Positions 1 to 64,000 of a DNA stretch of 64,000 nt are shown piece after piece. Below the pieces are notes generated by a model that saw only the letters and a list, made by a program, of their open reading frames with translations, searched no databases and had not been told where the DNA came from. A program made the position numbers and the translations under genes. The stretch spans positions 1 to 64,000 of the forward strand of contig NZ_BCQI01000007.1 of assembly GCF_001544355.1 (NCBI RefSeq), in the 5' to 3' direction. Numbering within the stretch: the stretch's first letter is position 1; each line of letters begins with the position of its first letter. The DNA comes from Alicyclobacillus acidiphilus NBRC 100859. Lineage in GTDB: Bacteria > Bacillota > Bacilli > Alicyclobacillales > Alicyclobacillaceae.

Positions 1-708
1 CGGCGACGCGGCTCGCCGTCACGCGCCGCACCTCCGTTCGCATAACGGAACTTTTGTCCGCTATGGCACTTTTGAAACGATCGCAAACTGCCCCCGTTCG
101 GTTGTTCGGAGAGATTTTCAAAGACGGGTGTCCATCGGTCTGGTAGAAGAGGTCACAACCGTTGTCCAGCCCTGAGACTGCCGTAGAATCGATTTTGGGG
201 GTTCAATCGGCGAAAATCTCCCCGGCGAGGCCGAAATACCCGGGAGGCTGAAATGACTTCTTAGAGTACGAGATCTTCTCAGGAGGGTCAAACCAATTTT
301 GTTTCCTGGTTACGAGACACTTTGCTGTCTACCCTTTATCCGCCTCGATCGCCGCGGAATGGGCCGCTTACGAAGCTGGCAGACGCTTCATTCGGTGCAA
401 GTCGGATCAAGCGACGCACTTAAAGAGGTTGTCCGAAAAGGGGCAAAGAACGCTGCAAAGTATCACCAGTCGCCGGGCAAAAATGCTTTCTCACGCACCT
501 TGTGTACGCCCAGTCCGCATTTTTGCCCTCTTCCTTGTGCTGCTCGGCACCTGGGTGAGACTAGAGCTTTCGCTTCGTAGCGAGACCTACCCACTCTGCA
601 TTGCCGTTTCCGATGGATGCTAAGCACGTCCTCTGGCTGATCAACACTGTCAGGGTGTTTGGGTGGGTACCTGCGACCTTTTCAGACATGCTCATATATA
701 ATTCGACT
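1..708. other. Gene-poor stretch, nothing recognised
   Basis: No reading frame here looks like a real protein; the short open frames overlap each other and lack a convincing ribosome binding site. I looked for tRNA, rRNA, RNase P, tmRNA and common riboswitch motifs and saw none. Positions 41-63 form an imperfect palindrome (ATA.CGGA around a short centre, TCCG.TAT). The stretch may be decayed sequence or the flank of a gene lying outside the window. Confidence 0.5.
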
Positions 709-1380
709 TTACTTTACTCGCACGCCGTACAAAAATTTCCCCTGCCAGTATTGAGAGTTCAGTTGTATCGGCATAATTCCTTGCGTTGTTTTACCCACAA
801 CCTCGCCGTTGCCAATATATATGCCATCGAACGTGGGCGTGTTCGGTTGGTCAGTCAAATCAAAAAAGACGATATCGCCGTATTGGAGTTCATTCTGCGA
901 GGCTACCTTCGCACCGGCCGTCGCTTGTTGGGTCACGGTCCGTGGAACGGTAATGCCTGCTTTCGCATACACGTACTGGACCAGGGCCGAGCAATCCTCT
1001 GGCTGCGTCCCCTGTTTTGACAGCAGTTCCTGGACCGTCGCCTGCATGGAACTCAGTTGGGAAGCGGATAACGATCCGCTCCCGGTCGTCGTATTGTTCG
1101 TCGTCGTATTGTTCGTCGTCGTATTGTTCGTCGTCGTATTGTTCGTCGTCGTATTGTTCGTCGTCGTATTGTTCGCCGTCGTATTGTTCGTCGTCGTATT
1201 GTTCGTCGTCGTATTGTTCGCCGTCGTATTGTTCGTCGTCGTATTGTTCGTCACTGTGTTGTTCGTCGTGGTGTTGTTCGTGGTGTTGTATGGACGATAC
1301 GGAACGACGGAGTTGCCGCATCCGACCAAACCCACGACAACCAAAGACGCGAGTCCCATGACAAGCGTTCTATTTCTCAT
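709..1380 (-). CDS. NlpC/P60-like lipoprotein with Asn/Thr repeat, probably inactive
   Basis: A 223-residue exported protein. The ATG at 1380 follows a GAGGAGG ribosome binding site. Residues 1-22 are a lipoprotein signal ending in a lipobox (LVGC), so it should be anchored to the outer face of the membrane. Residues about 33-100 are a low-complexity Asn/Thr linker of five-residue units. Residues about 125-223 match the NlpC/P60 fold, which normally cuts peptidoglycan stem peptides. The nucleophile Cys is present in DCSALVQY, but the usual DCSG Gly is Ala, and the catalytic His expected before GIYIGNG is replaced (FDGIY instead of HVGIY). This suggests a wall-binding or regulatory protein rather than an active peptidase. 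Confidence 0.85.
   Translation of the reverse strand: MRNRTLVMGLASLVVVGLVGCGNSVVPYRPYNTTNNTTTNNTVTNNTTTNNTTANNTTTNNTTTNNTTANNTTTNNTTTNNTTTNNTTTNNTTTNNTTTGSGSLSASQLSSMQATVQELLSKQGTQPEDCSALVQYVYAKAGITVPRTVTQQATAGAKVASQNELQYGDIVFFDLTDQPNTPTFDGIYIGNGEVVGKTTQGIMPIQLNSQYWQGKFLYGVRVK
1085..1290. repeat. 15-bp tandem repeat inside the NlpC-like gene
   Basis: About 13-14 head-to-tail copies of a 15-bp unit (plus-strand form GTTCGTCGTCGTATT) with a few single-base variants, such as GCC for GTC. Each unit keeps the reading frame and encodes Asn-Thr-Thr-Thr/Ala-Asn, so copy number can change without a frameshift. The last three units, nearest the lipobox end, are the most diverged. This is a typical minisatellite for slipped-strand length variation. 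Confidence 0.9.
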
Positions 1381-1562
1381 GTAACCAGTTCCTCCTCGCA
1401 ACCACGAAATCGCCGAGTGGCAAATGTACTGTATCACATCATGACTGCCTGATTAGTTTACCAATCCGAGGACGTGATTGCGAATAGAGAAACCGACTCG
1501 CCCAACCGCTCCGCCGCACCGCACAATCTCAAATCGAATGCCAAATCCGATTGCGATGTCGA

Positions 1563-1793
1563 TCACGACGTGGATTCGACTCCGTCGTCCGCCGGACGGT
1601 ACGATAGAATGGTCTTTTGATACGGATCGATGGCAAAAATCCAATGATCGACTCGAATCTGCACCGGATCGCCGCCGAGATTCGATGCCTCGGACTGTTC
1701 TGGATATCTACAAGCTCTCTTTGAGGATGGAAAACTGTAGTAACTCAATTTCGCCAATTGCTTCGAATCAATGTCGGGCCAATCCATTTGCAT
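1563..1793 (-). CDS. Small hypothetical protein
   Basis: A 76-residue frame starting at ATG 1793 behind GGGGAGGGAT, a good ribosome binding site; that site is the main reason for listing it. No family is recognised, and no signal peptide or membrane segment is visible. The composition is mixed and globular-looking (it contains the stretch DHWIFAIDPYQKT). Another minus frame continues past its stop toward 1453, so this may be the start of a decayed longer gene. The surrounding 1381-2015 contains nothing else I recognise. Confidence 0.35.
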   Translation of the reverse strand: MQMDWPDIDSKQLAKLSYYSFPSSKRACRYPEQSEASNLGGDPVQIRVDHWIFAIDPYQKTILSYRPADDGVESTS

Positions 1794-2015
1794 CAAGATC
1801 CCTCCCCATCGCTCACTTGGAGTGCGATCATATTCGACTGCAGGCTCCGATCAAATAGTAAGCCAGAAATTTCAAAGTCGAATCAAAGCAGAGATTTCAC
1901 GTCCGAGATGAGCGCCATTGCTAGGGAGATTCGAGCTCGCCAAAATTCGACATCTATGCCCGGGAGCACCTTTTGCGGTAGACTAGGGTGAATCGCTCGA
2001 CTCTATGACATCGAG

Positions 2016-2354
2016 GTGATCATCCTGACATTAGGATGGAGACGTTTGGTTATCCGAATCGCAGCGGTTGTCGTGTTCGCAATCGATGTCGGACTATTCA
2101 TCTTTATTGTGCACCATAATGAACGAGAGAGGGCTTTTTATCAGAGGATCTCCTATTCGTTCTGGAAACTCGAAGACGGTCGGGTAGCATTTGTCGATTT
2201 TCGCGGAAAGCCATTGCGATTGGACGGAATCTTTGATTCGGACGGATACAATGGCGGAACATATACCATCATGGATCAAAGACACCATGAATGGCGAGCG
2301 ACAGTGAATTCGTCGGGAAAGGTCGTTCGTGCTGTTGAGACAGATGCCAACTAA
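2016..2354 (+). CDS. Small single-pass membrane protein, unknown
   Basis: Up to 112 residues. A hydrophobic segment at about residues 12-32 should anchor it, leaving a roughly 75-residue soluble domain that is probably extracellular. The domain has short beta-like stretches (KLEDGRVAFVDFRGKPLRL) and no known motif. The GTG at 2016 is used here. A TTG at 2046 with GGAG just upstream is an alternative that would remove ten residues but keep the membrane segment. It lies just upstream of the TVP38-type gene on the same strand and may share its transcript. Function is unknown. Confidence 0.6.
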   Translation: MIILTLGWRRLVIRIAAVVVFAIDVGLFIFIVHHNERERAFYQRISYSFWKLEDGRVAFVDFRGKPLRLDGIFDSDGYNGGTYTIMDQRHHEWRATVNSSGKVVRAVETDAN

Positions 2355-2390
2355 TTTCCTGACCCTGTGGTCTTCGGAGGTGCACAAGTA

Positions 2391-3119
2391 TTGTTTAAAC
2401 ATCCGCCGAGACTGGGGCACGTGACGATGATTCGAAAAGGCCAGCACAATATGCAAGAACGGACACCACCGAACCGGAAGCCGGCCAACATCAGACATAT
2501 CGCCCTCTCCGCAGCGCTGTTGGCAGTTGGATTGTTGCTTGTCGTCGGTTTCTTCTATTTGGATCGACACAACCGCATTGGCCGTCTGATTCAGTCCGCG
2601 GGTCCATTCGCCGTGATCGCATCCATTGTCTTGATGTGTATTTTCTGCATGCTCCCGGTCCCGTCCGAGTTTTTGATTATCCTCAATATGAAAGTGTTTG
2701 GCGTGTGGTGGGGCGTCTTGTACAGTTGGGCCGGATCTCTGTCGGGCAGTATCGCGGTCTTCCTGTTCGCCAGATACATCGCAAGAGATCTGCTCAAACG
2801 GTTTATCGCAGAAGAACATATGCGGAAGGTTGAAACCTGGATCAGCCAACGCGGTGTCATGGGACTGATTCTCGTGCGGATCATCCCAGTTCCGTTTATC
2901 GTCGTGAATTATACGGCGGGCGTGGTGCGAGACATCTCGCTCTGGAATTTCACCTGGACATCCACTGTCGGCGGGATCCCCTACTACCTTGCAGCCGGAT
3001 TGCTGTTTCTCGGCTTCTCCAAAAAATTGGTGGTCTGGCTCTTCGTTGGCGGAACGGCGGTGTTAGCCATTTGGTTAGTCGGCTACATGTACCGCCGCAA
3101 GACGAAGGTAAAAGATTAG
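2391..3119 (+). CDS. TVP38/TMEM64 (VTT domain) membrane protein
   Basis: About 242 residues with five to six hydrophobic helices and the pattern of the SNARE-associated/VTT family: a helix with LPVPSEF, a central re-entrant region (SWAGSLSGSIAVFLFARY), then RIIPVPFIVVNYTAGV, and a basic C-terminal tail. Family members of this DedA-related group act in lipid or membrane homeostasis; the exact transport role here is not predictable. I start at the TTG at 2391 because GGAGG lies ten bases upstream. ATG 2427 is a possible shorter start. It converges with anmK, whose stop is 58 bases away. Confidence 0.85.
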   Translation: MFKHPPRLGHVTMIRKGQHNMQERTPPNRKPANIRHIALSAALLAVGLLLVVGFFYLDRHNRIGRLIQSAGPFAVIASIVLMCIFCMLPVPSEFLIILNMKVFGVWWGVLYSWAGSLSGSIAVFLFARYIARDLLKRFIAEEHMRKVETWISQRGVMGLILVRIIPVPFIVVNYTAGVVRDISLWNFTWTSTVGGIPYYLAAGLLFLGFSKKLVVWLFVGGTAVLAIWLVGYMYRRKTKVKD

Positions 3120-3177
3120 AGACACCGGCTTCATGCGCGATCGCGCCATCGTCAAGGGAGTTGGCGGCTCTCTCAAC

Positions 3178-4317
3178 CTACATCGGCGGCGTCAGTTTCC
3201 CGAGTTGGGTGCTCTGCGTCGCACCGGTGGCCGATGGCACATTCGTCGGGCGATCATGCAGAAATTGCCAGGCGAACAACGCGAACGCCATAGCCTCTTT
3301 CATATCGCTCGGGATCCCTAGATCGGTCGAGTCAATCAAGCGTACCGGCTGACACGAAACCCGAATCCACTCCATGAGCGTGCCGTTTCTTCGTCCACCG
3401 CCGCCTGCAATCAATTCAAATGGTTCAGTTACGCATTTGGCGATGTTGACTGAGATGGATTCGGCGACAAATTGGGTGACGGTCGCCACTTGATCCACCA
3501 CGGACAAACCTCGCATGTCCGTCATCAATCGCGCCAGATAGTCGCGCCCATACCGTTCTCGCCCCGTGGATTTCGGAGGCGGCATGGACACATACGGATC
3601 GGCCCGCAGCCAAGCCTCCACAAGATGCCTAACGGGGTTTCCACGTTTCGCCAACTGTCCATCCTCGTCGAACCATTGTTCCCCGCCGGTCAATTCACGG
3701 ACCAAACCATCAATCAGCATGTTCCCAGGCCCTGTGTCGAACGCGGCCACGCGATGGAAATCTCCAGCGGCGGGCAGGATGGTGACGTTGGCGATCCCGC
3801 CGATGTTCAACGCGACGCGACACATCGCGTCATCTCGCAGATACGCATAATCGAAGTACGGAATGAGCGGGGCACCCTGCCCGCCGAGGGCGATATCCTG
3901 CCGTCGGAAATCCGTGACGACCGCACAGCCAGTCGCGCGGGCGATTCGCGCCCCATCCCCAATTTGCAGAGATACGCCCAGATTGGGAGCATGATATACC
4001 GTTTGGCCGTGCGATCCAATCACCGCGATCTCGGCTGGTCCTACATCGGCCTGCCGCATGAGCTGCAGCGCCGCCTCGCCAAGCCAGTCGCCTAATTCAA
4101 TATCCATGCGGGCCACGAATCGCGCGGATACATTGGGATCGAACAAGCGAAATAGCTTCTTTCGCTGGGATTCCGTATAGGGAACGTAGTGGCTGGACAC
4201 CAATTTCATCACGGGGAATTGTTCGCCTTCCTCAGAAAACTGGACCAAGGCCGCGTCGATGCCATCTCCCGATGTTCCCGACATCATGCCAATCGCCAGA
4301 CCTCGCTCCCGCTCCAT
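3178..4317 (-). CDS. anmK: Anhydro-N-acetylmuramic acid kinase AnmK
   Basis: A 379-residue cytoplasmic sugar kinase of the usual family length. The N-terminal motif GMMSGTSGDGID is diagnostic for AnmK. Further on are GSHGQTVYH, the phosphate-binding stretch LNIGGIANV and DTGPGNMLID, and the late glycine-rich AGGGGRRN. The enzyme converts 1,6-anhydro-MurNAc plus ATP to MurNAc-6-phosphate, a peptidoglycan recycling step. ATG 4317 is chosen because GGGAG lies about eight bases upstream; an ATG six bases earlier is too close to that site. It is the last gene of a minus-strand run with a transporter and a NamZ-type muramidase. The MurQ etherase expected next in the pathway is not in this window. 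Confidence 0.95.
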   Translation of the reverse strand: MERERGLAIGMMSGTSGDGIDAALVQFSEEGEQFPVMKLVSSHYVPYTESQRKKLFRLFDPNVSARFVARMDIELGDWLGEAALQLMRQADVGPAEIAVIGSHGQTVYHAPNLGVSLQIGDGARIARATGCAVVTDFRRQDIALGGQGAPLIPYFDYAYLRDDAMCRVALNIGGIANVTILPAAGDFHRVAAFDTGPGNMLIDGLVRELTGGEQWFDEDGQLAKRGNPVRHLVEAWLRADPYVSMPPPKSTGRERYGRDYLARLMTDMRGLSVVDQVATVTQFVAESISVNIAKCVTEPFELIAGGGGRRNGTLMEWIRVSCQPVRLIDSTDLGIPSDMKEAMAFALFAWQFLHDRPTNVPSATGATQSTQLGKLTPPM

Positions 4318-4400
4318 GGCCATTCTCCCTTCATTCGCTCCATAGCTTGATTGCGCATCGATCCCGCCGTACCGTTCGCACACCGCCAGACTGCTGGATC

Positions 4401-5111
4401 TTATCCGTGCAAGAATTGCACACGCTTCGTCAGCGCGCCGCGCGGCACGGCAAAGGCTTGGGCCCGTTTGAAGCCAGCTGGGGCGCCGCGGACGATAGTC
4501 AACGCCTTGTAATATTCGATAAACGGAAAGCCGTACGTTTCCCCGCGGGCATACGCGTAGACGTTCATCGCTCTGACCCAGGTCTCGTACGCTTCATCGG
4601 GAATATCGACAAATACTTCCGGATTGAAATCATACGGATCTTCCCAGTTGTCCGCATAGTAGAGGTGTGGTGCGTAGTGTGGAGGAAGCTCTCGTTCGAT
4701 GGTCTTCAATCCGGCGTAAAAATGGGCATCCTGGACAATCCAGTACGTGTTTTCGTGGTCTTTGTGGATGCTGCCGCGCCAATGCGTGATGATGATATCT
4801 GGCTTCACCTCGCGAATCACGTCCGCAACTTGGTATTTCACCTCGTCGTTGACGGGCAGTTCCGCATCCTTGTAGGCGAGGAACCTCACCTGCGCACCGA
4901 CGATTTCCGCGAATTTTTGCGCCTCCTCGATTTTCTGCTTGGCGTAATCGTTTGGACTCAAGCGTGGATGCCCCTTTTCGCCCGGAGTCAGATGGAGAAA
5001 CGTCGCTTTGTGTCCCGCCTGAACGTACTTGGCGATCACGGCGCCCGCCGTCAGATCCATATCCCCCGCGTGGCCGCCGATGGCCAAAATCGTCTTCGTC
5101 TCACTAGGCAT
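4401..5111 (-). CDS. PIG-L family deacetylase-like protein, altered active site
   Basis: A 236-residue cytoplasmic protein of the PIG-L/LmbE fold, whose members remove acetyl groups from N-acetylglucosaminyl compounds using zinc. The first motif, normally AHPDD, reads GHAGD here (GGHAGDMDLTAG). The zinc ligands His and second Asp are kept, but the first Asp, the general base in MshB-type enzymes, is Gly. The later metal/active-site His cluster is present (HWRGSIHKDH). It may use another base or a different substrate. ATG 5111 follows GGAGGG. Its place between a double GNAT and AnmK suggests amino-sugar chemistry in cell-wall salvage; bacillithiol-type chemistry is an alternative. Confidence 0.85.
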   Translation of the reverse strand: MPSETKTILAIGGHAGDMDLTAGAVIAKYVQAGHKATFLHLTPGEKGHPRLSPNDYAKQKIEEAQKFAEIVGAQVRFLAYKDAELPVNDEVKYQVADVIREVKPDIIITHWRGSIHKDHENTYWIVQDAHFYAGLKTIERELPPHYAPHLYYADNWEDPYDFNPEVFVDIPDEAYETWVRAMNVYAYARGETYGFPFIEYYKALTIVRGAPAGFKRAQAFAVPRGALTKRVQFLHG

Positions 5112-5161
5112 CCTGTTGCCCTCCTTTATATTCTCCAGCACGTTTTCCATGCCGGCGCACG

Positions 5162-6106
5162 TCACGACAGTTGTTTGCGCATGACATCGAAGCGGCGCGT
5201 CACTTCAAACCCCGCGCGCTGGTACAAGTATCCGGCCGGGCTGGTTTCACCCGTCCACAAGAACCAAGCGCTGTGCAGCCCGTTCGCTTTCATCTCGCCC
5301 AAACACGTGTAGAGCAAAATTTTCCCCAATCCAGTACCTCGCAATCGATCATCGACGCCAAACGGCCCAAACCGTTCACCCACACCGTCGTATGCTCCGT
5401 ACATGCAAAAACCGACCACTTGCTCGTTCTGGCGCGCAATGAGGATTTGTCGAAACGGAATCCCGTTGGCGACGGCTTCCCGGACCGCACGAGCCCAATC
5501 CGGATTGAATTTGGAGTCGTTCATTTCAATCAACTGGGTGAGGTACTTGGGCGAAAGAGGTTCAAATTCGTACCCTTCCCGCCGCCGTGCTTGTTCCAAC
5601 TCGATCACGTCGCTCGGCAGCGCGTAATCCACCAGGTTCTTATCCATCGCGACAGGAGAGTAGAGAACGCGAAACCCCTGGTGCTCGAGAAACGATTTGG
5701 CCCGAGGATAGCGGGTCGCGTCGATTCCGGGGACGAAATAGTTTGGCGCGTACGACGAGAAGAAGATGTGGCGGCGGGATCGAGCCTGGAAAAACTGGTC
5801 TGCGGCTCGAAACATCTGTTGTCCGATACCTACGCCCATTCGGTCGGGGTGGACGAAAAATGCGGTGATCCAGCCGTTCTCCGGTTCCAAATCACCTCCC
5901 GACAGCGGAAGCTTTCGGACGACACACAGAGTAAATCCAACGATCTCGCCATTCTCTTCGAACAGAATGAGGCCATCCGGATCAAAATTGGGATCGACGA
6001 GAACCCGTTTGATAAACACCTCCATCGAAATCGGATCTTTGGGACATGCGGTGTTCCACAATCGCACAATCGACGATTCGTCTCCGCTCCGGTAACTGCG
6101 AATCAC
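5162..6106 (-). CDS. Double-domain GNAT N-acetyltransferase
   Basis: A 314-residue protein with two GNAT folds in tandem. The N-terminal domain carries the acetyl-CoA loop in HPDRMGVGIGQQM (about residues 95-107) and the C-terminal domain carries DRLRGTGLGKILL (about residues 250-262). The second half also has the typical GAYDGVGERFGPFGV and the terminal YLYQRAGFEVTRRF. The start is GTG 6106 behind GGGGGA. The acceptor is unknown. With a deacetylase-like gene 50 bases downstream and a NamZ muramidase 30 bases upstream, an amino sugar, muropeptide or peptide released in recycling is a reasonable guess. No signal peptide, so cytoplasmic. Confidence 0.88.
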   Translation of the reverse strand: MIRSYRSGDESSIVRLWNTACPKDPISMEVFIKRVLVDPNFDPDGLILFEENGEIVGFTLCVVRKLPLSGGDLEPENGWITAFFVHPDRMGVGIGQQMFRAADQFFQARSRRHIFFSSYAPNYFVPGIDATRYPRAKSFLEHQGFRVLYSPVAMDKNLVDYALPSDVIELEQARRREGYEFEPLSPKYLTQLIEMNDSKFNPDWARAVREAVANGIPFRQILIARQNEQVVGFCMYGAYDGVGERFGPFGVDDRLRGTGLGKILLYTCLGEMKANGLHSAWFLWTGETSPAGYLYQRAGFEVTRRFDVMRKQLS

Positions 6107-6137
6107 GGTACGATTCCCCCTGGCACATCAATTGGTC

Positions 6138-7292
6138 TTACACATAGCGCTGAAAAGGGTGGATGTCGCGATGGAACTGCTCCAACCGCTCCTTCGATTC
6201 TTCCAGATAATCGAGCGCGCGCCCCGATTGAACATAGGCCCGAAGTTTGGCGGAGCCCGCCAGCAAATCGATAAACGGATGCGAAGACTGATTCGCTCCT
6301 AAGAATTCGAAATCCGACTCGTAGAGTTCCGCGATGCCCTGCAGCAGTTGAACCCCCACGCGAACCGGCTGCAGCGCGCGGGCATCCGTCACGTGCAAGG
6401 AAATGCCCTCACAAAACTCGCCCGCGTACTGTGAATACGTGGGCACGAAGTAAATCGGACGCGCGACAATGCCTGGAAACGCCTGTTGGTTGAACCAGTC
6501 CGTCAAAGCGTGGGCTTTGACATAGGGCGCGCCAATATACTTAAAGGGATGTGTGGTTCCACGGCCAAGACTGACATTCACGCCTTCGAACAGACACGTT
6601 CCAGGATAGAGCAGGGCCATCTCCAAATCTGTTGTGTTGGGGGACGGAGGAACAAACGGAACGCCTGCATCCGTGAGTAGCATGTCGCGCTTCCATTCCG
6701 TCATCCCGACTACCGTCAATGGACACGGTGTAGCAAGGCGATCGTTGATCCAAATGGCCAGTTCCCCCATCGTCAGCCCATGCCGATTCGGAATCGGATG
6801 CATGCCGACGAATGACTGAAAATCGAGATCGAGTATATTTCCCTCTCGATGCACCCCGTCGATGGGATTGGGCCGATCAGGCACCACACAAGGCAACCCA
6901 AGCTCGCCGCACGCTTCCATGCAGTACGTAAGCGTGTTCATATTTGTGTAGTAGCGCGATCCGATATCGACCAGATCCACCACCAGCACGTCCACACCAT
7001 CCAGCATGTCTGCAGACGGTTTCTTGTTGGGACCATATAAACTAAACGCAGGAAGGCCAGTCGCCTCATCGATGACCGAATCGACCGCCTCCCCCTCCTT
7101 CGCGCTGTTCCTCACGCCATGCTCTGGACCGAACAATTTGGTCAGCTTCCAATCGGTTGAGTTGGCAAAATGCCGAATGACGGGAACATAGTTCGTGTCC
7201 GTTACAGCGTAGTTGGACACCAATCCAATCCGTTTGCCGTTCAGAAGCGCCCGGTGACGTGTCAGCAGTTCTTCAAGTCCGATCTTACTCAC
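6138..7292 (-). CDS. namZ: Exo-beta-N-acetylmuramidase NamZ/YbbC (DUF1343), cytoplasmic form
   Basis: A 384-residue DUF1343 protein. Family marks are LFGPEHGVR, the GLPAFSLYG stretch, DIGSRYYTNMNTL, DRPNPIDG, SFVGMHPIPNRHGLTMGELA and GRGTTHPFKYIGAP. B. subtilis NamZ removes MurNAc from the non-reducing end of peptidoglycan fragments and is exported. Here the start GTG 7292 (behind GGGAGGG) leads directly into the domain and no signal peptide is visible, so the enzyme should stay in the cytoplasm. That fits cleavage after import through the ABC transporter encoded upstream. The Glu-His of GPEHG, implicated in catalysis, is kept. A longer in-frame start at 7343 has no good ribosome binding site and also lacks a signal. 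Confidence 0.92.
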   Translation of the reverse strand: MSKIGLEELLTRHRALLNGKRIGLVSNYAVTDTNYVPVIRHFANSTDWKLTKLFGPEHGVRNSAKEGEAVDSVIDEATGLPAFSLYGPNKKPSADMLDGVDVLVVDLVDIGSRYYTNMNTLTYCMEACGELGLPCVVPDRPNPIDGVHREGNILDLDFQSFVGMHPIPNRHGLTMGELAIWINDRLATPCPLTVVGMTEWKRDMLLTDAGVPFVPPSPNTTDLEMALLYPGTCLFEGVNVSLGRGTTHPFKYIGAPYVKAHALTDWFNQQAFPGIVARPIYFVPTYSQYAGEFCEGISLHVTDARALQPVRVGVQLLQGIAELYESDFEFLGANQSSHPFIDLLAGSAKLRAYVQSGRALDYLEESKERLEQFHRDIHPFQRYV

Positions 7293-7430
7293 CTGTGTCC
7301 CTCCCTTCGGGGATTCTGGAAGCGTTTCACCTAACAGGGACAATGCCTATTTGACTGCCATGGTAAGCCCCCCGCCATCGCACGTCAATATTTTATTTCA
7401 ATTTATATTATTGATAACAGAAACAATATT
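7293..7430 (-). other. AT-rich gap that may hold an internal promoter
   Basis: This 138-base gap between the last transporter gene and namZ is much richer in A/T than its surroundings, especially at 7385-7430, and it breaks the otherwise tight spacing of the run. It could hold a promoter for namZ and the enzymes downstream. I cannot assign convincing -35 and -10 boxes. Confidence 0.3.
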
Positions 7431-8414
7431 TCATATCGTGATCGCTTCGTCCGCATGGTGGCAGGCTGCGGCATGATTGGCGCCTACCGCGCGAAGCACG
7501 GGTCGATCGCGAAGACATACCTCCGTCGAGATTGGACATCGGTTCGCAAATGGACACCCGCGGCGTCCTTCGAATAGATCAGGTGCCTCAACACTCGTAT
7601 TGAGCTTGGTGTCGCGTGACCATGCACCCGAAGTCGAAGAAAGCAACAATCGCGTATACGGGTGAGCGGGACTCGCAATGATTTCCGCCGATGTTCCTGT
7701 CTCCATGACTTGCCCGGCATACAACACCATCATCCGATCCCCGAAGTATTTCGCGGACGCAAGATCGTGTGTGATATACACGTAGCCTAGGTCAAATTCG
7801 CGCTTCAGACGATTCAACAGCTTGAGAATGTCCGCCCGGATGGACACGTCCAACATCGAAATGGGTTCGTCGGCCACGATGAAACGCGGCTTCACGGCGA
7901 GCGCTCGGGCAATCGCGACGCGCTGCCGCTGGCCTCCCGACAATTCGTGAGGATACTTCAAAATCATCTCCGAAGCTGGCGAAAGACCCACGGTTTCAAG
8001 TAACTGCAAAGTCTGTTGCCGCAAGGCATCTCCGCGCAAACCCTGGTGCTTCCTCACCAACGCGCTGAGATGTTGTCCGACACTGCGAACAGGATTCAAC
8101 GATCCGAATGGATCCTGGAATACCATTTGAATTTGGCGCCGCAACGTTCCGAGATCCCGCTGGCCACGGACGTGCGTGACATCGTTCCCATCGACGAAAA
8201 TCGTTCCAGCGGCCGGTTCATTGAACCGGACCAAAGCACGACCAAGCGTGGATTTTCCGCTCCCGGACTCGCCGACCAGCGCCAGGACCTCGCCGGTGTG
8301 GACCGCGAAACTGACGCCGTCGACCGGTGTGATGTACTTCGTCCCCTGTTTTGTCTTCACAGGGAAGCGGACGACGAGATCGATTGCCTGCACAAAAGGT
8401 TGGTCAGTCTGCAT
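7431..8414 (-). CDS. Opp-type ABC transporter ATPase (OppF position)
   Basis: A 327-residue ATPase that powers import by the transporter encoded just upstream. Visible are Walker A GESGSGKST (about residues 51-59), the signature LSGGQRQR, Walker B FIVADEP, the switch His in ITHDLA, and the C-terminal oligopeptide/dipeptide extension with its cysteine cluster (CPFANRCPISTEVC), which in relatives can bind an Fe-S cluster. ATG 8414 lies behind AAGGAG and overlaps the end of the other ATPase gene by 11 bases, so translation is coupled. Members of this family move peptides or oligosaccharides; the binding protein of this set points to saccharides. Confidence 0.93.
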   Translation of the reverse strand: MQTDQPFVQAIDLVVRFPVKTKQGTKYITPVDGVSFAVHTGEVLALVGESGSGKSTLGRALVRFNEPAAGTIFVDGNDVTHVRGQRDLGTLRRQIQMVFQDPFGSLNPVRSVGQHLSALVRKHQGLRGDALRQQTLQLLETVGLSPASEMILKYPHELSGGQRQRVAIARALAVKPRFIVADEPISMLDVSIRADILKLLNRLKREFDLGYVYITHDLASAKYFGDRMMVLYAGQVMETGTSAEIIASPAHPYTRLLLSSTSGAWSRDTKLNTSVEAPDLFEGRRGCPFANRCPISTEVCLRDRPVLRAVGANHAAACHHADEAITI

Positions 8415-9402
8415 GGGCGAAACTCCTTAACTCGTCTGTTGTCAGGTGACATGCGATTTGATAGTCTCCATGCCTGGTCAAATCCGGCTTAATGGAGGCA
8501 CACGCGTCTCGGACATAAGGACAGCGAGGGTGAAACGCGCATCCTGGCGGCATGGACAATGGAACCGGCGGCGAGCCTGGAATGCCGGATATCTCGTCAT
8601 CTCCGGCGTCGAGTGTTGGGATCGCCCGATGCAACCCCATTGCGTACGGATGATAAAGCGGCGGTTCCTCAGTCGCCAACTGCGAATCGGACATCTCGAC
8701 AAGACGGCCCGCGTACATGACGCCGACGCGGTTCGAGATGCGGTTGACCAGCGTGATATCGTGACTGATAAAGAGGATGGAGAAACCGAACTGCTCCTGC
8801 AGTTCCATGACCTGCTCAAGAATGGATCGCTGCACGACCACATCCAGCGCGGTTGTGGGTTCGTCCATGATGACCAGCTTTGGCTTGAACGCGATGGCAA
8901 TTGCAATCACGACGCGTTGCCGCATCCCGCCGGAAAGCTCGTGTGGAAAACTGCCAAGCCGCGCCGGATCGATTCGGACGATGCGCAGCAGTTCCGCGGA
9001 ACGCTCCATAGCTTCCCGTTTGGACATCCTCGGGTCGTGCGCGCGAAAGGTATCGACCATCTGTTCCCCAATCGTGCGAACGGGATTTAACACGTTCATC
9101 GCGCTCTGAAAGACCATCGACACATGTGTCCAGCGAAACTGCCGAAGCTCTTCCCGGCCCATCCTATAGATATCTCGATCTGCGATGCGGATGCGCCCAC
9201 CGGTGACATAGGCGCCGGGCCCGAGCAGACGCATGATTGCCATGGCCAACGTCGACTTCCCGCAGCCCGATTCCCCAACCAATCCGACCGTTTCGCCTTC
9301 GTGAATGGTCAAGCTGACACCGTCTACCGCAGTGGCAAAGCCGCGCGGCGTCATGTATCCGACAGACAGATTTCGCACGTCAAGAACAGGTTTTCCTGTC
9401 AT
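8404..9402 (-). CDS. Opp-type ABC transporter ATPase (OppD position)
   Basis: A 332-residue ATPase, partner of the one downstream. Walker A is GESGCGKST (about residues 41-49), the signature is LSGGMRQR, Walker B is LVIMDEP, and the H-loop is in FISHDI. The C-terminal extension has the four-cysteine pattern typical of OppD (CAFHPRCPYVRDAC). The ATG at 9402 behind GAGGGAG overlaps the permease stop by four bases. Together with the OppF-type subunit it should form the ATPase heterodimer on the cytoplasmic face of the permease pair. Confidence 0.93.
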   Translation of the reverse strand: MTGKPVLDVRNLSVGYMTPRGFATAVDGVSLTIHEGETVGLVGESGCGKSTLAMAIMRLLGPGAYVTGGRIRIADRDIYRMGREELRQFRWTHVSMVFQSAMNVLNPVRTIGEQMVDTFRAHDPRMSKREAMERSAELLRIVRIDPARLGSFPHELSGGMRQRVVIAIAIAFKPKLVIMDEPTTALDVVVQRSILEQVMELQEQFGFSILFISHDITLVNRISNRVGVMYAGRLVEMSDSQLATEEPPLYHPYAMGLHRAIPTLDAGDDEISGIPGSPPVPLSMPPGCAFHPRCPYVRDACASIKPDLTRHGDYQIACHLTTDELRSFAHAD

Positions 9403-10379
9403 ACGGCTCCCTCCTCAGCGGCCTGGAGTCGCAGCTTGTCGCGAATCGCCTTCGACAGTTTCGGCGGCTTTTTCAAACGGGGATTGCTCACTTCGTCGAT
9501 GCCGTAGTTGATGAGCGTCAAGGCCAGGATGACCATCGTGATCGACAAACCCGGGGGAATAAACCACCACCACGCCCCTTCCATCATGGCGTTGCCATTT
9601 TGTGACGCGTTCAGCATATTGCCCCAACTTGGCGTTCTTGTGCTGCCGATGCCAAGAAAACGCAGAAACGCTTCTCCAAAAATCCCCCAGGAAATCATGG
9701 AGATGAAGGTGTTGAAAACCAGAGAAACCATGTTGGGCAGCACTTCCGTGCAAACCGTGCGAAAATCGGAAAAACCGCCGAGCCGTGCAGCGAGAATGAA
9801 GTCGCGGGTTCTGAACGTCATGGCCTGAGCCCGCTTCATCCGCGCGGCGGCAGGCCAACTCGTCAGGCCCAATATCCATACAATCGCCTGCGATCCCGCG
9901 TTTGGAATGTACGACGAGATCATGATGATGAGTGGATATCCCGGCAACACGAGCATGACCTGCGTCACCCAATTGACGACCGCGTCGACTTTTCCCCCTT
10001 TGAACCCGGCATAAACACCCAAAATGACAGATAACGATGTGGCGATGACCGCGACTTCGAGGCCGATACAGATGCTCGTGCGCGTCGCATAGATCCACTG
10101 ACTGTACACGTCGTCTCCATAGCCGGTCGTGCCGAACCAGTAGGTTTTGTTGGGCGGAGTCAACGGTGGCAGCGCCCCTTCGTTCATCGGATCGAAACGC
10201 GCAAGATAGGGTGCGAAGATGGCGATGATGACAAATATGCCAAGAATGGCAAAGCCAATCACCGCCTTCGGCTCTTTGAAGACTTGCCGAATCGCTTGCA
10301 GCCATTGTGGCTTGGGTGCCCTGGAACGTGCATCGGGCGGAGACTGCGGTTCCATGGTATTTGCATCCTGTCGACTCAT
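9399..10379 (-). CDS. Opp-type ABC transporter permease (OppC position)
   Basis: A 326-residue inner permease with a cytoplasmic N-terminal tail, a first helix at about residues 35-58, and five more helices in the C-terminal binding-protein-dependent transport domain. The EAA-like loop (AARLGGFSDFRTVCTEVLPN) contacts the ATPases. The periplasmic-side loop after helix 1 contains an FGTTGYGDD motif like the FGTDxxGRD of OppC/DppC. It overlaps both neighbours by four bases, showing a tightly coupled operon. Confidence 0.92.
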   Translation of the reverse strand: MSRQDANTMEPQSPPDARSRAPKPQWLQAIRQVFKEPKAVIGFAILGIFVIIAIFAPYLARFDPMNEGALPPLTPPNKTYWFGTTGYGDDVYSQWIYATRTSICIGLEVAVIATSLSVILGVYAGFKGGKVDAVVNWVTQVMLVLPGYPLIIMISSYIPNAGSQAIVWILGLTSWPAAARMKRAQAMTFRTRDFILAARLGGFSDFRTVCTEVLPNMVSLVFNTFISMISWGIFGEAFLRFLGIGSTRTPSWGNMLNASQNGNAMMEGAWWWFIPPGLSITMVILALTLINYGIDEVSNPRLKKPPKLSKAIRDKLRLQAAEEGAV

Positions 10380-11362
10380 GCGCTCGCCCCCTCTGTACGA
10401 ACACGCGGATCCAAACGTGTGTAAAGGATGTCAACAACAAAATTGGCCAGCAGCATCACGACAGCGATGATGAAAAAGATGCCTTGCATAAGCGGATAAT
10501 CCTGCGTGATCACCGCTTGCGCCAACTGATAGCCAATTCCGGGATAGGAGAATATCTCTTCAATCAATATCTGACCGCCAACAGCGTAGCCAAGTGCAAT
10601 GGCAAACTGCGTAACGCTTGGCAGAATGGCGTTTCTCGCAGCGTACACCATCATGATGTTCCACGGTCGCAGCCCTCTGGCCCGCGCATATGCGATGAAA
10701 TCGTCACTGATGATTTGAATCATGTTGTTGCGCATGGCCAGCATCCAACCGCCAATCGTTGTGAACAAGAGCGCACAAGCCGGGAGAATGGAATGCCATA
10801 CTGCGTCGGACAAAAACTTCAAACTCCAAGATGGCGAATCCCCATAATTGTAGGAATGCATTTCTGGAAACCAGCCCAGTTTGAATGCGAAGTAGTAGAG
10901 CAGTAGGAGAGCCAGCCAGAATTGCGGCACGGAACCGAGAAACATCCATATGGGGCCCATGATTGAGTCAAATAGTTTGTTGCGTCTCCAAGCGGCGACA
11001 ATACCAATCAATGTGCCAATCAAAAACGCAAGAATCGTCGTGACGCCGACCAAAATCAATGTCCAAGGAAGCGCTTGTCCGATCACGGTTTTGACATCAA
11101 CCGGATAGTACGTGATGGAAACACCCAGATTCCCATGCAACAATTGAGTCATATAGTCGATGTATTTCTGCCACAGCGGCTTGTTGTCAATCCCAAATTG
11201 CAGCGCCAAAGCATGCATGACCACGGGGCTGATTTTGCCTTGTGACTTTGCCACCAGGGCTTCCATCGGGTTTCCAGGCATCAGATGCGGCATTAGAAAA
11301 TTGAGCGTGATCGCAACCCACACCAAGACGATGAAATGGATGAACTTCTTTACGTAATACAT
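10376..11362 (-). CDS. Opp-type ABC transporter permease (OppB position)
   Basis: A 328-residue permease with the OppB layout: N-terminal helix at about residues 7-28 followed by PGNPMEAL (the family's PGDP region), then five helices, the loop ARARGLRPWNIMMVYAARNA, and a C-terminal DPRVR motif. Sequence style, with a long extracytoplasmic insertion around MHSYNYGDSPSW, resembles the permeases of oligosaccharide-importing Opp systems rather than plain dipeptide permeases; this is a judgement by eye. ATG 11362 lies 66 bases after the binding-protein gene, consistent with one transcript in which the abundant binding protein is encoded first. Confidence 0.92.
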   Translation of the reverse strand: MYYVKKFIHFIVLVWVAITLNFLMPHLMPGNPMEALVAKSQGKISPVVMHALALQFGIDNKPLWQKYIDYMTQLLHGNLGVSITYYPVDVKTVIGQALPWTLILVGVTTILAFLIGTLIGIVAAWRRNKLFDSIMGPIWMFLGSVPQFWLALLLLYYFAFKLGWFPEMHSYNYGDSPSWSLKFLSDAVWHSILPACALLFTTIGGWMLAMRNNMIQIISDDFIAYARARGLRPWNIMMVYAARNAILPSVTQFAIALGYAVGGQILIEEIFSYPGIGYQLAQAVITQDYPLMQGIFFIIAVVMLLANFVVDILYTRLDPRVRTEGASA

Positions 11363-11428
11363 GCCCGCAGCCCTCTCTTCCCAATCCGCCGCAGGAGCCC
11401 GCTCGCCCCTGCGGCCCTCCCGCAGAGC

Positions 11429-13081
11429 TTAATGAACGGCCTTGATATGCGTTAGTACGACGCCGTTCGAAAACGCGGTCGCCGGCGAAGGATCGGCGTA
11501 GTTGTTTTTCGCCGAAGGCCAGTTCGTGTAGTATTTCGTCGAGTATTGACTCCATTCGGCCGCATACACCAGCGGAATGACAGGAAGCTGCTTCTCAAAT
11601 TCGGACTCCATCGTATACATGGCCTTCTTCTGGGTCGCGAGATCCGCGCTGGCCTGGAACTGATTCAGCGCCTTGGTCATCACCGGATCGCTGAACTGTT
11701 CGTAGTTACTCTGCATACCCGGATAGAAGTTGTTGCGGAAGCCCTCAAACGGCGTGTTGCCGGCGAAGTTGCCAGATTCAAGCGCGAGATCGAACTGGTG
11801 GTTCAGCAGGTCGTTCGACCAGTCGGTCTGCTGAGGTTCTTGAACATTGATTTGAATGCCAATCTGCTTGAGATCCTGGGCAATCAGCGTTTCGTCCTCA
11901 TTCCAGTCCGTCCAGCCATTTGGCGCAATCAAATTAAACGATAGTTTTTTGCCAGAAGGACTCACGCGCACGCCTCCTGGCCCCATCTTGAACCCGGCTT
12001 TGTCCAATAGTTGGTTCGCCTCTGCGACGCTGTACGTGAACTTGGTACTGAGACCCGGTTTGAGCCACTTGTTCTCATCCGGCAGAATGAGTCCAGTCGG
12101 GTTGGATGGCGCTTCGTATCCAAACTCTCCGACCGTATCGATCTGCTGGCGATTGATAGCGTCGCTGATGGCTTTTCGAAGCGCAACGTTGGCCAGAAGG
12201 GGATTCTTCAGGTTTGGAAAGATATCGAGATCGGCAACTGGAGGGAAGTAGTAATGATTCGTCGTCGGTGCCTTGGCGACGTACAGTTTGTCGATATTTT
12301 GCAAAAACTCGTCTGCCCAATCGAGCTGTCCACTGGTTAATTGCAAGTTTGCGGGCTGGGCGCTTGGGATTGCCGGATAAATCAGCTCAGGCGCGGCTGG
12401 AGTACCACCCCAGTAGACTGGATTGTATTTCAGGCTGTAGGTTTGCGCGCTAAATTTATCCAGCATATATGGGCCGGTTCCGACTGGATTCGGATCCGTC
12501 CACTTTGAAGGATCGCCTTGGATCTTGCTCCAAATGTGCTGTGGCACAATGGGAACGTCGCCAACGACAATTTGGGCAAACGGCACTTGCGCGGATACGA
12601 AATTGAACTGCACTTTGTTACCGCCCGCAGATTTCACAGACTTCAACGATTTCCAGATGGCGTTCGTGTCGAGCGAAGGATATTTTTTGAGCAGGTTATA
12701 GGTGAAAATCACATCATTGGCGGAAAAAGGTGTCCCATCATTCCACTTCACACCGCTGCGAACTGTGACCGTCAGCGTTTTGTTATGATTGCTCCATGTC
12801 ATACTTGTGCCAAGCATATTGTACTGAGGCCCCGTCGGGCTGAAGTAGAATAACGCCTCATAAATGGTGCCATTCGGCGTTTGCAGGTTTCCGACAGCGA
12901 ACGGGTTAAAGTTGTCGGTCCATGCGGACGTCTCCTCCGCCAATATGGTCAGCGGTGGATGATTCGCATTGCTGGCTTGACTGGCGGCAAACGTGGGCGT
13001 GGCGGCGAATATTCCGGCAACGCCAATGACTGCGGCAGCCGACGAAGCTGAGATGGTGCGACGAACATACTTTCTATTCAC
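11429..13081 (-). CDS. Solute-binding protein family 5, probably saccharide-binding
   Basis: A 550-residue extracellular binding protein, first gene of the operon. GTG 13081 follows AGGGGGA. Residues 1-33 form a Sec signal peptide with an AAA-type cleavage region (TPTFAAS). There is no cysteine, so it is not a normal lipoprotein. The mature part has family-5 marks (LTVTVRSGVKWNDGTPFSA, VGTGPYMLDKF). The stretch KKYPSLDTNAIWKSLKSV recalls the cellobiose/oligosaccharide-binding branch known from Thermotoga. Combined with NamZ and AnmK downstream, the likely ligand is a MurNAc-containing disaccharide or muropeptide; a plant or glucan oligosaccharide is the alternative. Confidence 0.9.
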   Translation of the reverse strand: MNRKYVRRTISASSAAAVIGVAGIFAATPTFAASQASNANHPPLTILAEETSAWTDNFNPFAVGNLQTPNGTIYEALFYFSPTGPQYNMLGTSMTWSNHNKTLTVTVRSGVKWNDGTPFSANDVIFTYNLLKKYPSLDTNAIWKSLKSVKSAGGNKVQFNFVSAQVPFAQIVVGDVPIVPQHIWSKIQGDPSKWTDPNPVGTGPYMLDKFSAQTYSLKYNPVYWGGTPAAPELIYPAIPSAQPANLQLTSGQLDWADEFLQNIDKLYVAKAPTTNHYYFPPVADLDIFPNLKNPLLANVALRKAISDAINRQQIDTVGEFGYEAPSNPTGLILPDENKWLKPGLSTKFTYSVAEANQLLDKAGFKMGPGGVRVSPSGKKLSFNLIAPNGWTDWNEDETLIAQDLKQIGIQINVQEPQQTDWSNDLLNHQFDLALESGNFAGNTPFEGFRNNFYPGMQSNYEQFSDPVMTKALNQFQASADLATQKKAMYTMESEFEKQLPVIPLVYAAEWSQYSTKYYTNWPSAKNNYADPSPATAFSNGVVLTHIKAVH

Positions 13082-13254
13082 TCTGCAATCCCCCTTAATA
13101 CCATCTCCATGGTTTCTTGCTGGTCTTGACCACGCTCTCCACAGCAGGGAAAACTCCTAAAATTTTGTTTTACTATATCGTGTCACTTTTTATCATTCTT
13201 ATTTCCGACATCGCTCGCTCATGCAAGACAATTCTCTTCCATTTCTAGCAACGC

Positions 13255-13302
13255 AGAAGGGCTGCACCACGTATCGTCAAACATGACACGTGATACAGCC
13301 CA
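13255..13302. terminator. Hairpin downstream of the CDP-alcohol phosphotransferase gene
   Basis: An imperfect stem closed by GGGCTG (13259-13264) and CAGCCC, with inner CACGT/ACGTG and GTC/GAC pairs. It sits between the stop of the phosphotransferase gene (minus strand) and the promoter region of the transporter operon. The T-run on the minus strand is weak, so termination efficiency is uncertain. Confidence 0.5.
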
Positions 13303-13355
13303 AGCCTGAAGTCAAGATATGCATCTCAAGACCGACGGACTCTCGGGATCGTCCG

Positions 13356-14108
13356 TCACCTTCCCCGATTCAACTTGTAGAACTGCACAAGCGGACGATA
13401 CACGCACATCGCCAAACCGAGAAACGAAACAAAATGAAAGAACGGTACGATAGCACCGAATGCGAGAAATACCAACTGGGCGAAATATTGTTCACCGATG
13501 ATGAACCCCCGAAACGGAACGAATCCTCGCCATTTCTGGGCGCGCGCAAACAGGTCGGCACGCTGGCCGTCATATTGCTCATGGGATGGCGGGACGTTGC
13601 CGCTCGCGCCAACAGCGACCACGTCGACACCGTGCCTGGGTTTGGGTTGAATCTGAGCGAGATACTCCAACAGATACAGCGTAAACAAGGCGATCAGCGT
13701 CCATTTCCAGATCCACATTTCCGTTCCATGCGTACGGGTATAGCCGTAGGCGAGTGAAAAGTATATAGCAAATTCTTTCACTCGATCCGACACCTGATCC
13801 AACCAGCCTCCAATGGACGAGAACATCTTCTTATAACGGGCGAGTTGGCCATCCGCGCAGTCGATGACGTAGGACAACTGCACGAACAGAAGACCGATGC
13901 TGAGGTTGTCTCGTCCCCCAAATCCCCAGAAGACACAGCCGACGAAACAAATAAACATGGACAACAACGTCAACTCGTTTGGAGTCACTGGTGTTTTTCG
14001 CAATATATACACGAGTCGAATCGACAGTGGATAATATAAATAGTTTGTCCAAATGTCGATAGGGCGCTTGGCACAGTCATTGATTCGGGACAGCTCAGAG
14101 GTCGGCAT
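13356..14108 (-). CDS. CDP-alcohol phosphatidyltransferase family membrane enzyme
   Basis: A 250-residue membrane protein with about six helices and a complete catalytic motif of the CDP-alcohol phosphotransferase family: D-x2-DG-x2-AR-x8-G-x3-D-x3-D, seen as DCADGQLAR followed by GGWLDQVSD (about residues 88-113). The enzyme joins a CDP-linked alcohol to a second alcohol. The N-terminal RPIDIWTNYLYYPLS region resembles the inositol-phosphate type more than phosphatidylglycerol-phosphate synthase. ATG 14108 overlaps the upstream nucleotidyltransferase gene by 14 bases, so the two are co-translated and probably act in sequence. Acceptor and product are unknown. Confidence 0.88.
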   Translation of the reverse strand: MPTSELSRINDCAKRPIDIWTNYLYYPLSIRLVYILRKTPVTPNELTLLSMFICFVGCVFWGFGGRDNLSIGLLFVQLSYVIDCADGQLARYKKMFSSIGGWLDQVSDRVKEFAIYFSLAYGYTRTHGTEMWIWKWTLIALFTLYLLEYLAQIQPKPRHGVDVVAVGASGNVPPSHEQYDGQRADLFARAQKWRGFVPFRGFIIGEQYFAQLVFLAFGAIVPFFHFVSFLGLAMCVYRPLVQFYKLNRGR

Positions 14109-14844
14109 CGCGATTTGCCCCCTCACCGCGTTCGAATAGATCTATCGCATACGTATAGTCTTCGGCAAAATCAACCTCGACACATGGCAAGCCTGTGATG
14201 TCGATTGCGACCAACCAAGACTTGTCAGCCATCGTATGCAAGGCGTATTCGAAGAATTGCATTTCGTTCCCTGGCTTGGCTTCAGCCGCAACTTGTTGGC
14301 GAAACGCCTCGGCAAACGATCCAGAGAATTTCGCGACACCGATAAATTCGCCGTATGATTTCTTTGGATCCAGGTGCTTTCCAATGTCAACCACCGTGCC
14401 GTCCTGGACCATCACCTTGACTTCCTCTTCTCGACACTGTTTTCGATCCACCGCCAAGCAACCCCCATCTCGTTCATCGAGAAGGCGCCGGAGAACACCG
14501 GGATCGAACACAACGTCGCCATTTAAATAGAGGAAATCGCCCTCGCAAAATGGAAGCGCGTCGCGCAAGGAAAACAGCGTATTGGTCGTTTCAAAGTTCT
14601 GGTTGACGACGCAGCGGACCGCTAGGTCAGGGTGATGCCTGCGAATGTGCTCTTCAATGGCTTGCCTCTTGTAGCCAACAACCATGACGATGTTCGTTAC
14701 ACCGTGTTGCCGCAGTGCATCCAATTGCCTATCCAAGATAGTCCTCTTTCCAATTGGCAAGAGACACTTGGGCCTTTCATCAGTCAAAGGACGAAGCCGT
14801 GTTGATAGTCCAGCCGCAAGGATGATTGCATGAGTTGAGGCCAA
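14095..14844 (-). CDS. Nucleotidyltransferase (sugar/polyol-phosphate type)
   Basis: A 249-residue cytoplasmic enzyme. The signature LAAGLSTRLRPLTDERPKC (about residues 9-27) binds NTP, the lysine of PKCLLPIG contacts the substrate, and LNGDVVF carries the metal-binding Asp. EVDFAEDY near the C-terminus supplies the second metal ligand. This is the pattern of CTP:inositol- or choline-phosphate cytidylyltransferases and related sugar nucleotidyltransferases. Coupling to a CDP-alcohol phosphotransferase suggests it makes the CDP-alcohol donor. In several thermophiles these two activities are fused to make di-myo-inositol phosphate or inositol lipids; here they are separate genes. The start is TTG 14844 behind GGGGG. 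Confidence 0.85.
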   Translation of the reverse strand: MASTHAIILAAGLSTRLRPLTDERPKCLLPIGKRTILDRQLDALRQHGVTNIVMVVGYKRQAIEEHIRRHHPDLAVRCVVNQNFETTNTLFSLRDALPFCEGDFLYLNGDVVFDPGVLRRLLDERDGGCLAVDRKQCREEEVKVMVQDGTVVDIGKHLDPKKSYGEFIGVAKFSGSFAEAFRQQVAAEAKPGNEMQFFEYALHTMADKSWLVAIDITGLPCVEVDFAEDYTYAIDLFERGEGANRDADL

Positions 14845-15019
14845 TCCTCATTCCCCCTAGGTTCTGTATGTCTATAATCCTTTATCAGACAATATCTTCA
14901 TCAAATTTACATCGAATTACTTTCCCGGAATTTTTGATGGATTTTTAAAGTGAGAGCGGTATTGTTCTCTTCGGCGAAAAGCCAATCAAAAATAAGAGAA
15001 GTTTTGGAGGGAACCGATC

Positions 15020-15253
15020 ATGAACAAACGCATCGTAGCATCGATGGCGACACTCGCTTTGCTCGCAACGCCGTCCATTGCAATGGCAGCAACGTCCAAC
15101 AAAACCGTCGCACATCACACAGCCGTTCACGCGACAACTCACTCGACAAAGAGCCATTCGAAATCGACATCCAAGACCAGCAAGCTGAAGTCGTCGCACA
15201 AGTCGACCACAACTCACGGCAGCAAGGCAAAAACGTCGGGCAAGAAGAAGTAA
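15020..15253 (+). CDS. Secreted small Lys/Ser/Thr/His-rich basic peptide
   Basis: A 77-residue protein with a strong GGAGGG site before ATG 15020. Residues 1-24 are a clear Sec signal peptide ending in AMA-A. The mature part of about 53 residues is almost only Lys, Ser, Thr, His and Ala, with no Cys or aromatic residues and a large positive charge; the tail is SGKKK. No family recognised. A polyanion-binding role (teichoic acid, S-layer or DNA) or a metal-binding role through histidines is possible. It stands alone between a minus-strand gene and a shared terminator, so it has its own promoter. Confidence 0.75.
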   Translation: MNKRIVASMATLALLATPSIAMAATSNKTVAHHTAVHATTHSTKSHSKSTSKTSKLKSSHKSTTTHGSKAKTSGKKK

Positions 15254-15326
15254 ATCGTCGCCTACCCAGCGGGTGGGTGATGTCGTGATCGACGAAGTCC
15301 ATCCAGAACGACAACAACCTCGGCAC

Positions 15327-15375
15327 GAAAAAGGCGCCCCCTCGGCATACGCAATGGCCGGAGAAGGCGCCTTTT
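15327..15375. terminator. Bidirectional terminator
   Basis: AAAAAGGCGCC and GGCGCCTTTT form a ten-base GC-rich stem with a loop of about 25 bases that can itself pair partly. Runs of A before and T after make it usable from both strands, ending the basic-peptide gene and hmp, which converge here. Confidence 0.8.
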
Positions 15376-15389
15376 GAACATTGGACCGA

Positions 15390-16613
15390 TTAGGATTCAT
15401 CCTCCAAGCTGCCTTGCGGTCCAAAGAACTCGTAGTGGATTTGATCGGCTGGCACGCCCCAATCCTTCAGCGCGCGGTAGACGGCTTTCATAAACGGCGT
15501 AGGACCGCAGAAGTAGAAGTCGGAATCCTTCGCGACCGTTTGTTTCAGCCATTCGAGATCGACAAATCCCGATTTGGCAAAATGTCGATGCGCCATATCG
15601 TCCTCAGAGGGTCGTTCATATACGACATGGTAGCGCAAGTTCGAGTGCGTGTTCGCGAGATGGTTTAAATCCTCTTGCAGCGCGTGCATCCCGCCGTGAA
15701 TCGCGGCGTGGATGTAGGTCACGGCGTGATCCGGTTGTTCTTGCAGCAACGTCTTGACCATGCTGACAAGCGGCGTCATACCTACGCCGCCGCTCAGAAA
15801 TACGATCGGCTTGTCGATTGGGCGGCGCATGACGAAGACGCCGGACGGTGCACTCGCCAACAACACATCCCCTTCATTGACGTGGTTGTGCAGGTAGTTG
15901 GACACAATCCCCGCTGGAAGCCGATCTCGAGCATCCTCGCGCTTGACGCTGATTCGGTAGTATCCGTTGCCTGGCGCATCCGACAGACTGTAGTGGCGAA
16001 GTTGAGTGTAGCGCTCGCCTGGAATGTCCACTTTCAACGTGATGTATTGGCCTGGCACAAAGCCGGCGATGTCTCCGCCATCCTCTGGAACCAAGTAGAA
16101 CGATGTGATCACGTCGCTCTCTCGCACCTTGCGGCTTACGACAAACGGGCGAAAGTCCCGCCAACCTCCTGGCTGCGTCTCGGCTTGTCGATACATTTCA
16201 CTCTCTATACCGATGAACGCGTCGGCGATCACGCCGTACGCCTGCGCCCACGCGTCAATGATTTCATCGGTCGCGGCGTCACCCAGTACGTCCTTGATAG
16301 CCTTTAGCAAGTTTTCCCCGACGATCGGATAATGTTCCGGACGAACGCCCAAGCCGCGGTGTTTGTTGCCGATTTGTCGCACCACAGGAACAATGTCCTC
16401 CAGGTGATCGATGTGCTCTGCCGCTGCGTAAATTGCGTTTGCCAACGCGGTCTGCTGACGTCCCCGGCTTTGGTTCGCTTTGTTAAAGATATTGAGCAGT
16501 TCCGGATGGCTGTCAAACAATCGTTCGTAAAAGCGGCTGGTGATGGCAGTACCATGCGTGGCAAGCACCGGCACCGTCGATTTAATGATTTCTCTGGTCT
16601 CCTTAGATAGCAT
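15390..16613 (-). CDS. hmp: Flavohemoglobin, nitric oxide dioxygenase
   Basis: A 407-residue cytoplasmic enzyme that oxidises NO to nitrate with O2 and NAD(P)H. The globin part (residues 1-140) shows the distal Tyr in SRFYERLF, the distal Gln in SRGRQQTA and the proximal His in IGNKHRGLG. The reductase part has the FAD motif RHYSLSDAPG, the pyridine-nucleotide motif FLSGGVGMTPL and the terminal FYFCGPTPFM. Length is normal. ATG 16613 follows GGAGG. A perfect palindrome 83 bases upstream of the start is the likely NO-responsive operator. The gene stands alone between terminators. Confidence 0.96.
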   Translation of the reverse strand: MLSKETREIIKSTVPVLATHGTAITSRFYERLFDSHPELLNIFNKANQSRGRQQTALANAIYAAAEHIDHLEDIVPVVRQIGNKHRGLGVRPEHYPIVGENLLKAIKDVLGDAATDEIIDAWAQAYGVIADAFIGIESEMYRQAETQPGGWRDFRPFVVSRKVRESDVITSFYLVPEDGGDIAGFVPGQYITLKVDIPGERYTQLRHYSLSDAPGNGYYRISVKREDARDRLPAGIVSNYLHNHVNEGDVLLASAPSGVFVMRRPIDKPIVFLSGGVGMTPLVSMVKTLLQEQPDHAVTYIHAAIHGGMHALQEDLNHLANTHSNLRYHVVYERPSEDDMAHRHFAKSGFVDLEWLKQTVAKDSDFYFCGPTPFMKAVYRALKDWGVPADQIHYEFFGPQGSLEDES

Positions 16614-16695
16614 TGCGGAACCTCCTGACTGTGATTCAGCGTCTGACTGCATTTGTTTTCGTCGTTTCCATGGGTGATTATACTCGCGCAGTTGA

Positions 16696-16726
16696 ATAAA
16701 AGGTGTATTTTATATACACCTTTTAT
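16696..16726. promoter_or_regulatory. NsrR-like operator upstream of hmp
   Basis: A perfect 13-bp inverted repeat with a five-base centre: ATAAAAGGTGTAT, TTTAT, ATACACCTTTTAT. The inner 23 bases (AAGGTGTAT-N5-ATACACCTT) have the same layout as the known NsrR site AAGATGCAT-N5-ATGCATCTT found at hmp genes in many bacteria. The sites differ at a few bases. Placed just upstream of hmp, this is most likely an NsrR operator; another Rrf2 or Crp/Fnr-type protein is possible. Confidence 0.7.
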
Positions 16727-16771
16727 GAACGTTCTTTGTCAGGCACAGAAATCCGTCACGCAATGATTCGC

Positions 16772-16802
16772 AAAAAAGGGCCACTGCGTCATCGCAGTGG
16801 CC
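16772..16802 (-). terminator. Strong minus-strand terminator
   Basis: A perfect ten-base stem (GGCCACTGCG, TCAT loop, CGCAGTGGCC) followed on the minus strand directly by six T. No minus-strand protein gene ends nearby; the closest ends at 17640. It either ends a small RNA or shields hmp from read-through. Confidence 0.8.
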
Positions 16803-17010
16803 AAAGAACATCTATCCAAAGGGGGTCAAGAAGGGGTGCAGCTGCACTTCTTGGTTATATAGTAGATCGGGAACCTTGAACCAACCTTGAAGAAGTGGTT
16901 CGAACAGGTGTTGACCGAACGGGTTACACAGCTCTACGACCTTTCACGCTGTTGAATACCAGTCTTTCATTCTCTCGCTCCATGTCATAGAATGTCGATT
17001 ATAGACGAAT
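16772..17010 (-). ncRNA. Candidate small RNA, class unknown
   Basis: The 230 bases before the NlpC/P60 gene contain no protein gene, yet the minus strand ends in a textbook terminator. A second stem lies at 16827-16853 (CAAGAAG/CTTCTTG around TGCAGCTGCA), and a short direct repeat (TCAAGGTT, minus strand) lies near 16873-16892. A TATAAT lies on the minus strand at 17001-17006, without a good -35. It matches no RNA family I know; the 5' end is a guess. The same bases could instead be the plus-strand leader of the wall hydrolase. Confidence 0.35.
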
Positions 17011-17031
17011 CCACTGAGGAGACTCGATAGA

Positions 17032-17595
17032 TTGAAGGCGAGATCGACATTTTTCATGACGACCGTCGCATCCTTGGCCGCAAGTTCGCTGATTGCATTC
17101 CACTTCCCCGCTGTCGTTGCCGCAGCGTCCGTCGATCACGGACAAACGGCGCCGGCCGCGTCGACCAGAGCTTTCAACTCAGCCACATCCACACCAGAGC
17201 TGCAAACCAGTATTCTTCATACTGCGGAATCGTACGAGGGTCTCCACTATCTTTGGGGTGGCACAAGTCCCCGAACAGGTTTCGATTGCTCCGGTTTCAT
17301 CCAGTACATATTCGGTGTCCATGGAATTCATTTGCCTCGGACGGCGAGCGAACAGGCGAGCGTTGGCACGCCCGTGTCGAAAAACAATCTGCAGCCGGGC
17401 GATCTGCTGTTCTTCACCAACACGTACGCAAACCATCTCGCCAATCAGGTGACACACGTGGCACTCTATTTGGGCCACGGGGCAGTGATAGAATCGTCGT
17501 CCGTAGGGAACCAAGGCGTCGTCGTGCTCAACGACATCTTTGCCAACCCTTGGTACGCGTCCCGTTACTACGGCGCGAGAAACGTGCTCCGATAG
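17032..17595 (+). CDS. Secreted NlpC/P60 peptidoglycan endopeptidase
   Basis: A 187-residue exported hydrolase. The start is TTG 17032 behind GGAG. A signal peptide of about 32 residues ends near VVAAAS. After a short linker the NlpC/P60 domain (about residues 60-187) has all three catalytic features: Cys in FDCSGFIQYIF, His in VTHVALYLGHG, and a polar third residue near VIESSSVGNQG, plus the usual LQPGDLLFF. It should cut stem-peptide bonds in the wall. There is no SH3 or LysM targeting domain. A hairpin terminator follows the stop. Confidence 0.92.
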   Translation: MKARSTFFMTTVASLAASSLIAFHFPAVVAAASVDHGQTAPAASTRAFNSATSTPELQTSILHTAESYEGLHYLWGGTSPRTGFDCSGFIQYIFGVHGIHLPRTASEQASVGTPVSKNNLQPGDLLFFTNTYANHLANQVTHVALYLGHGAVIESSSVGNQGVVVLNDIFANPWYASRYYGARNVLR

Positions 17596-17624
17596 CACGT
17601 ACCTGCTCGTGCTATCGGAAATTT
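17589..17624 (+). terminator. Terminator after the NlpC/P60 gene
   Basis: An 11-base perfect stem (CCGATAGCACG and CGTGCTATCGG, eight-base loop) overlapping the stop codon region and followed by AAATTT. The T-run is short but the stem is strong. Confidence 0.7.
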
Positions 17625-17639
17625 CGCGACTGTCGGTAG

Positions 17640-18662
17640 TCAACGGCTGCCGTACGTGCTGTACACGGTCGATCTTGTGCTTTGGCCAGCCTGTTTCGGC
17701 GGGATCGACGGTTTTTGCGACGTCTTTGGCAACGGCGGAACATACTGGCCTTCGACCGTCACAAGCGTCCCGTAGTACAGCAATGACCACACGACCTTGG
17801 CGTGATCCACGGGCAATTCGACACAGCCGACGCTTTGCGGATAGCCGTAGGACTGTCTGACAAACCCATGAATCGCCTGACTTCCGTTGTAGTAGTTCAC
17901 GTATGGAACGCCGGGATCGACATACTTGGTCCCGTCTGGGTTCTTCCCCTTCATCGTCTGCGATAGATATCGTTGATAGACTGCGAATGTCCCGTCCGTC
18001 GACGGCGCGCCAGCAATCCCCGTGTTGACCACCGACTCATACACCCACTTTCCTGCCTGCCACACGTGCAGCATTTCAGGATCCGGATTTTTTGTGACGA
18101 GTACGTATGTATACGGATATGGATTCTTCACCGCGTTCGGCTTCAATATCGCCTGCCACACCGATGCTCCGGCAATGCCGTCGATGGCCAAATGATTGAG
18201 GTATTCCACCTCGATCACGGCCGCGCGCGTCATTTCCGTGTAGACATCGGGCGCCCACAGGTTCTTCAACTGCGCAGGCACATTGTCGAATTTCCACTGA
18301 AACGCGACCTGCGGTGGATTGAGAAGATTCTTCTTCGTGATTTGCGGCGCTGTGTTCGACGCGATGGCGACAGGCAGATAACCGAGTTCCGCAAGCCGCT
18401 CGTTGAGCGCGAGCACGTCCTTCCCTTCCGTATCGAGGCCGAACACAGGATATTGAAACGGCCGACTCCGAGGCTTGGTTGTCACGCCGGGCCCCGTTCC
18501 CTTCCGGTGGTTCGCCGGCGTCTGATTCGAAGTCGCAGAATTCGTCGTCCCCTGGGATCCATTCGCCGCATTGTGATGCAGGCTAGGCCCACTGCACCCA
18601 GTCACTATGCATACGACAAAGAGAATAGCAAGCCCCAGGATATTTTTCGTTTTTTGCATCAT
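17640..18662 (-). CDS. L,D-transpeptidase (YkuD) lipoprotein
   Basis: A 340-residue surface protein. A lipoprotein signal ends in IVTGC (Cys about residue 23), followed by a Ser/Asn/Thr-rich linker. Residues about 70-185 contain a peptidoglycan-binding-like segment (LNERLAELGYLP and IDGIAGASVWQAIL). The YkuD domain (about residues 190-310) holds the catalytic motif with HGFVRQSYG and SVGCVELP. It should form 3-3 cross-links or attach proteins to the wall. The start behind GAGGAG may be ATG 18662 or the next codon. It is transcribed divergently from the NAGPA-domain operon. Confidence 0.92.
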   Translation of the reverse strand: MMQKTKNILGLAILFVVCIVTGCSGPSLHHNAANGSQGTTNSATSNQTPANHRKGTGPGVTTKPRSRPFQYPVFGLDTEGKDVLALNERLAELGYLPVAIASNTAPQITKKNLLNPPQVAFQWKFDNVPAQLKNLWAPDVYTEMTRAAVIEVEYLNHLAIDGIAGASVWQAILKPNAVKNPYPYTYVLVTKNPDPEMLHVWQAGKWVYESVVNTGIAGAPSTDGTFAVYQRYLSQTMKGKNPDGTKYVDPGVPYVNYYNGSQAIHGFVRQSYGYPQSVGCVELPVDHAKVVWSLLYYGTLVTVEGQYVPPLPKTSQKPSIPPKQAGQSTRSTVYSTYGSR

Positions 18663-18756
18663 TCTGGAACGCTCTCCTCGCTACTTCTCCTATCCTGCCT
18701 ATTGTAATATAGTAAGGGTTCAGAGGTAAGAGAATTCAGCTATGTGAGGTTAGTCC

Positions 18757-19782
18757 ATGAATCACAGACGTTATCAGCCGCAGAAGGAGACCAAACCGTC
18801 ATCGACGCCACAGCCTAAGAACGTTCGCTGGGCGACACTTGTGCTAGCTTGTTTGATCTATTTTTTCGTCTCCAGTTCACTCTGGGTATTTCATGGACCA
18901 TTTGGATTGGTTCGCAACTATGTGATCGACACATTCGACGAAACCAGACACGGCTACCTACTGCGTCCGCTGTCGCTCTATACGCTGTCCAATTCGGTCA
19001 TTCAGTCGCATTCGTTGGCGGACAGCGGCATGTTGTCGGAGACGCTGCCAATCAGCCTGTTTGGGGGGAAAGACTACAACAACGATGGCGCAATCCATCT
19101 ATACACATACCATGGGACCACGTTCACGGCGCATATCATGGTGGTCGACAACCCCAAGCGGATCCAGGTTGTCGCGACGAAGTATATTGGCAAGACAGGA
19201 CAAACTGTTCAGGAAATGGTTGAAGAGTCCGGGGCTGTCGCCGGTGTCAACGGCGGCGCGTTTTCCGACAACAATCAGCAAGGAACCGGAGCGAATCCAT
19301 TGGGGATTACGATCCACGATGGTCAAGTGTTGACAGGGAAGCATTCGAAGGGAAAGTATCCGGAAATCGGATTTACGGCTGGAGGCCAGATGATTGCCGG
19401 CGATTATTCGTTGGCCGACCTCGAAAAGGCGGATGTGCAGCAGGCATTGAGTTTTGGACCCGTCCTGGTCTTAAACGGCCAGCCTGTTTCAGTGCCTGAC
19501 CAGGGCTTTAACCCGCGAACGGCGATCGGTCAAACGGCCAGTGGAAAAGTGATTCTCATTGTCACGGACGGACGAGGACAATTTGGACATTTGGGTGCCT
19601 CCATGTCGGATTTGACCGAGTTGATGTTGCAGTACCACGCCGAAATCGCGGCCGATCTCGACGGGGGCTCATCCACGACCATGGTGTACAACGGCAAATT
19701 GGTCAATACCCCGGTCGATTTAACCGGCCCGCGCAGCGTCGCAACGTCGATTGTCGTCATGCCCGCAAACGGAGGAACCTAA
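18757..19782 (+). CDS. Membrane-anchored NAGPA-domain (phosphodiester glycosidase) protein
   Basis: A 341-residue protein with one N-terminal helix (about residues 25-47) as anchor and an extracellular phosphodiester glycosidase/NAGPA domain (about 130-335). Marks are VAGVNGGAF, the FGPVLVLNG region, NPRTAIGQT, VTDGRGQFG and the metal-site-like DLDGGSSTTMVYNG. Bacterial members act on phosphodiester-linked sugars such as teichoic acid or exopolysaccharide. ATG 18757 lies behind GAGG. The next gene begins two bases after the stop, so the two form an operon. Confidence 0.9.
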   Translation: MNHRRYQPQKETKPSSTPQPKNVRWATLVLACLIYFFVSSSLWVFHGPFGLVRNYVIDTFDETRHGYLLRPLSLYTLSNSVIQSHSLADSGMLSETLPISLFGGKDYNNDGAIHLYTYHGTTFTAHIMVVDNPKRIQVVATKYIGKTGQTVQEMVEESGAVAGVNGGAFSDNNQQGTGANPLGITIHDGQVLTGKHSKGKYPEIGFTAGGQMIAGDYSLADLEKADVQQALSFGPVLVLNGQPVSVPDQGFNPRTAIGQTASGKVILIVTDGRGQFGHLGASMSDLTELMLQYHAEIAADLDGGSSTTMVYNGKLVNTPVDLTGPRSVATSIVVMPANGGT

Positions 19783-19783
19783 A

Positions 19784-20773
19784 TTGCTCACCAAACGCGC
19801 TTTCGGACGAATCTTTGTATCGTTTGTCGCCCTTCTGACGCTGAGCCAAGTCCTGTTTCTTCACCACATGAATCGATTGTTTTACGTACAAGAGAAGCGG
19901 ACGCAAGCCGAAATTGAACAGTTGCTCAACCCATCGCTCATACTGAGCGCCAAGGCGAAACAAATTCTCGCACAGCTCCAGCACGAATACGCAGGCGTAA
20001 CCGTTTCGCCGAACGGCCAATATGCGACCTACCTCGAGGAAGGCGCTACAGATGCGGTTCATGTGGAATCTTTGGCCACTGGCAAACCGGTCAGCGTTGC
20101 AACGGATTTGTACCCTGTGCAGTATATAGGTTGGCTCGACGACGAAGAAGTATTCGTAGGCGAGCAAATTACGCCTGGTGAACTCGAACTGAACACATTT
20201 TATGTATCGACGGGACAACAGGCGGATGTAACCGCCGGAAGCGTTCCAGTATTCTCCGAGTTGTCCTCCGACGCCCAAATTGTCAAAGTGACCTACAGCA
20301 GCCAAACGAACGATATCTTTGTGCTGATCAATTCGAGCGAGTCGAGCGCGTTGTACCATATCGGCACCATGGAAGACGTTCAGAGCGTTCCTTACGGCGG
20401 CGGCTACGTGAAAAACATCGCACTGACGCAGGACGGAACGACCCTGTATATCGAGGAGAATATCGACGGCTCGTGGGATGTCGTTCGCTTGCGCCAAGAA
20501 AGCACGACAAGCAGCTACAGTCCGGAGTTCGACATGAGCCAACAGGTTGTTCAAAGCAACGCCGCGCTCTTGGGCACGGTCAACAACACCCTGTACTATG
20601 GGACAGTGAATCAAAACGGACTCGTCGTTGCCATCTATAAAGAGGATGCGAACGGCAAAACGGCCCTTGTTGAACATCTGAACTCGCCGACGATGGCGAG
20701 CGACATTCTGATCGACGAAGGCGGGCACATTTTTGTGCATCCCGTCGCATCGACAAGCACCACGGTCTCCTAA
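19784..20773 (+). CDS. Membrane-anchored extracellular protein, propeller-like
   Basis: A 329-residue protein with a single N-terminal membrane helix (about residues 8-28) and a large extracellular domain. No family is recognised. The domain has repeated beta-strand units with patterns such as VSPNGQYATYLE, ALTQDGTTLYIEENI and LLGTVNNTLYYG, resembling TolB/WD-type propeller blades. The start is TTG 19784 behind GGAGGA, which lies inside the end of the NAGPA-domain gene, so translation is coupled. A partner or substrate-binding role for that enzyme is plausible but unproved. Confidence 0.7.
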   Translation: MLTKRAFGRIFVSFVALLTLSQVLFLHHMNRLFYVQEKRTQAEIEQLLNPSLILSAKAKQILAQLQHEYAGVTVSPNGQYATYLEEGATDAVHVESLATGKPVSVATDLYPVQYIGWLDDEEVFVGEQITPGELELNTFYVSTGQQADVTAGSVPVFSELSSDAQIVKVTYSSQTNDIFVLINSSESSALYHIGTMEDVQSVPYGGGYVKNIALTQDGTTLYIEENIDGSWDVVRLRQESTTSSYSPEFDMSQQVVQSNAALLGTVNNTLYYGTVNQNGLVVAIYKEDANGKTALVEHLNSPTMASDILIDEGGHIFVHPVASTSTTVS

Positions 20774-20789
20774 AATGCAGAGTCGCATA

Positions 20790-20833
20790 TTGATACTTCT
20801 TGCGAGATAGTTGTATACTAAAAACAATTGTTT
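20790..20833 (+). promoter_or_regulatory. Promoter with palindromic operator for the MFS gene
   Basis: TTGATA (20790-20795), an 18-base spacer and TATACT (20814-20819) make a good vegetative promoter. A perfect 12-base palindrome, AAACAATTGTTT (20822-20833), covers the expected start of transcription, where a MarR- or TetR-type repressor would block the polymerase. No such regulator is encoded next to it. Confidence 0.6.
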
Positions 20834-20877
20834 GTATCACGCAAGCATTTGCGAATTCGTATGAAGGAGAACGATGG

Positions 20878-22083
20878 ATGGTGGAACAAAATTCGTCAGA
20901 CGCGCAGAATCACGCCCATTCACGTGCCGTATGGGCGGTTTTCTTTGCAAGCATCATCGCATTCATGGGCCTTGGACTTGTGGATCCGATTCTACCTGCC
21001 ATATCGAAACAATTGCATGCGTCACCCAGTCAAGTGACCTTGCTGTTCACCAGTTACAACGCCGTGATGGCGGTGGCCATGTTGATCACCGGCGCCATTT
21101 CCAGTCGGTTGGGCACGAAGGTTACGCTGATTTCCGGCGTGATCATTATCGCCATCTTCTCCACATTGGGCGGCCTGTCCAACAGCGTCTGGTGGATTGT
21201 CGGCCTGCGCGGCGGCTGGGGGTTGGGAAACGCGCTGTTCGTCGCCACCGCGTTGGCGGCCATCGTCTCGTTTTCCAAGAACGGCACCGCAAAAGCGGTC
21301 ATCCTCTACGAAGCTGCCATCGGTCTTGGCATCTCCGTGGGCCCGTTGCTCGGCGGTGAGTTGGGCGCTATCACGTGGCGCGGGCCGTTCATTGGCGTCG
21401 GCGTCCTCATGGCTGTTGCGCTGGTTTTCCTCTCCATATTTATGCCTGGCTCGAAGAAACAGGCCGTAGCCAAGCGACCAGCGACATCGATTGCGGATCC
21501 GTTTCGCGCGATGCGGTATCGGTCCATCGTCGTCTTTGGTCTAACAGCTTGCCTGTACAACTTTGGCTTCTTCACGTTGCTCGCATACGCACCGTTCGTG
21601 ATGGGCCTCAACGCCCGCGGCATCGGTTTCGTCTTTATCGGTTGGGGGGTTTTGCTCGCCATTACATCGGTCTTTGTTGCCCCCATTCTGCAACGGCGTT
21701 TTGGCACCGTCAACTCGATGGCCGCCATGCTGGCGGCTTTCGCGGTGGTTCTGATCATCATGGGTATCTGGACATCTGTTCAGTGGGTCGTCATTGCCGC
21801 CGTCATCTTTGCCGGTGCGCTGTTGGGTAACAACAATACGCTGATCACGACGGCCGTCATGAACGCGGCTCCCATCGAGCGCTCGACGGCGTCTGCCGCG
21901 TACAGTTTCCTGCGGTTTCTCGGCGGCGCAATCGCTCCTTACCTGGCCGGCAAGCTGGCACAATGGTTTTCGCCGCATGTTCCGTTTGTCGTCGGCGGCT
22001 GCTTTGTCCTGCTGTCGGTGATCTGGGTCCTGAGCAACCGCCGTCACGTGTCTCATGTCGATCACGCTGAAGCCCACCACTAA
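20878..22083 (+). CDS. MFS efflux transporter, 12-helix
   Basis: A 401-residue transporter of the major facilitator superfamily with twelve hydrophobic helices. After helix 1 comes the LVDPILP motif of the DHA1 drug-exporter group; the loop between helices 2 and 3 has SSRLGTK, a reduced form of motif A, and helix 5 carries GISVGPLLGG, the motif C of antiporters. The C-terminal tail is His-rich. ATG 20878 follows GGAGA. Substrate unknown; a drug or metabolite exporter is likely. It has its own promoter with an operator-like palindrome and its own terminator. Confidence 0.9.
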   Translation: MVEQNSSDAQNHAHSRAVWAVFFASIIAFMGLGLVDPILPAISKQLHASPSQVTLLFTSYNAVMAVAMLITGAISSRLGTKVTLISGVIIIAIFSTLGGLSNSVWWIVGLRGGWGLGNALFVATALAAIVSFSKNGTAKAVILYEAAIGLGISVGPLLGGELGAITWRGPFIGVGVLMAVALVFLSIFMPGSKKQAVAKRPATSIADPFRAMRYRSIVVFGLTACLYNFGFFTLLAYAPFVMGLNARGIGFVFIGWGVLLAITSVFVAPILQRRFGTVNSMAAMLAAFAVVLIIMGIWTSVQWVVIAAVIFAGALLGNNNTLITTAVMNAAPIERSTASAAYSFLRFLGGAIAPYLAGKLAQWFSPHVPFVVGGCFVLLSVIWVLSNRRHVSHVDHAEAHH

Positions 22084-22093
22084 TCGAGCTGTG

Positions 22094-22140
22094 AGGGCTG
22101 TCCTCCAAGTCATCTGCGATGGCTGCAGGACAGCCTTTTT
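22094..22140 (+). terminator. Terminator after the MFS gene
   Basis: AGGGCTGTCCT pairs with AGGACAGCCT over a loop of about 22 bases, followed by TTTTT. A clear rho-independent terminator. Confidence 0.9.
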
Positions 22141-22220
22141 CTACTCATTATCTATCCAGACTTGCCAGCAATCTCATAGAGACATCGATCCAACGAGATG
22201 TTAGCCTAGTATCTGCAACG

Positions 22221-22340
22221 AAAAAAGCTAAGCCGAATCCTGCAACAGCAGGTACGGGGGACGATTTACATGGGGTGAATCGCGCATTCGCGCGTAGGGA
22301 CATCTTCCACCGAACCCGACAACTAACCTCGGAGGCTAAG
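22221..22340 (+). promoter_or_regulatory. c-di-AMP riboswitch (ydaO-yuaA class)
   Basis: The leader carries the conserved blocks of the ydaO class in order: GCTAAGCCGAATCC, GGTACGGGGGA, GGGGTGAATC, a variable hairpin (GCGCATTCGCGC), AGGGA, ACCGAACCCGACAACTAACC and CGGAGGC. The closing GCTAAG/GGAGGCTAAG part ends 12 bases before the TTG start of an NlpC/P60 gene. Riboswitches of this class turn genes off at high c-di-AMP and commonly control wall hydrolases and potassium transport. Confidence 0.95.
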
Positions 22341-22352
22341 GGGGAAATTTCA

Positions 22353-22874
22353 TTGTTCAAGAAGGCTTTGGTAGGCACTGCTGTCACGGCTGCTACACTC
22401 AGTTTCGGCGCGTCGGTCGCAATGGCCGGCACACTCCCACCGGGTGTTACCGTCGATCACTCCATTACGCCGCTCGCTGCGCAATCTGCCAGCAGACAGG
22501 TGAAGACCAATGCGGTCTTAGAGGTCGCCGAGAGCAAGTTAGGAACTCCATACATCTGGGGACACAACGAAGACCGTGGCCAATACGGCTTCGACTGCTC
22601 CAACTTCGTTGAATACGTCTATCACCATGCACTCGGCTATAAGATGACCACGTCATCGAAGCTTCAATATACGTCTGTTGGTTACCGCGAATCATGGGCC
22701 AACGTGCAGCCAGGCGACTTGCTGTCGTTTGACGATGGCGGCCACTCTGGCATCTACGTTGGCAACGGCGAAATGATCCAATGCGGCGGTGGGCTTGGAA
22801 AAGTAGGATACCTGAGTGTAAAACCAGGTTCGTACTGGGGTAACCACCTCTCGGCAGTAAAGAAGATCTACTAA
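22353..22874 (+). CDS. Secreted NlpC/P60 endopeptidase under c-di-AMP control
   Basis: A 173-residue exported wall hydrolase. The start is TTG 22353 behind AAGGGGGA. The signal peptide (residues 1-26) ends at AMA-G. The NlpC/P60 domain (about residues 50-173) has Cys in FDCSNFVEYVYH, His in GGHSGIYVGNG and a polar third position near MIQCGGG, so it looks active. The usual DCSG is DCSN. It carries no binding module. The leader holds a c-di-AMP riboswitch, so expression should follow turgor and wall stress. A terminator follows 24 bases after the stop. Confidence 0.93.
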   Translation: MFKKALVGTAVTAATLSFGASVAMAGTLPPGVTVDHSITPLAAQSASRQVKTNAVLEVAESKLGTPYIWGHNEDRGQYGFDCSNFVEYVYHHALGYKMTTSSKLQYTSVGYRESWANVQPGDLLSFDDGGHSGIYVGNGEMIQCGGGLGKVGYLSVKPGSYWGNHLSAVKKIY

Positions 22875-22897
22875 TGCCATCGAACCGACTGTCATTG

Positions 22898-22928
22898 AAG
22901 AGGGCTGTCCTTACGGACAGCCCTCTTT
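22898..22928. terminator. Bidirectional terminator
   Basis: AAGAGGGCTGTCC and GGACAGCCCTCTT form a 13-base perfect stem with a TTAC loop and short A and T runs on each side. It separates the NlpC/P60 gene from the convergent binding-protein gene. Confidence 0.88.
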
Positions 22929-22946
22929 GCGTGCGATTGGATGCGA

Positions 22947-24641
22947 TTATTGATGCGATTTGTCGATCCAGATGGCCTGCAATGGATCCATCAACGTCGG
23001 GTTGATGTAGAAGCCATGTACCCAAGGTTGCACCGCGTACACGAATTCGCCGTAATACAGCGGGACCCATGGAGCGTCTTTCATGATTTGCACAGTCGCC
23101 TTGTCGTACAACTGAATGCGTTGCGCTTGGTTGGTGTCGGTTTCGGCTTCGTTCAACCACGAGTCGACTTGTTTGTTGTCGTACATGCTCGCATTGTTGC
23201 CCGACGCAATTTCGTTCGAGTTGAACAACGTGTTCAAGAAGTCGGAAGCGTCCGGGAAGTCCTGAATCCATGCCAATTGAAACGCCTGAGCCTTGCCTTT
23301 CTCCGTTAACGTGAGGAAGGAGTTCCAATCCATTGAGTCGATCTTGACGTGGAAACCGACCGCGTTCATATCGGATTGGATTTGGTCGTCGATCTTTTCC
23401 GCATCAGCTGTGTTCTCCGAATACAGGGTGACGTTGAGATCCTTGACGCCGGATTGCTTCAGTAATGCTTTCGCCTTGGCCGGATTGTACTTGTAATCCA
23501 CACTCGCCGGCAAATTCTTCATGTAGCCGTCGATGCCCGGTGGCAACGGCTGATCCGCAACCATAAATCTATTGTTCAGTAGTTGAACGATCCGTTGCTT
23601 GTTGATGGCGTACTCGACGGCCTGGCGCACCTTCACGTTGTTGAAAGGCGCCAATTTGTTATTCAGGCCGAGATAATACGTCGCGTTGGACGGTGCTTTG
23701 ATAATGTCTTTCTTCAACGTCGGACTGTTCAGGAACGTCGGATAGACAGATGACGGAATGCCTGCGAACAAGTCAGCAATAAGGGCCGTTTGGCCGTCTT
23801 CGAAATGAAGCGCGTCGACCTGATCGTTCTTATTCACGTTGATGGTGATTTGGTCCAAATACGGCAGACGGTTTCCGTACTTGTCCTTCATGAAGTAGTC
23901 CGGATTTTTCTTCAGTACCACTTGGGTTCCCGTGTACTTGCTCAGTTCAAACGGGCCTGTCCCCATCGCGGTCTGCGAATCGAACGCCTTGTTGCCGACT
24001 TTGTCGATAAACGCTTGATCCACTGCGGAGAAGAACGGCATCGCAAGCACTTGCAGGAAAAACGGCTCCGGCTTGGTCAACTTGATTTGCAAGGTGTACT
24101 TGCCAATCGCCTTGATGCCCGACACCGTCTTGGCTTTGCCCTTGTTGTAGGCCGTCGAGCCGACAACAATCGGATCCAGGAAACCTTCACCAGGCGAACC
24201 GACCGACGGGCTCAAGACGCGTTGGAATTCGTCGACGAACGACTGCGCGGTTACCGGATCCCCGTTCCAGAACTTCACACCAGGGCGAATCTGGAACGTG
24301 TACGTCTTGCCATCCTTCGATACCTTCCAGGATGACGCCAAGTCGCCTGTCAACTGAGACGTGGTACCCTTGTACGTGACCAATGGATTGTACATTTGGT
24401 CCACAATTTCTCCCGAGATGGTGTCGTACGCAAGCGCTGGATCTAGGTCTTTGAAGTCCCCATCTGTGTCCAGCGTAATACTGCCACCGGGCGTCGGCTT
24501 GCCAGAACTGACGGCATCGGCGTTACCGGCGACCGTCGCCTTCGGCGTCGACGCATGTGTCGTGATTCCGACAGCGAGGAGGCCAAGCGCAGCGATGGAT
24601 GCGCCAACCGCCGTTCCTGTCTTCCATAGTTTACGTGCCAT
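22947..24641 (-). CDS. Oligopeptide-type solute-binding protein family 5
   Basis: A 564-residue extracellular binding protein, last gene of the second Opp set. ATG 24641 follows GGGGGA. Residues 1-31 are a Sec signal peptide (THA-S cleavage region) without a lipobox cysteine. The mature protein has the family-5 marks YTFQIRPGVKFWNGDPVTAQ, MGTGPFELSKYTG, VRQAVEYAINKQRIV and a late YDKATVQIMKDAPWVPLYY, as in OppA/DppE proteins. A dipeptide or oligopeptide ligand is most likely. A 218-base gap separates it from the permease gene upstream, so it may have its own promoter. Confidence 0.92.
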   Translation of the reverse strand: MARKLWKTGTAVGASIAALGLLAVGITTHASTPKATVAGNADAVSSGKPTPGGSITLDTDGDFKDLDPALAYDTISGEIVDQMYNPLVTYKGTTSQLTGDLASSWKVSKDGKTYTFQIRPGVKFWNGDPVTAQSFVDEFQRVLSPSVGSPGEGFLDPIVVGSTAYNKGKAKTVSGIKAIGKYTLQIKLTKPEPFFLQVLAMPFFSAVDQAFIDKVGNKAFDSQTAMGTGPFELSKYTGTQVVLKKNPDYFMKDKYGNRLPYLDQITINVNKNDQVDALHFEDGQTALIADLFAGIPSSVYPTFLNSPTLKKDIIKAPSNATYYLGLNNKLAPFNNVKVRQAVEYAINKQRIVQLLNNRFMVADQPLPPGIDGYMKNLPASVDYKYNPAKAKALLKQSGVKDLNVTLYSENTADAEKIDDQIQSDMNAVGFHVKIDSMDWNSFLTLTEKGKAQAFQLAWIQDFPDASDFLNTLFNSNEIASGNNASMYDNKQVDSWLNEAETDTNQAQRIQLYDKATVQIMKDAPWVPLYYGEFVYAVQPWVHGFYINPTLMDPLQAIWIDKSHQ

Positions 24642-24859
24642 GCACATATCCCCCTAAACTTTATAACGTAAGATACTCTCCCATGAAATTGGCCATAACG
24701 TCTTGATAGGACACCATGCGCCGGATTTCGCAACTATTTCGTCAAGTATCATCACGATGTCAGTTATTATAGCTACACCATTATCAAAATTCAATATAGA
24801 AGGGAACTTTCTAACAACTTCTAAACAAATCTCAGTCGCGATTCTCCCAGAGCGCCCGG
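24642..24859 (-). other. Intergenic region before the binding-protein gene
   Basis: No gene. It is A/T-rich between 24740 and 24840 and lies between the permease stop and the binding-protein start on the minus strand. It probably contains a separate promoter, which would allow more binding protein than permease. I could not pick definite boxes. Confidence 0.35.
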
Positions 24860-25780
24860 TTAATCGTAACGGATACGCGGATCGACGAAGACATAGACGA
24901 TATCCGTCAACAGATTGAACAGGACGACGAGCACGGCGGTCAACAGAACGGTTCCCATGATGACCGGGATGTCGGATTGTTGAATGGCCTGGTAAGCCAG
25001 CATGCCAAGCCCGTTCCAGTTGAACGTCGCTTCAATCAGAATGACCCCGGACAAGAGCGTTCCGATGTCAATGGAACCGTACGTGATCACGGGAATGAGC
25101 GCGTTGCGCAAAGCGTGGCGCCAAATGATCCGATTCTCGCCCGCCCCTTTCGCTCGAGCCGTTCGGATGTAGTCCTGGTTCATGACTTCGAGCATCGACG
25201 ATTTCAAAAGTCGCATGTAAACAGCCGCACCGGTTACACCGTAGGTCAGCGACGGAAGGATGAGACTCGTGAAACCGCTGTTTCCGCCGAGCGGGAACCA
25301 GGGGTGAATGAAGCCGAAGTAGTACATGAGAATCAAACCGAGCCAGAACACCGGCAGCGACATCGCGATCAGCGCGAGTGCGCTCACGACATAATCGCTC
25401 GGCTTGCGAGCGCGGCGCGCTGTAAATATTCCCAAGGGAATACCGATGAGCAATTCAGCGATCCAGCATCCAAGCGCCAACTCCACCGTCGCGCCCAAGC
25501 GGCTCATGATGAGCTGCGTCACTGGTTCATTGTAAATGAAGGAGGTGCCCAAATTGCCGTGAAAAAGCCTTCCCATGTAATCGATGTACTGAATCGGAAC
25601 CGGTTTGTCCAGACCGAGATTGTGACGAATCTCTTTAATGGTCGCGAGCGACGCGTGTTGTCCGGCGATGATGCGCGCGGGATCGGACGGAATCGCGTAG
25701 ATCAGGATGAACGTCAGCACCGAGATGCCAAACAGGACGATGACGGTCGCGCCAAGGCGTCGAATAATGAACGATAACAC
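24860..25780 (-). CDS. Opp-type ABC transporter permease (OppB/DppB)
   Basis: A 306-residue permease with six helices. The N-terminal helix is followed by IPSDPARIIAG; the ATPase-contact loop reads RTARAKGAGENRIIWRHALRNA; the C-terminus ends VFVDPRIRYD, all typical of OppB/DppB. GTG 25780 lies behind GAGG. It should pair with the OppC-type permease encoded 23 bases upstream. Confidence 0.93.
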   Translation of the reverse strand: MLSFIIRRLGATVIVLFGISVLTFILIYAIPSDPARIIAGQHASLATIKEIRHNLGLDKPVPIQYIDYMGRLFHGNLGTSFIYNEPVTQLIMSRLGATVELALGCWIAELLIGIPLGIFTARRARKPSDYVVSALALIAMSLPVFWLGLILMYYFGFIHPWFPLGGNSGFTSLILPSLTYGVTGAAVYMRLLKSSMLEVMNQDYIRTARAKGAGENRIIWRHALRNALIPVITYGSIDIGTLLSGVILIEATFNWNGLGMLAYQAIQQSDIPVIMGTVLLTAVLVVLFNLLTDIVYVFVDPRIRYD

Positions 25781-25803
25781 GTGTGGTTCCTCCCCTCTCT
25801 CGC

Positions 25804-26709
25804 TTAGCGCGTGACGTTGCGCGGATCCAGGATGTCACGCAGACCGTCGGCCAACAAGTTGAATCCAAGCACAGCGATGACCAGCGCGATACCTGGCGCC
25901 CAGAGCATCCACGGCGCAAATTGATACGTCTGCAACCCTTCGGCAATCATGTTGCCCCAAGATGGAACAGGCTGCTGAACGCCGATGCCCAAGTAGCTCA
26001 ATCCGGATTCGAGAATGATGTTGCTGCCGACGTTCAACGCCGCCAGAACCATGACAGGTCCAAAGATGTTGGGCAGCAGCGCCACGAACATGATCCGCCA
26101 GGACGAGGCGCCAATCGCTCTCGCCGCCTGCACATACTCAAATTCCTTGACGGCAAGCACTTGGCCGCGGACGACGCGGGCCATGGTTCCCCAACCGAGC
26201 ACGCCGATGGCGAACAGCACGTTTTTCTCACTGGGACTGAGGATAGCCACCAAAGCCATACAGAAAATCAGGAACGGAAACGCCAGCACCGTGTCGGTCA
26301 GGCGCATGATGACCATATCGATAAATCCTCCGAAGTAGCCGGAGATGAGCCCGAGCACGGTGCCGATGAGCAAACTGATCGCCGTGGAGAACACGCCGAC
26401 GGTCAACGATACGCGGCTGCCGTAGATCACGCGCGAGTACACGTCGCGGCCGACTTCGTCGGCGCCCCAGATGAACTGGGCGTTGGGCGGATGCGGCTGG
26501 CCGTCTTGAGTCAAGCCGTCCATGAACTGCTTCTGATATGGGTAATGCGCAATCTCCGGCGCGAAGACGGCGCACACGATGAGCGCCAGAACAATCAGAG
26601 CACCGAGGTACAACATCGGAAACTGCCGAATCGATTTGAAAACTTTGAACACGAACGAGCGCTCTTGCGCAGTGACTGTCTGGTTGGTTGCTGGAGTCGA
26701 GATCGACAC
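25804..26709 (-). CDS. Opp-type ABC transporter permease (OppC/DppC)
   Basis: A 301-residue permease. After helix 1 (about residues 35-57) the loop contains FIWGADEVGRDVYSRVIYG, the standard OppC/DppC motif; the ATPase loop is AARAIGASSWRIMFVALLPN; and the C-terminus has LLADGLRDILDPRN. GTG 26709 is preceded by GGGGGA. It lies between the ATPase genes and the second permease gene on one strand. Confidence 0.93.
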   Translation of the reverse strand: MSISTPATNQTVTAQERSFVFKVFKSIRQFPMLYLGALIVLALIVCAVFAPEIAHYPYQKQFMDGLTQDGQPHPPNAQFIWGADEVGRDVYSRVIYGSRVSLTVGVFSTAISLLIGTVLGLISGYFGGFIDMVIMRLTDTVLAFPFLIFCMALVAILSPSEKNVLFAIGVLGWGTMARVVRGQVLAVKEFEYVQAARAIGASSWRIMFVALLPNIFGPVMVLAALNVGSNIILESGLSYLGIGVQQPVPSWGNMIAEGLQTYQFAPWMLWAPGIALVIAVLGFNLLADGLRDILDPRNVTR

Positions 26710-26739
26710 GTTCTATCCCCCTTCACGATGTTCGCACGA

Positions 26740-27705
26740 TCACGCCAAATGGCATGCGACGAAATGTCCTTGTTTGGCTTCACGCCACTCCGGTACTTGT
26801 TCCCGACAGATCTGGGCAGCGACAGGACAGCGTGTGTGGAACGGGCAACCTTTTGGGGGATTGGCCGGACTGGGCAAGTCGCCTTTCAAGATGATCCGTT
26901 CGCGCCGCACATCCGGATCCGGAATCGGCACCGCGGACAACAGGGCCTTCGTATACGGATGAAGCGGATCCGAGAAGATGGAATCGGTGTCCGCGAGCTC
27001 GGCCATGCGTCCCAAGTAGAGCACGAGAACGCGATCGCTAATGTGTCTCACGACACTCAAGTCGTGCGCGATGAACAGATACGTCAAGGCAAACTCGTCT
27101 TGCAAATCCTTCAACAAGTTCAACACTTGCGACTGAACCGATACGTCCAGCGCGGCGACAGGTTCGTCGAGAATGAGGAGTTTGGGATTGAGCGTGAGCG
27201 CGCGGGCGATGCCGATGCGCTGGCGCTGTCCGCCTGAGAATTCGTGCGGAAACCGCTCTGCGTAATCTGGATCCAGCCCGACTCGTTCAAGCAACGACTT
27301 GACGCGAGACATGCGGGTCGCCTTGTCGTGCAGTTTGTGCACGATCATCGGCTCCATCAACGTCTTCGCGACGGTGAAGCGAGGATTCAACGACGCGTAC
27401 GGATCCTGGAAGACAATTTGCATCTGGCGGCGCATCAACTGCATGTCCGCCTTCGACAGATTTAAAATATTTTTGCCTTGAAACTCCACGGTGCCGCTCG
27501 TTGGCTCAATCAACCGCAGAATGCTGCGTCCCATCGTCGATTTGCCGCAGCCCGACTCGCCGACGACCCCCAACGTTTCTCCCTTTCCAACGCGAAATCC
27601 GACACCGTCGACCGCACGCACGTGACCAGTCACACGCTGCAGAACACCACGGCGGATTGGGAAATGTTTGCGTAGTTCCCGAACCTCAATCAATGTATCC
27701 GACAT
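26740..27705 (-). CDS. Opp-type ABC transporter ATPase (OppF)
   Basis: A 321-residue ATPase: Walker [10 protein letters not shown] (about residues 51-59), signature FSGGQRQR, Walker B LLILDEP, H-loop in FIAHDLS, and the C-terminal oligopeptide extension with the [14 protein letters not shown] cluster. ATG 27705 follows GAGGTGG. It sits 18 bases after its partner ATPase gene. Confidence 0.94.
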
Positions 27706-27723
27706 TGTTCCACCTCGTCTCCC

Positions 27724-28683
27724 TTATGCGTGTAACCAGCATTGCGATTTGTGTTCTTCTTCGATCTCGAAAAATTCCGGTGCGGATACGCGGCACTTGT
27801 CCAAAGCGTGCGGACAACGAGGCGCGAATCGGCAGCCTTGCGGCATATTGCGAAGCGATGGCACATTGCCTTCAATCGGCTGCAGTCTCTTGCGTTCTCC
27901 CGTGATTTTCGGAATGGAGTTGAGCAGACCTTTCGTGTACGGGTGCTGTGGATTGTGAAAAATCTGTCTCACGGTGCCTTGTTCGACGATCTTCCCCGCG
28001 TACATGACCGCGACGCGATCGCACATTTCCGCGACAACGCCGAGATCGTGCGTGATGAGCAAAATCGACGTGCGATGTTCGCTGGCGAGGTTTCGCATCA
28101 GATCGAGAATTTGCGCCTGAATCGTCACGTCGAGCGCTGTCGTCGGTTCGTCGGCAATGAGCAAGCCTGGATTGCAGGCCATCGCGATGGCGATCATGAC
28201 ACGTTGCCGCATACCGCCCGACAATTGATGGGGATACTCCTGCGCAATCTGCTCAGGGCGCGGGATACCGACGCGAGCCAGCATCTCGATGGCCGTGTCG
28301 GCGGCGCGCTTGCCCGTGAGCCCGCGGTGGAGCAGGAGCGACTCGACAATTTGGCGCCCAATCCGATGCACCGGATTCAGCGATGTCATCGGTTCCTGAA
28401 AAATCATGCCGATCTCGTTGCCCCGAATTTTCCGCATCTGCGACTCGGACAACTTGAGCAGATCCCTGTCCCCATACTTCACTTCCCCAGAGATTTTCGT
28501 ACCTTTCGCGAGCAGGCGCATGATGGACAGAGACGTCACGCTCTTGCCGCAGCCCGATTCGCCAACGAGGCCGAGCGTTTCGCCTTGGCGGATTGAAAAG
28601 CTGACATCTTGGACCGCCTCGTGATATCTCTCACCGATCTTAAACTGAATTTGCAGATGGTTTACTTCTAGTACGTTCGACAT
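27724..28683 (-). CDS. Opp-type ABC transporter ATPase (OppD)
   Basis: A 319-residue ATPase: Walker [10 protein letters not shown] (about residues 41-49), signature LSGGMRQR, Walker B LLIADEP, H-loop in LITHDLG, and the extension [17 protein letters not shown] 28683 is chosen because GAAGGGG lies just upstream; a longer frame to 28722 has no site. It is the first gene of the second Opp operon, and the A/T-rich 28684-28900 should hold its promoter. Confidence 0.94.
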
Positions 28684-28900
28684 AAATCCCCTTCTTCCAA
28701 GTCGTTCGGTAATGTCGGGCACAGGGAACCAACGTGATATTTGTTAACTTTAAAAAATCGATATATCTAATAAAATGGATGGATACTCTCCAAGTCAAGG
28801 GAAAACACAAAGTTTTTCTATCACTGAAGCCGAAACATTCCTTTTTATACCAATATGAAAACGCTGCATATCATTCGCCAGAAAGTGACATGTTAGAAAT
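28684..28900. other. A/T-rich divergent promoter region
   Basis: No gene is supported here. The region separates the second Opp operon (minus) from a 3D-domain lipoprotein gene (plus) and is rich in A/T at 28735-28880. It should contain promoters in both directions, but I cannot name boxes with confidence. Confidence 0.4.
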
Positions 28901-29413
28901 ATGGACGCTTACCGAAGATCTATCGTTCTATGTTTGTTGGGGTTCTGCCTTGTCGCTTGCACGGACTCCGTGAAACGACATCCGATTGTTCTGGGGCAAA
29001 CGACACCCGAGGAACACCGTACAGAAACAGTGCAGTCGAACGCCATTTCGGTGTTTGGCCGTCGTTACGACATTGGACACTATCGAAGAGAAAGCGAGAC
29101 ATTTACGGTTACCGCGTACAATCTAGATCGATATTCGACTGGAAAAGGGCCCGGAGATCCAGGCTTCGGCGTCACTGCTACGGGGACGCGCGCAAAGACG
29201 GGACGCACCATCGCGGTCGATCCGACGGTGATTCCTTATGGAAGCTTGGTGTACATCGAAGGGATTGGCTGGCGAATCGCAGAGGATACTGGCGGGGCGA
29301 TTCGCGGACACCATATCGATTTGTTGGTGGGAGATCGCAGAGACGCCATCGAGTTTGGCGTCAAGCGTCACTGCAAGGTCACCATTCTTATACCCGACTC
29401 ATCCAATGTCTAG
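28901..29413 (+). CDS. 3D-domain lipoprotein, likely wall lytic enzyme
   Basis: A 170-residue protein. A short lipoprotein signal ends in LVAC (Cys about residue 20). The 3D domain (about residues 68-160) shows FTVTAYN, TGTRAKTGRTIAVDPTVIPYGS, the three-Asp pattern in EDTGG, IDLLVG and DRRDA. The fold is shared with MltA-type lytic transglycosylases and with Bacillus YuiC and YocH, so it probably cuts glycan strands. If so, it would yield 1,6-anhydro-MurNAc ends like those used by AnmK. ATG 28901 has only a weak ribosome binding site. The end overlaps the convergent yutE-like gene by 15 bases. Confidence 0.88.
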   Translation: MDAYRRSIVLCLLGFCLVACTDSVKRHPIVLGQTTPEEHRTETVQSNAISVFGRRYDIGHYRRESETFTVTAYNLDRYSTGKGPGDPGFGVTATGTRAKTGRTIAVDPTVIPYGSLVYIEGIGWRIAEDTGGAIRGHHIDLLVGDRRDAIEFGVKRHCKVTILIPDSSNV

Positions 29414-29851
29414 ATTGCCTGCGGGTAAATCGAGGAATGTTTGAATGCCTTCGACGAACGGCAGGAACATGGGTGTGTAGGTGTCGACCGCATTCCGCAC
29501 TTCCTCTGGTGTGATTTGATGAAAATCGCGGAGGAGTCTTGTTCGAAACTCAAAAATAGGCTCGAACGCGCGAAACCACGCTTCGCTCAAAACGTCTTCC
29601 TCCACAAGGACTTTGACGATGTCCGCGTAGCCGCCTGGATCGCGCATCACCAAGGCGTCAATCACCAACGACGAGATATCGGTCATGTATTCCAGGCAGG
29701 TGTGCATCGCGCGCTCGGACGCCATACGCAAGCCGAGATCGCGTTCCCATGCATCCTGTCGGCGGCTCAACTCCGTCAGCCAGCTGACGCGATTGGACAG
29801 CGCGGTCAGCCAATCGCTGATTCGCGCCTTTTGTTCACTCGTCACGAACAT
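29399..29851 (-). CDS. DUF86/YutE-like protein (HepT-related fold)
   Basis: A 150-residue helical protein resembling Bacillus YutE: MASERAMHTCLEYMTDISS followed by ALVMRDPGGYADIVKVLVEEDVLSE, then FRTRLLRDFHQI. HepT toxins of the HepT/MntA systems end this region with an R-x4-6-H-x-Y motif; here it reads R-DFHQI, so the RNase Tyr is missing. No MntA-type nucleotidyltransferase gene is next to it, so a free-standing toxin is unlikely. ATG 29851 lies behind GAGGTG and overlaps the Nudix gene by 17 bases. Function unknown. Confidence 0.75.
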   Translation of the reverse strand: MFVTSEQKARISDWLTALSNRVSWLTELSRRQDAWERDLGLRMASERAMHTCLEYMTDISSLVIDALVMRDPGGYADIVKVLVEEDVLSEAWFRAFEPIFEFRTRLLRDFHQITPEEVRNAVDTYTPMFLPFVEGIQTFLDLPAGNLDIG

Positions 29852-30368
29852 TGGGTTTCACCTCATTGGCTTCGAAATAGTTCCGAAATTCCGGGCTCAT
29901 TCGGCCTTCGATGAGCGGCCAGACTCGTTCGTAGACTTGGTCTATCATGACCGGGCTGACGTCCGCCATCTGCCGAACGACGTCAGGGGTCCAAAGGGGC
30001 TTCGGGCATCGCACGTCGACGATTTCCGAGGTCTCGGGCCGCGCGCAAACGTCGTAGACGTCTGCCACATACACCCATTTCGGAACAAGCTTGCCGTCAA
30101 CCTGAATCCAATACTCCGCAATCCACTCCACGCCTTCGAGAACCAGTCCTGCCTCCTCCATCGCCTCACGCCGGACCGCGTCTTCCGGAAGCTCACCTGG
30201 TTCAACCTTGCCTCCCGGCACTTCCCAGCCGCGAACGGGGTGCTTGACCCAGACCATTCGCTGCAGCAAAATTGCGAAAAGCAGCACGGAGTGCGGTCTT
30301 TGCGCGCGCCTGTCCAAATCAAAATGAAGATTGACCGCTGGCGCGATGGCGCCATCTCCAGAATGACT
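29835..30368 (-). CDS. Nudix hydrolase
   Basis: A 177-residue protein with a complete Nudix box, G-x5-E-x7-REUXEEXGU, visible as GGKVEPGE followed by AVRREAMEEAGL (about residues 52-74). Such enzymes hydrolyse nucleoside diphosphate derivatives linked to another group. The C-terminal half, with its PLWTPDVV, carries no further motif I know. GTG 30368, eight bases after the upstream stop and behind GGTGG, is preferred over a TTG at 30407 inside the upstream gene. Substrate not predictable. Confidence 0.88.
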   Translation of the reverse strand, partial: SHSGDGAIAPAVNLHFDLDRRAQRPHSVLLFAILLQRMVWVKHPVRGWEVPGGKVEPGELPEDAVRREAMEEAGLVLEGVEWIAEYWIQVDGKLVPKWVYVADVYDVCARPETSEIVDVRCPKPLWTPDVVRQMADVSPVMIDQVYERVWPLIEGRMSPEFRNYFEANEVKPNVRDE

Positions 30369-30375
30369 CACCGGA

Positions 30376-30858
30376 CTACCACCACTTTCCGAAGGCAATC
30401 CCGACAATCAGGCCCAACAACGCGCCAATCAGGATTTCACTCGGCTCGTGGCCGAGAATCTCCTTCAGCCGCTCCCCCTCCGACTTGCCGACGGCGAGCG
30501 TCTCTTCGCGCTGCGCAAACTCCATCGCGATTCTGTTAAGCAACACCGCGTGTTCACCCGCATGGCGGCGGATTCCGCCCGCGTCGTACAGAACAATCGC
30601 GGCAAACACCACGGCAGTGGCAAAGACAGGGGACTGCGGGCCCACAACAAACCAAAGCGCGCTGGCCAAGGCCACCACGCCCGCAGCGTGGGAACTTGGC
30701 ATGCCGCCCGCGTCGATCACTTTATGTAAATCCCACGAACGCGATAAGACAAAATGGATGGGCACTTTGGCGAGTTGTGTGAGCACAATTGCGCAAATCG
30801 CGGCCATCAACGACGCGTTCGCCCAAAGCCCCTGCACAAAGTGCGGAACGTCCGACAT
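30376..30858 (-). CDS. yuiD: YuiD-type divergent PAP2 membrane protein (DUF212)
   Basis: A 160-residue membrane protein with four helices. The family marks are VIDAGGMPSSHAAGVVAL, AAIVLYDAGGIRRHAGEHA and LGHEPSEILIGALLG, which match Bacillus YuiD. The SSH pattern resembles part of acid phosphatase (PAP2) active sites. The biological substrate is not established. It is followed eight bases later by the Nudix gene, so they share a transcript. Confidence 0.9.
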   Translation of the reverse strand: MSDVPHFVQGLWANASLMAAICAIVLTQLAKVPIHFVLSRSWDLHKVIDAGGMPSSHAAGVVALASALWFVVGPQSPVFATAVVFAAIVLYDAGGIRRHAGEHAVLLNRIAMEFAQREETLAVGKSEGERLKEILGHEPSEILIGALLGLIVGIAFGKWW

Positions 30859-30919
30859 GAATCAAGGCCTCCTTACAGGAAGGGCGCCGTCACCAGGCGC
30901 CCAACAGGTCAAGTCCACT

Positions 30920-32002
30920 TTACCACTCTTGGATTTCCTTGACCACTCCTCCGTCGAGACCCTTAACCAACTCGGTGACAAGGCGGATTGCGTTGAAATA
31001 GTCGTCTTCGTGAACGATTGCGTTGTGACTATGGATGTAGCGCGTCGCAAAACCGATGTTGACACTCGGGACCCCAATGCCATGCAAGTGGAACGCGCCA
31101 GCGTCCGTGCCGCCGCCGTTCAGACTCTCTGTCTGCACAGGGATCTGGTGCGATGCCGCCGTGTCAAGGACAAAATCGCGGAAGCGGTTGTTTGGAATCA
31201 TCGAGCCGTCGTAAATCATCAGCAGAGGACCCTTGCCAGCGTCGCCAAGGTGCGCGCGTTCGTCGTCCTTGATGCCAGGGGTGTCGCCTGCAATCCCGAC
31301 GTCGATGGAAATCGCGACATCCGGATTGACGAGGTTCACCAAGGTCTTTGCGCCGCGCAGACCAACTTCTTCCTGCGTCGTCGCACCAGCAAAGACGACA
31401 TTGGGATGCGACTGGCCTTGCAGTTCTTTCAACACCCCGAGCGCCGTGGCACACCCCAAACGGTTGTCAAGCGCTTTGGACATATACATCTTCGGGTTGC
31501 CCATTTGCGTGAACGGACCGTACGGGATGATGGGATCTCCTGGACGAACGCCCATCTCCTCCGCTTCTTCCCGACTGAACGCGCCAATATCGACGAAGAC
31601 GTCGTTCATCTCGACCACCTTGTTTCGCTCCGAGGCCGGGAGAATATGCGGTGGTTTCGACCCTGTCACGCCGAGCAGCTCGCCCTTGCGCGTCTGTACA
31701 ATCACACGCTGGGACAGGACAACCTGTGACCACCAGCCGCCAATCGTCTGGAACTTCAGAAACCCTTGTTCGGTGATGTGCGTGACCATAAAGCCAATCT
31801 CGTCCAAGTGGCCTGCAATCAACACTTTGGGGCCCGATGCGTCGCCGGTCTTGCGCCCGACGATGCCGCCGGAGCGATCCCGCAAAATTTCTTCAGAAAC
31901 ACCCTTCAAATGGGATTCGAGCAGTTTGCGAACGCCAGATTCGTACCCAGAAATGCCGTACGCATCGCACAGTTCGCGTAACACTTCGATGTGTGCAGCC
32001 AT
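30920..32002 (-). CDS. M42 family aminopeptidase/endoglucanase-type metallopeptidase
   Basis: A 360-residue cytoplasmic M42 peptidase of normal length. Metal ligands are visible in AGHLDEIG, KALDNRLG, TTQEEVGLRGA (catalytic and bridging Glu), AISIDVG and the final YIHSHNAIVH. M42 enzymes form large dodecameric shells and trim N-terminal residues from short peptides; Bacillus YtoP and YsdC are relatives. With two Opp importers in the window it may help use imported peptides. It is transcribed away from the yunC-like gene. Confidence 0.93.
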   Translation of the reverse strand: MAAHIEVLRELCDAYGISGYESGVRKLLESHLKGVSEEILRDRSGGIVGRKTGDASGPKVLIAGHLDEIGFMVTHITEQGFLKFQTIGGWWSQVVLSQRVIVQTRKGELLGVTGSKPPHILPASERNKVVEMNDVFVDIGAFSREEAEEMGVRPGDPIIPYGPFTQMGNPKMYMSKALDNRLGCATALGVLKELQGQSHPNVVFAGATTQEEVGLRGAKTLVNLVNPDVAISIDVGIAGDTPGIKDDERAHLGDAGKGPLLMIYDGSMIPNNRFRDFVLDTAASHQIPVQTESLNGGGTDAGAFHLHGIGVPSVNIGFATRYIHSHNAIVHEDDYFNAIRLVTELVKGLDGGVVKEIQEW

Positions 32003-32183
32003 ATGTAAGTAACCTGCCTTTCCGTTTGCATCGTGGAGTCGATGCAGGCTTGTCTGAACGGTCCTATCTTACCATATCCGAACGGCGTTCGAATGCCTGC
32101 CGACCCTGAACATCGATAGCAGCGGATGGGAAAACCGAATACGCTGAAGAGGCACGTGAACACGCGGAAGGAGAATGAGAGAG

Positions 32184-32507
32184 ATGGTCACTGTTCAACC
32201 TATATGGATTGATCGCTATCCATTTACCGCCACCCATGTGGCGTTGCCGAAGACCAACCTGCTGATGGTCAGCAACGATCTCGGTTACGTGATGTGCGGC
32301 GCGCTCGACGTCGAACTGCTTCGCACACAATTGGCCGATCGCGGCATTGTCGCCGCCCGCGCAACGGGCGTGAAAACAATGGAGCAACTGATTTCAGGCA
32401 CCGTGGAGAGCTGCACACAAGCGGCGGAGGAACTCGGCATTCGAATCGGCATGCCCATTCGCGACGCGCTGATCCGCATCGGCGAAGCTGCGCAAGCGCA
32501 CAATTGA
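32184..32507 (+). CDS. yunC: YunC family (DUF1805) protein
   Basis: A 107-residue protein matching Bacillus YunC along its length: LPKTNLLMVSNDLGYVMCGALDVELL, then ADRGIVAARATGVKTMEQLI and SCTQAAEELGIRIGM (read in parts). The family is small, conserved and of unknown function. ATG 32184 lies ten bases after AAGGAG; the earlier in-frame ATG at 32175 is one base from that site and unlikely. A GC-rich inverted repeat near 32571-32607 may end its transcript. Confidence 0.9.
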   Translation: MVTVQPIWIDRYPFTATHVALPKTNLLMVSNDLGYVMCGALDVELLRTQLADRGIVAARATGVKTMEQLISGTVESCTQAAEELGIRIGMPIRDALIRIGEAAQAHN

Positions 32508-32570
32508 CGTCGGGTCATCATCGGACGCGGCGCCAAACGGAAGCCAAGAGCGGAGTTTGAATCGATTGAG

Positions 32571-32610
32571 CCGCGGTTTCTGCGGTTGCGCAGGGCAGCC
32601 GCGGCTTCAT
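32571..32610 (+). terminator. Possible terminator after yunC
   Basis: GAGCCGCGG and CCGCGGCT pair across about 18 bases that contain a further inner stem (CTGCG/CGCAG). It is followed by TTCATCGTTT, a poor T-run. It is the only strong hairpin between yunC and the DedA gene apart from a short one at 32658-32672 (CCCCGCTTTGCGGGG). Confidence 0.45.
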
Positions 32611-32772
32611 CGTTTCAAACTCTTCAAGCTCCTCGCACCGCCTACTGTCCATCCCCGCTTTGCGGGGCCGTCCGGACAAGTTCAATCTGGTCGAAACGCG
32701 CGGCATATCGTAGACTACATGTTGGACAGGCTCTCGTGGAAAGGGAGACCTGTATAGATCGGAGGATTGCAC

Positions 32773-33369
32773 TTGTCCAACATCGACACATTTGTGACGC
32801 ACCATGGAGAACTGGCGATTCTCCTGCTCATGGCCATTGAAAGCTGCTGCATTCCGATTCCGTCCGAGGTCGTCATGCCGCTCGCCGGCTTTTTGGCCTA
32901 TCAGCATACGTTGAATCTGTGGACGACGATTCTCGTCGGCACGCTCGCCAACCTGATTGGCTCGCTCATCGCGTACACAATTGGCCTGTATGGAGGCCGT
33001 CCGCTGATTGCGCGATTCGGCAAGTACGTGTTGCTGAATGAACGCCATCTGGACAAGGCCGAACGCTGGTTCTCGAAGTACGGCGAAGTGACTGTGTTGT
33101 TCGGCCGCATGGTGCCCGCTGTCCGGACGTTTGTGTCCCTGCCCGCCGGCATCGCCAGAATGCGCGTGTGGCGGTTTGTCGTATTCTCCGTCATCGGATC
33201 GCTCGTTTGGAACATCGCGATGGTGTACGCGGGCTATGAACTGAACGCCAATTGGAAACGTTTTTCCGATCACGTCAAGCCATTCACTTATGTCGGCTTG
33301 GTCATCATCGTGATCGCCTTGGCGGCGTTCTGGATCAACCGCAGCCGCAAACGTCAAGACTTCGAGTAA
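32773..33369 (+). CDS. DedA family membrane protein
   Basis: A 198-residue membrane protein with the DedA pattern: ESCCIPIPSEVVMPLAGFLA in the first re-entrant segment, ANLIGSLIAYTIGLYGGR, then FGRMVPAVRTFVSLPAGIARM with the conserved Arg and Pro, and a basic C-terminus. DedA proteins act as flippases or transporters of lipid carriers (undecaprenyl phosphate or phosphatidylethanolamine) in studied bacteria; which lipid here is open. The start is TTG 32773 behind GGAGG. It is related in fold to the VTT protein at 2391. The end overlaps the convergent HD gene by 16 bases. Confidence 0.92.
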   Translation: MSNIDTFVTHHGELAILLLMAIESCCIPIPSEVVMPLAGFLAYQHTLNLWTTILVGTLANLIGSLIAYTIGLYGGRPLIARFGKYVLLNERHLDKAERWFSKYGEVTVLFGRMVPAVRTFVSLPAGIARMRVWRFVVFSVIGSLVWNIAMVYAGYELNANWKRFSDHVKPFTYVGLVIIVIALAAFWINRSRKRQDFE

Positions 33370-34601
33370 AGAATCGACCGAACGCGGTGGCTGAGCGGGT
33401 CCGGGCCGTCTCCAATCAACTCCTTGGGAAGGAAGAGACGGTGCTCCTGGCTCGGCACCAGCGTTCGAATGAGTTTGGATATCTGGCTCAAGTCCGTCTC
33501 TTCCCCATCCGCTCCAATCAATGTGATGCCGTGGCCCAAAATGTCATATCCCGGAATGTTGCAAACTCGCTCCGACACGTAGTAGTCGGGGTGAAAGCCG
33601 ACGGCCTTCGCCGTCGTGCGCAGGGCCGCCCACTCGCCTGGTGACGGCTTGTCCCGGACAATGGGCGCGAACAGCCGACGATCCAGAAAACGCGACGACA
33701 AGTCTTTCAGAATGGCATCCCGCGATTCACTCCACAGATGAAACGCGTACAGCAATACCGATTCGTCGAGCCGAAGATAGGCCTCGACGGATGGATCGTT
33801 CCCCGAAATCACTTCCTCCAAGGCAGGCGGAATGTCGACGCGTTCACCTGCGCGCAACAAGTCGCGAACGCGCGTCAAGATCTTCTCCACCAGGACGTCC
33901 GAGCCGACCGTGACAGGATGCAGATAGACTTGAACGTACATGAAATAGCGAGCGAGCAAATACTGCTCCACCGTGTGCAGACTGGATCGCTTCACGAATA
34001 CCCGCCCATCTCGCACAGTGAACGAACGAATCAGGCGAGTCAGTTCGAACTGGCCGTAGGAAACGCCAGTCGACAAGGCGTCGCGCAACATATAGTCCAT
34101 GCGATCGACGTCGAGCTGACTGGAGATGAGCGCCTCAATACCGGGAAAGCGCCCGTCCTTCCGCAGGATCGACACCAAATCCGCGGCAAAGGCCTCATCC
34201 ACCTCGTCGAGTGTCGAACGCAATGCGCCGTCTTCCATGATGATTCGATACGTCCACGACTCGTGATGAACATCGAGAACCGCTTCGAACGTATGCGAAA
34301 ACGGACCATGCCCTACGTCGTGAAGCAAGGCGGCACACAACGCCAAACGGACCTCCCGCTGGTTGTTCGGCCAATCGCATTCTCGCTGAAGGTGGCTCAC
34401 CACCTTGCGCATCGTTTCATACGCGCCAAGCGAATGCGCAAACCGCGTATGTTCAGCGCCATGGAACGTCATATACGACGTCCCCAGTTGCCGTATCCGT
34501 CGAAGGCGCTGGAAAGCCGAGGTATTCACCAAGGTCCACAGCAACGGATCCTCAAACAAGATTTCATCGTGTACTGGATCTTTTAAGACTTTCTCAAACA
34601 C
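33354..34601 (-). CDS. HD-domain phosphohydrolase, YwfO type
   Basis: A 415-residue cytoplasmic protein. It opens with VLKDPVHDEI and QRLRRIRQLGTSY, then has HTRFAHSLGAYE (first metal His), the HD pair in LLHDVGHGPFSHT, and a later DVDRMDYMLRDA. This is the dGTPase-like HD family represented by Bacillus YwfO and by SAMHD1-like enzymes, which hydrolyse (d)NTPs. The start is GTG 34601, with GAGG eight bases upstream; GTG 34610 and an ORF start at 34631 are weaker. Confidence 0.88.
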   Translation of the reverse strand: MFEKVLKDPVHDEILFEDPLLWTLVNTSAFQRLRRIRQLGTSYMTFHGAEHTRFAHSLGAYETMRKVVSHLQRECDWPNNQREVRLALCAALLHDVGHGPFSHTFEAVLDVHHESWTYRIIMEDGALRSTLDEVDEAFAADLVSILRKDGRFPGIEALISSQLDVDRMDYMLRDALSTGVSYGQFELTRLIRSFTVRDGRVFVKRSSLHTVEQYLLARYFMYVQVYLHPVTVGSDVLVEKILTRVRDLLRAGERVDIPPALEEVISGNDPSVEAYLRLDESVLLYAFHLWSESRDAILKDLSSRFLDRRLFAPIVRDKPSPGEWAALRTTAKAVGFHPDYYVSERVCNIPGYDILGHGITLIGADGEETDLSQISKLIRTLVPSQEHRLFLPKELIGDGPDPLSHRVRSILYSKS

Positions 34602-34628
34602 CTCCGTCACCTCACAAAAGCAGTGTAA

Positions 34629-34678
34629 CAAAAAAGCTGCACCGGCGTATCGTCCGAAGACGATCCGGTACAGCTTTG
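34629..34678 (-). terminator. Terminator after the A-type Fe-S protein gene
   Basis: On the minus strand AAAGCTG-ACCGG-ATCGTC pairs with GACGAT-CCGGT-CAGCTTT with small bulges, followed by TTTTTT. Clear rho-independent terminator placed just after the iscA-like gene and before the HD gene. Confidence 0.88.
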
Positions 34679-34691
34679 CCCAAGCGACGGC

Positions 34692-35045
34692 TTATTCGCA
34701 AGACCCAGGCTGACCTGCGCGAGTCGCCGTGCGAAAACTTGAACCGCACCCACACATCGAGGTTGCGTTGGGATTGTGGATTTGAAAGCCTTGCCCTGTC
34801 AAATCGTCGATATAATCCACTTCGGATCCATCGACGAGTTCGAGACTTTCGGGGTCAACCACGAGATGGACACCGTTCATCTCGAACACGTGATCATCCG
34901 GCTTCTGCACATCGAGCGCCATACCGTAGCTGAAACCCGTGCAACCGCCCGGCTTTGTATACAATCGAAGCGCATTTTCTCCAGACGTCATCTCGCTCAA
35001 CAGTGCACGAACGCGCTCGGCTGCGCTTTCCGTCAAAGTCACCAT
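34692..35045 (-). CDS. A-type iron-sulfur carrier (HesB/IscA/ErpA family)
   Basis: A 117-residue cytoplasmic protein carrying the three cysteines of the family: one in KPGGCTGFSYG (about residue 35) and two in SMCGCGSSF near the end. Such proteins pass Fe-S clusters to target enzymes. ATG 35045 is preceded by GGAGG. It ends with a short extra tail (TATRAGQPGSCE) that contains a fourth cysteine, unusual for the family. It is a single-gene transcript between a promoter with a perfect inverted repeat and a strong terminator. Confidence 0.93.
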   Translation of the reverse strand: MVTLTESAAERVRALLSEMTSGENALRLYTKPGGCTGFSYGMALDVQKPDDHVFEMNGVHLVVDPESLELVDGSEVDYIDDLTGQGFQIHNPNATSMCGCGSSFRTATRAGQPGSCE

Positions 35046-35074
35046 ATCGTGTCGCCTCCTTCATAGCCTAACGT

Positions 35075-35118
35075 GTTCGAAACGCACTGGACGTTTCGAA
35101 CCACCTCTTTCTATTATA
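35075..35118 (-). promoter_or_regulatory. Promoter and perfect inverted repeat upstream of the Fe-S carrier gene
   Basis: On the minus strand TATAAT lies at 35113-35118. About ten bases downstream is GTTCGAAACG, a seven-base centre and CGTTTCGAAC (35075-35101), a ten-base perfect inverted repeat in the early transcribed region. It could be an operator for an iron- or stress-sensing repressor or a leader hairpin. It does not match Fur, PerR or NsrR consensus. The -35 box is not clear. Confidence 0.6.
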
Positions 35119-35172
35119 CGCGCATGTCCGGCGAAAGGAATCACCAAGACCCATCCAACTGTGCCAACGAAG

Positions 35173-35643
35173 TCACTGGAGTTCACGAACCTTCGACAAA
35201 ACCGCGTCCGCGTGCCCGTCAACCTTCACCTTTGGAAAGATGGCGGCGATTTTTCCGTCGCGATCGATCACGAACGTCGTCCGCTCAATGCCGATGCTCT
35301 TCTTCCCATACATGTTCTTTTCTTTCAGCACGCCGTACCTTTCGCACACTTCCCCGGTCTCGTCGGCAAGCAGCGGGAAATTCAGACCAAACTTGTCCCG
35401 GAATTTCTCATGCGATTTCACCGAATCGCGAGAAACACCGTAGATGGCGGCGCCAGCTTGGGCAAACTCCGCCGAGAGGTCGCGAAACGCGCAAGCTTCG
35501 GTCGTACATCCAGGAGTGTCGTCCTTCGGATAAAAGTACAGAACCACAGCTTGTCCTTTCAGGCTGTCCAACGTCACGGTACGGCCTTGATCATCCAGCG
35601 CCGAAAAATTCGGCGCAGTGTCTCCCACCTGAAGTTCAGCCAT
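35173..35643 (-). CDS. bcp: Thioredoxin-dependent peroxiredoxin Bcp
   Basis: A 156-residue peroxiredoxin of the Bcp/PrxQ group. The peroxidatic cysteine is in PKDDTPGCTTEACAFRD, and a second cysteine five residues later can serve as resolving Cys. The Arg of the active site lies in GIERTTFVIDRDG. It reduces hydrogen peroxide and organic peroxides in the cytoplasm. ATG 35643 lies eight bases after GGAGG, while the ATG at 35649 is too close to it. Confidence 0.95.
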   Translation of the reverse strand: MAELQVGDTAPNFSALDDQGRTVTLDSLKGQAVVLYFYPKDDTPGCTTEACAFRDLSAEFAQAGAAIYGVSRDSVKSHEKFRDKFGLNFPLLADETGEVCERYGVLKEKNMYGKKSIGIERTTFVIDRDGKIAAIFPKVKVDGHADAVLSKVRELQ

Positions 35644-35661
35644 ACTCATTACCTCCTTCAG

Positions 35662-37122
35662 TCAGTCGTGCTTGACCACCTTGATCAACCGGATTTCCGG
35701 ATCATCCGGCCCTTGCACAGGAAGACCCGCACGCAGATTTTCCTCGATGTAATCCACGTTGTCCTCTGTGATAACTTCACCCGGCAGCAAAATGGGAATT
35801 CCCGGCGGATAGACCATGACCATTTCCGCCATGGTCCGACCCACAGCCTCCTGCAACGGGACGACCTCCGTCTTCGCGTAAAACGCGCTGCGGGGCGACA
35901 TCCGAAGCTCCGGCATCGACGGCAGGACGACTTCCACGTGATGGCGACGCTCCCCCCGATCACGATACCGCTGCGAAATTTCCCGCAACGCCGTCACCAG
36001 GTGGTCGATATCCTCCACCGTGTCTCCCCACGAAATAATGCAGAGGATGTTGTAGAGATCGCTCAACTCTACCTCTATATTGTAGTCCTCGCGGAGCATC
36101 CGTTCCACGTCGTAGCCCGTCAGGCCCAATTCTTTGACCGATATGGTCAGTTTCGTCGGATCGAGCGCGAATGCGGCGCTTGTCCCAAGGCACTGGGTGC
36201 TCAAACACGTCAACCCCTCGATTTCCTCGATGTCCGCGCGGGCCTTCGCCGCCAAGTCGATGGCGTACGAAATCCGATCCCGGCCGTACATCGCCAACTC
36301 TTTCCGCGCCACATCGAGCGACGCAAGCAGGAGGTACGACGTGGACGTCGTCATGAGCATGCTCAGCACCACTTGGACGTGGCGGGGATCCACCATGCCT
36401 TCCCGCACGTTCAAGATGCTCGATCCCGTCATGGATCCCCCGAGCTTGTGCACGCTTGTAGCCGCCATGTCGGCTCCAGCCTCCATCGCGGAAAGCGGCA
36501 ACTCCGGGTGAAAACCGGTGTGAACGCCGTGCGCCTCGTCCACCAATACCGGGACCCCGTAGCTGTGCGCCACCTCGACAATACTCGCGAGATCAGCCGA
36601 TATGCCGAAGTAGGTCGGGTTGATCACGACGAGCGCCCGTGCGTCCGGATGCTGCGCAAGCGCCGCTGTGACGCTTTCGACGGACAATCCGTGCGAGATG
36701 CCAAAGAAGTGATCCAGCTCTGGATGCAAAAACACAGGATGCGCATCCGCCAAGATGATGGCTGTCAAGACCGACTTGTGGACGTTACGCGGAACCAGAA
36801 TCTTGTCGCCGGGCCCCACCGTCGCAAGCACCATGGTCATGATGGCCGTGGATGTCCCTTGTACGGAAAAGTACGTATAGTCAGCTCCGAACGCCTCGGC
36901 GGCCAACTCTTGCGCGTGTTTGATAGCGCCAGTTGGATGGTGCAAATCGTCGAGTGGAGCGATATTGATGAGATCGAGCGAAAGCGCGTTGTCGCCCACA
37001 AAGGAGCGGAACCGCGAATCCATTCCCCGCCCTCGTTTGTGGCTTGGGATATGGAATTGAATGGGCCTTCGCGACGCATGATGGAGCAACGTGTCAAACA
37101 ACGGCGTGTCATTCTGATTCAA
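35662..37122 (-). CDS. speA: Orn/Lys/Arg decarboxylase family enzyme, arginine decarboxylase type
   Basis: A 486-residue PLP enzyme of the short Bacillus type (SpeA/YaaO). HIPSHKRGRGMD opens the fold, GTSTAIMTMV binds cofactor phosphate, DEAHGVHTGFH stacks the ring, and the Schiff-base Lys is in SVHKLGGSMTGSS (about residue 225). The C-terminal domain contains YPPGIPILLPGE. It should decarboxylate arginine to agmatine, feeding polyamine synthesis; lysine as substrate cannot be excluded, since YaaO-like proteins are very similar. The start is TTG 37122 behind GGGGA. It runs downstream of ywhD. Confidence 0.88.
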   Translation of the reverse strand: MNQNDTPLFDTLLHHASRRPIQFHIPSHKRGRGMDSRFRSFVGDNALSLDLINIAPLDDLHHPTGAIKHAQELAAEAFGADYTYFSVQGTSTAIMTMVLATVGPGDKILVPRNVHKSVLTAIILADAHPVFLHPELDHFFGISHGLSVESVTAALAQHPDARALVVINPTYFGISADLASIVEVAHSYGVPVLVDEAHGVHTGFHPELPLSAMEAGADMAATSVHKLGGSMTGSSILNVREGMVDPRHVQVVLSMLMTTSTSYLLLASLDVARKELAMYGRDRISYAIDLAAKARADIEEIEGLTCLSTQCLGTSAAFALDPTKLTISVKELGLTGYDVERMLREDYNIEVELSDLYNILCIISWGDTVEDIDHLVTALREISQRYRDRGERRHHVEVVLPSMPELRMSPRSAFYAKTEVVPLQEAVGRTMAEMVMVYPPGIPILLPGEVITEDNVDYIEENLRAGLPVQGPDDPEIRLIKVVKHD

Positions 37123-37167
37123 CCTTGTAAAATCCCCCTCGTCCTTCCCAGTCGAAAACTGACCTCG

Positions 37168-37641
37168 TCAACTGTCAGCGGCATCCGCAAAAGCCGCTTT
37201 GAACGTCTCGGGCGCATTCTCCCACAAATCTGCCCGAAATGTCTTCAGGAACGTTCCAAATTTGGCGACGATCTCCGGCGAGTACCGACTGACGTCGACC
37301 TGGCCGCGGACGGCTTTGTCCATGTGATTCACTTGTTCCGACAGCTTCTTGTACCCCAACTTTGCTTCCGCGTCAATCCACAATTCAAACGGCATCGCGC
37401 CGTTGTAGCCCATGCCCTTGTCCGTGCGCTTCAACGTGACCCACAAACCCGCGATATATCTGGGGTTGGGCACAGCATCCTTGTCTTCGACGAATTTGAT
37501 GCCCGTCTCGACCCTGCTCTTCGCGTGAATCGCTCCATTGTCGACGAAGACTTGCTCGCCGTCCAACAGCACGGCGGATATCCCCTTCATTTGATCGTCC
37601 GATTGATGCTTCGACGCCCCCGTCAAACCTAGCTTCTGCAT
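37168..37641 (-). CDS. ywhD: YwhD family protein
   Basis: A 157-residue cytoplasmic protein that follows Bacillus YwhD: GAIHAKSRVETGIKFV, VPNPRYIAGLWVTL, FELWIDAEAKLGYKKL and VNHMDKAVRGQVDV. Function is unknown. ATG 37641 is preceded by AAGGAG. In B. subtilis ywhD lies close to polyamine genes, and here it is also 45 bases from an arginine decarboxylase-family gene, so a link with polyamines is possible. Divergent from the SpoIID-like gene. Confidence 0.85.
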   Translation of the reverse strand: MQKLGLTGASKHQSDDQMKGISAVLLDGEQVFVDNGAIHAKSRVETGIKFVEDKDAVPNPRYIAGLWVTLKRTDKGMGYNGAMPFELWIDAEAKLGYKKLSEQVNHMDKAVRGQVDVSRYSPEIVAKFGTFLKTFRADLWENAPETFKAAFADAADS

Positions 37642-37783
37642 GTAGATCACTCCTTCTCCGTCAATCGTCAATGTTCACATTCTAACGCGCCCCCCGCTCG
37701 ATGTCACACTTTTTGAATGAGTGCATGGCTCCGATATGGATGGGCAAAGTAAGGGCAAATTACCACACGAATGAGGGAGAGCC

Positions 37784-38419
37784 ATGAAACGTTCGCGACT
37801 TCGATCCGCCGTGCTGACGTTGAGCTTTGTCGTTACGCTGCTCGGTGTACTCTCAGTACCCAAAGTGCAAGCTGCACAAACCATTTGGAACACCAGTGAA
37901 CCCAGTGTGATCCGAGTTGCCATTCGCGAAAACAATCCGAGTGGCGAACCCGACCCTCGAGGCCGCATTGTTTACGTTCAGTCCGTGCCATTCATCCAGT
38001 ATTGCGAGGACGTCCTGCCGAACGAATGGATGCCAAGCTGGCGCCCTGAAGCCTTGAAAGCCGGCGCCATGGCGGTCAAGATGTTCGCTTGGTATCACCA
38101 TCTGCATCCGGTGACCGTCGACGGTTTCACGTTCGATGTCGACAACACAACCAATTTTCAAACGTTCCAATACATGTCCGATCAGCCGACGACGGATGCC
38201 GCCTTCAACGCCATCCGAAACATTGCGTTTGCCATGCCCAATGGAGAGATCATCGAGTTGAACTATCGGGCCGGGATCGAGAACGATCCCAACTGGCAAT
38301 ACCGAAACGCGCAGAAAATGGCGCAGTGGGGTACGCAATACTGGGCCGAACGAGGCCAGACTTACACGCAAATCTTGCAATTTTACTACCAAGGACGTTC
38401 GCTTCTGCGGATTCAATAG
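37784..38419 (+). CDS. SpoIID/LytB-domain secreted protein
   Basis: A 211-residue exported protein. Residues 1-31 are a Sec signal peptide (VQA-A). The body carries the SpoIID motif in SVPFIQYCEDVLPNEW, with the catalytic Glu of SpoIID-type glycan lyases in VLPNEW, followed by SWRPEALKAGAMAVKMFAWYH. SpoIID itself is a lytic transglycosylase that leaves 1,6-anhydro-MurNAc ends. This copy is shorter than SpoIID (about 340 residues) and lacks a membrane anchor. ATG 37784 follows GGGAGA. A secreted partner gene follows 84 bases downstream. Confidence 0.85.
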   Translation: MKRSRLRSAVLTLSFVVTLLGVLSVPKVQAAQTIWNTSEPSVIRVAIRENNPSGEPDPRGRIVYVQSVPFIQYCEDVLPNEWMPSWRPEALKAGAMAVKMFAWYHHLHPVTVDGFTFDVDNTTNFQTFQYMSDQPTTDAAFNAIRNIAFAMPNGEIIELNYRAGIENDPNWQYRNAQKMAQWGTQYWAERGQTYTQILQFYYQGRSLLRIQ

Positions 38420-38503
38420 TCATCATCGACAACCTGTCGCCATCGGGCGAGACGTCTGCCACGATGGCCGAGGACATCATGACACAGAGGAGATTTGGGA
38501 AGC

Positions 38504-39250
38504 ATGAATCGTTTTCCGTCGCTTAGAAGTGTTCTGTACTGCTGTGCCGCTGCCACCGCGATCGCGCTGGCCATTCCGGTAAACCCTGCGTCGAGCATAC
38601 ACCAACGCGCTGTCGACAGACCATCGTACGGCGCGGTACCCGCCATGTCGAGCGCTGTGCAGCCGGTCGTCAACGGGGGACTTGCGAACAACAGCACGCC
38701 TGCAACACCAGGGCAGCCCGGTGCCGCTCAGCAGCCTGGCACCCCGCAGCAGCCGGGGACGGCAAATGGAACACAAAATGCAACAGCCAACGAACCTATC
38801 GGACCAGAGTCGTGGGGATACACCAATCGCAAGACGTCAAAGCTGCGGATCCGCGTGATCGATGGGCGTACACATGCGCCGCTCCCAGGAGCCGAAGTCG
38901 TCCTGATTGAAACCGAGCAGCGGTTTACGACCGACAGCAACGGCTACACGCCGTGGTTCGACGCGCCGATTTTCCGCAATCCGAAATACCGCCCCATGGT
39001 GGCGGAACTGCACGGGCAACTTGGCGTCATCGCGTACAAGAACGGCTATCGCGACTCCATTCACCTCGGGATTCGCATGCACGAAAACATTCGACAGCAG
39101 GCGACCGTCTGGATGTACAAAATCGGCCCCGGTGACAGGCGGATTGAACCCGTCCTATACCAGGAACCGTACCATCATCTGTGGTTGATTCAACTCGCCG
39201 ACAAGTTCCGTCAGCGTTCGCAAATTGGCGAGGGCCCTGAACGCCCGTAA
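38504..39250 (+). CDS. Secreted protein with Pro/Gln linker and carboxypeptidase-regulatory-like domain
   Basis: A 248-residue exported protein. A signal peptide of about 28 residues is followed by a low-complexity stretch (about residues 55-100) with repeats of GTPQQPG type. Residues about 110-160 look like a CarboxypepD_reg beta-sandwich (LRIRVIDGRTHAPLPGAEVV, then TTDSNGYTPWF), a fold used for binding. The C-terminal part has YKNGYRDSIHLGI and aromatic residues. ATG 38504 follows GAGGAG. It lies behind the SpoIID-like gene and may bring that enzyme to its substrate. No closer family known to me. Confidence 0.7.
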   Translation: MNRFPSLRSVLYCCAAATAIALAIPVNPASSIHQRAVDRPSYGAVPAMSSAVQPVVNGGLANNSTPATPGQPGAAQQPGTPQQPGTANGTQNATANEPIGPESWGYTNRKTSKLRIRVIDGRTHAPLPGAEVVLIETEQRFTTDSNGYTPWFDAPIFRNPKYRPMVAELHGQLGVIAYKNGYRDSIHLGIRMHENIRQQATVWMYKIGPGDRRIEPVLYQEPYHHLWLIQLADKFRQRSQIGEGPERP

Positions 39251-39285
39251 CGGTCGCGAACATGGCTGCAAGCAGGAGACAGTCC

Positions 39286-39326
39286 CGCTTCGCTGGGGAG
39301 TGAGCCATTCACTCCCCAAATCCTTG
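39286..39326. terminator. Hairpin at the end of the gal operon
   Basis: TGGGGAGTGA and TCACTCCCCA pair over a four-base loop at 39290-39317, overlapping the galE stop, between galE and the convergent secreted-protein gene. There is no long T-run on either strand, so termination may be partial. Confidence 0.5.
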
Positions 39327-40304
39327 GGGATGCGTGCGATGCCAGTTCCACGCGCTTGCGACAATCGTCTCCAAATCGGCGAACCGCGGGGCCCACCCAA
39401 GCGTGGACTTCGCGAGGCTCGACGAGGCGACGAGGCGTGCCGGATCCCCTGCGCGACGGGCGGAAATCACCGCTTTAATCGCGTGTCCTGTCACCTTCCG
39501 CGAAACCTCAACCACCTGTCGGACGGAAAAGCCTGTCCCATTCCCCAGGTTGAACGACTCCGCACCGCCTTCACCGCGGCGCAACCGCTCGATAGCTAGG
39601 CGATGCGCACTCGCGAGGTCCATGACGTGAATATAGTCGCGCACACAAGTCCCATCTTCCGTATCGTAATCGTCACCGAAGATGGCAACGTGTTCGCGCT
39701 GCCCCAAAGCCACCTGCAGCACCACTGGGATAAGATGCGTCTCCGGCCGATGATCCTCGCCTATCGGCAGCGTCGGATGTGCGCCAGCGGCATTGAAATA
39801 CCGCAGGCGGATCGACTTCAGCCCATAGGCTTTGAAGGACCAATCGAGCATTCTCTCAATCGTCAATTTCGTGTCGCCGTAAGGATTTGTCGGCGAAGTC
39901 GCGTCGGTTTCCGCAATCGGCACCCGCGCCGGCTCTCCATAGACCGCGGCCGTCGAGGAAAACACGATGTTCGTTACGCCAGACTCGACCATTGCCGCGA
40001 GCAGCCGCCCCGTTGCCGCAACATTGTTTTCGTAGTACTTCAGAGGGGCTTGAACGCTCTCTCCGACCAGCGAATTGGCCGCAAAATGGACCACTGCGTC
40101 AACCGCATGCCGACTGAAAATGTCACGCAGACGCTCCGTGTCGCGAATGTCCATGTGGTAAAAGGGAACGCCGAGCACAGAGATGGCGCCCGAATGCCCT
40201 GTCGACAGGTTGTCGACCACCACGACCTCTTCGCCGTGCGCGACAAGTTCAGCCACGGTATGACTCCCAATGTAACCTGCTCCACCCGTCACTAAGACAG
40301 ACAT
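39309..40304 (-). CDS. galE: UDP-glucose 4-epimerase
   Basis: A 331-residue SDR-type epimerase of normal length. NAD-binding VTGGAGYIGSHT at the N-terminus, the catalytic Ser/Tyr-x3-Lys in FSSTAAVYG and NPYGDTKLTIE, and the sugar-binding RYFNAAGAHP are all present. It interconverts UDP-galactose and UDP-glucose, the last step of the Leloir route. ATG 40304 follows GGAGGAGG and overlaps the galK end by 13 bases. The stop lies inside a GGGGAGTGA/TCACTCCCC hairpin that may help end the operon. Confidence 0.96.
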   Translation of the reverse strand: MSVLVTGGAGYIGSHTVAELVAHGEEVVVVDNLSTGHSGAISVLGVPFYHMDIRDTERLRDIFSRHAVDAVVHFAANSLVGESVQAPLKYYENNVAATGRLLAAMVESGVTNIVFSSTAAVYGEPARVPIAETDATSPTNPYGDTKLTIERMLDWSFKAYGLKSIRLRYFNAAGAHPTLPIGEDHRPETHLIPVVLQVALGQREHVAIFGDDYDTEDGTCVRDYIHVMDLASAHRLAIERLRRGEGGAESFNLGNGTGFSVRQVVEVSRKVTGHAIKAVISARRAGDPARLVASSSLAKSTLGWAPRFADLETIVASAWNWHRTHPQGFGE

Positions 40305-41503
40305 TGAAGGACCTCCTCCGTCATTTCTTGAACCCCGTCCCCGACACCCGTTACATAAAACGAAGGCTCGTAGCCGATGCTCGCGACGTATCGCGCCTTG
40401 ACCACCGCCATGAATTCCTCCAGGGAATCGGTCGAAACGAGGCTGACCGTACACCCGCCGAAGCCGGCGCCGGTCATTCGCGACCCGATGCATCCCTCGA
40501 CCGACCACGCGGCCTCGACCAAAGCATCCAGCTCCGGGCCGGTCACCTCGTAATCGTCGCGCAACGACTGGTGCGACGCGTTCATCATCTCGCCAAAACG
40601 CTGTGTGTCACCCGCCCGCAGCACCTCCACCGCGCGCTTGGCCCGTTGATTTTCAAGCACCACGTGACGCGCGCGCTTTTTGAGCGTCGTATCGGTCAAG
40701 TAAGGTTCGATTTCCGGCCACTCGTCGCCGATATCCGCGAGGGTCCTGAGTGCCGGACGAATCTTTTGCAGTTCGCGCAGCGCTTGTTCGCATTCGCTCC
40801 GGCGCGCATTGTACTTGGAGTCCGCCAGCGTGCGGCGCTTGTTCGTATTGGCGATGACCAACGTCACCCGGTCAAGCGAGACTGGCACCAATTGATAGTG
40901 AAGCGTGTGGCAGTTAAGGGAAATCGCATGGTTTTGTTTGCCCATGGCGACCGCAAATTGATCCATAATCCCGCAATTGACACCGACGAATTGATTCTCT
41001 GCCGCCTGTGACACGAGCGCCATGTCTTCAAACGACAGATTTGCGCGCACCAGCGCGTTCACGAGCGCCGCCGTGACCACCTCAATCGACGCCGAACTCG
41101 ACAGTCCAGCGCCATTCGGCAAATTCCCGTGAAACAACACGTCAAACCCCGGTACCGCGAATCCCCGTTTCTGAAACTCGCAAATGACGCCCTTTGGGTA
41201 GTTCGCATAATCATCCGCCTGACGATAGACCATCTGCTCCACCGGCGTCTCCACGATCTTCGCGAAGGACGTCGACGCAAACCGGATGACACCGTCCCCG
41301 CGAGTGCGAACAAACGCCCACGTCCCCAGGTCGAGCGCCGCCGGAAGCACGTAGCCGCCGTTGTAATCCGTATGTTCCCCAATCAAATTCACGCGACCCG
41401 GCGCGTAAAACACGCGGACATCTTCGATGGCACCGGGCGACCACAGGAGAAATCGGGATTTGGCCCGCGCCAATTGTCGAATGGCCGCCGTCTCGTTAAT
41501 CAA
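40292..41503 (-). CDS. galK: Galactokinase
   Basis: A 403-residue GHMP kinase. The galactose-binding signature PGRVNLIGEHTDYNGGYV is near residue 36, the ATP loop is NGAGLSSSASIEVV, and the third motif is TGAGFGGCTVSL. It makes galactose-1-phosphate. The start is TTG 41503, placed nine bases after GGAGG that lies inside the end of galT; the genes overlap by eight bases. The downstream end overlaps galE by 13 bases. Confidence 0.95.
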   Translation of the reverse strand: MINETAAIRQLARAKSRFLLWSPGAIEDVRVFYAPGRVNLIGEHTDYNGGYVLPAALDLGTWAFVRTRGDGVIRFASTSFAKIVETPVEQMVYRQADDYANYPKGVICEFQKRGFAVPGFDVLFHGNLPNGAGLSSSASIEVVTAALVNALVRANLSFEDMALVSQAAENQFVGVNCGIMDQFAVAMGKQNHAISLNCHTLHYQLVPVSLDRVTLVIANTNKRRTLADSKYNARRSECEQALRELQKIRPALRTLADIGDEWPEIEPYLTDTTLKKRARHVVLENQRAKRAVEVLRAGDTQRFGEMMNASHQSLRDDYEVTGPELDALVEAAWSVEGCIGSRMTGAGFGGCTVSLVSTDSLEEFMAVVKARYVASIGYEPSFYVTGVGDGVQEMTEEVLQCLS

Positions 41504-42551
41504 TGCCAAGTTCCTCCTTCTTCCGCACGATGGCTTCGCGCAAATCGCGCGCCGTATCCTCCACCGCAAGCGGGTTGCATGGCGCCCACGCCCCGGTCTC
41601 GGACGATGCGAGATATTTCAGCCTATCCTTCGAACGCAGCGGTGGATAGAACTCGATATGGAAGTGGTAGTAGGTATCCATGCCATGATCGGACGTCGTT
41701 GTCGTATCCTGACTTGACGCCTCGACCGGCGCGGCAAAACCTGGCCCGCCCAACCCGCCTGGGAGATTGACCGGGCTTTGGTGCAACACCATCATGTATG
41801 GAAACTCCCTGTCAAACAGCGCGTCCATCCCTGCCGTCACGATTTTGAGGATTTTCGCCAAGTCGTCGCGCTCCGCATCGGTGAAATCGAGAATGTTCGA
41901 CTTGTGCGCCTTGCTGGCGATGAACGCCCCATACGGATAATCTGTAAAAAACGGAATATAGCTGACGAACGCGTCCGTCTCGATGAGCATTCGCTCGCCA
42001 AACGACGCCTCCTCGCGGTTGATGTCGCAGATGAGGCAGTGTCCGGTTTGCGCATGGTGATCTCGACAGGATTCAAGTTCCACGCGCAACTTCTGCGGTA
42101 CATAGGGGTACGCGTAAATTTGCCCATGCGGGTGCGCCATCGTCACGCCGACTTCCGGTCCGCGATTTTCAAAAATCAGGATGTATTTGTGGCGAGCGTC
42201 CTCGGAAAGCGCTTGAAACCGATCCGTCCACAGATCCACCAGCTTGCGAATATGCGAAACCGAAAGCTGCGGCAGTGTGGCGTGGTGATCCGGCGAATAC
42301 AAAATTACTTCACATTTCCCGTACGATGGGGCGGTTTGATACAAGCCCGTGGCGACCTTGTCGGGTTCGGGCGGCGTCGGCGACAACGCAGGAAAATCGT
42401 TGTCGTATTTGTACACGTCGTAGTGGTCAGGCACCTTGCCTGACCCTGGACAAAACGGGCAGTCTCCTTTCGGCATATTCGGACGTTTTTGCCGATTCGA
42501 AGCGACCATTGTCCAATCCCGCAACAACGGGTTAAAACGCAGTTCTGCCAT
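41496..42551 (-). CDS. galT: Galactose-1-phosphate uridylyltransferase (class I, HIT fold)
   Basis: A 351-residue enzyme. The Zn-binding CPFCPG lies near residue 33, and the nucleophile His is in the HPHGQIYAYP motif (about residue 166). It transfers UMP from UDP-glucose to galactose-1-phosphate. Class I enzymes of this HIT type differ from the GalT2 type common in other Firmicutes. The C-terminal half has FYPPLRSKDRLKYLASSETG. ATG 42551 follows GGAG and overlaps the regulator gene by 20 bases. Confidence 0.95.
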   Translation of the reverse strand: MAELRFNPLLRDWTMVASNRQKRPNMPKGDCPFCPGSGKVPDHYDVYKYDNDFPALSPTPPEPDKVATGLYQTAPSYGKCEVILYSPDHHATLPQLSVSHIRKLVDLWTDRFQALSEDARHKYILIFENRGPEVGVTMAHPHGQIYAYPYVPQKLRVELESCRDHHAQTGHCLICDINREEASFGERMLIETDAFVSYIPFFTDYPYGAFIASKAHKSNILDFTDAERDDLAKILKIVTAGMDALFDREFPYMMVLHQSPVNLPGGLGGPGFAAPVEASSQDTTTTSDHGMDTYYHFHIEFYPPLRSKDRLKYLASSETGAWAPCNPLAVEDTARDLREAIVRKKEELGID

Positions 42552-43350
42552 GGTTGTCGGCTCCTTCCGATTGCGAACTTGAAACGGTCAAAACTCCCAG
42601 ACCCAGTTGACGAAGTTGGGCAATTTCGCGAGCGTTGTCCCCTTCATCTGTCACGACGACATCCACTTCGTCCAATGCCGCCAGGTGCGCGAGCGCGCGG
42701 ATGCCCCACTTCGTGTGATCGAACACCAAAACCACTGTTTCAGTGCGCTCCATCAACACCCGGTCAATCGCCGCCTCCTGCAGATTGGGCGTGCTCACAC
42801 CCGCGGCGAGATCGATGCCGTGAACGCCGAGAAACAGGAGATCCGTGTGCAACCTTCTCGCACTCTCCTCCGCCAGCGGACCGACAAGCGCGTCCGATGG
42901 GGTGCGAAAGTGACCGCCAGTCAAGTGGATGTCATCCCATCCGTTCGATTTCAGCGCGATCGCGACGTTCGTCGAATTCGTAACAAATGTGAGCCGTTCG
43001 ATGCCGCGAACGCCGTACCGCAAGCGGTTGGCAAGCGTCCAAGTGGTCGTCCCCGCAGACAGACCGATGGTCATACCGGGCTCGATGAGTGTCAATGCCG
43101 CGGCCGCAATGCGTTCCTTCTCCGCCTGCTGGAGGACGCGTTTATGCATAAAGGTTGGCTCATTCGCGCTCTTGGTCAACTGCCCGCCACCCACGACCTT
43201 TTCGACCAACCCCTGTTGCTGCAAAACCTTGAGGTCGCGCCGAATCGTGATTTCCGAAACATCCAACCGAGCGGCCAAATCGCGAATGGACACAAAACCT
43301 TCTGTAGACAGCATCCGAACAAGTGCGTCACGACGTTGCGCCGGATACAT
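42532..43350 (-). CDS. DeoR-family transcriptional regulator of the gal genes
   Basis: A 272-residue regulator. The N-terminal winged helix (about residues 1-57) has QRRDALVRML, VSIRDLAARLDVSEITIRRDL and the DeoR signature continuing to GLVEKVVGG. The C-terminal sugar-phosphate sensor domain shows GLSAGTTTWTLA, TNSTNVAIAL, LTGGHFR and DHTKWGIRAL. It is first in the operon with galT-galK-galE and divergent from a sugar symporter, so it probably represses both, with a galactose phosphate as inducer. ATG 43350 follows GGAGG. Confidence 0.9.
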   Translation of the reverse strand: MYPAQRRDALVRMLSTEGFVSIRDLAARLDVSEITIRRDLKVLQQQGLVEKVVGGGQLTKSANEPTFMHKRVLQQAEKERIAAAALTLIEPGMTIGLSAGTTTWTLANRLRYGVRGIERLTFVTNSTNVAIALKSNGWDDIHLTGGHFRTPSDALVGPLAEESARRLHTDLLFLGVHGIDLAAGVSTPNLQEAAIDRVLMERTETVVLVFDHTKWGIRALAHLAALDEVDVVVTDEGDNAREIAQLRQLGLGVLTVSSSQSEGADNHGRTAF

Positions 43351-43370
43351 GCATCCACCTCCGACTATTG

Positions 43371-43408
43371 TCACTTTTAATCTTATGTTATCACTTTTGT
43401 TCACCTTT
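43371..43408. promoter_or_regulatory. Repeated operator-like motif at the DeoR promoter
   Basis: TCACTTTT occurs at 43371-43378 and 43391-43398, and TCACCTTT at 43401-43408, all in the same orientation (AAAAGTGA on the minus strand) with start-to-start distances of 20 and ten bases. DeoR-family regulators often bind such direct repeats, so this is the likely autoregulation site. Confidence 0.5.
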
Positions 43409-43471
43409 CGATGTATTATTTCATCTAATTAGCACAAATTATCATTTATGAATCAGAAATGGTCGACGTTT

Positions 43472-43525
43472 GGAGCGCGGCATGAAATTTTATGATATAG
43501 TATTGCCAGTTGAAGCGCTTCCGCG
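43472..43525 (+). promoter_or_regulatory. Promoter region of the symporter gene with cre-like palindrome
   Basis: A/T-rich AATTTTATGATATAGT (43487-43502) can supply a -10 box. It is followed by the perfect palindrome GAAGCGCTTC at 43512-43521. The palindrome has the core of a CcpA cre site but is not a full match to its consensus. A role in carbon catabolite repression of the sugar symporter is plausible. Confidence 0.4.
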
Positions 43526-43588
43526 ACATCAATCCACCGCTTCACGCACCGCATTATCGAACTGCGGCTGAAAGGAGATGCATCCCCG

Positions 43589-45193
43589 TTGAAAGGTCTA
43601 TTTCACGCAGGCGCTATCGATTATGTCATCATTCTCGCCTACTTTGTGTTCGTCTTAATGGTTGGGTGGCTGCTGCGCAAATACACCCGGACAGGTGAAG
43701 ACTTCTTCCTCTCCGGCCGCTCGCTTCCAGCTTGGATCACCGGTATCGCGTTTATGTCAGCCAATCTAGGTTCGCAGGAAGTGCTGGGCATGAGTGCTGG
43801 CGGCGCGGAATACGGCATGATTGAGACGCACTTCTACTGGATTGGCGCCATTCCCGCGATGATTTTTATGGGTCTTTACATGATGCCGTTTTACTGGGCG
43901 TCGCGCGCGAGATCGGTACCTGAATACCTGAAACTGCGCTTCAACGAAGCAACACGCGGCGTGAACGCTTTTTCGTTTGCCGTGATGACCGTGTTGGTTT
44001 CCGGTATCGGCCTCTACTCCATGGGCATCGTGTTGCAGGCGCTGTTAGGCTGGTCGTTGGTCGTCAGTATCATCGTGTCCGCGGTCGTCGTCCTCGCCTA
44101 TGTCTTCCTAGGCGGGTTGACGTCGTCCATTTTCACCGAGGTCACGCAGTTCTTTCTCATCTGCTTAGGCATTCTGCCCCTGACCATCATCGGTTTGGTG
44201 AAATTCGGCGGCTGGCACGGACTGGTGTCCCATATCCCGCACAACTACGGCCACGTTTGGGCCGATCTCGGCACATCGCACAACGCGCTGGGAACGAACT
44301 GGTTCGCAGTCGTCTTTGGCCTGGGCTTCGTGATGGGCTTCGCCTACTGGACCACGGATTTTCTCGTCGTCCAACGCACCTTTGCCGCGCGCAGCATGCG
44401 GGCCGCGCAGGTCACACCGATTTACGCGTCGTTCATCAAAGTGTTTGTCCCCCTCGTCGATATCGTCGTCGGGTTGGTTGCGCTCGCCGTCTTCCCGCAC
44501 ATCGGACACGATGGAACGAGCTACAACATGGCCCTGCCGATGCTGATGGCGAAATACTATTCAACCGGCATGATTGGACTTGGCATCACGGCGCTGCTCG
44601 CCAGCTTCATGACCGGTATGGCAGGCAATATCACCGCCTTCACGACCGTATGGACGTACGACATCTATCAGGCGTACATCAACAAGAAGGCGTCGGATCG
44701 CCACTATGTCTGGATGGGGCGCCTGGCGATGACGGTCGGCATGATCCTGTCGATTTTCACGGCGTTTATCGCTGGGAGCTTCCCGAGTATTATGGACTAC
44801 ATGCAGACGCTGTTTTCCTTCTTCAGCGTTCCGATTTTCGCGACGTTCCTGCTCGGTATGTTTTGGAAGCGCACCACCGCGTGGGGCGGATTCAGTTCGC
44901 TGGTGTCCGGCATCGTCTTCGCCTGCATTTTCTACTGGGCACTGCCCATTCATTTTGCCACGCCAAACGCGAAGACGTTCTGGCAATCGTTCTGGGTTTG
45001 GGTGGTCGCAACCGCTATCGGCATTCTCGTCAGCCTGTTCACCAAGCCGAAGACGGACGAAGAACTCAAAGGCATCGTCTACGGCGTCCAAAAGTATCCT
45101 TCGTACAAACACCTGCGCTGGTATAAGCGCCCTGGGTATTTGGCGTGTATCTCGCTGGCGCTGTTCGTCGCCTTGGACATCATCTTCTGGTAA
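43589..45193 (+). CDS. Sodium:solute symporter family transporter, likely galactose
   Basis: A 534-residue transporter with about 13-14 helices and the SSS family features: an LSGRSLPAWITGIAFMSANL segment near helix 2, GGAEYGM, a YLKLRFNEATRG loop, GGLTSSIFTEVTQF in the family signature region, and YWTTDFLVVQRTFAA. It should import a sugar with Na+ or H+. The divergent position beside a Leloir operon points to galactose. The start is TTG 43589, with GAAAGGAG some distance upstream. A small membrane protein gene follows 12 bases downstream. Confidence 0.9.
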   Translation: MKGLFHAGAIDYVIILAYFVFVLMVGWLLRKYTRTGEDFFLSGRSLPAWITGIAFMSANLGSQEVLGMSAGGAEYGMIETHFYWIGAIPAMIFMGLYMMPFYWASRARSVPEYLKLRFNEATRGVNAFSFAVMTVLVSGIGLYSMGIVLQALLGWSLVVSIIVSAVVVLAYVFLGGLTSSIFTEVTQFFLICLGILPLTIIGLVKFGGWHGLVSHIPHNYGHVWADLGTSHNALGTNWFAVVFGLGFVMGFAYWTTDFLVVQRTFAARSMRAAQVTPIYASFIKVFVPLVDIVVGLVALAVFPHIGHDGTSYNMALPMLMAKYYSTGMIGLGITALLASFMTGMAGNITAFTTVWTYDIYQAYINKKASDRHYVWMGRLAMTVGMILSIFTAFIAGSFPSIMDYMQTLFSFFSVPIFATFLLGMFWKRTTAWGGFSSLVSGIVFACIFYWALPIHFATPNAKTFWQSFWVWVVATAIGILVSLFTKPKTDEELKGIVYGVQKYPSYKHLRWYKRPGYLACISLALFVALDIIFW

Positions 45194-45205
45194 GGGGGAG
45201 TCAAC

Positions 45206-45445
45206 ATGAACGATTCACAAAAGCCAGCCATGCTCGATTTGCGCCGGCTTCTCGGCATCCTCTTCACATTTTACGGGTTGCTCCTTGGCATCTATGGACT
45301 GGTTACGGCACACCAACCGCGGTCGATATCGTTCAATTTGAACCTCTGGTGGGGGGTTTTGATGCTGATCGTGGGGATACTGTTCCTCGTTTTCTCCATC
45401 AAGCCGCCGCGCACGTGGGATCCGGATGACGACGAACACGTCTGA
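45206..45445 (+). CDS. Small two-helix membrane protein next to the symporter
   Basis: A 79-residue protein with two hydrophobic helices (about residues 12-32 and 47-65) and an acidic tail (DDDEHV). ATG 45206 follows GGGGGAG. It is coupled to the sugar symporter gene by 12 bases, so it may be an accessory subunit, as small proteins encoded beside some SSS transporters are. Family not known to me. Confidence 0.75.
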   Translation: MNDSQKPAMLDLRRLLGILFTFYGLLLGIYGLVTAHQPRSISFNLNLWWGVLMLIVGILFLVFSIKPPRTWDPDDDEHV

Positions 45446-45469
45446 GACAGCCAATACGATGTCAGTTCC

Positions 45470-45510
45470 GTCGCGACAGCCCCAAGGCAACCCGCCTCGG
45501 CTGTCGCGAC
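45470..45510. terminator. Hairpin between convergent genes
   Basis: GTCGCGACAGCC pairs perfectly with GGCTGTCGCGAC over a 17-base loop. It lies between the symporter operon and the aminotransferase gene, which converge. T-runs are absent, so it is a likely but not classic terminator. Confidence 0.55.
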
Positions 45511-45529
45511 ATGTTGTTAGAAGGCACGC

Positions 45530-46708
45530 TTATGCAAAGCGCCCGTGCACAAACTCCGCGATTCGCACAGCCGCTTCGCGCAACCGCTCCTCCGAATTGA
45601 GCAGCCCCACGCGCACATAGCCTTCACCGTGCTCGCCAAACCCGCGGCCAGGCGCGACCGCCACGTGCGCACCGACCAATAATTCTTCGGCAAACGCCGC
45701 CGAATCCACGCCCTCTGGAATCGGCATCCAACAGAAAAACGAGCCCGCCGGCGCTGGCACCAACAGCCCATGCCGCTGTGCTTCGGCGACGAACGCGTCG
45801 CGACGGCGCTGATAGGTGTCGACAAGCTCTTTCACCGACGTCTGATCGGACGTCAAAGCGACGATTGCCGCCTCCTGAACCGCCGGAAAAATCGAGACAT
45901 AGTAATGATCTTGGATGAGATTCAAATGGTCGATCACATCCTTGTTGCCTACCGCAAACGCCACGCGCCAACCGGCCATGTTGTATGTCTTGCTCATGGT
46001 GTAAATCTCGACACCGACCGTTTTCGCTTCAGGTCTTTGCAAGAACGAAGGCGGCTGAACGCCGTCGTAGCCAATGGCCCCGTAGGCAAAATCGTGCACG
46101 ACGACGACATCGTGAGCCTTCGCTCGCTCTATCACCGCGTCGAAAAACTCGGGCGCGGCGCCGGCCCCGGTTGGATTGTTCGGATAATTTAAATACCAGA
46201 CCTTCGCCCGCGCCCACTCCGCTGGCGACAACACGTCCAAATCCGGCAAGTAGCCGTTCTCCGCCGTGATGGGCATCGGCCTTGCCACTCCCCCCGCCAG
46301 TCCGATGCCGCTCAAGTAATCTGGATAACCGGGATCAGGCACCAGCGCGAGATCCCCTTGGTCCAAGTACAATTCGGCGATCTCGACGAGACCGGTCTTC
46401 CCGCCGACAAGGATGGCGACTTCCGTTTCCGGATTCAACTCGACGCCGTAGGTGCGCGCGTAGAAATCCGCAACCGCCTGCTTGAGTCGCGGCAAACCGC
46501 GAAAGGGGCTGTAACGGTGTGTCGCAGGGTCCAAGACGGCCGCGCGCAAAGCCTCGACGATGTGCGGCGGTGTGGGCAAATCCGGATTGCCCTGGCCCAA
46601 GTTGATCACATCGTAGCCCTGCGCCTGAACCTTGGCGACGCGACGGGTCAGCGCAGAGAAAAACTGAGACGGTAAGCGCGATATTCTATCTGCTACAGGA
46701 AATTCCAT
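45530..46708 (-). CDS. mtnE: Aminotransferase class I, methionine salvage MtnE/YkrV type
   Basis: A 392-residue PLP aminotransferase very similar in layout to Bacillus YkrV (MtnE): LPSQFFSALTRRV, VINLGQGNPDLPTPPHIVEA, YSPFRGLPRLKQAVADFY, PDPGYPDYLSGIGLA, LNYPNNPTGA, the Schiff-base Lys in YTMSKTYNMAGWRV and VAPGRGFGEHGEGYVRVGLL. MtnE converts 2-keto-4-methylthiobutyrate to methionine. No other salvage genes are near, and related enzymes act on other amino acids, so the substrate is not certain. ATG 46708 follows GGAGGGG. It follows rodA by 13 bases. Confidence 0.85.
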   Translation of the reverse strand: MEFPVADRISRLPSQFFSALTRRVAKVQAQGYDVINLGQGNPDLPTPPHIVEALRAAVLDPATHRYSPFRGLPRLKQAVADFYARTYGVELNPETEVAILVGGKTGLVEIAELYLDQGDLALVPDPGYPDYLSGIGLAGGVARPMPITAENGYLPDLDVLSPAEWARAKVWYLNYPNNPTGAGAAPEFFDAVIERAKAHDVVVVHDFAYGAIGYDGVQPPSFLQRPEAKTVGVEIYTMSKTYNMAGWRVAFAVGNKDVIDHLNLIQDHYYVSIFPAVQEAAIVALTSDQTSVKELVDTYQRRRDAFVAEAQRHGLLVPAPAGSFFCWMPIPEGVDSAAFAEELLVGAHVAVAPGRGFGEHGEGYVRVGLLNSEERLREAAVRIAEFVHGRFA

Positions 46709-46721
46709 GAGTCACCCCTCC

Positions 46722-47900
46722 TTAATTGAACCGCAGTTTACGCCGCCGCAATCCGATGCTGAGAATAATGCCCATAGCAAGGTAGTTTACCGCCAGTGAC
46801 GTACCCCCGTAGGAAATGAACGGCAGCGTGATGCCCGTCGAAGGGCTGAGATACATGTCCGCGCCGATGTTTTCAAATACCTGAAACGCGAACATGCCAA
46901 CCACGCCAATCGCGATGTACATCCCAAACGGATCGGAGGTCGTTCCCGCAATCCGGATGATCCGGTAACACAGCATCAAAAACAGCAGGATGAGCACAGA
47001 CGAGCCGACAAATCCGAATTCTTCACCGATCGCCGAAAAGATGTAGTCCGTCCACTGGTTCGGCACCCAGCCGCCGCGCGTCAACAACCCGTTGCCAAAA
47101 CCTTCGCCAAACAATTGGCCGCTGCCGATGGCCGTCGACGCCATATGGATGTTGTAGCCGTACTCGTTGGTGCTGAAGTTGGGATCGAGCCAGGTCAGAA
47201 TCCGGTTCATCTGATATTGCTTAATGATGTGGTGTTTAATCACCACATTGTTGATAAACGAAATCACTTGCTTCGTGTAGAGCGTCGAGGCGAGACAAGC
47301 CGCGGTGACCACCGCCACGACACCCGCCATAATCAATATGAAGTGAGAGCGTTTTGCGAACGCGGTGTACATGGTCAGCGTGATCGCAATCATCACCAGG
47401 GCCTGTCCAAGCGCCGGCTCAATGTAGATGAGCGCGAAAGGCACGAGGAAGATAGGCACGATAATCCACGTTTTGCGCAGACCGTACACGGGTTCTTCGG
47501 ACTCGTCCACATTCGCCATAAACGTCGCGAGCCAGATGATGAGCGCAAGTTTGGCAAGCTCCGACGGCTGAAACTGAAATCCGTGGAACTTAATCCACGA
47601 ATGCGCTCCTTGCACCGCCGGAAAACCGTAGACGGCCATCAGCAAAACGATGGACAATCCGTACAGCCACCAATGGATACGCCGCAGCAAGCGATAATCG
47701 AACAGCGTGCCAACGATCATGACGACGATGCCGATGATCTCCCATTCAATTTGCTTGCGCAGAGGATGGGACGGAATATATGGATTCGGATTGCCGCGCG
47801 TCGTGGCATCGACCGCCAAACACGCGAACACGCCGAGCAAGATGAGCACACCAAAGATGGTGTAGTCGAGATCGCGAAAATTTCTTCGAAGGGTGTCCAC
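46722..47900 (-). CDS. rodA: SEDS-family peptidoglycan glycosyltransferase, RodA type
   Basis: A 392-residue membrane protein with about ten helices. SEDS marks are SWIKFHGFQFQPSELAKLALI, the catalytic-region Glu in IYIEPALGQALVMI, the large loop with TRGGWVPNQWTDYIFSAIGEEFGFVG, and GITLPFISYGGTSLAVN. RodA polymerises lipid II for side-wall growth with a class B PBP. GTG 47900 follows GAGGAGG. It is 54 bases downstream of the GDPD gene. Confidence 0.92.
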   Translation of the reverse strand: MDTLRRNFRDLDYTIFGVLILLGVFACLAVDATTRGNPNPYIPSHPLRKQIEWEIIGIVVMIVGTLFDYRLLRRIHWWLYGLSIVLLMAVYGFPAVQGAHSWIKFHGFQFQPSELAKLALIIWLATFMANVDESEEPVYGLRKTWIIVPIFLVPFALIYIEPALGQALVMIAITLTMYTAFAKRSHFILIMAGVVAVVTAACLASTLYTKQVISFINNVVIKHHIIKQYQMNRILTWLDPNFSTNEYGYNIHMASTAIGSGQLFGEGFGNGLLTRGGWVPNQWTDYIFSAIGEEFGFVGSSVLILLFLMLCYRIIRIAGTTSDPFGMYIAIGVVGMFAFQVFENIGADMYLSPSTGITLPFISYGGTSLAVNYLAMGIILSIGLRRRKLRFN

Positions 47901-47953
47901 CCGAGTCCTCCTCCTCGAGGTTGTCCAATACAGCTTTTCTAATCATCGCACGA

Positions 47954-48781
47954 TCACACTGGAGAATCCAGCACGATCTTGCGCAGAGTGCTTGGCGAAT
48001 TGGTGACAATCCCGTCGACGCCAAGCGCAATCAGGCGGCGCATCTCGTCGGGATCGTCGACAGTCCACACGTGCACTTCGACGCCGATCGCCCTGGCCCT
48101 GCGAACGAACCGGGCGTCGACGACGGTTCGTCCGTACGCCTTGTTCGGCACTTGCAGCGCGACGTATGGGACTTTGCGTCCCAGCCCCAGCCTTGCCTTC
48201 CACGTGGGAATGCCGGCCAGAAACTCGACGACTTCGCGCGTGGAGGCGCTTGTAGCCAGTTTGGGACAGCGCGATCGCGCTTCCGCCAGCGTCCGGTGAT
48301 GAAACGAAGCCAGTGTGACGCGATCGAAGGCGGACGCCTGGTCCACCACTTCCAAGAACGCCGGAACCCGCGCGCGCTTGGGTTTCAGATCCACGTTCAC
48401 GCGGACGTTGGGCCAGGCGTGAAGCAGTTCCAAAAACGTGGGAATCATCACACCCTTGCCGCGAAACGGGTACGTCTGACCGCCGTCGGGTGAAAAGCGG
48501 TAACCAAAGTCGAGTTCGCGCAACGCCTGGAACGTCATCTCGTCGATGCGGCCGCAGCCATCGCTCACGGTTTCGACAACGGGATCGTGCGCCACCACAA
48601 GGACGCCGTCCGCGGTCCAGTGCACATCCGTCTCAATCACATCGGCCCCCTCCGCGACGGCGGCCGCAAACGCCGGCATCGTGTTTGCGGGCCTTGCGAG
48701 GCTCGCGCCCCGATGCGCCATGACGAGGCAGGCGTGAGCTTGGTGTGGAACCCATGGTCGATGCGGCGTGAGACCTGACAC
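47954..48781 (-). CDS. Glycerophosphodiester phosphodiesterase
   Basis: A 275-residue GDPD domain protein: MAHRGASLARPANTMPAF with the first catalytic His, VIETDVHWTADGVLVVAHDP with Glu-Asp metal ligands and the second His, RVNVDLKPKR, and the C-terminal VWTVDDPDEMRRLIALGVDG. It hydrolyses glycerophosphodiesters to glycerol-3-phosphate and an alcohol. GTG 48781 is placed seven bases after GGGGAG; no signal peptide is visible, so it acts in the cytoplasm. It precedes rodA on the same strand. Confidence 0.92.
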   Translation of the reverse strand: MSGLTPHRPWVPHQAHACLVMAHRGASLARPANTMPAFAAAVAEGADVIETDVHWTADGVLVVAHDPVVETVSDGCGRIDEMTFQALRELDFGYRFSPDGGQTYPFRGKGVMIPTFLELLHAWPNVRVNVDLKPKRARVPAFLEVVDQASAFDRVTLASFHHRTLAEARSRCPKLATSASTREVVEFLAGIPTWKARLGLGRKVPYVALQVPNKAYGRTVVDARFVRRARAIGVEVHVWTVDDPDEMRRLIALGVDGIVTNSPSTLRKIVLDSPV

Positions 48782-48965
48782 AAGGCGTCTCCCCTTCCCT
48801 GCAGATGAGCTGCGCTTTATTTTCGAGGAATTTCCGAGCAATTTCCGAGCAAATTCGACACGGCGTCGGCCCTGCGCCGATTGTACATCGGACAATCTGT
48901 GCATTCGCCGCTACACACGGGATACCCGCCCCATACCATAGGCAGTGCAAAGGAGGCGTTTATCC

Positions 48966-49268
48966 ATGATTACGTATCGCGATATCCGACCATACATCGG
49001 CCAACACATTCAATGCCACACACATTTCGGCACATTCCAAGGTGTGATTATTCACATCAGCAAACACCACATCATTCTGGGCAGCGTCAAGGACGCACGT
49101 CCATACGTCGATCCCGTCCTTGGCGAATACCGACCAATGCCCATGGGACCCGGCGGACCGGTCGGTCCAGGCGGACCTGGCGGACCCGGGGGTCCAAGCG
49201 GATGGCAGCTCGCGATTCCCATTGCCGCCATTCTTGGCATCACAGCCGTTGGGATGCACTGGTGGTGA
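48966..49268 (+). CDS. Small protein with Sm-like N-terminus and Gly-Gly-Pro repeat
   Basis: A 100-residue protein. Residues 1-45 (ITYRDIRPYIGQHIQ and GTFQGVIIHISKHHIILG) look like a small Sm-like beta barrel. Residues about 58-80 are a Gly-Gly-Pro repeat (GGPVGPGGPGGPGGP). A hydrophobic C-terminal helix (about 84-97) ends in HWW. ATG 48966 lies after GGAGG. Short proteins of this build occur in spore-formers; a surface or spore-coat role is a guess. It is just upstream of the ftsW-like gene. Confidence 0.75.
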   Translation: MITYRDIRPYIGQHIQCHTHFGTFQGVIIHISKHHIILGSVKDARPYVDPVLGEYRPMPMGPGGPVGPGGPGGPGGPSGWQLAIPIAAILGITAVGMHWW

Positions 49269-49374
49269 CGAAGCGGGGCACGCGCTCGTAAGCAGGTGGG
49301 TAGACAGGTACGGCCTGATATTTGACAAAAACCTGGTCTACCCACGCCGAGAATGGGCAGGGAATTTTGCACCC

Positions 49375-50868
49375 ATGTCGAATCTGATCACAGATTGTGT
49401 TCATTTTGCGGGGTGGGGTGCAAAGGTGCGGGCCGAACGACATCAACCTGATTATATCCTCATGATTACGGTCCTAATGCTCACAGGAATCGGCATAGTC
49501 ACAGTATACTCCGCTTCCATGGTGTATGACTTGCACCATGGTTTGAGTCCGGACCACTACGCAATTCGCCAGTTGTTCGCCGCGATTGTGGGCTTGCTTG
49601 CTTTCGCCGGGCTCACATTCGTACCATACGAATTTTGGTATCGAAACGCGCCGAAGGCGCTTGCCGTGAGCATCTTCCTGCTCGTTGTCGTCATGCTTCC
49701 CGGCGTCGGCCATCGCAGTCAGGGCGCGACACGTTGGATTGGCTCGAGCAGTTTTCACGTGCAGCCGTCGGAAATTGCGCTCGTGGCCGTGATCATTTAC
49801 TTGGCCTTCCTATTGACGAAAAAGCTTCCCGTCATCCACAACACCAGCCGAGCGTTCCGTCCGGCGATTGTCGTCGTCTTTCTGGCGACCCTTCTCGTTT
49901 TCGCAGAACCGGACATGGGTACGGCGATGGCTTTGTTTGGATCGTCAATCGTATTGCTGTTCGCCTCCGGGCTCCGAATCCGTCCGATTGTCATTACACT
50001 CGGCGTCACGATGGCCCTCGCCTATCTCGCAGGGCACTTTTCCTATCGGGCAAGCCGCCTGACCTCGTTTATGCATCCGTTCAAAGAAGCGAAAGGCTCA
50101 GGCTACCAATTGATTCAAGGTCTGACGGCCATCGCAGGCGGCGGTTGGACAGGCCGCGGCTTCGCGTCGAGCATCGCCGCGACCGGTTATTTACCCGAAT
50201 CTTACACAGACTTTATCTTCGCCGTGTTCACCGAAGAATGGGGTTGGCTTGGCGATATCGGCCTTCTCGCGATCTTTGGCGTGCTGATCTGGCGCGGATT
50301 TCACATCGCCCGCTATGCACGCGATCGCTTTGGTGCCATGCTGGCCATCGGCCTGACATCGACCATCATCATTCAGGCGGTCATCAACCTCGGAGCCGTG
50401 ACCTGGCTTCTGCCTGTCACGGGCATTCCGCTCCCGTTCATCAGCTACGGCGGCACGGACGTCGCCATCAACCTGGCGGCGATGGGCATCTTGATGAGCA
50501 TCTCCAGGCAGACCGCCGATGAAATGCCGAGAGAGGATGTCATTGCCGACATTATCTCCGTGGACGAGATCCGAGCTGAACGAGACGCGTCGGCGTCTGC
50601 ATCCACAGCGAGACTGCCGCGCCGTCCCGCGAAGGTTGCAAGTCTAACCACGCGTCGAGGGCGGGAGCCACAGCGACAAGCGAAAGAACGGCGCGATGTC
50701 GGCAGCGGATCGTGGTCCCGCGGGCGCGACGAGACGGCAGCGACTTCTGTGCGCCGCACCATCTCGCTGACTTGGCGGGCCCAGCAGGAACAGCAACAGC
50801 GCGATCGCACGAGGGACAGCCGAGACGCGAAGGGCGGCCGCGGCAAGAAGTCGCCGAAGAAACGCTAG
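49375..50868 (+). CDS. ftsW: SEDS-family peptidoglycan polymerase, FtsW/SpoVE type, with long basic tail
   Basis: A 497-residue membrane protein, or 480 if GTG 49426 (behind GGGG) is the start. About ten helices with VYSASMVYDL near the start, GATRWIGSSSFHVQPSEIALV, the Glu in VFAEPDMGTAMAL, SYTDFIFAVFTEEWGWLG and GIPLPFISYGGTDVAINL. FtsW polymerises septal peptidoglycan with PBP3-type partners. The conserved domain ends near residue 385; then comes a tail of about 115 residues rich in Arg, Lys, Ser and Ala ending in GKKSPKKR, much longer than in most relatives. An MBL-fold gene follows 18 bases downstream. Confidence 0.9.
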   Translation: MSNLITDCVHFAGWGAKVRAERHQPDYILMITVLMLTGIGIVTVYSASMVYDLHHGLSPDHYAIRQLFAAIVGLLAFAGLTFVPYEFWYRNAPKALAVSIFLLVVVMLPGVGHRSQGATRWIGSSSFHVQPSEIALVAVIIYLAFLLTKKLPVIHNTSRAFRPAIVVVFLATLLVFAEPDMGTAMALFGSSIVLLFASGLRIRPIVITLGVTMALAYLAGHFSYRASRLTSFMHPFKEAKGSGYQLIQGLTAIAGGGWTGRGFASSIAATGYLPESYTDFIFAVFTEEWGWLGDIGLLAIFGVLIWRGFHIARYARDRFGAMLAIGLTSTIIIQAVINLGAVTWLLPVTGIPLPFISYGGTDVAINLAAMGILMSISRQTADEMPREDVIADIISVDEIRAERDASASASTARLPRRPAKVASLTTRRGREPQRQAKERRDVGSGSWSRGRDETAATSVRRTISLTWRAQQEQQQRDRTRDSRDAKGGRGKKSPKKR

Positions 50869-50886
50869 GGCAAGGAGGACAAGACG

Positions 50887-51882
50887 ATGTCGTATGGTTT
50901 CGTTCCACCGCCGGTTGAGGTCGCCAAGGACGTGTACCTCATCGATCTTCTCGAATCCGGCAACCGGCACCGCACAGGCGCCTATGTGCTCCTCGACGAG
51001 CTGCCGACGCTGATTGAAACGGGCGCCGCCGCGTCGCATGAGGCCTTGTTGTCCGGACTCCGGCAACTCGGCGTAGCTCCGGCCGACCTGGCCTACGTTG
51101 CGGTGACGCACGTTCATCTCGATCACGCCGGCGGCGCCGGTCATCTTCTGGCCTTGGCGCCGCAGGCCGAGTTGCTCGTCCATCCCCGCGGCGCGCGGCA
51201 CATGCAGGATCCTTCCCGACTCTGGGCTGGCGCGAAAGCCGTCTATGGGGACGCGACCGAACGATTATTCGGCGAACCGATCCCCATTCCGGAAGAGCGG
51301 ATTCGCGTCCAGGAGCACGAGTCGACGCTGACTATCGGCTCACGCACCTTGACCTTTCTCGACTCTCCAGGCCATGCGAGCCACCATTTCACGATTCTCG
51401 ATCCCGCCGCCGACGCCCTATTCGCCGGCGACGCCGTCGGTCTGCTCTATCACCGGGGATTCACGGGGCTGCCGTTTGATTTCCTCATGCCGTCATCGTC
51501 TCCGGTCGACTTCGATCCCGTCGCGGTGCACCGGACGATGGACATGCTGAAGTCCCGCCAGTTCTCGACGGTGCTGCACACGCACTTTGGCCCGTCGCCA
51601 AAAAAAGAAGCCATCGAGTCGACAAAGCGGCTCGCTGACTTGTTTGCGGACGTGATTGAACACATGTACCACCCAGACATCACGTACACCGCCGTGGCAG
51701 ACGCGCTCCAGGAGAGAGTCCGCGAAAGCCTTCGCAAGGACGGTTACGGCGAGGTGGATTTGGACTGCATTCGAATGGACTTCGAAATTGACGCCATGGG
51801 TCTCATTCACTATCAGGCGCGCAAACAGCGCAAGGCCCGGACGGCCCCTCCAAAGGAAAGCTCTCCAACACCGGATACGTGA
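50887..51882 (+). CDS. MBL-fold metallohydrolase
   Basis: A 331-residue cytoplasmic metallo-beta-lactamase-fold hydrolase. The metal site is VTHVHLDHAGG (about residues 76-86), with the later His in SPGHASHHF, the bridging Asp in FAGDAVG and the final His in VLHTHFGPS. The C-terminal helical part (about 225-320) resembles that of many glyoxalase-II-like bacterial proteins. Substrate unknown. ATG 50887 follows AAGGAGG. Its last 80 bases overlap the end of the thpR gene on the other strand. Confidence 0.9.
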   Translation: MSYGFVPPPVEVAKDVYLIDLLESGNRHRTGAYVLLDELPTLIETGAAASHEALLSGLRQLGVAPADLAYVAVTHVHLDHAGGAGHLLALAPQAELLVHPRGARHMQDPSRLWAGAKAVYGDATERLFGEPIPIPEERIRVQEHESTLTIGSRTLTFLDSPGHASHHFTILDPAADALFAGDAVGLLYHRGFTGLPFDFLMPSSSPVDFDPVAVHRTMDMLKSRQFSTVLHTHFGPSPKKEAIESTKRLADLFADVIEHMYHPDITYTAVADALQERVRESLRKDGYGEVDLDCIRMDFEIDAMGLIHYQARKQRKARTAPPKESSPTPDT

Positions 51883-52399
51883 GTTCACCGTGAAGGCGTG
51901 TGGACTCGAACAGCGACAGAGCCGTGATCACCGTGTCGAGCTGCGGCTCAGGCGCCGCCAACCGCGAGACATCCACGGTCATCTTCATCTTGCGGGCCAG
52001 CGTAATGTGCGGGCGGTAGTGCTTGGCGTCGAGATCGAGCGGCACCCGCGCCAGGACCTCGTCCGACACCCGCCGATGCAATTCGTGAAGCTTCTGCCAT
52101 TCCGACCGTTGTTTGTCCAGTCCCAGCCAGAACACCTTGTTGCGTGAAAATTCACCGTACGATCCGCTGCGGATGGAAATGGGCTGCAAGCCCACGACGG
52201 CGGCTCGTCCGGCTTCCACGATGGCGTCGTATTGATCATCTTCGATCATCCCGAGAAAGACGACAGTGATGTGCAACAAATCGGGGTTGGACCAGGCCGC
52301 CGCTTCCACCTTGCGGTCGCGAAGCGCATGTTGCTCCGCTTTCAGCCGCGCCTTCCACGCCTGAGGCAGATCCAGTCCGAAAAACAGCCGACGTGTCAT
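51803..52399 (-). CDS. thpR: RNA 2',3'-cyclic phosphodiesterase ThpR
   Basis: A 198-residue 2H phosphoesterase with both H-x-T-x motifs: HITVVFLG (about residue 43) and HITLARK (about residue 130). N-terminal RLFFGLDLP is typical. It opens 2',3'-cyclic phosphates on RNA ends. The C-terminal 26 residues are encoded opposite the end of the MBL gene. The start at 52399 meets the stop of the upstream ArsC-like gene. Confidence 0.92.
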   Translation of the reverse strand: MTRRLFFGLDLPQAWKARLKAEQHALRDRKVEAAAWSNPDLLHITVVFLGMIEDDQYDAIVEAGRAAVVGLQPISIRSGSYGEFSRNKVFWLGLDKQRSEWQKLHELHRRVSDEVLARVPLDLDAKHYRPHITLARKMKMTVDVSRLAAPEPQLDTVITALSLFESTRLHGELTYPVLESFPLEGPSGPCAVCAPDSE

Positions 52400-52758
52400 T
52401 ATTGATCCTCACCCAGCGCGATTCTTCGGTATGCGCCTTCGTGATAACCGATGTACACGCGATTCGCAGGCGTGACCAAAATCGGCCGCTTCAGCAGTTT
52501 GCCGTCTCGCGACAACTCGCGAATCCATTCGTCTTCCGTGAAGTTCGCCCGCTTCAAATCCCGCTCGCGATACACGGTGCCGCGCGTATTCACGAACTCC
52601 TCGATGGGCCGTCCGGACTGGGCAACCCATTCTCGAATCCGATCTGGAGAGGGAGGTTGCTCGACGATGTCGTGAAACTCCACCTTCACGCCATTGGCTT
52701 CCAGTGTCTTCTGCGCCTCGCGGCAGGTCGAGCAGCGTTTGTAACCATAGAGCTTCAT
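52399..52758 (-). CDS. ArsC/Spx-family protein
   Basis: A 119-residue thioredoxin-fold protein starting with KLYGYKRCSTCREAQKTL, so a CxxC active site at about residues 9-12. NTRGTVYRERDL and ILVTPANRVYIGYHE are typical of the Spx/MgsR/YffB group. It may be an RNA polymerase-binding regulator like MgsR or a small reductase; the sequence alone does not decide. ATG 52758 is preceded by GGAG. It lies 17 bases after the free-methionine sulfoxide reductase gene, another redox gene. Confidence 0.88.
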   Translation of the reverse strand: MKLYGYKRCSTCREAQKTLEANGVKVEFHDIVEQPPSPDRIREWVAQSGRPIEEFVNTRGTVYRERDLKRANFTEDEWIRELSRDGKLLKRPILVTPANRVYIGYHEGAYRRIALGEDQ

Positions 52759-52775
52759 TCGAACCACTTCTCCGT

Positions 52776-53273
52776 TCACGCAAATGTCGTATGTTTCAGC
52801 AGAACCTGAACCAGTCGTTCGAGTCCAGCCTTGTCCGCTTCCCCAAATCGGTTCGGCTGCGGAGAATCGATGTCGAGGACGCCAATCAGCCGATCCTGCG
52901 CCACCATCGGCACGACGATTTCCGATCTCGACGCCGGATCGCACGCGATATGCCCGGGAAATGCCAGGACATCCGGCACAATCACCGTCTCACGCCGCTG
53001 TGCGGCCGTACCGCACACGCCTTTGCCCAGCCCAATGCGGATGCAGGCGGGTTTGCCTTGAAACGGTCCAAGGACCAGTTCGCCGTCGTCGGCGTTCCAC
53101 AGATAGAAGCCAACCCAATTGATGTCCTGCAAATGGAGCCCCAGAAGCGCCGACATGTTGCTCAGATTGGCGACGGCGTTCGCTTCCCCTGCGAGCAGAT
53201 GATCCAGCTGTTTGGCCAGTTCCTGATACCAACGCTCGAGATCCGTTGCTTCCAGTTTCGTCTCGCTGTACAT
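52776..53273 (-). CDS. msrC: Free methionine-(R)-sulfoxide reductase (GAF domain)
   Basis: A 165-residue GAF-fold enzyme. The three family cysteines are in GKPACIRIGLGKGVCGTAA and FPGHIACDPAS, followed by SEIVVPMV and IGVLDIDSP. It reduces free methionine-R-sulfoxide, using thioredoxin. The DINWVGFYLW stretch is also typical. It is divergent from murT-gatD. Upstream positions show CTACATGTAG, a ten-base palindrome overlapping a TATAAT on the plus strand, near 53372. Confidence 0.93.
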   Translation of the reverse strand: MYSETKLEATDLERWYQELAKQLDHLLAGEANAVANLSNMSALLGLHLQDINWVGFYLWNADDGELVLGPFQGKPACIRIGLGKGVCGTAAQRRETVIVPDVLAFPGHIACDPASRSEIVVPMVAQDRLIGVLDIDSPQPNRFGEADKAGLERLVQVLLKHTTFA

Positions 53274-53443
53274 ATCCCATCCCCCAGTTCACCGGCCGAC
53301 AGGCTGCTGGGCGCACTGTCGCACCGTTGGCCGACAGCCAGCTCGCCCCGGCCATTCCATGCGCTACATGTAGTATAATCCACAGTAACGCAAAGTCTCG
53401 AGGCTTGCCAACACTGTAACTGACTTCGGAGAGGACGATCCAT

Positions 53444-54814
53444 ATGTTCGCTATCTGGGCAGGCAAACTGGTTACCCTGCTCCTTCGCATGCGAGGCAAA
53501 GACGCCACCAGTTTTCCGGGCAAGGTTGCCTTGCGCATCTCCCCAAAACTGCTGGCCTGGTTTGGACGGCGAATCGAGCGCGTGATCGTCGTCACCGGCA
53601 CAAACGGAAAAACGACGACGACCTCGCTGCTGGCGTCGATGATCGGACACCAGGAGGCGATTATCACAAACCACAAAGGAGCCAATTTGGCGCAGGGGAT
53701 CGCCACAGCGTTCATCCAAGCCGCCTCGTGGACCGGCAAACTCCGCGCCAAGACGGCGGTGCTGGAAGTTGATGAGGCGACATTTCCGACGATCGCGGAG
53801 GCCCTGCCGATCGTCGTGATTGTGGTCACGAATATTTTTCGCGATCAATTGGACAGATACGGCGAACTGGATACCACGGTCGAAAAATTGTTCGAAGCGA
53901 TACGGAAGACAGAGGCATGCCTCGTCCTCAACGGGGACGATCCCATCTCTCGCCGCCTCGGTCTGCGGTCGAGCCGCAAGACATTCTACTACGGCATGGC
54001 GCGAGAGACGGCCCGCCAGGACACCCGCAGGCAAATTCGTGACGGGCAGTTCTGCCTCCAATGCGGGCACGAGCTTCGGTACGACGGCTTTTGGTATGGC
54101 CAGCTCGGATTGTACGCTTGTCCACACTGTGACTTCGCGCGGCCTCACCCCGAGTTCATCGGCACGTACCTGGGTCCCACGCTGCGCTTCTCGGAGGAAG
54201 GCCTGCCTGATCTCACGCTGGACATGCCGGTCGAGGGATTGTACAACGCCTACAACGTGCTCGCCGCGACGGCTGGCGCTCGCGTCGTGGGCTTGTGGTC
54301 AGAACACATTCACGCAGGGCTCGCGAATTACGTCTCGCCCGACGGCCGCATGCAATCGTTCCAACTCGACGTGCCTGTGAAGCTAAATCTCATCAAAAAT
54401 CCCACCGGCTGTGACAGTGTTGTGCAAGCCGTGACCAGCGATCCCGCCCAAAAGGTCGTCGTGATTGGCATCAACGATCTCGCCGCCGACGGCAAAGACG
54501 TGTCCTGGCTGTGGGATGCCGACTTCGAGATGCTCACGGACGATCCGAGCATCGTGCGCGTCATCACAAGCGGCCTGCGAGCTCACGACATGGCGTTGCG
54601 GCTGAAATACGGAGGTTTGTCTTCACATGTGATATCGGTGATTGCGGACATGGATGAAGCCTTGGACGCCGCGCTCTCCATCGCCTCGTCACAGTCGCTG
54701 CCCATCTACATTCTCACGACCTACACGCTGCTTCATCCGACGGTTCAGACTCTGACGACAAAGGTAGGTTCACATGAATCGACGAACGTTGCATATCGCA
54801 CATCTGTTTCCTGA
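53444..54814 (+). CDS. murT: Lipid II isoglutaminyl synthase subunit MurT
   Basis: A 456-residue Mur-ligase-fold protein. ATP loop VVTGTNGKTTTTSLLAS (about residues 47-63), NHKGANLAQGI, EVDEATFPTI, VVTNIFRDQLDRYGEL, and a four-cysteine zinc ribbon (CLQCGHEL and CPHC, about residues 203-228) characteristic of MurT. The C-terminal DUF1727 part contains NPTGCDSVVQAV and GINDLAADGKDVSWLWD. With GatD it amidates D-Glu of lipid II to D-isoglutamine. ATG 53444 follows GGAGAGG. The last 41 bases overlap gatD. Confidence 0.96.
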   Translation: MFAIWAGKLVTLLLRMRGKDATSFPGKVALRISPKLLAWFGRRIERVIVVTGTNGKTTTTSLLASMIGHQEAIITNHKGANLAQGIATAFIQAASWTGKLRAKTAVLEVDEATFPTIAEALPIVVIVVTNIFRDQLDRYGELDTTVEKLFEAIRKTEACLVLNGDDPISRRLGLRSSRKTFYYGMARETARQDTRRQIRDGQFCLQCGHELRYDGFWYGQLGLYACPHCDFARPHPEFIGTYLGPTLRFSEEGLPDLTLDMPVEGLYNAYNVLAATAGARVVGLWSEHIHAGLANYVSPDGRMQSFQLDVPVKLNLIKNPTGCDSVVQAVTSDPAQKVVVIGINDLAADGKDVSWLWDADFEMLTDDPSIVRVITSGLRAHDMALRLKYGGLSSHVISVIADMDEALDAALSIASSQSLPIYILTTYTLLHPTVQTLTTKVGSHESTNVAYRTSVS

Positions 54815-55529
54815 TTTGCTGAATCTCTATGCGGATAGAGGCAATATCCTCACGCTCACACAGCGGCTTCGCTGGCGCGGTTTTTCTGTGGAGGTTCACG
54901 AAGTGACGCACCGTGATGTGCCACGCCTGTCAGCCTATGATCTGATTCTCCTCGGCGGCGGATCGGATCGCGAGCAGGGAATCGTTGCGGAGTACCTGAA
55001 AGGATACAAGGCGGAACTCAAAGCAGCCATTGAAGATGGCCTGCCCGTACTGGCCATCTGTGGGGGATATCAACTGCTCGGTGCTTACTATCAGTTGCCA
55101 AATGGTGAAAAACTGCCGGGACTCGATATTCTCAACATGTACACGTCCGCAGGCGTCGGACTGCCTCGGCTGATTGGCAACGTAGCCATCGAGACGCCGG
55201 ACGCCGGGATCGTGATGGGATTCGAGAATCACGGCGGACGAACCGTTCACGAACACGAACCGCTCGGCAAGGTCCTTCACGGGCATGGCAACGACGGAGC
55301 GAGCGGCTTTGAGGGCGTCCGCTATCACAACGTCTGGGGGACATATATTCACGGGCCGCTGTTGCCGAAAAACCCGCGCTTAGCCGACGTCGTGCTCACG
55401 ACCGCGCTCCAGTACGCCGGCGTGAAGGAACCGCTGGAACCGCTCGACGACGAGTTGGAGAACCAGGCCCGGCAGGCGTTTCTCAAATTGCGCATGCCTG
55501 AAGTCGAAACGAGCGTTCCGTCCCTTTGA
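54774..55529 (+). CDS. gatD: Lipid II isoglutaminyl synthase glutaminase subunit GatD
   Basis: A 251-residue class I glutaminase of the CobB/CobQ-like type. The nucleophile Cys is in LAICGGYQLLG (about residue 94) and the catalytic His in TYIHGPLLPKNP (about residue 189). It provides ammonia for MurT. LYADRGNILTL near the start is a family mark. ATG 54774 lies behind GGTAGG inside murT; the 41-base overlap means strict co-translation of the two subunits. Confidence 0.96.
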   Translation: MNRRTLHIAHLFPDLLNLYADRGNILTLTQRLRWRGFSVEVHEVTHRDVPRLSAYDLILLGGGSDREQGIVAEYLKGYKAELKAAIEDGLPVLAICGGYQLLGAYYQLPNGEKLPGLDILNMYTSAGVGLPRLIGNVAIETPDAGIVMGFENHGGRTVHEHEPLGKVLHGHGNDGASGFEGVRYHNVWGTYIHGPLLPKNPRLADVVLTTALQYAGVKEPLEPLDDELENQARQAFLKLRMPEVETSVPSL

Positions 55530-55563
55530 CCATGTGAAGCCGCTTGCTCGTCTGACCCGCTCG

Positions 55564-56325
55564 TCAGAAACCATATATCGTCATGCCGCCGTCGACGAAC
55601 AGCGTTTGCCCCGTCACGTAGGACGCGGCGTCGGAGGCCAAAAACACCATCGGTCCAATCAACTCGTCCAGTTCGCCGACCCTGCCAAGCGGCGTGCGCG
55701 CCAGCACCTCGGCGAGATAGTCCGGCTGCTGCAACAGCCCTGCCGTGAGCGGGGTTCGGAAGTACCACGGTCCAATACCGTTGACGCGTACGTTGTGCTT
55801 GCCCCACTCCAAGGCAAGGACCTTCGTCATCTGAATCACGCCCGCCTTCGCCGACGCGTACGCGACGCCCGTTCGAAGCGCGACATGGCCGCCGACGGAC
55901 GAGACGTTGATGATGCTGCCCTTGCCGCGCTCGACCATGTGCCGTCCAAAGGCTTGCGCGACAAAAAAGGCGCCACGCAAATCCGTATCCATCACCGTCT
56001 GCCACTCCTCCGGCGTGACATTGAGCGCCCGCGATCGGATGTTCATTCCCGCGTTGTTGACCAAGACATCCACCGGACCGTCGCGCAGGACGGCTTGGGC
56101 GAGATCGCCAATCGCCTCCGTGTCGCGCAAGTCGCACGTGTGCACGTCGACCCGCCGCTCAGGGAGATGGCGCCCCAGCGATGCGGCCACCTGCCCTAAG
56201 GCGTCGCGATCGCGCCCCAAGAGGACCACATCGGCACCACTCGCCGCCGCACCGACAGCCAAAGCCGCACCAATGCCACGACTCGCCCCAGTCACCACCA
56301 CGCGCTTGCCTTGCAGGGAAAACAT
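55564..56325 (-). CDS. Short-chain dehydrogenase/reductase
   Basis: A 253-residue classical SDR. NAD(P) loop VTGASRGIG, NNAGMN, catalytic Ser in INVSSVGG, Tyr-Lys in YASAKAG and the end VTGQTLFVDGGMTIYGF. It resembles gluconate 5-dehydrogenase-like SDRs; the substrate is unknown. ATG 56325 lies after GGGAG. An alternative ATG at 56376 behind GGTGG would add 17 residues. It faces the gatD end and is a single gene. Confidence 0.9.
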   Translation of the reverse strand: MFSLQGKRVVVTGASRGIGAALAVGAAASGADVVLLGRDRDALGQVAASLGRHLPERRVDVHTCDLRDTEAIGDLAQAVLRDGPVDVLVNNAGMNIRSRALNVTPEEWQTVMDTDLRGAFFVAQAFGRHMVERGKGSIINVSSVGGHVALRTGVAYASAKAGVIQMTKVLALEWGKHNVRVNGIGPWYFRTPLTAGLLQQPDYLAEVLARTPLGRVGELDELIGPMVFLASDAASYVTGQTLFVDGGMTIYGF

Positions 56326-56469
56326 GCTTGCTCCCGACAACCAGCGCGTATCGATCACGCCTTCATCCGTACTCATCAGCAATCCACCGTTCCTTCATTG
56401 CAGTATTCGCATGGGTAAACAAATTGGACGACGCTGGGCGGCCGACGGCAAGCTGGACGACGGGCGGCG

Positions 56470-56660
56470 AATAAGCGGCCGATGGCCGCTTAAGTGTGTC
56501 GAATCGGAAGATTTGCAACGAATAAGCCGCCCGCAGACGCTTAAGCGGCTCCCATCCCCACGTCTCGGGCGTGTCGAAGGCAAATAAGCGTCCTGGAGAC
56601 GCTTATTTGCCTTCCGATCCGACCATTTCAACGAAATAAGCGGCTGAGGGACGCTTATTT
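56470..56660. repeat. Array of four hairpins with a shared AATAAGC core
   Basis: Four inverted repeats: 56470-56494 (AAGCGGCC/GGCCGCTT), 56521-56550 (AAGC/GCTT, with GCCGC/GCGGC inside), 56576-56614 (a perfect 17-base stem GAAGGCAAATAAGCGTC with a five-base loop) and 56634-56660 (AAATAAGCG/CGCTTATTT). All contain AATAAGC or its complement at the same place in the stem. They fill the 400-base gap between the thioesterase and SDR genes and look like REP-type elements. Two copies of CTGCCTCCAGC follow just after. Confidence 0.8.
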
Positions 56661-56734
56661 GTCCGCGCCTGCCTCCAGCCTGCCTCCAGCCTGGCCTACC
56701 CACCAGTCCGGAGCGCACCTCTCGCCGACCGCGG

Positions 56735-57130
56735 TCAGCGCTTCTTCACAACCGCCACCGTGCAGCGTGATACACACACCAGCCTGTCGCGATCGTCCGT
56801 GATTCTCACGTCCCAGACCATCGTTGTGGCGCCGCGATGAAGCGGTGTCGCAATCGCGGTGACGGTCCCTTCGCGGACGGAACGGACGTGGTTCGCGTTG
56901 ATTTCGATACCCACCGCCGCCTGATGTTCGGCATCCAGGTTCAGCATGGACGCCAGGCTTGCCGCCGATTCGGCAAGGGCGACACTCGCGCCGCCGTGCA
57001 ACAGCCCCATCGGCTGGTGCGTTCGGTGATCCACGGGCATGGTCATAACCACGAGATCGCGCGATGATTCGACGACCTTCATACCGAGCGTCTCCATCAG
57101 CGTTCCCGCCAACATATCCTGAAGTTCCAT
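56735..57130 (-). CDS. PaaI/YbgC-type hotdog thioesterase
   Basis: A 131-residue hotdog-fold thioesterase: HQPMGLLHGGASVALAES with the HGG motif and catalytic acidic residue of the helix, then EINANHVRSVREGTV. The size and motif fit acyl-CoA thioesterases such as MenI/YdiI or PaaI. Whether it acts in menaquinone synthesis or aromatic breakdown cannot be told. It follows thrB on the same strand by 25 bases but has no evident pathway link with it. Confidence 0.9.
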   Translation of the reverse strand: MELQDMLAGTLMETLGMKVVESSRDLVVMTMPVDHRTHQPMGLLHGGASVALAESAASLASMLNLDAEHQAAVGIEINANHVRSVREGTVTAIATPLHRGATTMVWDVRITDDRDRLVCVSRCTVAVVKKR

Positions 57131-57155
57131 ACAGCCTTACCTCTTTCGTGCGCCT

Positions 57156-58133
57156 TTAAGAAAACGGTTGGTTCGCCGTCGTCTCATCATACCACGATGG
57201 GACCGTTGGACTCATGCTGGGGAGCAGCACGAGCGATCGACAGGGCATGCCAAGGTTCCGCCACGCGAGCGTCATCTCGTCGGCGACCGTCGTCGCCACG
57301 TCGCTCTTGCACCATGCGAGGAGCGTTGGTCCGGCGCCGCTCAGCGTGACGGCGAACGCGCCTGCGGCCACGGCCGCTCGTTCGACCTCGTCCGCCCCGA
57401 CGACGAGCGGCTTCCGATACGGCTCGTGCACTTTGTCGATGAGCCCCCCACGCAAGAGATCCAAGTCCGGTTTCGCCAAGGCGAGCATCAGTCTTGCGGT
57501 CTGGGAAACGTTGTCGATCACGTCGCTCCTTCGATACTCCGTCGGCAGAACGCGTCGCGCCATTTCGGTGCTGAGCGCGAAATCTGGGGTGGCGGATACG
57601 AATCTCAGTCCAGCGGGGATGGGAACTGACGTCGTCCGCAACCCGGCCTTGTCGCGAAACGCCAAGACTGCTCCTCCGAGGAGCGCCGGTGCCACATTGT
57701 CGGGATGGCCTTCCATCTCTGTGGCGAGATCGAGCAGCCTCTCTCGGGTAAAGCGCTTCTCGGGATAGAACCGTTCGACCAGGCCATTGGCGAGGACAAT
57801 GCCGCCGACGATGGCGGACGCGCTGGAGCCAAGTCCGGACGACACGGGAATCTGGTTGTCCAATGCCAGCGCGAACGAAGGAAAGTCCGACAGCGACAAT
57901 CCTGCCGCATCGAAAACGAGCCGCATCGACTGCATGACCACGTTGTCTTCGGATCGCGGCAGGGAATCGGCGGATTCGCCCGTGACTTCGATGGTAAACG
58001 GCTGGCCGACGCGGAGTGTGAACGTGTTGTACAATTGCAAGGCCAGACCGAGACAATCGAACCCTGGCCCAAGGTTCGCGCTCGTCGCGGGAACTTGCAC
58101 GACGAGCGAAGCATCCGGAATCTGCGACGTCAT
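57156..58133 (-). CDS. thrB: Homoserine kinase
   Basis: A 325-residue GHMP kinase. [19 protein letters not shown] at the N-terminus, the ATP loop [16 protein letters not shown] (about residues 95-110) and the C-terminal [12 protein letters not shown] are as in ThrB. It phosphorylates homoserine for threonine synthesis. ATG 58133 overlaps the thrC stop by four bases. The homoserine dehydrogenase gene often found with these two is not in the adjacent sequence. Confidence 0.96.
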
Positions 58134-59209
58134 GCGCGGCCTCCTAACAAGGCCGTGACCGACTGCAAATCGCTGTCGACAACTTCGGTAACGTCCCCGG
58201 CCAAGCGAATGGCGCTGTCCGGATCTTTCAGACCATTGCCCGTCAAGACGCAGACAATCGTATCGCCTTCATCCAACAGGCCCAAACGGTGACGCTTCAG
58301 AAGCCCCGCGACGCTCGCTGCGGACGCAGGTTCTGCGAACATCCCTTCGCGTGCGATCAAACGGTAAGCGTCCGCGATTTCCTCGTCGGTCACGAAGTTG
58401 ATTTCGCCGCCTGACGCCTTCGCCGCATGCACTGCCTTGTCCCAAGACGCCGGGTTGCCGATGCGGATCGCCGTGGCAAACGTCTCAGGATGCTCGATGG
58501 GCTCTTCGCGGACGATCGCCGCCGAGCCTTCTGCCTCAAAACCGAACATTTTCGGCTTGTTCTGGACCTTGCCTGCCGCAAAATACGCTTCGAAGCCCAT
58601 CCAGTAGGCACTGATATTGCCGGCATTGCCCACTGGAATGTACAGCGAGTCCGGGGCTTTGCCGAGCACGTCGCACACTTCAAACGCTCCGGTCTGTTGT
58701 CCCATCAAGCGAAATGGATTGATGGAATTGACGATTTCCATGCCAAGCGGCTGCGCAACCTCGCGGACGATCTCGAGCGCCCTGTCGAAATTCCCGCGGA
58801 TCGCGACGATCCGCGCACCATATTGCACCGCTTGCGCCAGTTTCCCAAGCGCGACATACCCATGCGGAATCAGAATGACGGCTTGCATGCCGGCCCTCGC
58901 CGCATACGCTGCGGCAGAAGCGGACGTATTGCCCGTGCTGGCGCAAATCACCGTCTCCTTGCCCGCTTCCTTCGCCTTCGCGACGGCGAGCACCATCCCT
59001 CTATCCTTGAACGATCCCGTCGGATTAGCCCCTTCGAACTTCAAATAGACGTGCTTCTCCACCTGTTCGCTGATGCGGTGCGCGTAGACAAGCGGCGTGT
59101 TGCCTTCGTGAAGCGTCAGTTTCGGCGTCGCTTCCTCCACTGGCAGAAACTCTGCATACGCTGCAAGCAACCCTGGCCATCCGCGATAAGGCTGTCCGGC
59201 TATGTTCAT
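58130..59209 (-). CDS. thrC: Threonine synthase
   Basis: A 359-residue PLP enzyme of the short Bacillus type. The cofactor Lys is in [13 protein letters not shown] (about residue 61), [19 protein letters not shown] forms the substrate loop, and [12 protein letters not shown] binds cofactor phosphate. It turns O-phosphohomoserine into threonine. ATG 59209 follows AAGGAG. I saw no T-box or other leader in the 86 bases before it. Confidence 0.96.
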
Positions 59210-59295
59210 GGTCGAATCTCCTTTGAATTGCTATCTGTTTACCCGAATTTTCATAGAAAAGCGTCCATGCGTCAACGTTTGATTCGATCCCGCTC

Positions 59296-60231
59296 TCAAA
59301 CCTCGCCCGACTCCATACAAAATGTCTCCCCGTGCTCTCGCGCAACGACGCGCGATTTCGCGTCGCCCGCCGCGACTAGCAGCCGTCGCAAGGGCTCGTC
59401 CACCGGCTCCGCCGACAGCACGAACGTATCGTGGTGAATCGGCACGAAATACGCCGCACCTGTGGCGACGAACATGTCCCACGCCTGTTCCGGCGTGCAA
59501 TGCGCGCCTTGAAACGTCTCCGGCGAGTACGCGCCAATCGGCATCATCGCCACCTGCGGCCGCTCCTTGGCCACGTCGGACATATCCGTCATCGCTGTAT
59601 CTCCAGCGAAATAGACCGCATGATCGCGATAGCGCACGACGTACGACTGGTACCCCATCCGTCGATTCCAGGGAAATCGGCTGCCCCAATGGCGAACCGG
59701 ATACGCCGTGACAACGATGCCGTTGGCCAGGGTGATACGCTCACCCGGTTCGATTTCGTGAACTTCACGCGGACGGCACGACGCCAGCAGATGCTTCGTG
59801 AACTTTGCCGTGACGACGATCGTGCTTGGTTTCACAACCTTGCGCAAGGTAGGGATATCGGCGTGATCGAGGTGGGCATGAGACAATAGGACGAGATCGA
59901 CCGGGCCGCACCTTTCGGCGGAAAGCGCCGGCGCCACATGGCGTTTCGGACCGATCACGAGGCCAGGAAGCACACGGAGGCCCACTTTCCGCTCCAGCAC
60001 CGGATCGGTCAGAATGCGAACGCCGTCCATGTGCATCAGCACGGTGGAATGGCCAAGCCAGGTGAGGTACAGACCCTCGTTCGGCCAGTTGGCCGGATTC
60101 GGCGTGCGAGCGGGCATGCGAAACGGCGGCTTGGGCCAAGTCCGCGTGAAACGGCGGTAAAGGAAGTAAAACGTGAACACCGCGAGCAGGATGAGTGCGA
60201 TGATAACGGCAACGATGACGATTGTGACCAT
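59296..60231 (-). CDS. Membrane-anchored MBL-fold hydrolase, NAPE-PLD-like
   Basis: A 311-residue protein with an N-terminal membrane helix (about residues 2-25) followed by a metallo-beta-lactamase fold of the NAPE-PLD/UlaG group. WLGHSTVLMHMDGVRILTDP opens the domain, the metal site is LLSHAHLDHADI, and VYFAGDTAMTDM and YFVPIHHDTF complete it. Relatives cleave phosphodiesters, including phospholipid head groups. The ATG at 60231 lies eleven bases after GGGAG, a longish gap. It stands alone. Confidence 0.85.
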   Translation of the reverse strand: MVTIVIVAVIIALILLAVFTFYFLYRRFTRTWPKPPFRMPARTPNPANWPNEGLYLTWLGHSTVLMHMDGVRILTDPVLERKVGLRVLPGLVIGPKRHVAPALSAERCGPVDLVLLSHAHLDHADIPTLRKVVKPSTIVVTAKFTKHLLASCRPREVHEIEPGERITLANGIVVTAYPVRHWGSRFPWNRRMGYQSYVVRYRDHAVYFAGDTAMTDMSDVAKERPQVAMMPIGAYSPETFQGAHCTPEQAWDMFVATGAAYFVPIHHDTFVLSAEPVDEPLRRLLVAAGDAKSRVVAREHGETFCMESGEV

Positions 60232-60379
60232 GACTGGATTCGCTCCCGGCGGGCTGGTAATGTAGAGGCGACGAAACGATCGGCGATTGGGCGATGTTGC
60301 AGCAGCGATGCCGCAGGGCCGCGGCGGGGTCGGCAGCGGCCGATCCCGCGCGCACCGCAATCATCCCACCGGTCAAGTC

Positions 60380-61657
60380 CTATGCTTTGTCAACGACCTG
60401 GCTTACGACCATTTGGGCGGGATCGAAGTGTTCCAGCAGCCGCGCGTTCGCGTCGTCGATCCGGAGGCTGTCGAGAACCGCCACCGTGTCCAGGAAATCG
60501 GCGCCGCGAAAGCGGTACGCAATACAGGATCGAACGATGTGCGACACGTGATCCAGGCTCGTGATAAATCGCCCAATGGCCTTCTTCCGGGCCCGCTCGA
60601 ATGCTGCTTCATCGACGCCGCCACGGCGAATGCGGTCGGTGTATTCGCTCACTCTGTCCACCAATTCGTCCGGCTTGGGCGAATTTCCTCCAATCACGCT
60701 GTATCCGTACCACTCGGTGAGCTCGTATTCCCACGAGAAGCCTTTGTCAATCAGCCCATTCTCCAGGAGTTCCGCATAGAACGCGCTCGTCTTGCCGAAC
60801 AGCGTATCCATGATAATGCCTGTGAGCATCTCCTGATGCAGCAGTTTTCGGCCGTCCTGCTCTCCAGATCTGTCCTTCCATCCAATCAGACAACGCGGCA
60901 TCGCCACAGACAATTGCGTGCGGTGGCGCGGCGTGCCGGGGCTCTCCGGTTCCGCAGGGTACTTCCGGTCAATCGATCCGCCTGGGCCAAACGACTTTTT
61001 CGCCTGATTGGCCTGTATCCAGCCTGCGGCCCCAGCGGCGTCGAAGCCGCCTGCCATGACCAGCATCATATTGCTCGGGTGATAGAACGTATGGTAGCAA
61101 TCCAGCAGATCCTGGCGCGTAATTTGGTAAATCGATTCGACGCTGCCCGCGATGTCGATGCGCACGGGATGGGCGGAATACATCGCCGACAACAGTTCGC
61201 GAAACACCCGCTGATCCGGATTGTCTTCTCCCATGCGGATTTCCTGCGCAATGATCCCCTTTTCCTTTTCGACGTTTTCGTCCGTGAGATAGATGTGCTG
61301 CACGAAATCGAGGAGGATGTCGAGATTCTCCTTGACGTCGGACGTGCTGGAAAAGTAATAGGCGGTCTGATCAAACGTGGTGAACGCGTTGACCGAAGCC
61401 CCGTGTTTGGCAAATTGCGCGAAGACGTCCGCCTGTTCGTCTTCAAACATCTTATGCTCCAAAAAATGGGCGATCCCGTCGGGCACACGCCGCTTTTTGC
61501 CATCGACGAGAAATTCGTTGTCGATCGATCCGTACTTGGTCGCGAACATGGCGAACGTTTGCTTGAAGCCCGGGCGGGGAATGAGGATGACGCGAAGCCC
61601 GTTGTCCAAGGTCATCTCACGAACGTCCAAAGCTGTGGCGGGAATGGCATGGCTCAT
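60380..61657 (-). CDS. ymfH: M16 zinc peptidase, YmfH type (catalytic subunit)
   Basis: A 425-residue M16 metallopeptidase. The inverted zinc motif HxxEH is in GIAHFLEHKMFED (about residues 66-78), and the third ligand Glu is in KGIIAQEIRMGED about 75 residues later. It pairs with YmfF, which supplies the Arg/Tyr motif. Such pairs degrade peptides or process small secreted peptides. ATG 61657 overlaps ymfF by four bases. Confidence 0.94.
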   Translation of the reverse strand: MSHAIPATALDVREMTLDNGLRVILIPRPGFKQTFAMFATKYGSIDNEFLVDGKKRRVPDGIAHFLEHKMFEDEQADVFAQFAKHGASVNAFTTFDQTAYYFSSTSDVKENLDILLDFVQHIYLTDENVEKEKGIIAQEIRMGEDNPDQRVFRELLSAMYSAHPVRIDIAGSVESIYQITRQDLLDCYHTFYHPSNMMLVMAGGFDAAGAAGWIQANQAKKSFGPGGSIDRKYPAEPESPGTPRHRTQLSVAMPRCLIGWKDRSGEQDGRKLLHQEMLTGIIMDTLFGKTSAFYAELLENGLIDKGFSWEYELTEWYGYSVIGGNSPKPDELVDRVSEYTDRIRRGGVDEAAFERARKKAIGRFITSLDHVSHIVRSCIAYRFRGADFLDTVAVLDSLRIDDANARLLEHFDPAQMVVSQVVDKA

Positions 61658-62952
61658 GCTGTGCCCTCCTCCCTCGTCAAGAAATAGATGGTGCTGGGTT
61701 CAATTTCCTGCGCGACCTGGACGAGATCATCTTTGCCGACTCGGCGCAGGTCTTGAATCAATTGGTCGACGTCCCTCGCCGCCCCGCTCAATACGCCGGT
61801 ATAGTGCCAATTCGCAAGTGCCGCAGGGCCGTCGGACATCAGCGTGTACTGATTTTCGAGCGCTCGCACCGTGAACTCCATTTCGGCGTCGGAGATCTTG
61901 CCGGCGCGTATCTCTTCGAGCTGCTGTTCGACGATGTCGACCGCTTTGTCGTAGTTGTCTGGACTGATTCCGGTCATCACGGCCAGCACACCCGTCATCA
62001 AATCGAGATGGGACCACACGGTGTAAGCCAGCGAGTGTTTCTCGCGCACGTTCAAGAACAGCTTGGAATGCGTGAATCCACCAAATACGCCATTGAGCAT
62101 CAGGAGTGCCGGGTAGCGGTCGTCCCCGAAGCCGATCCCGGTGCGGTACGCGATGTCGAGCTGAGCCTGCGCCACATCCTGGCGCTCCGTCACTTTTTGG
62201 AACGACCGGCTGGACTTTCGCGGCAGAACTTCCGCACCGGACGGGGAATCCCGCCGGACCGCTTGCGACTTCGGCAAGATGCCGCGGAGCTTTGCCAACA
62301 GCTTGTCGGCCGTCTCTGTGAGATCCGCGTAAGGTCCGACCAAATAAGCGTGGATCTCACTCGTCTCGAGCAGTGCCAGATAGACGTCAAACAAGGTCGC
62401 AGGCGTCAACTGCGGCAAATCGTCGAGATAGCCGAGCCTGGGCAACGCGGCAGGCGTATTTTCCGCCACGTGGGCGAGGCAGCGCTGCAACGCGTAACTC
62501 ATCTTGTCGTCCCGTGCCGCTTCAATGCGCCGGCGGTGCAAGTCGATCTCCTGGGCCACCGCGGGGGCGCTGAAGCAGCCTTTGTCAGCGGTGTGATCGA
62601 ACAGGACATCGCAGGCCAGATCGATGGCCCGGTCGACCACCGACTCTTCGGTCAGGCCTGTGACGTCCGGAATGCTGGCGTCAACCTGCAAGATGTGCTT
62701 GCCGCCGCGTTTGCCCAGCGAGCTGCGGACAAGCGTCCCGTACAAATCGTCGGCCGCGATCGTCAGCAGCGTCGTCGAAGGGCGCCCGTCAGTCCCGTTC
62801 ATCCACATATGCGGCAACAACGCGGTCGCTGTCACGCGATCCCGCCGGATTGGCGTATGCAGCCTGATACTGAATTCCTTCGTACGATAATTGCTGTGTC
62901 GAAGCATATGTACATGGACGCGACCGTCCGATATCGTTTCAAACGAATCCAT
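61654..62952 (-). CDS. ymfF: M16 peptidase-like protein, YmfF type (non-catalytic subunit)
   Basis: A 432-residue M16 fold protein lacking HxxEH at the zinc position; it has LPHMWMNGTDG instead. It keeps the C-terminal Arg/Tyr pair region in KLFLNVREKHSLAYTVWS. Together with YmfH it should form an active heterodimer like other bacterial M16B pairs. ATG 62952 follows GGAGGG. The pair with a downstream MFS-type gene on the same strand recalls the B. subtilis ymfD-ymfF-ymfH region. Confidence 0.93.
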   Translation of the reverse strand: MDSFETISDGRVHVHMLRHSNYRTKEFSIRLHTPIRRDRVTATALLPHMWMNGTDGRPSTTLLTIAADDLYGTLVRSSLGKRGGKHILQVDASIPDVTGLTEESVVDRAIDLACDVLFDHTADKGCFSAPAVAQEIDLHRRRIEAARDDKMSYALQRCLAHVAENTPAALPRLGYLDDLPQLTPATLFDVYLALLETSEIHAYLVGPYADLTETADKLLAKLRGILPKSQAVRRDSPSGAEVLPRKSSRSFQKVTERQDVAQAQLDIAYRTGIGFGDDRYPALLMLNGVFGGFTHSKLFLNVREKHSLAYTVWSHLDLMTGVLAVMTGISPDNYDKAVDIVEQQLEEIRAGKISDAEMEFTVRALENQYTLMSDGPAALANWHYTGVLSGAARDVDQLIQDLRRVGKDDLVQVAQEIEPSTIYFLTREEGTA

Positions 62953-63022
62953 ACACACCCTCCATTTCACGCTTATCTATGAATTATACCCAATGGACGA
63001 AAATCAGATGACATGAATCCGC

Positions 63023-64000
63023 TCATGACGTCGGATTCATGCGCCGTTTCGCTGCGGATGCTTCGCGCTTGGCGTCGGGATCGAACGAAGCGAAGGTTCC
63101 GCGATCGCCGCCGCCTTCGTGCCCGACAGGCCACACGAGGTAAAGGGAAATCAACTGAACGAGACCCAAACCGAACGACAACCAGCTGAGCCCTTTGACG
63201 TTGGTGACGCCGCCGCCGGTGCAGATGCCAAGAAAGAGCAGACTTCCTCCGATGCGGCCAGCGTTCTCGAACCACTCCCGAACGATGATATGGGTGGTTG
63301 GCGGGGCGTCGTTCGCGACGGTTTCGTCCATGGCATGGTAGATGTAGCCCTGCATCGGCACCAGGAAAAACGGAAGTGTGGCCGATGTCAGGCATCCGTA
63401 CAGGATGATGGTCCACGACCGAATCGGCACGAGAAATAGGCAGGCAGCCACGGACATGCCGATCGCGCCGAAGGTCAACAGGCGGGATCGAAAACGGCTG
63501 GACAAGCGGCCGGCGAGGAAAAACGCTGCGAACGACAGGGCTCCTTGGAGCAACAGAAATTCGCCGAGTTTCATTTCACTGCCTGTCGCCAGAAACACGA
63601 GCAGTCCAATGAGGAACATAAAGACGCCTTCCCGCAATCCGTAGATGGCTGAAGCCACCATCAGGCGCAGCCAGGCACGCTTGCGAAGCGCGGCGATGCC
63701 TCGTCTCAGGTTCAACTTCTTCATGGCTTCGCTTCGCAGACGCATGCTGAAGACCGTGGCAGCGACAAACAGCACGAACGAGATGCCAAATACGACGTGA
63801 TACCCTGTCAGGCCGCCCAGGAATGCGTCCTCGCGGCTGATGAGAATACCTGCGACCGGCGGCGCGACGACGTTGGTGACGGACGTCAGTACGCCAAACA
63901 GGCCAAAGAACCGTTCGTGGCCGGTCTTGTCCGTGTATTCGACCGTCAGGACATCGAACGCGAGCCAGTAAAAACCTTCGGCAACACCTGTCAACAAGCC
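63023..64000 (-). CDS. MFS transporter, partial (N-terminus beyond the window)
   Basis: The reading frame runs to the last base, so the protein continues outside. The 325 residues seen hold about nine to ten helices with FFGLFGVLTSVTNVVAPPVAGIL (helices 4-5 region), a basic cytoplasmic loop (MRLRSEAMKKLNLRR and RKRAW), then the C-terminal six helices and a charged tail. This is the C-terminal part of a 12-helix major facilitator transporter. The substrate is not evident. It ends 71 bases upstream of ymfF on the same strand. Confidence 0.85.
   Translation of the reverse strand, partial: GLLTGVAEGFYWLAFDVLTVEYTDKTGHERFFGLFGVLTSVTNVVAPPVAGILISREDAFLGGLTGYHVVFGISFVLFVAATVFSMRLRSEAMKKLNLRRGIAALRKRAWLRLMVASAIYGLREGVFMFLIGLLVFLATGSEMKLGEFLLLQGALSFAAFFLAGRLSSRFRSRLLTFGAIGMSVAACLFLVPIRSWTIILYGCLTSATLPFFLVPMQGYIYHAMDETVANDAPPTTHIIVREWFENAGRIGGSLLFLGICTGGGVTNVKGLSWLSFGLGLVQLISLYLVWPVGHEGGGDRGTFASFDPDAKREASAAKRRMNPTS

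Follow-up and report, generated by a model that had tools for sequence, protein, structure and literature searches.

A dispersed four-palindrome intergenic repeat with a 51-62-51 rhythm in Alicyclobacillus acidiphilus and scattered other Bacilli

In Alicyclobacillus acidiphilus NBRC 100859 the gap between a gene for an SDR-family oxidoreductase and one for a hotdog-fold thioesterase holds four hairpins built on the same few bases, and the question it raises is whether such a cluster serves its own locus, belongs to a family of mobile palindromes or is an array of sites for a protein. In the window, meaning the whole stretch of 64,000 nucleotides that was analysed, a preliminary description had pointed at 56470-56660 to four hairpins with a common AATAAGC, one of them with a perfect 17-base stem. 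Both statements hold for 56470-56659, as AATAAGC starts at 56470, 56521, 56583 and 56635, each time with a downstream GCTTA arm, and the perfect 17-bp stem pairs 56576-56592 with 56598-56614 across a loop of 5 bases. The gap and its borders are laid out as follows.

55564 to 56325, reverse strand: flanking gene for an SDR-family oxidoreductase (PF13561, 1.3e-62; start codon assumed at 56325)
56420 to 56469, no strand assigned: left flank, with an imperfect 21-bp direct repeat (76%) and a G-rich tract
56468 to 56661, forward strand: complete four-palindrome element, positions 1-193 of covariance model R1, the best-scoring copy at 208.8 bits and itself one of the 10 sequences from which R1 was built
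56472 to 56492, no strand assigned: palindrome 1, TAAGC-N11-GCTTA
56497 to 56503, forward strand: TGTCGAA, within the best conserved stretch of spacer 1 (from the non-redundant consensus and the 114-copy alignment)
56523 to 56543, no strand assigned: palindrome 2, its dyad 51 bp past that of palindrome 1
56585 to 56605, no strand assigned: palindrome 3, its dyad 62 bp past that of palindrome 2, the stem extending to the perfect 17 bp
56637 to 56657, no strand assigned: palindrome 4, its dyad 52 bp past that of palindrome 3
56667 to 56693, no strand assigned: 11-bp minisatellite GCCTGCCTCCA, 2.5 copies, adjoining palindrome 4
56735 to 57130, reverse strand: flanking gene for a hotdog-fold (4HBT) thioesterase (PF03061, 4.2e-19; TIGR00369)

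AATAAGC-N3..30-GCTTA matches 6 times in the 64-kb window, at 4 places of which two match on both strands, and always within this cluster, against a mean of 0.03 and a maximum of 1 in shuffles, and AATAAGCG likewise has 6 matches, five in the cluster and one at 62343, against a shuffle mean of 1.18. The region folds much more strongly than its shuffles both as DNA (z -7.5) and as RNA (z -7.0). What the four palindromes have in common is a fixed core of 21 bp, TAAGC-N11-GCTTA, and they differ in how far pairing extends outside it; dyad-to-dyad spacing in this copy is 51, 62 and 52 bp. At 1085-1281 of the window, distant from the element, there is also a 15-bp tandem repeat of 13 copies.

The cluster is one copy of a dispersed repeat of about 193 bp, an identification that is well supported. 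In the source genome, a draft of 3,864,093 bases (3.86 Mb) in 165 contigs that is 99.96% complete, the count of palindromes suggested in the preliminary description gave 103 sites for AATAAGC-N3..30-GCTTATT and 1 for the reversed control, with N11 between the arms in 50 of 50 sites among the matches listed, and a pattern joining palindrome 1 to the spacer motif gave 112 and a control value of 0. R1, a covariance model from an alignment (A1) of ten copies, matched all of the best 150 candidates in a search of this genome with both strands counted. Its scan of 99 fetched sources produced 250 matches on both strands, from which 114 places of full model length were kept on the better-scoring strand; full-length four-palindrome units in the genome thus number at least 114. 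Twelve places were set aside, nine being cut by the end of a contig or locus (L141, L169, L172, L175 at 760, L176, and L135, L100, L152 and L159 at 1), two divergent or shortened (L175 at 482, L167 at 317) and one weak (L102 at 1097). Kept units measure 192-195 bp, too short to accommodate a gene, and no larger relative was seen among the best 150 candidates. The units occupy about 94 separate places, 20 of which hold two tandem units about 280-380 bp apart, with 92-99% identity between the two in 17 of the 20 pairs. In many contigs of the draft the end falls in or beside an element (C86:4-196, C20:14-206, C61:19590-19782 and C1:196220-196411 among them); the repeat, with its tandem copies, is thus a probable cause of breaks in the assembly, and the number of copies may in truth be higher. 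At C40:17096-17289 and 23390-23583, 6 kb from each other, are two copies of 96% identity, possibly the result of recent duplication or transposition. Near another copy lies a c-di-GMP-I riboswitch (L009:2046-2135, 77.8 bits).

The repeat is intergenic: 111 of the 114 units lie outside coding segments predicted by our own codon-usage gene scan, against which 94% of random 193-bp windows drawn from the 64-kb window overlap such a segment. For the 82 of the 114 copies with gene neighbours available on both sides, 24 are same-sense, 19 opposite, 23 convergent and 16 divergent, with no evident bias. A dispersed structured RNA gene, or an element of transcripts, would account for the RNA folding (that z of -7.0) and for an RNAalifold consensus of 10 copies with two-sided changes at 9 of 48 pairs; the covariation term is, however, only -0.38 kcal/mol, R1 scores on both strands, neighbouring genes give no evident orientation bias and, at the window copy, 56300-56800 has no promoter or terminator match, nor any intrinsic terminator in the sense of a GC-rich stem followed by a T run, the window copy being the one scanned. 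No structured RNA of Rfam 15 matches over its gathering score inside the element at six loci and in window 56300-56800, with E up to 1, and the Rfam matches that overlap elements reached 19.5, 18.4, 17.4 and 7.4 bits where the gathering scores are 35, 70, 97 and 55. An RNA is on these grounds improbable.

It is the geometry of the repeat, more than its sequence, that is constant. Dyads are spaced at exactly 51-62-51 in 78 of the 114 units and every step is within 1 bp of this in all 114, while median pairwise identity among them is 65%. After removal of 21 near-identical copies, the mean frequency of the commonest base over the remaining 93 units is 0.955 in the half-sites and 0.72 in the 11-bp interiors; for spacers 1, 2 and 3 it is 0.80, 0.65 and 0.72, taken over spacers of modal length (88, 77 and 81 of the 93 units). 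The half-sites are not invariant. In the 372 palindromes of these units both are exact in 226, one in 132 and neither in 14, and much of this departure comes from palindromes 3 and 4, in which GCCTA is common as the right half-site. Outside the palindromes conservation is highest at GTGTCGAATCG in spacer 1, where the window copy and others have TGTCGAA, which equals the core of the Spo0A box; by eye it is not conserved in the spacers of a carrier from another genus (G310, below), so the likeness is possibly a coincidence.

Conserved half-sites, spacing held to one base, divergent spacers and the lack of evident orientation bias together suggest an array for a dimeric DNA-binding protein, and a putative array of that kind, which the preliminary description had named as an alternative, is what the fixed spacing fits best, keeping in mind that the imperfect conservation of the half-sites counts against it. 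With dyad centres at 0, 51, 113 and 164, the four sites are in phase at 10.18-10.34 bp per turn (coherence 0.995 at 10.26). Since 7.6% of random layouts are phased equally well, and coherence falls to 0.66 at 10.5 bp per turn, helical phasing is a hint and not proof.

The rhythm is shared, with other spacers, by further genera of the family, by a single locus from another family of the order, by 113-bp arrays of Paenibacillus plantiphilus and by the one or two copies of yet another family. The pattern TAAGC-N11-GCTTA-N30-TAAGC, which requires a single palindrome followed at 51 bp by a half-site and makes no demand of a 62-bp step, matches 6 of 398 genomes of the class and 7 of 59 genomes of the order, the source genome included in both counts. 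A looser pattern is far above its control in G310 (88 and 2), P. plantiphilus (G410; 80 and 3) and G344 (35 and 3), and near control level in G170 (3 and 3) and G180 (4 and 1). Inspection of individual loci gave steps of 51-62-51 in G019, 51-62 in G417, 62-51 in G418 and 51-61-50 in G038, alternating 51 and 62 steps in P. plantiphilus, and 51-62-51 and 61-51 at two loci of G170. At the G180 locus (L183) four palindromes are at similar positions by eye, the automatic scoring having found only a 112-bp step. In G310 a step of 61-63 bp is present in 17 of 20 fetched stretches, many of which also have the 51-bp step, and one locus has longer arrays with steps of 112-113 bp. G344 (L300, L301 and L302) departs from this, its arrays of up to nine palindromes in a row keeping to a constant step of 52 bp and showing no 62-bp step, which counts against the reading preferred below. 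By eye, spacer sequences differ among carrier genomes. When the model was applied to the 12 genome-contig matches of the loose pattern, one from P. plantiphilus (L068) had three model matches 113 bp apart, two others had E below 0.01 (L067, 0.00039; L069, 0.0073), and the remainder had E of at least 0.68 or no model match. Family f28 has few copies, in 2 of 4 genomes.

Some candidate carriers were rejected. G250, of family f23, is one of the 6 genomes of the class matched above, but its locus (L184) is without the 51/62 rhythm; in that family the loose pattern occurs in 38 of 39 genomes, mostly at or near the reversed-control level, and so is not taken as evidence, a few genomes, G290 and G372 among them, being above that level. 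The sole viral contig matching the looser pattern (L078) scored 9.2 bits with the model, E 0.44, and was taken as chance; at the sensitivity used, two palindromes at 51 or 62 bp were found in no viral contig. A plasmid or phage as vehicle was likewise dismissed, as blastn searches of plasmid and of phage collections were negative at the sensitivity used.

Regularly spaced palindromes of about 25 bp, up to nine in a row at 52 bp in G344, could recall a CRISPR remnant, with palindromic repeats separated by spacers of 26-37 bp. The spacers of the element, however, are alike among dispersed copies instead of unique, and so do not form a CRISPR array, and the units are at about 94 separate genomic places; this origin is scarcely credible.

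In pattern searches the relatives of A. acidiphilus are without the element. The pattern of palindrome plus spacer is present in 0 of 40 relatives, 14 of which are congeneric, so that all 14 congeneric genomes lack the element by pattern search, and a search of 15 relatives with R1 gave nothing in 14, with two weak matches (best E 2.5e-4) in G029, which is of the same order. Palindrome pairs of any core sought de novo at 49-53, 60-64 and 111-115 bp were absent from 200 kb each of G003 and G001, in a scan that recovers the element loci of the source genome, recovers those of G310 weakly and can miss imperfect palindromes. A comparison of the gap with related genomes, which the preliminary description had called for, bears this out at the window site, where three relatives keep the order SDR-thioesterase-thrB without the element, in a gap of about 126 bp where A. 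acidiphilus has about 412 bp. The second locus compared is L089, where the gap in G003, again without the element, is about 77 bp as against about 354 bp; relatives thus have syntenic gaps shorter by about 280 bp at each of the 2 loci. The preliminary description had reasoned that repeats confined to this gap and fully conserved among relatives would indicate a local regulatory role; what is found is dispersed copies, no pattern match in the 40 relatives and orthologous gaps without the element.

This patchy distribution also bears on whether the repeat is a host site for organising or regulating the chromosome, such as a nucleoid-protein or partition-like array, kept for its function and not as a selfish element. 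The preservation of half-sites and spacing across genera and families despite divergent spacers is consistent with such a site, as is an orthologous single copy in two species of genus g7 (G417 and G418), beside the same M29 peptidase gene in both; by eye that copy is no better conserved than its own downstream flank, which counts against the reading preferred below. Neighbour genes differ among the low-copy loci of G170, G180 and G038. That the pattern occurs in 0 of 14 congeneric genomes, that 52 of 59 genomes of the order are without the architecture pattern and that neighbouring genes show no evident orientation bias all speak against a host site, which we regard as unlikely.

The flanks of the element have a character of their own. 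Of the single copies, 59 have 640 bp or more to each side; in these a tandem repeat with a period of 4-19 lies within 60 bp on the left of 41, on the right of 22 and on either side of 47, whereas one 60-bp distal window about 0.5 kb leftward, used as control, holds a tandem repeat in 1 of 59. By eye the minisatellite unit is specific to each copy. G makes up 49% of the 60 bp to the left, and C 49% of the 60 bp to the right; on either side, therefore, it is the G-rich strand that enters the element in the 5' to 3' direction. In G310 a tandem repeat is found within 175 bp at 15 of 18 element loci, and more than 400 bp away at 6 of 18. For 110 copies with 30-bp flanks no direct repeat that could be a target-site duplication rises above shuffled flanks, though minisatellites could hide one, and complementarity between the flanks of these 110 is not above shuffles either. 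CGATCGCG occurs within 250 bp to the right of 44 of the 114 copies of the source genome, for instance at L106, L117 and L134, and some right flanks have the module GCGATCGCGCCGCC followed by a hairpin like GTAACGGAACTTTTGTCCGTTAC, so the composite may exceed 193 bp.

At two loci of G310 (L273:1152-2740 and L290:1500-3088) a palindrome is interrupted by the same 1.6-kb IS4-family insertion sequence, which by eye has duplicated about 8 bp of its target; palindromes may be its preferred target. Because two copies of the four-palindrome element lie 2147 bp apart at these loci it was considered as a mobiliser, and it was rejected as an insertion into the element. Near-identical copies in G310 lie within longer repeats of about 98% identity, judged by eye to be probably the ends of rRNA operons, and for that reason were not used as evidence of mobility.

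Within the palindromes, covariation between interior positions of the same hairpin is weak, with z against shuffles of 3.7, 2.6, 2.1 and 1.0 for the four hairpins in 91 of the non-redundant copies. That there is any counts against a pure duplex-binding site, which would not need it; arms taken from different hairpins reach z of 2.1-3.3, so pairing within a strand does not by itself explain the conservation. The main rival to a nucleoprotein array is that the element acts as single-stranded DNA, its one-strand hairpins being the substrate of a putative single-strand transposase or nuclease, as REP and REPIN sequences are for RAYTs. The strong DNA folding (that z of -7.5), the covariation within 3 of the 4 hairpins and the lack of target duplications are all in keeping with this, movement of the IS200/IS605 type not being known to leave any. 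The covariation is nevertheless weak, and in G310 positions 6 and 16 pair in only 27% of 45 unique palindromes; single-strand hairpins would not be expected to require palindromes placed with a precision of one bp across spacers of differing sequence; and Y1_Tnp (PF01797, the family searched) has 0 matches in the source genome, G310 and G344. We regard it as possible but doubtful.

The preliminary description had likened the cluster to REP or similar mobile palindromes, often spread by a RAYT-type transposase. Dispersal is indeed REP-like, with the palindrome counts and the at least 114 units given above, but these are not solo REPs, as the palindromes come as four at fixed spacing, and the expectation of a RAYT finds no support, PF01797 having no match in the source genome. 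PF01797 is present in G170 and G180, which have one or two element copies each, and more generally in 6 of the 15 genomes of the set and 5 of 14 controls. Within 12 bp outside the palindromes GTAG is present at 19 and CGTC at 83 of 456; in shuffles the corresponding numbers, also of 456, are 51 and 78. Without a Y1 transposase in the source genome or G310, and with tags not above chance, the element is not a RAYT-borne REP as defined; it lacks the RAYT-specific features tested, and membership of the RAYT-REP family is not claimed. It is placed with the REP/BIME-like kind because both are dispersed intergenic palindromes.

Among known repeats, BOX elements are likewise modular, foldable and intergenic, and as in BOX the internal repetition of the element is variable in some carriers. 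The modules of BOX elements are not known to be related in sequence to the four-palindrome element, nor is a 51/62 rhythm known in them. The size and copy number of BOX in Streptococcus pneumoniae are given in PMC2267715. The resemblance to REP, BIME and REPIN sequences (PMC3733652, PMC2267715) lies in high copy number, intergenic location, short clustered palindromes and families restricted to species, and palindromes of about 25 bp in many intergenic copies are within the 20-40 bp by which REPs are recognised; the difference lies in palindromes that stand in fours at 51-62-51 within 1 bp, and in minisatellite flanks. MITEs, and repeats of the type of bcr1, tabulated for the Bacillus cereus group in PMC2267715, are also dispersed non-coding units of 100-300 bp in Bacilli, but in the element target-site duplication and partner transposase went undetected and internal palindromes dominate over terminal repeats. 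The same source has unnamed intergenic stem-loop families of Bacillus, Bhal-1 (74 bp) and Bant-1 (72 bp), the size of which, in a comparison by size and description only, would fit two palindromes 51 bp apart. No published description of the four-palindrome 51-62-51 architecture was recognised in the literature searched.

The reading that we prefer, with about even confidence, is a non-autonomous intergenic DNA element whose phased palindromes bind a putative protein. The element, four palindromes each with 5-bp half-sites TAAGC and GCTTA 11 bp apart in the 51-62-51 rhythm, would most likely act at the level of DNA. The protein, encoded by the host or by a mobile element, is envisaged as recognising the half-sites in dimeric form along a single face of the helix; the four occupied sites might then be gathered in one complex, which would either drive the spread of the element in trans or explain its retention. 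Patchy distribution together with high copy number argues for spread, and the low identity between copies suggests that most of it is old; the lack of target duplications and the predominance of old copies (the median identity of 65%) count against present-day mobility. We infer further that the palindromes probably stall a polymerase in replication or repair synthesis, and that stalling would lead to slippage and so to tandem amplification of flanking DNA, and sometimes of the whole unit, with copy-specific minisatellites as the outcome.

Retention of spacing to one base while the intervening sequence turns over, within a genome and between groups, is the signature of a molecular ruler, and as such predicts a single trans-acting factor. 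That the ruler is conserved across Bacilli is the part likely to surprise a specialist. There is also a practical side, as the 52-bp arrays could pass for CRISPRs in the output of a repeat finder. Tentatively, and with rather less than even confidence, these sequences may represent a class of bacterial DNA element not described before, present across Bacilli and set apart by its geometry instead of its sequence, in which helically phased TAAGC-N11-GCTTA dyads at 51 and 62 bp (a period of 113 bp) would be read by a conserved putative protein, with more than 100 copies in scattered species and with flanks where minisatellites are seeded. The association with minisatellites, examined at 59 single copies with full flanks within one genome, also offers a natural replicated system for the birth of tandem repeats provoked by palindromes in bacteria.
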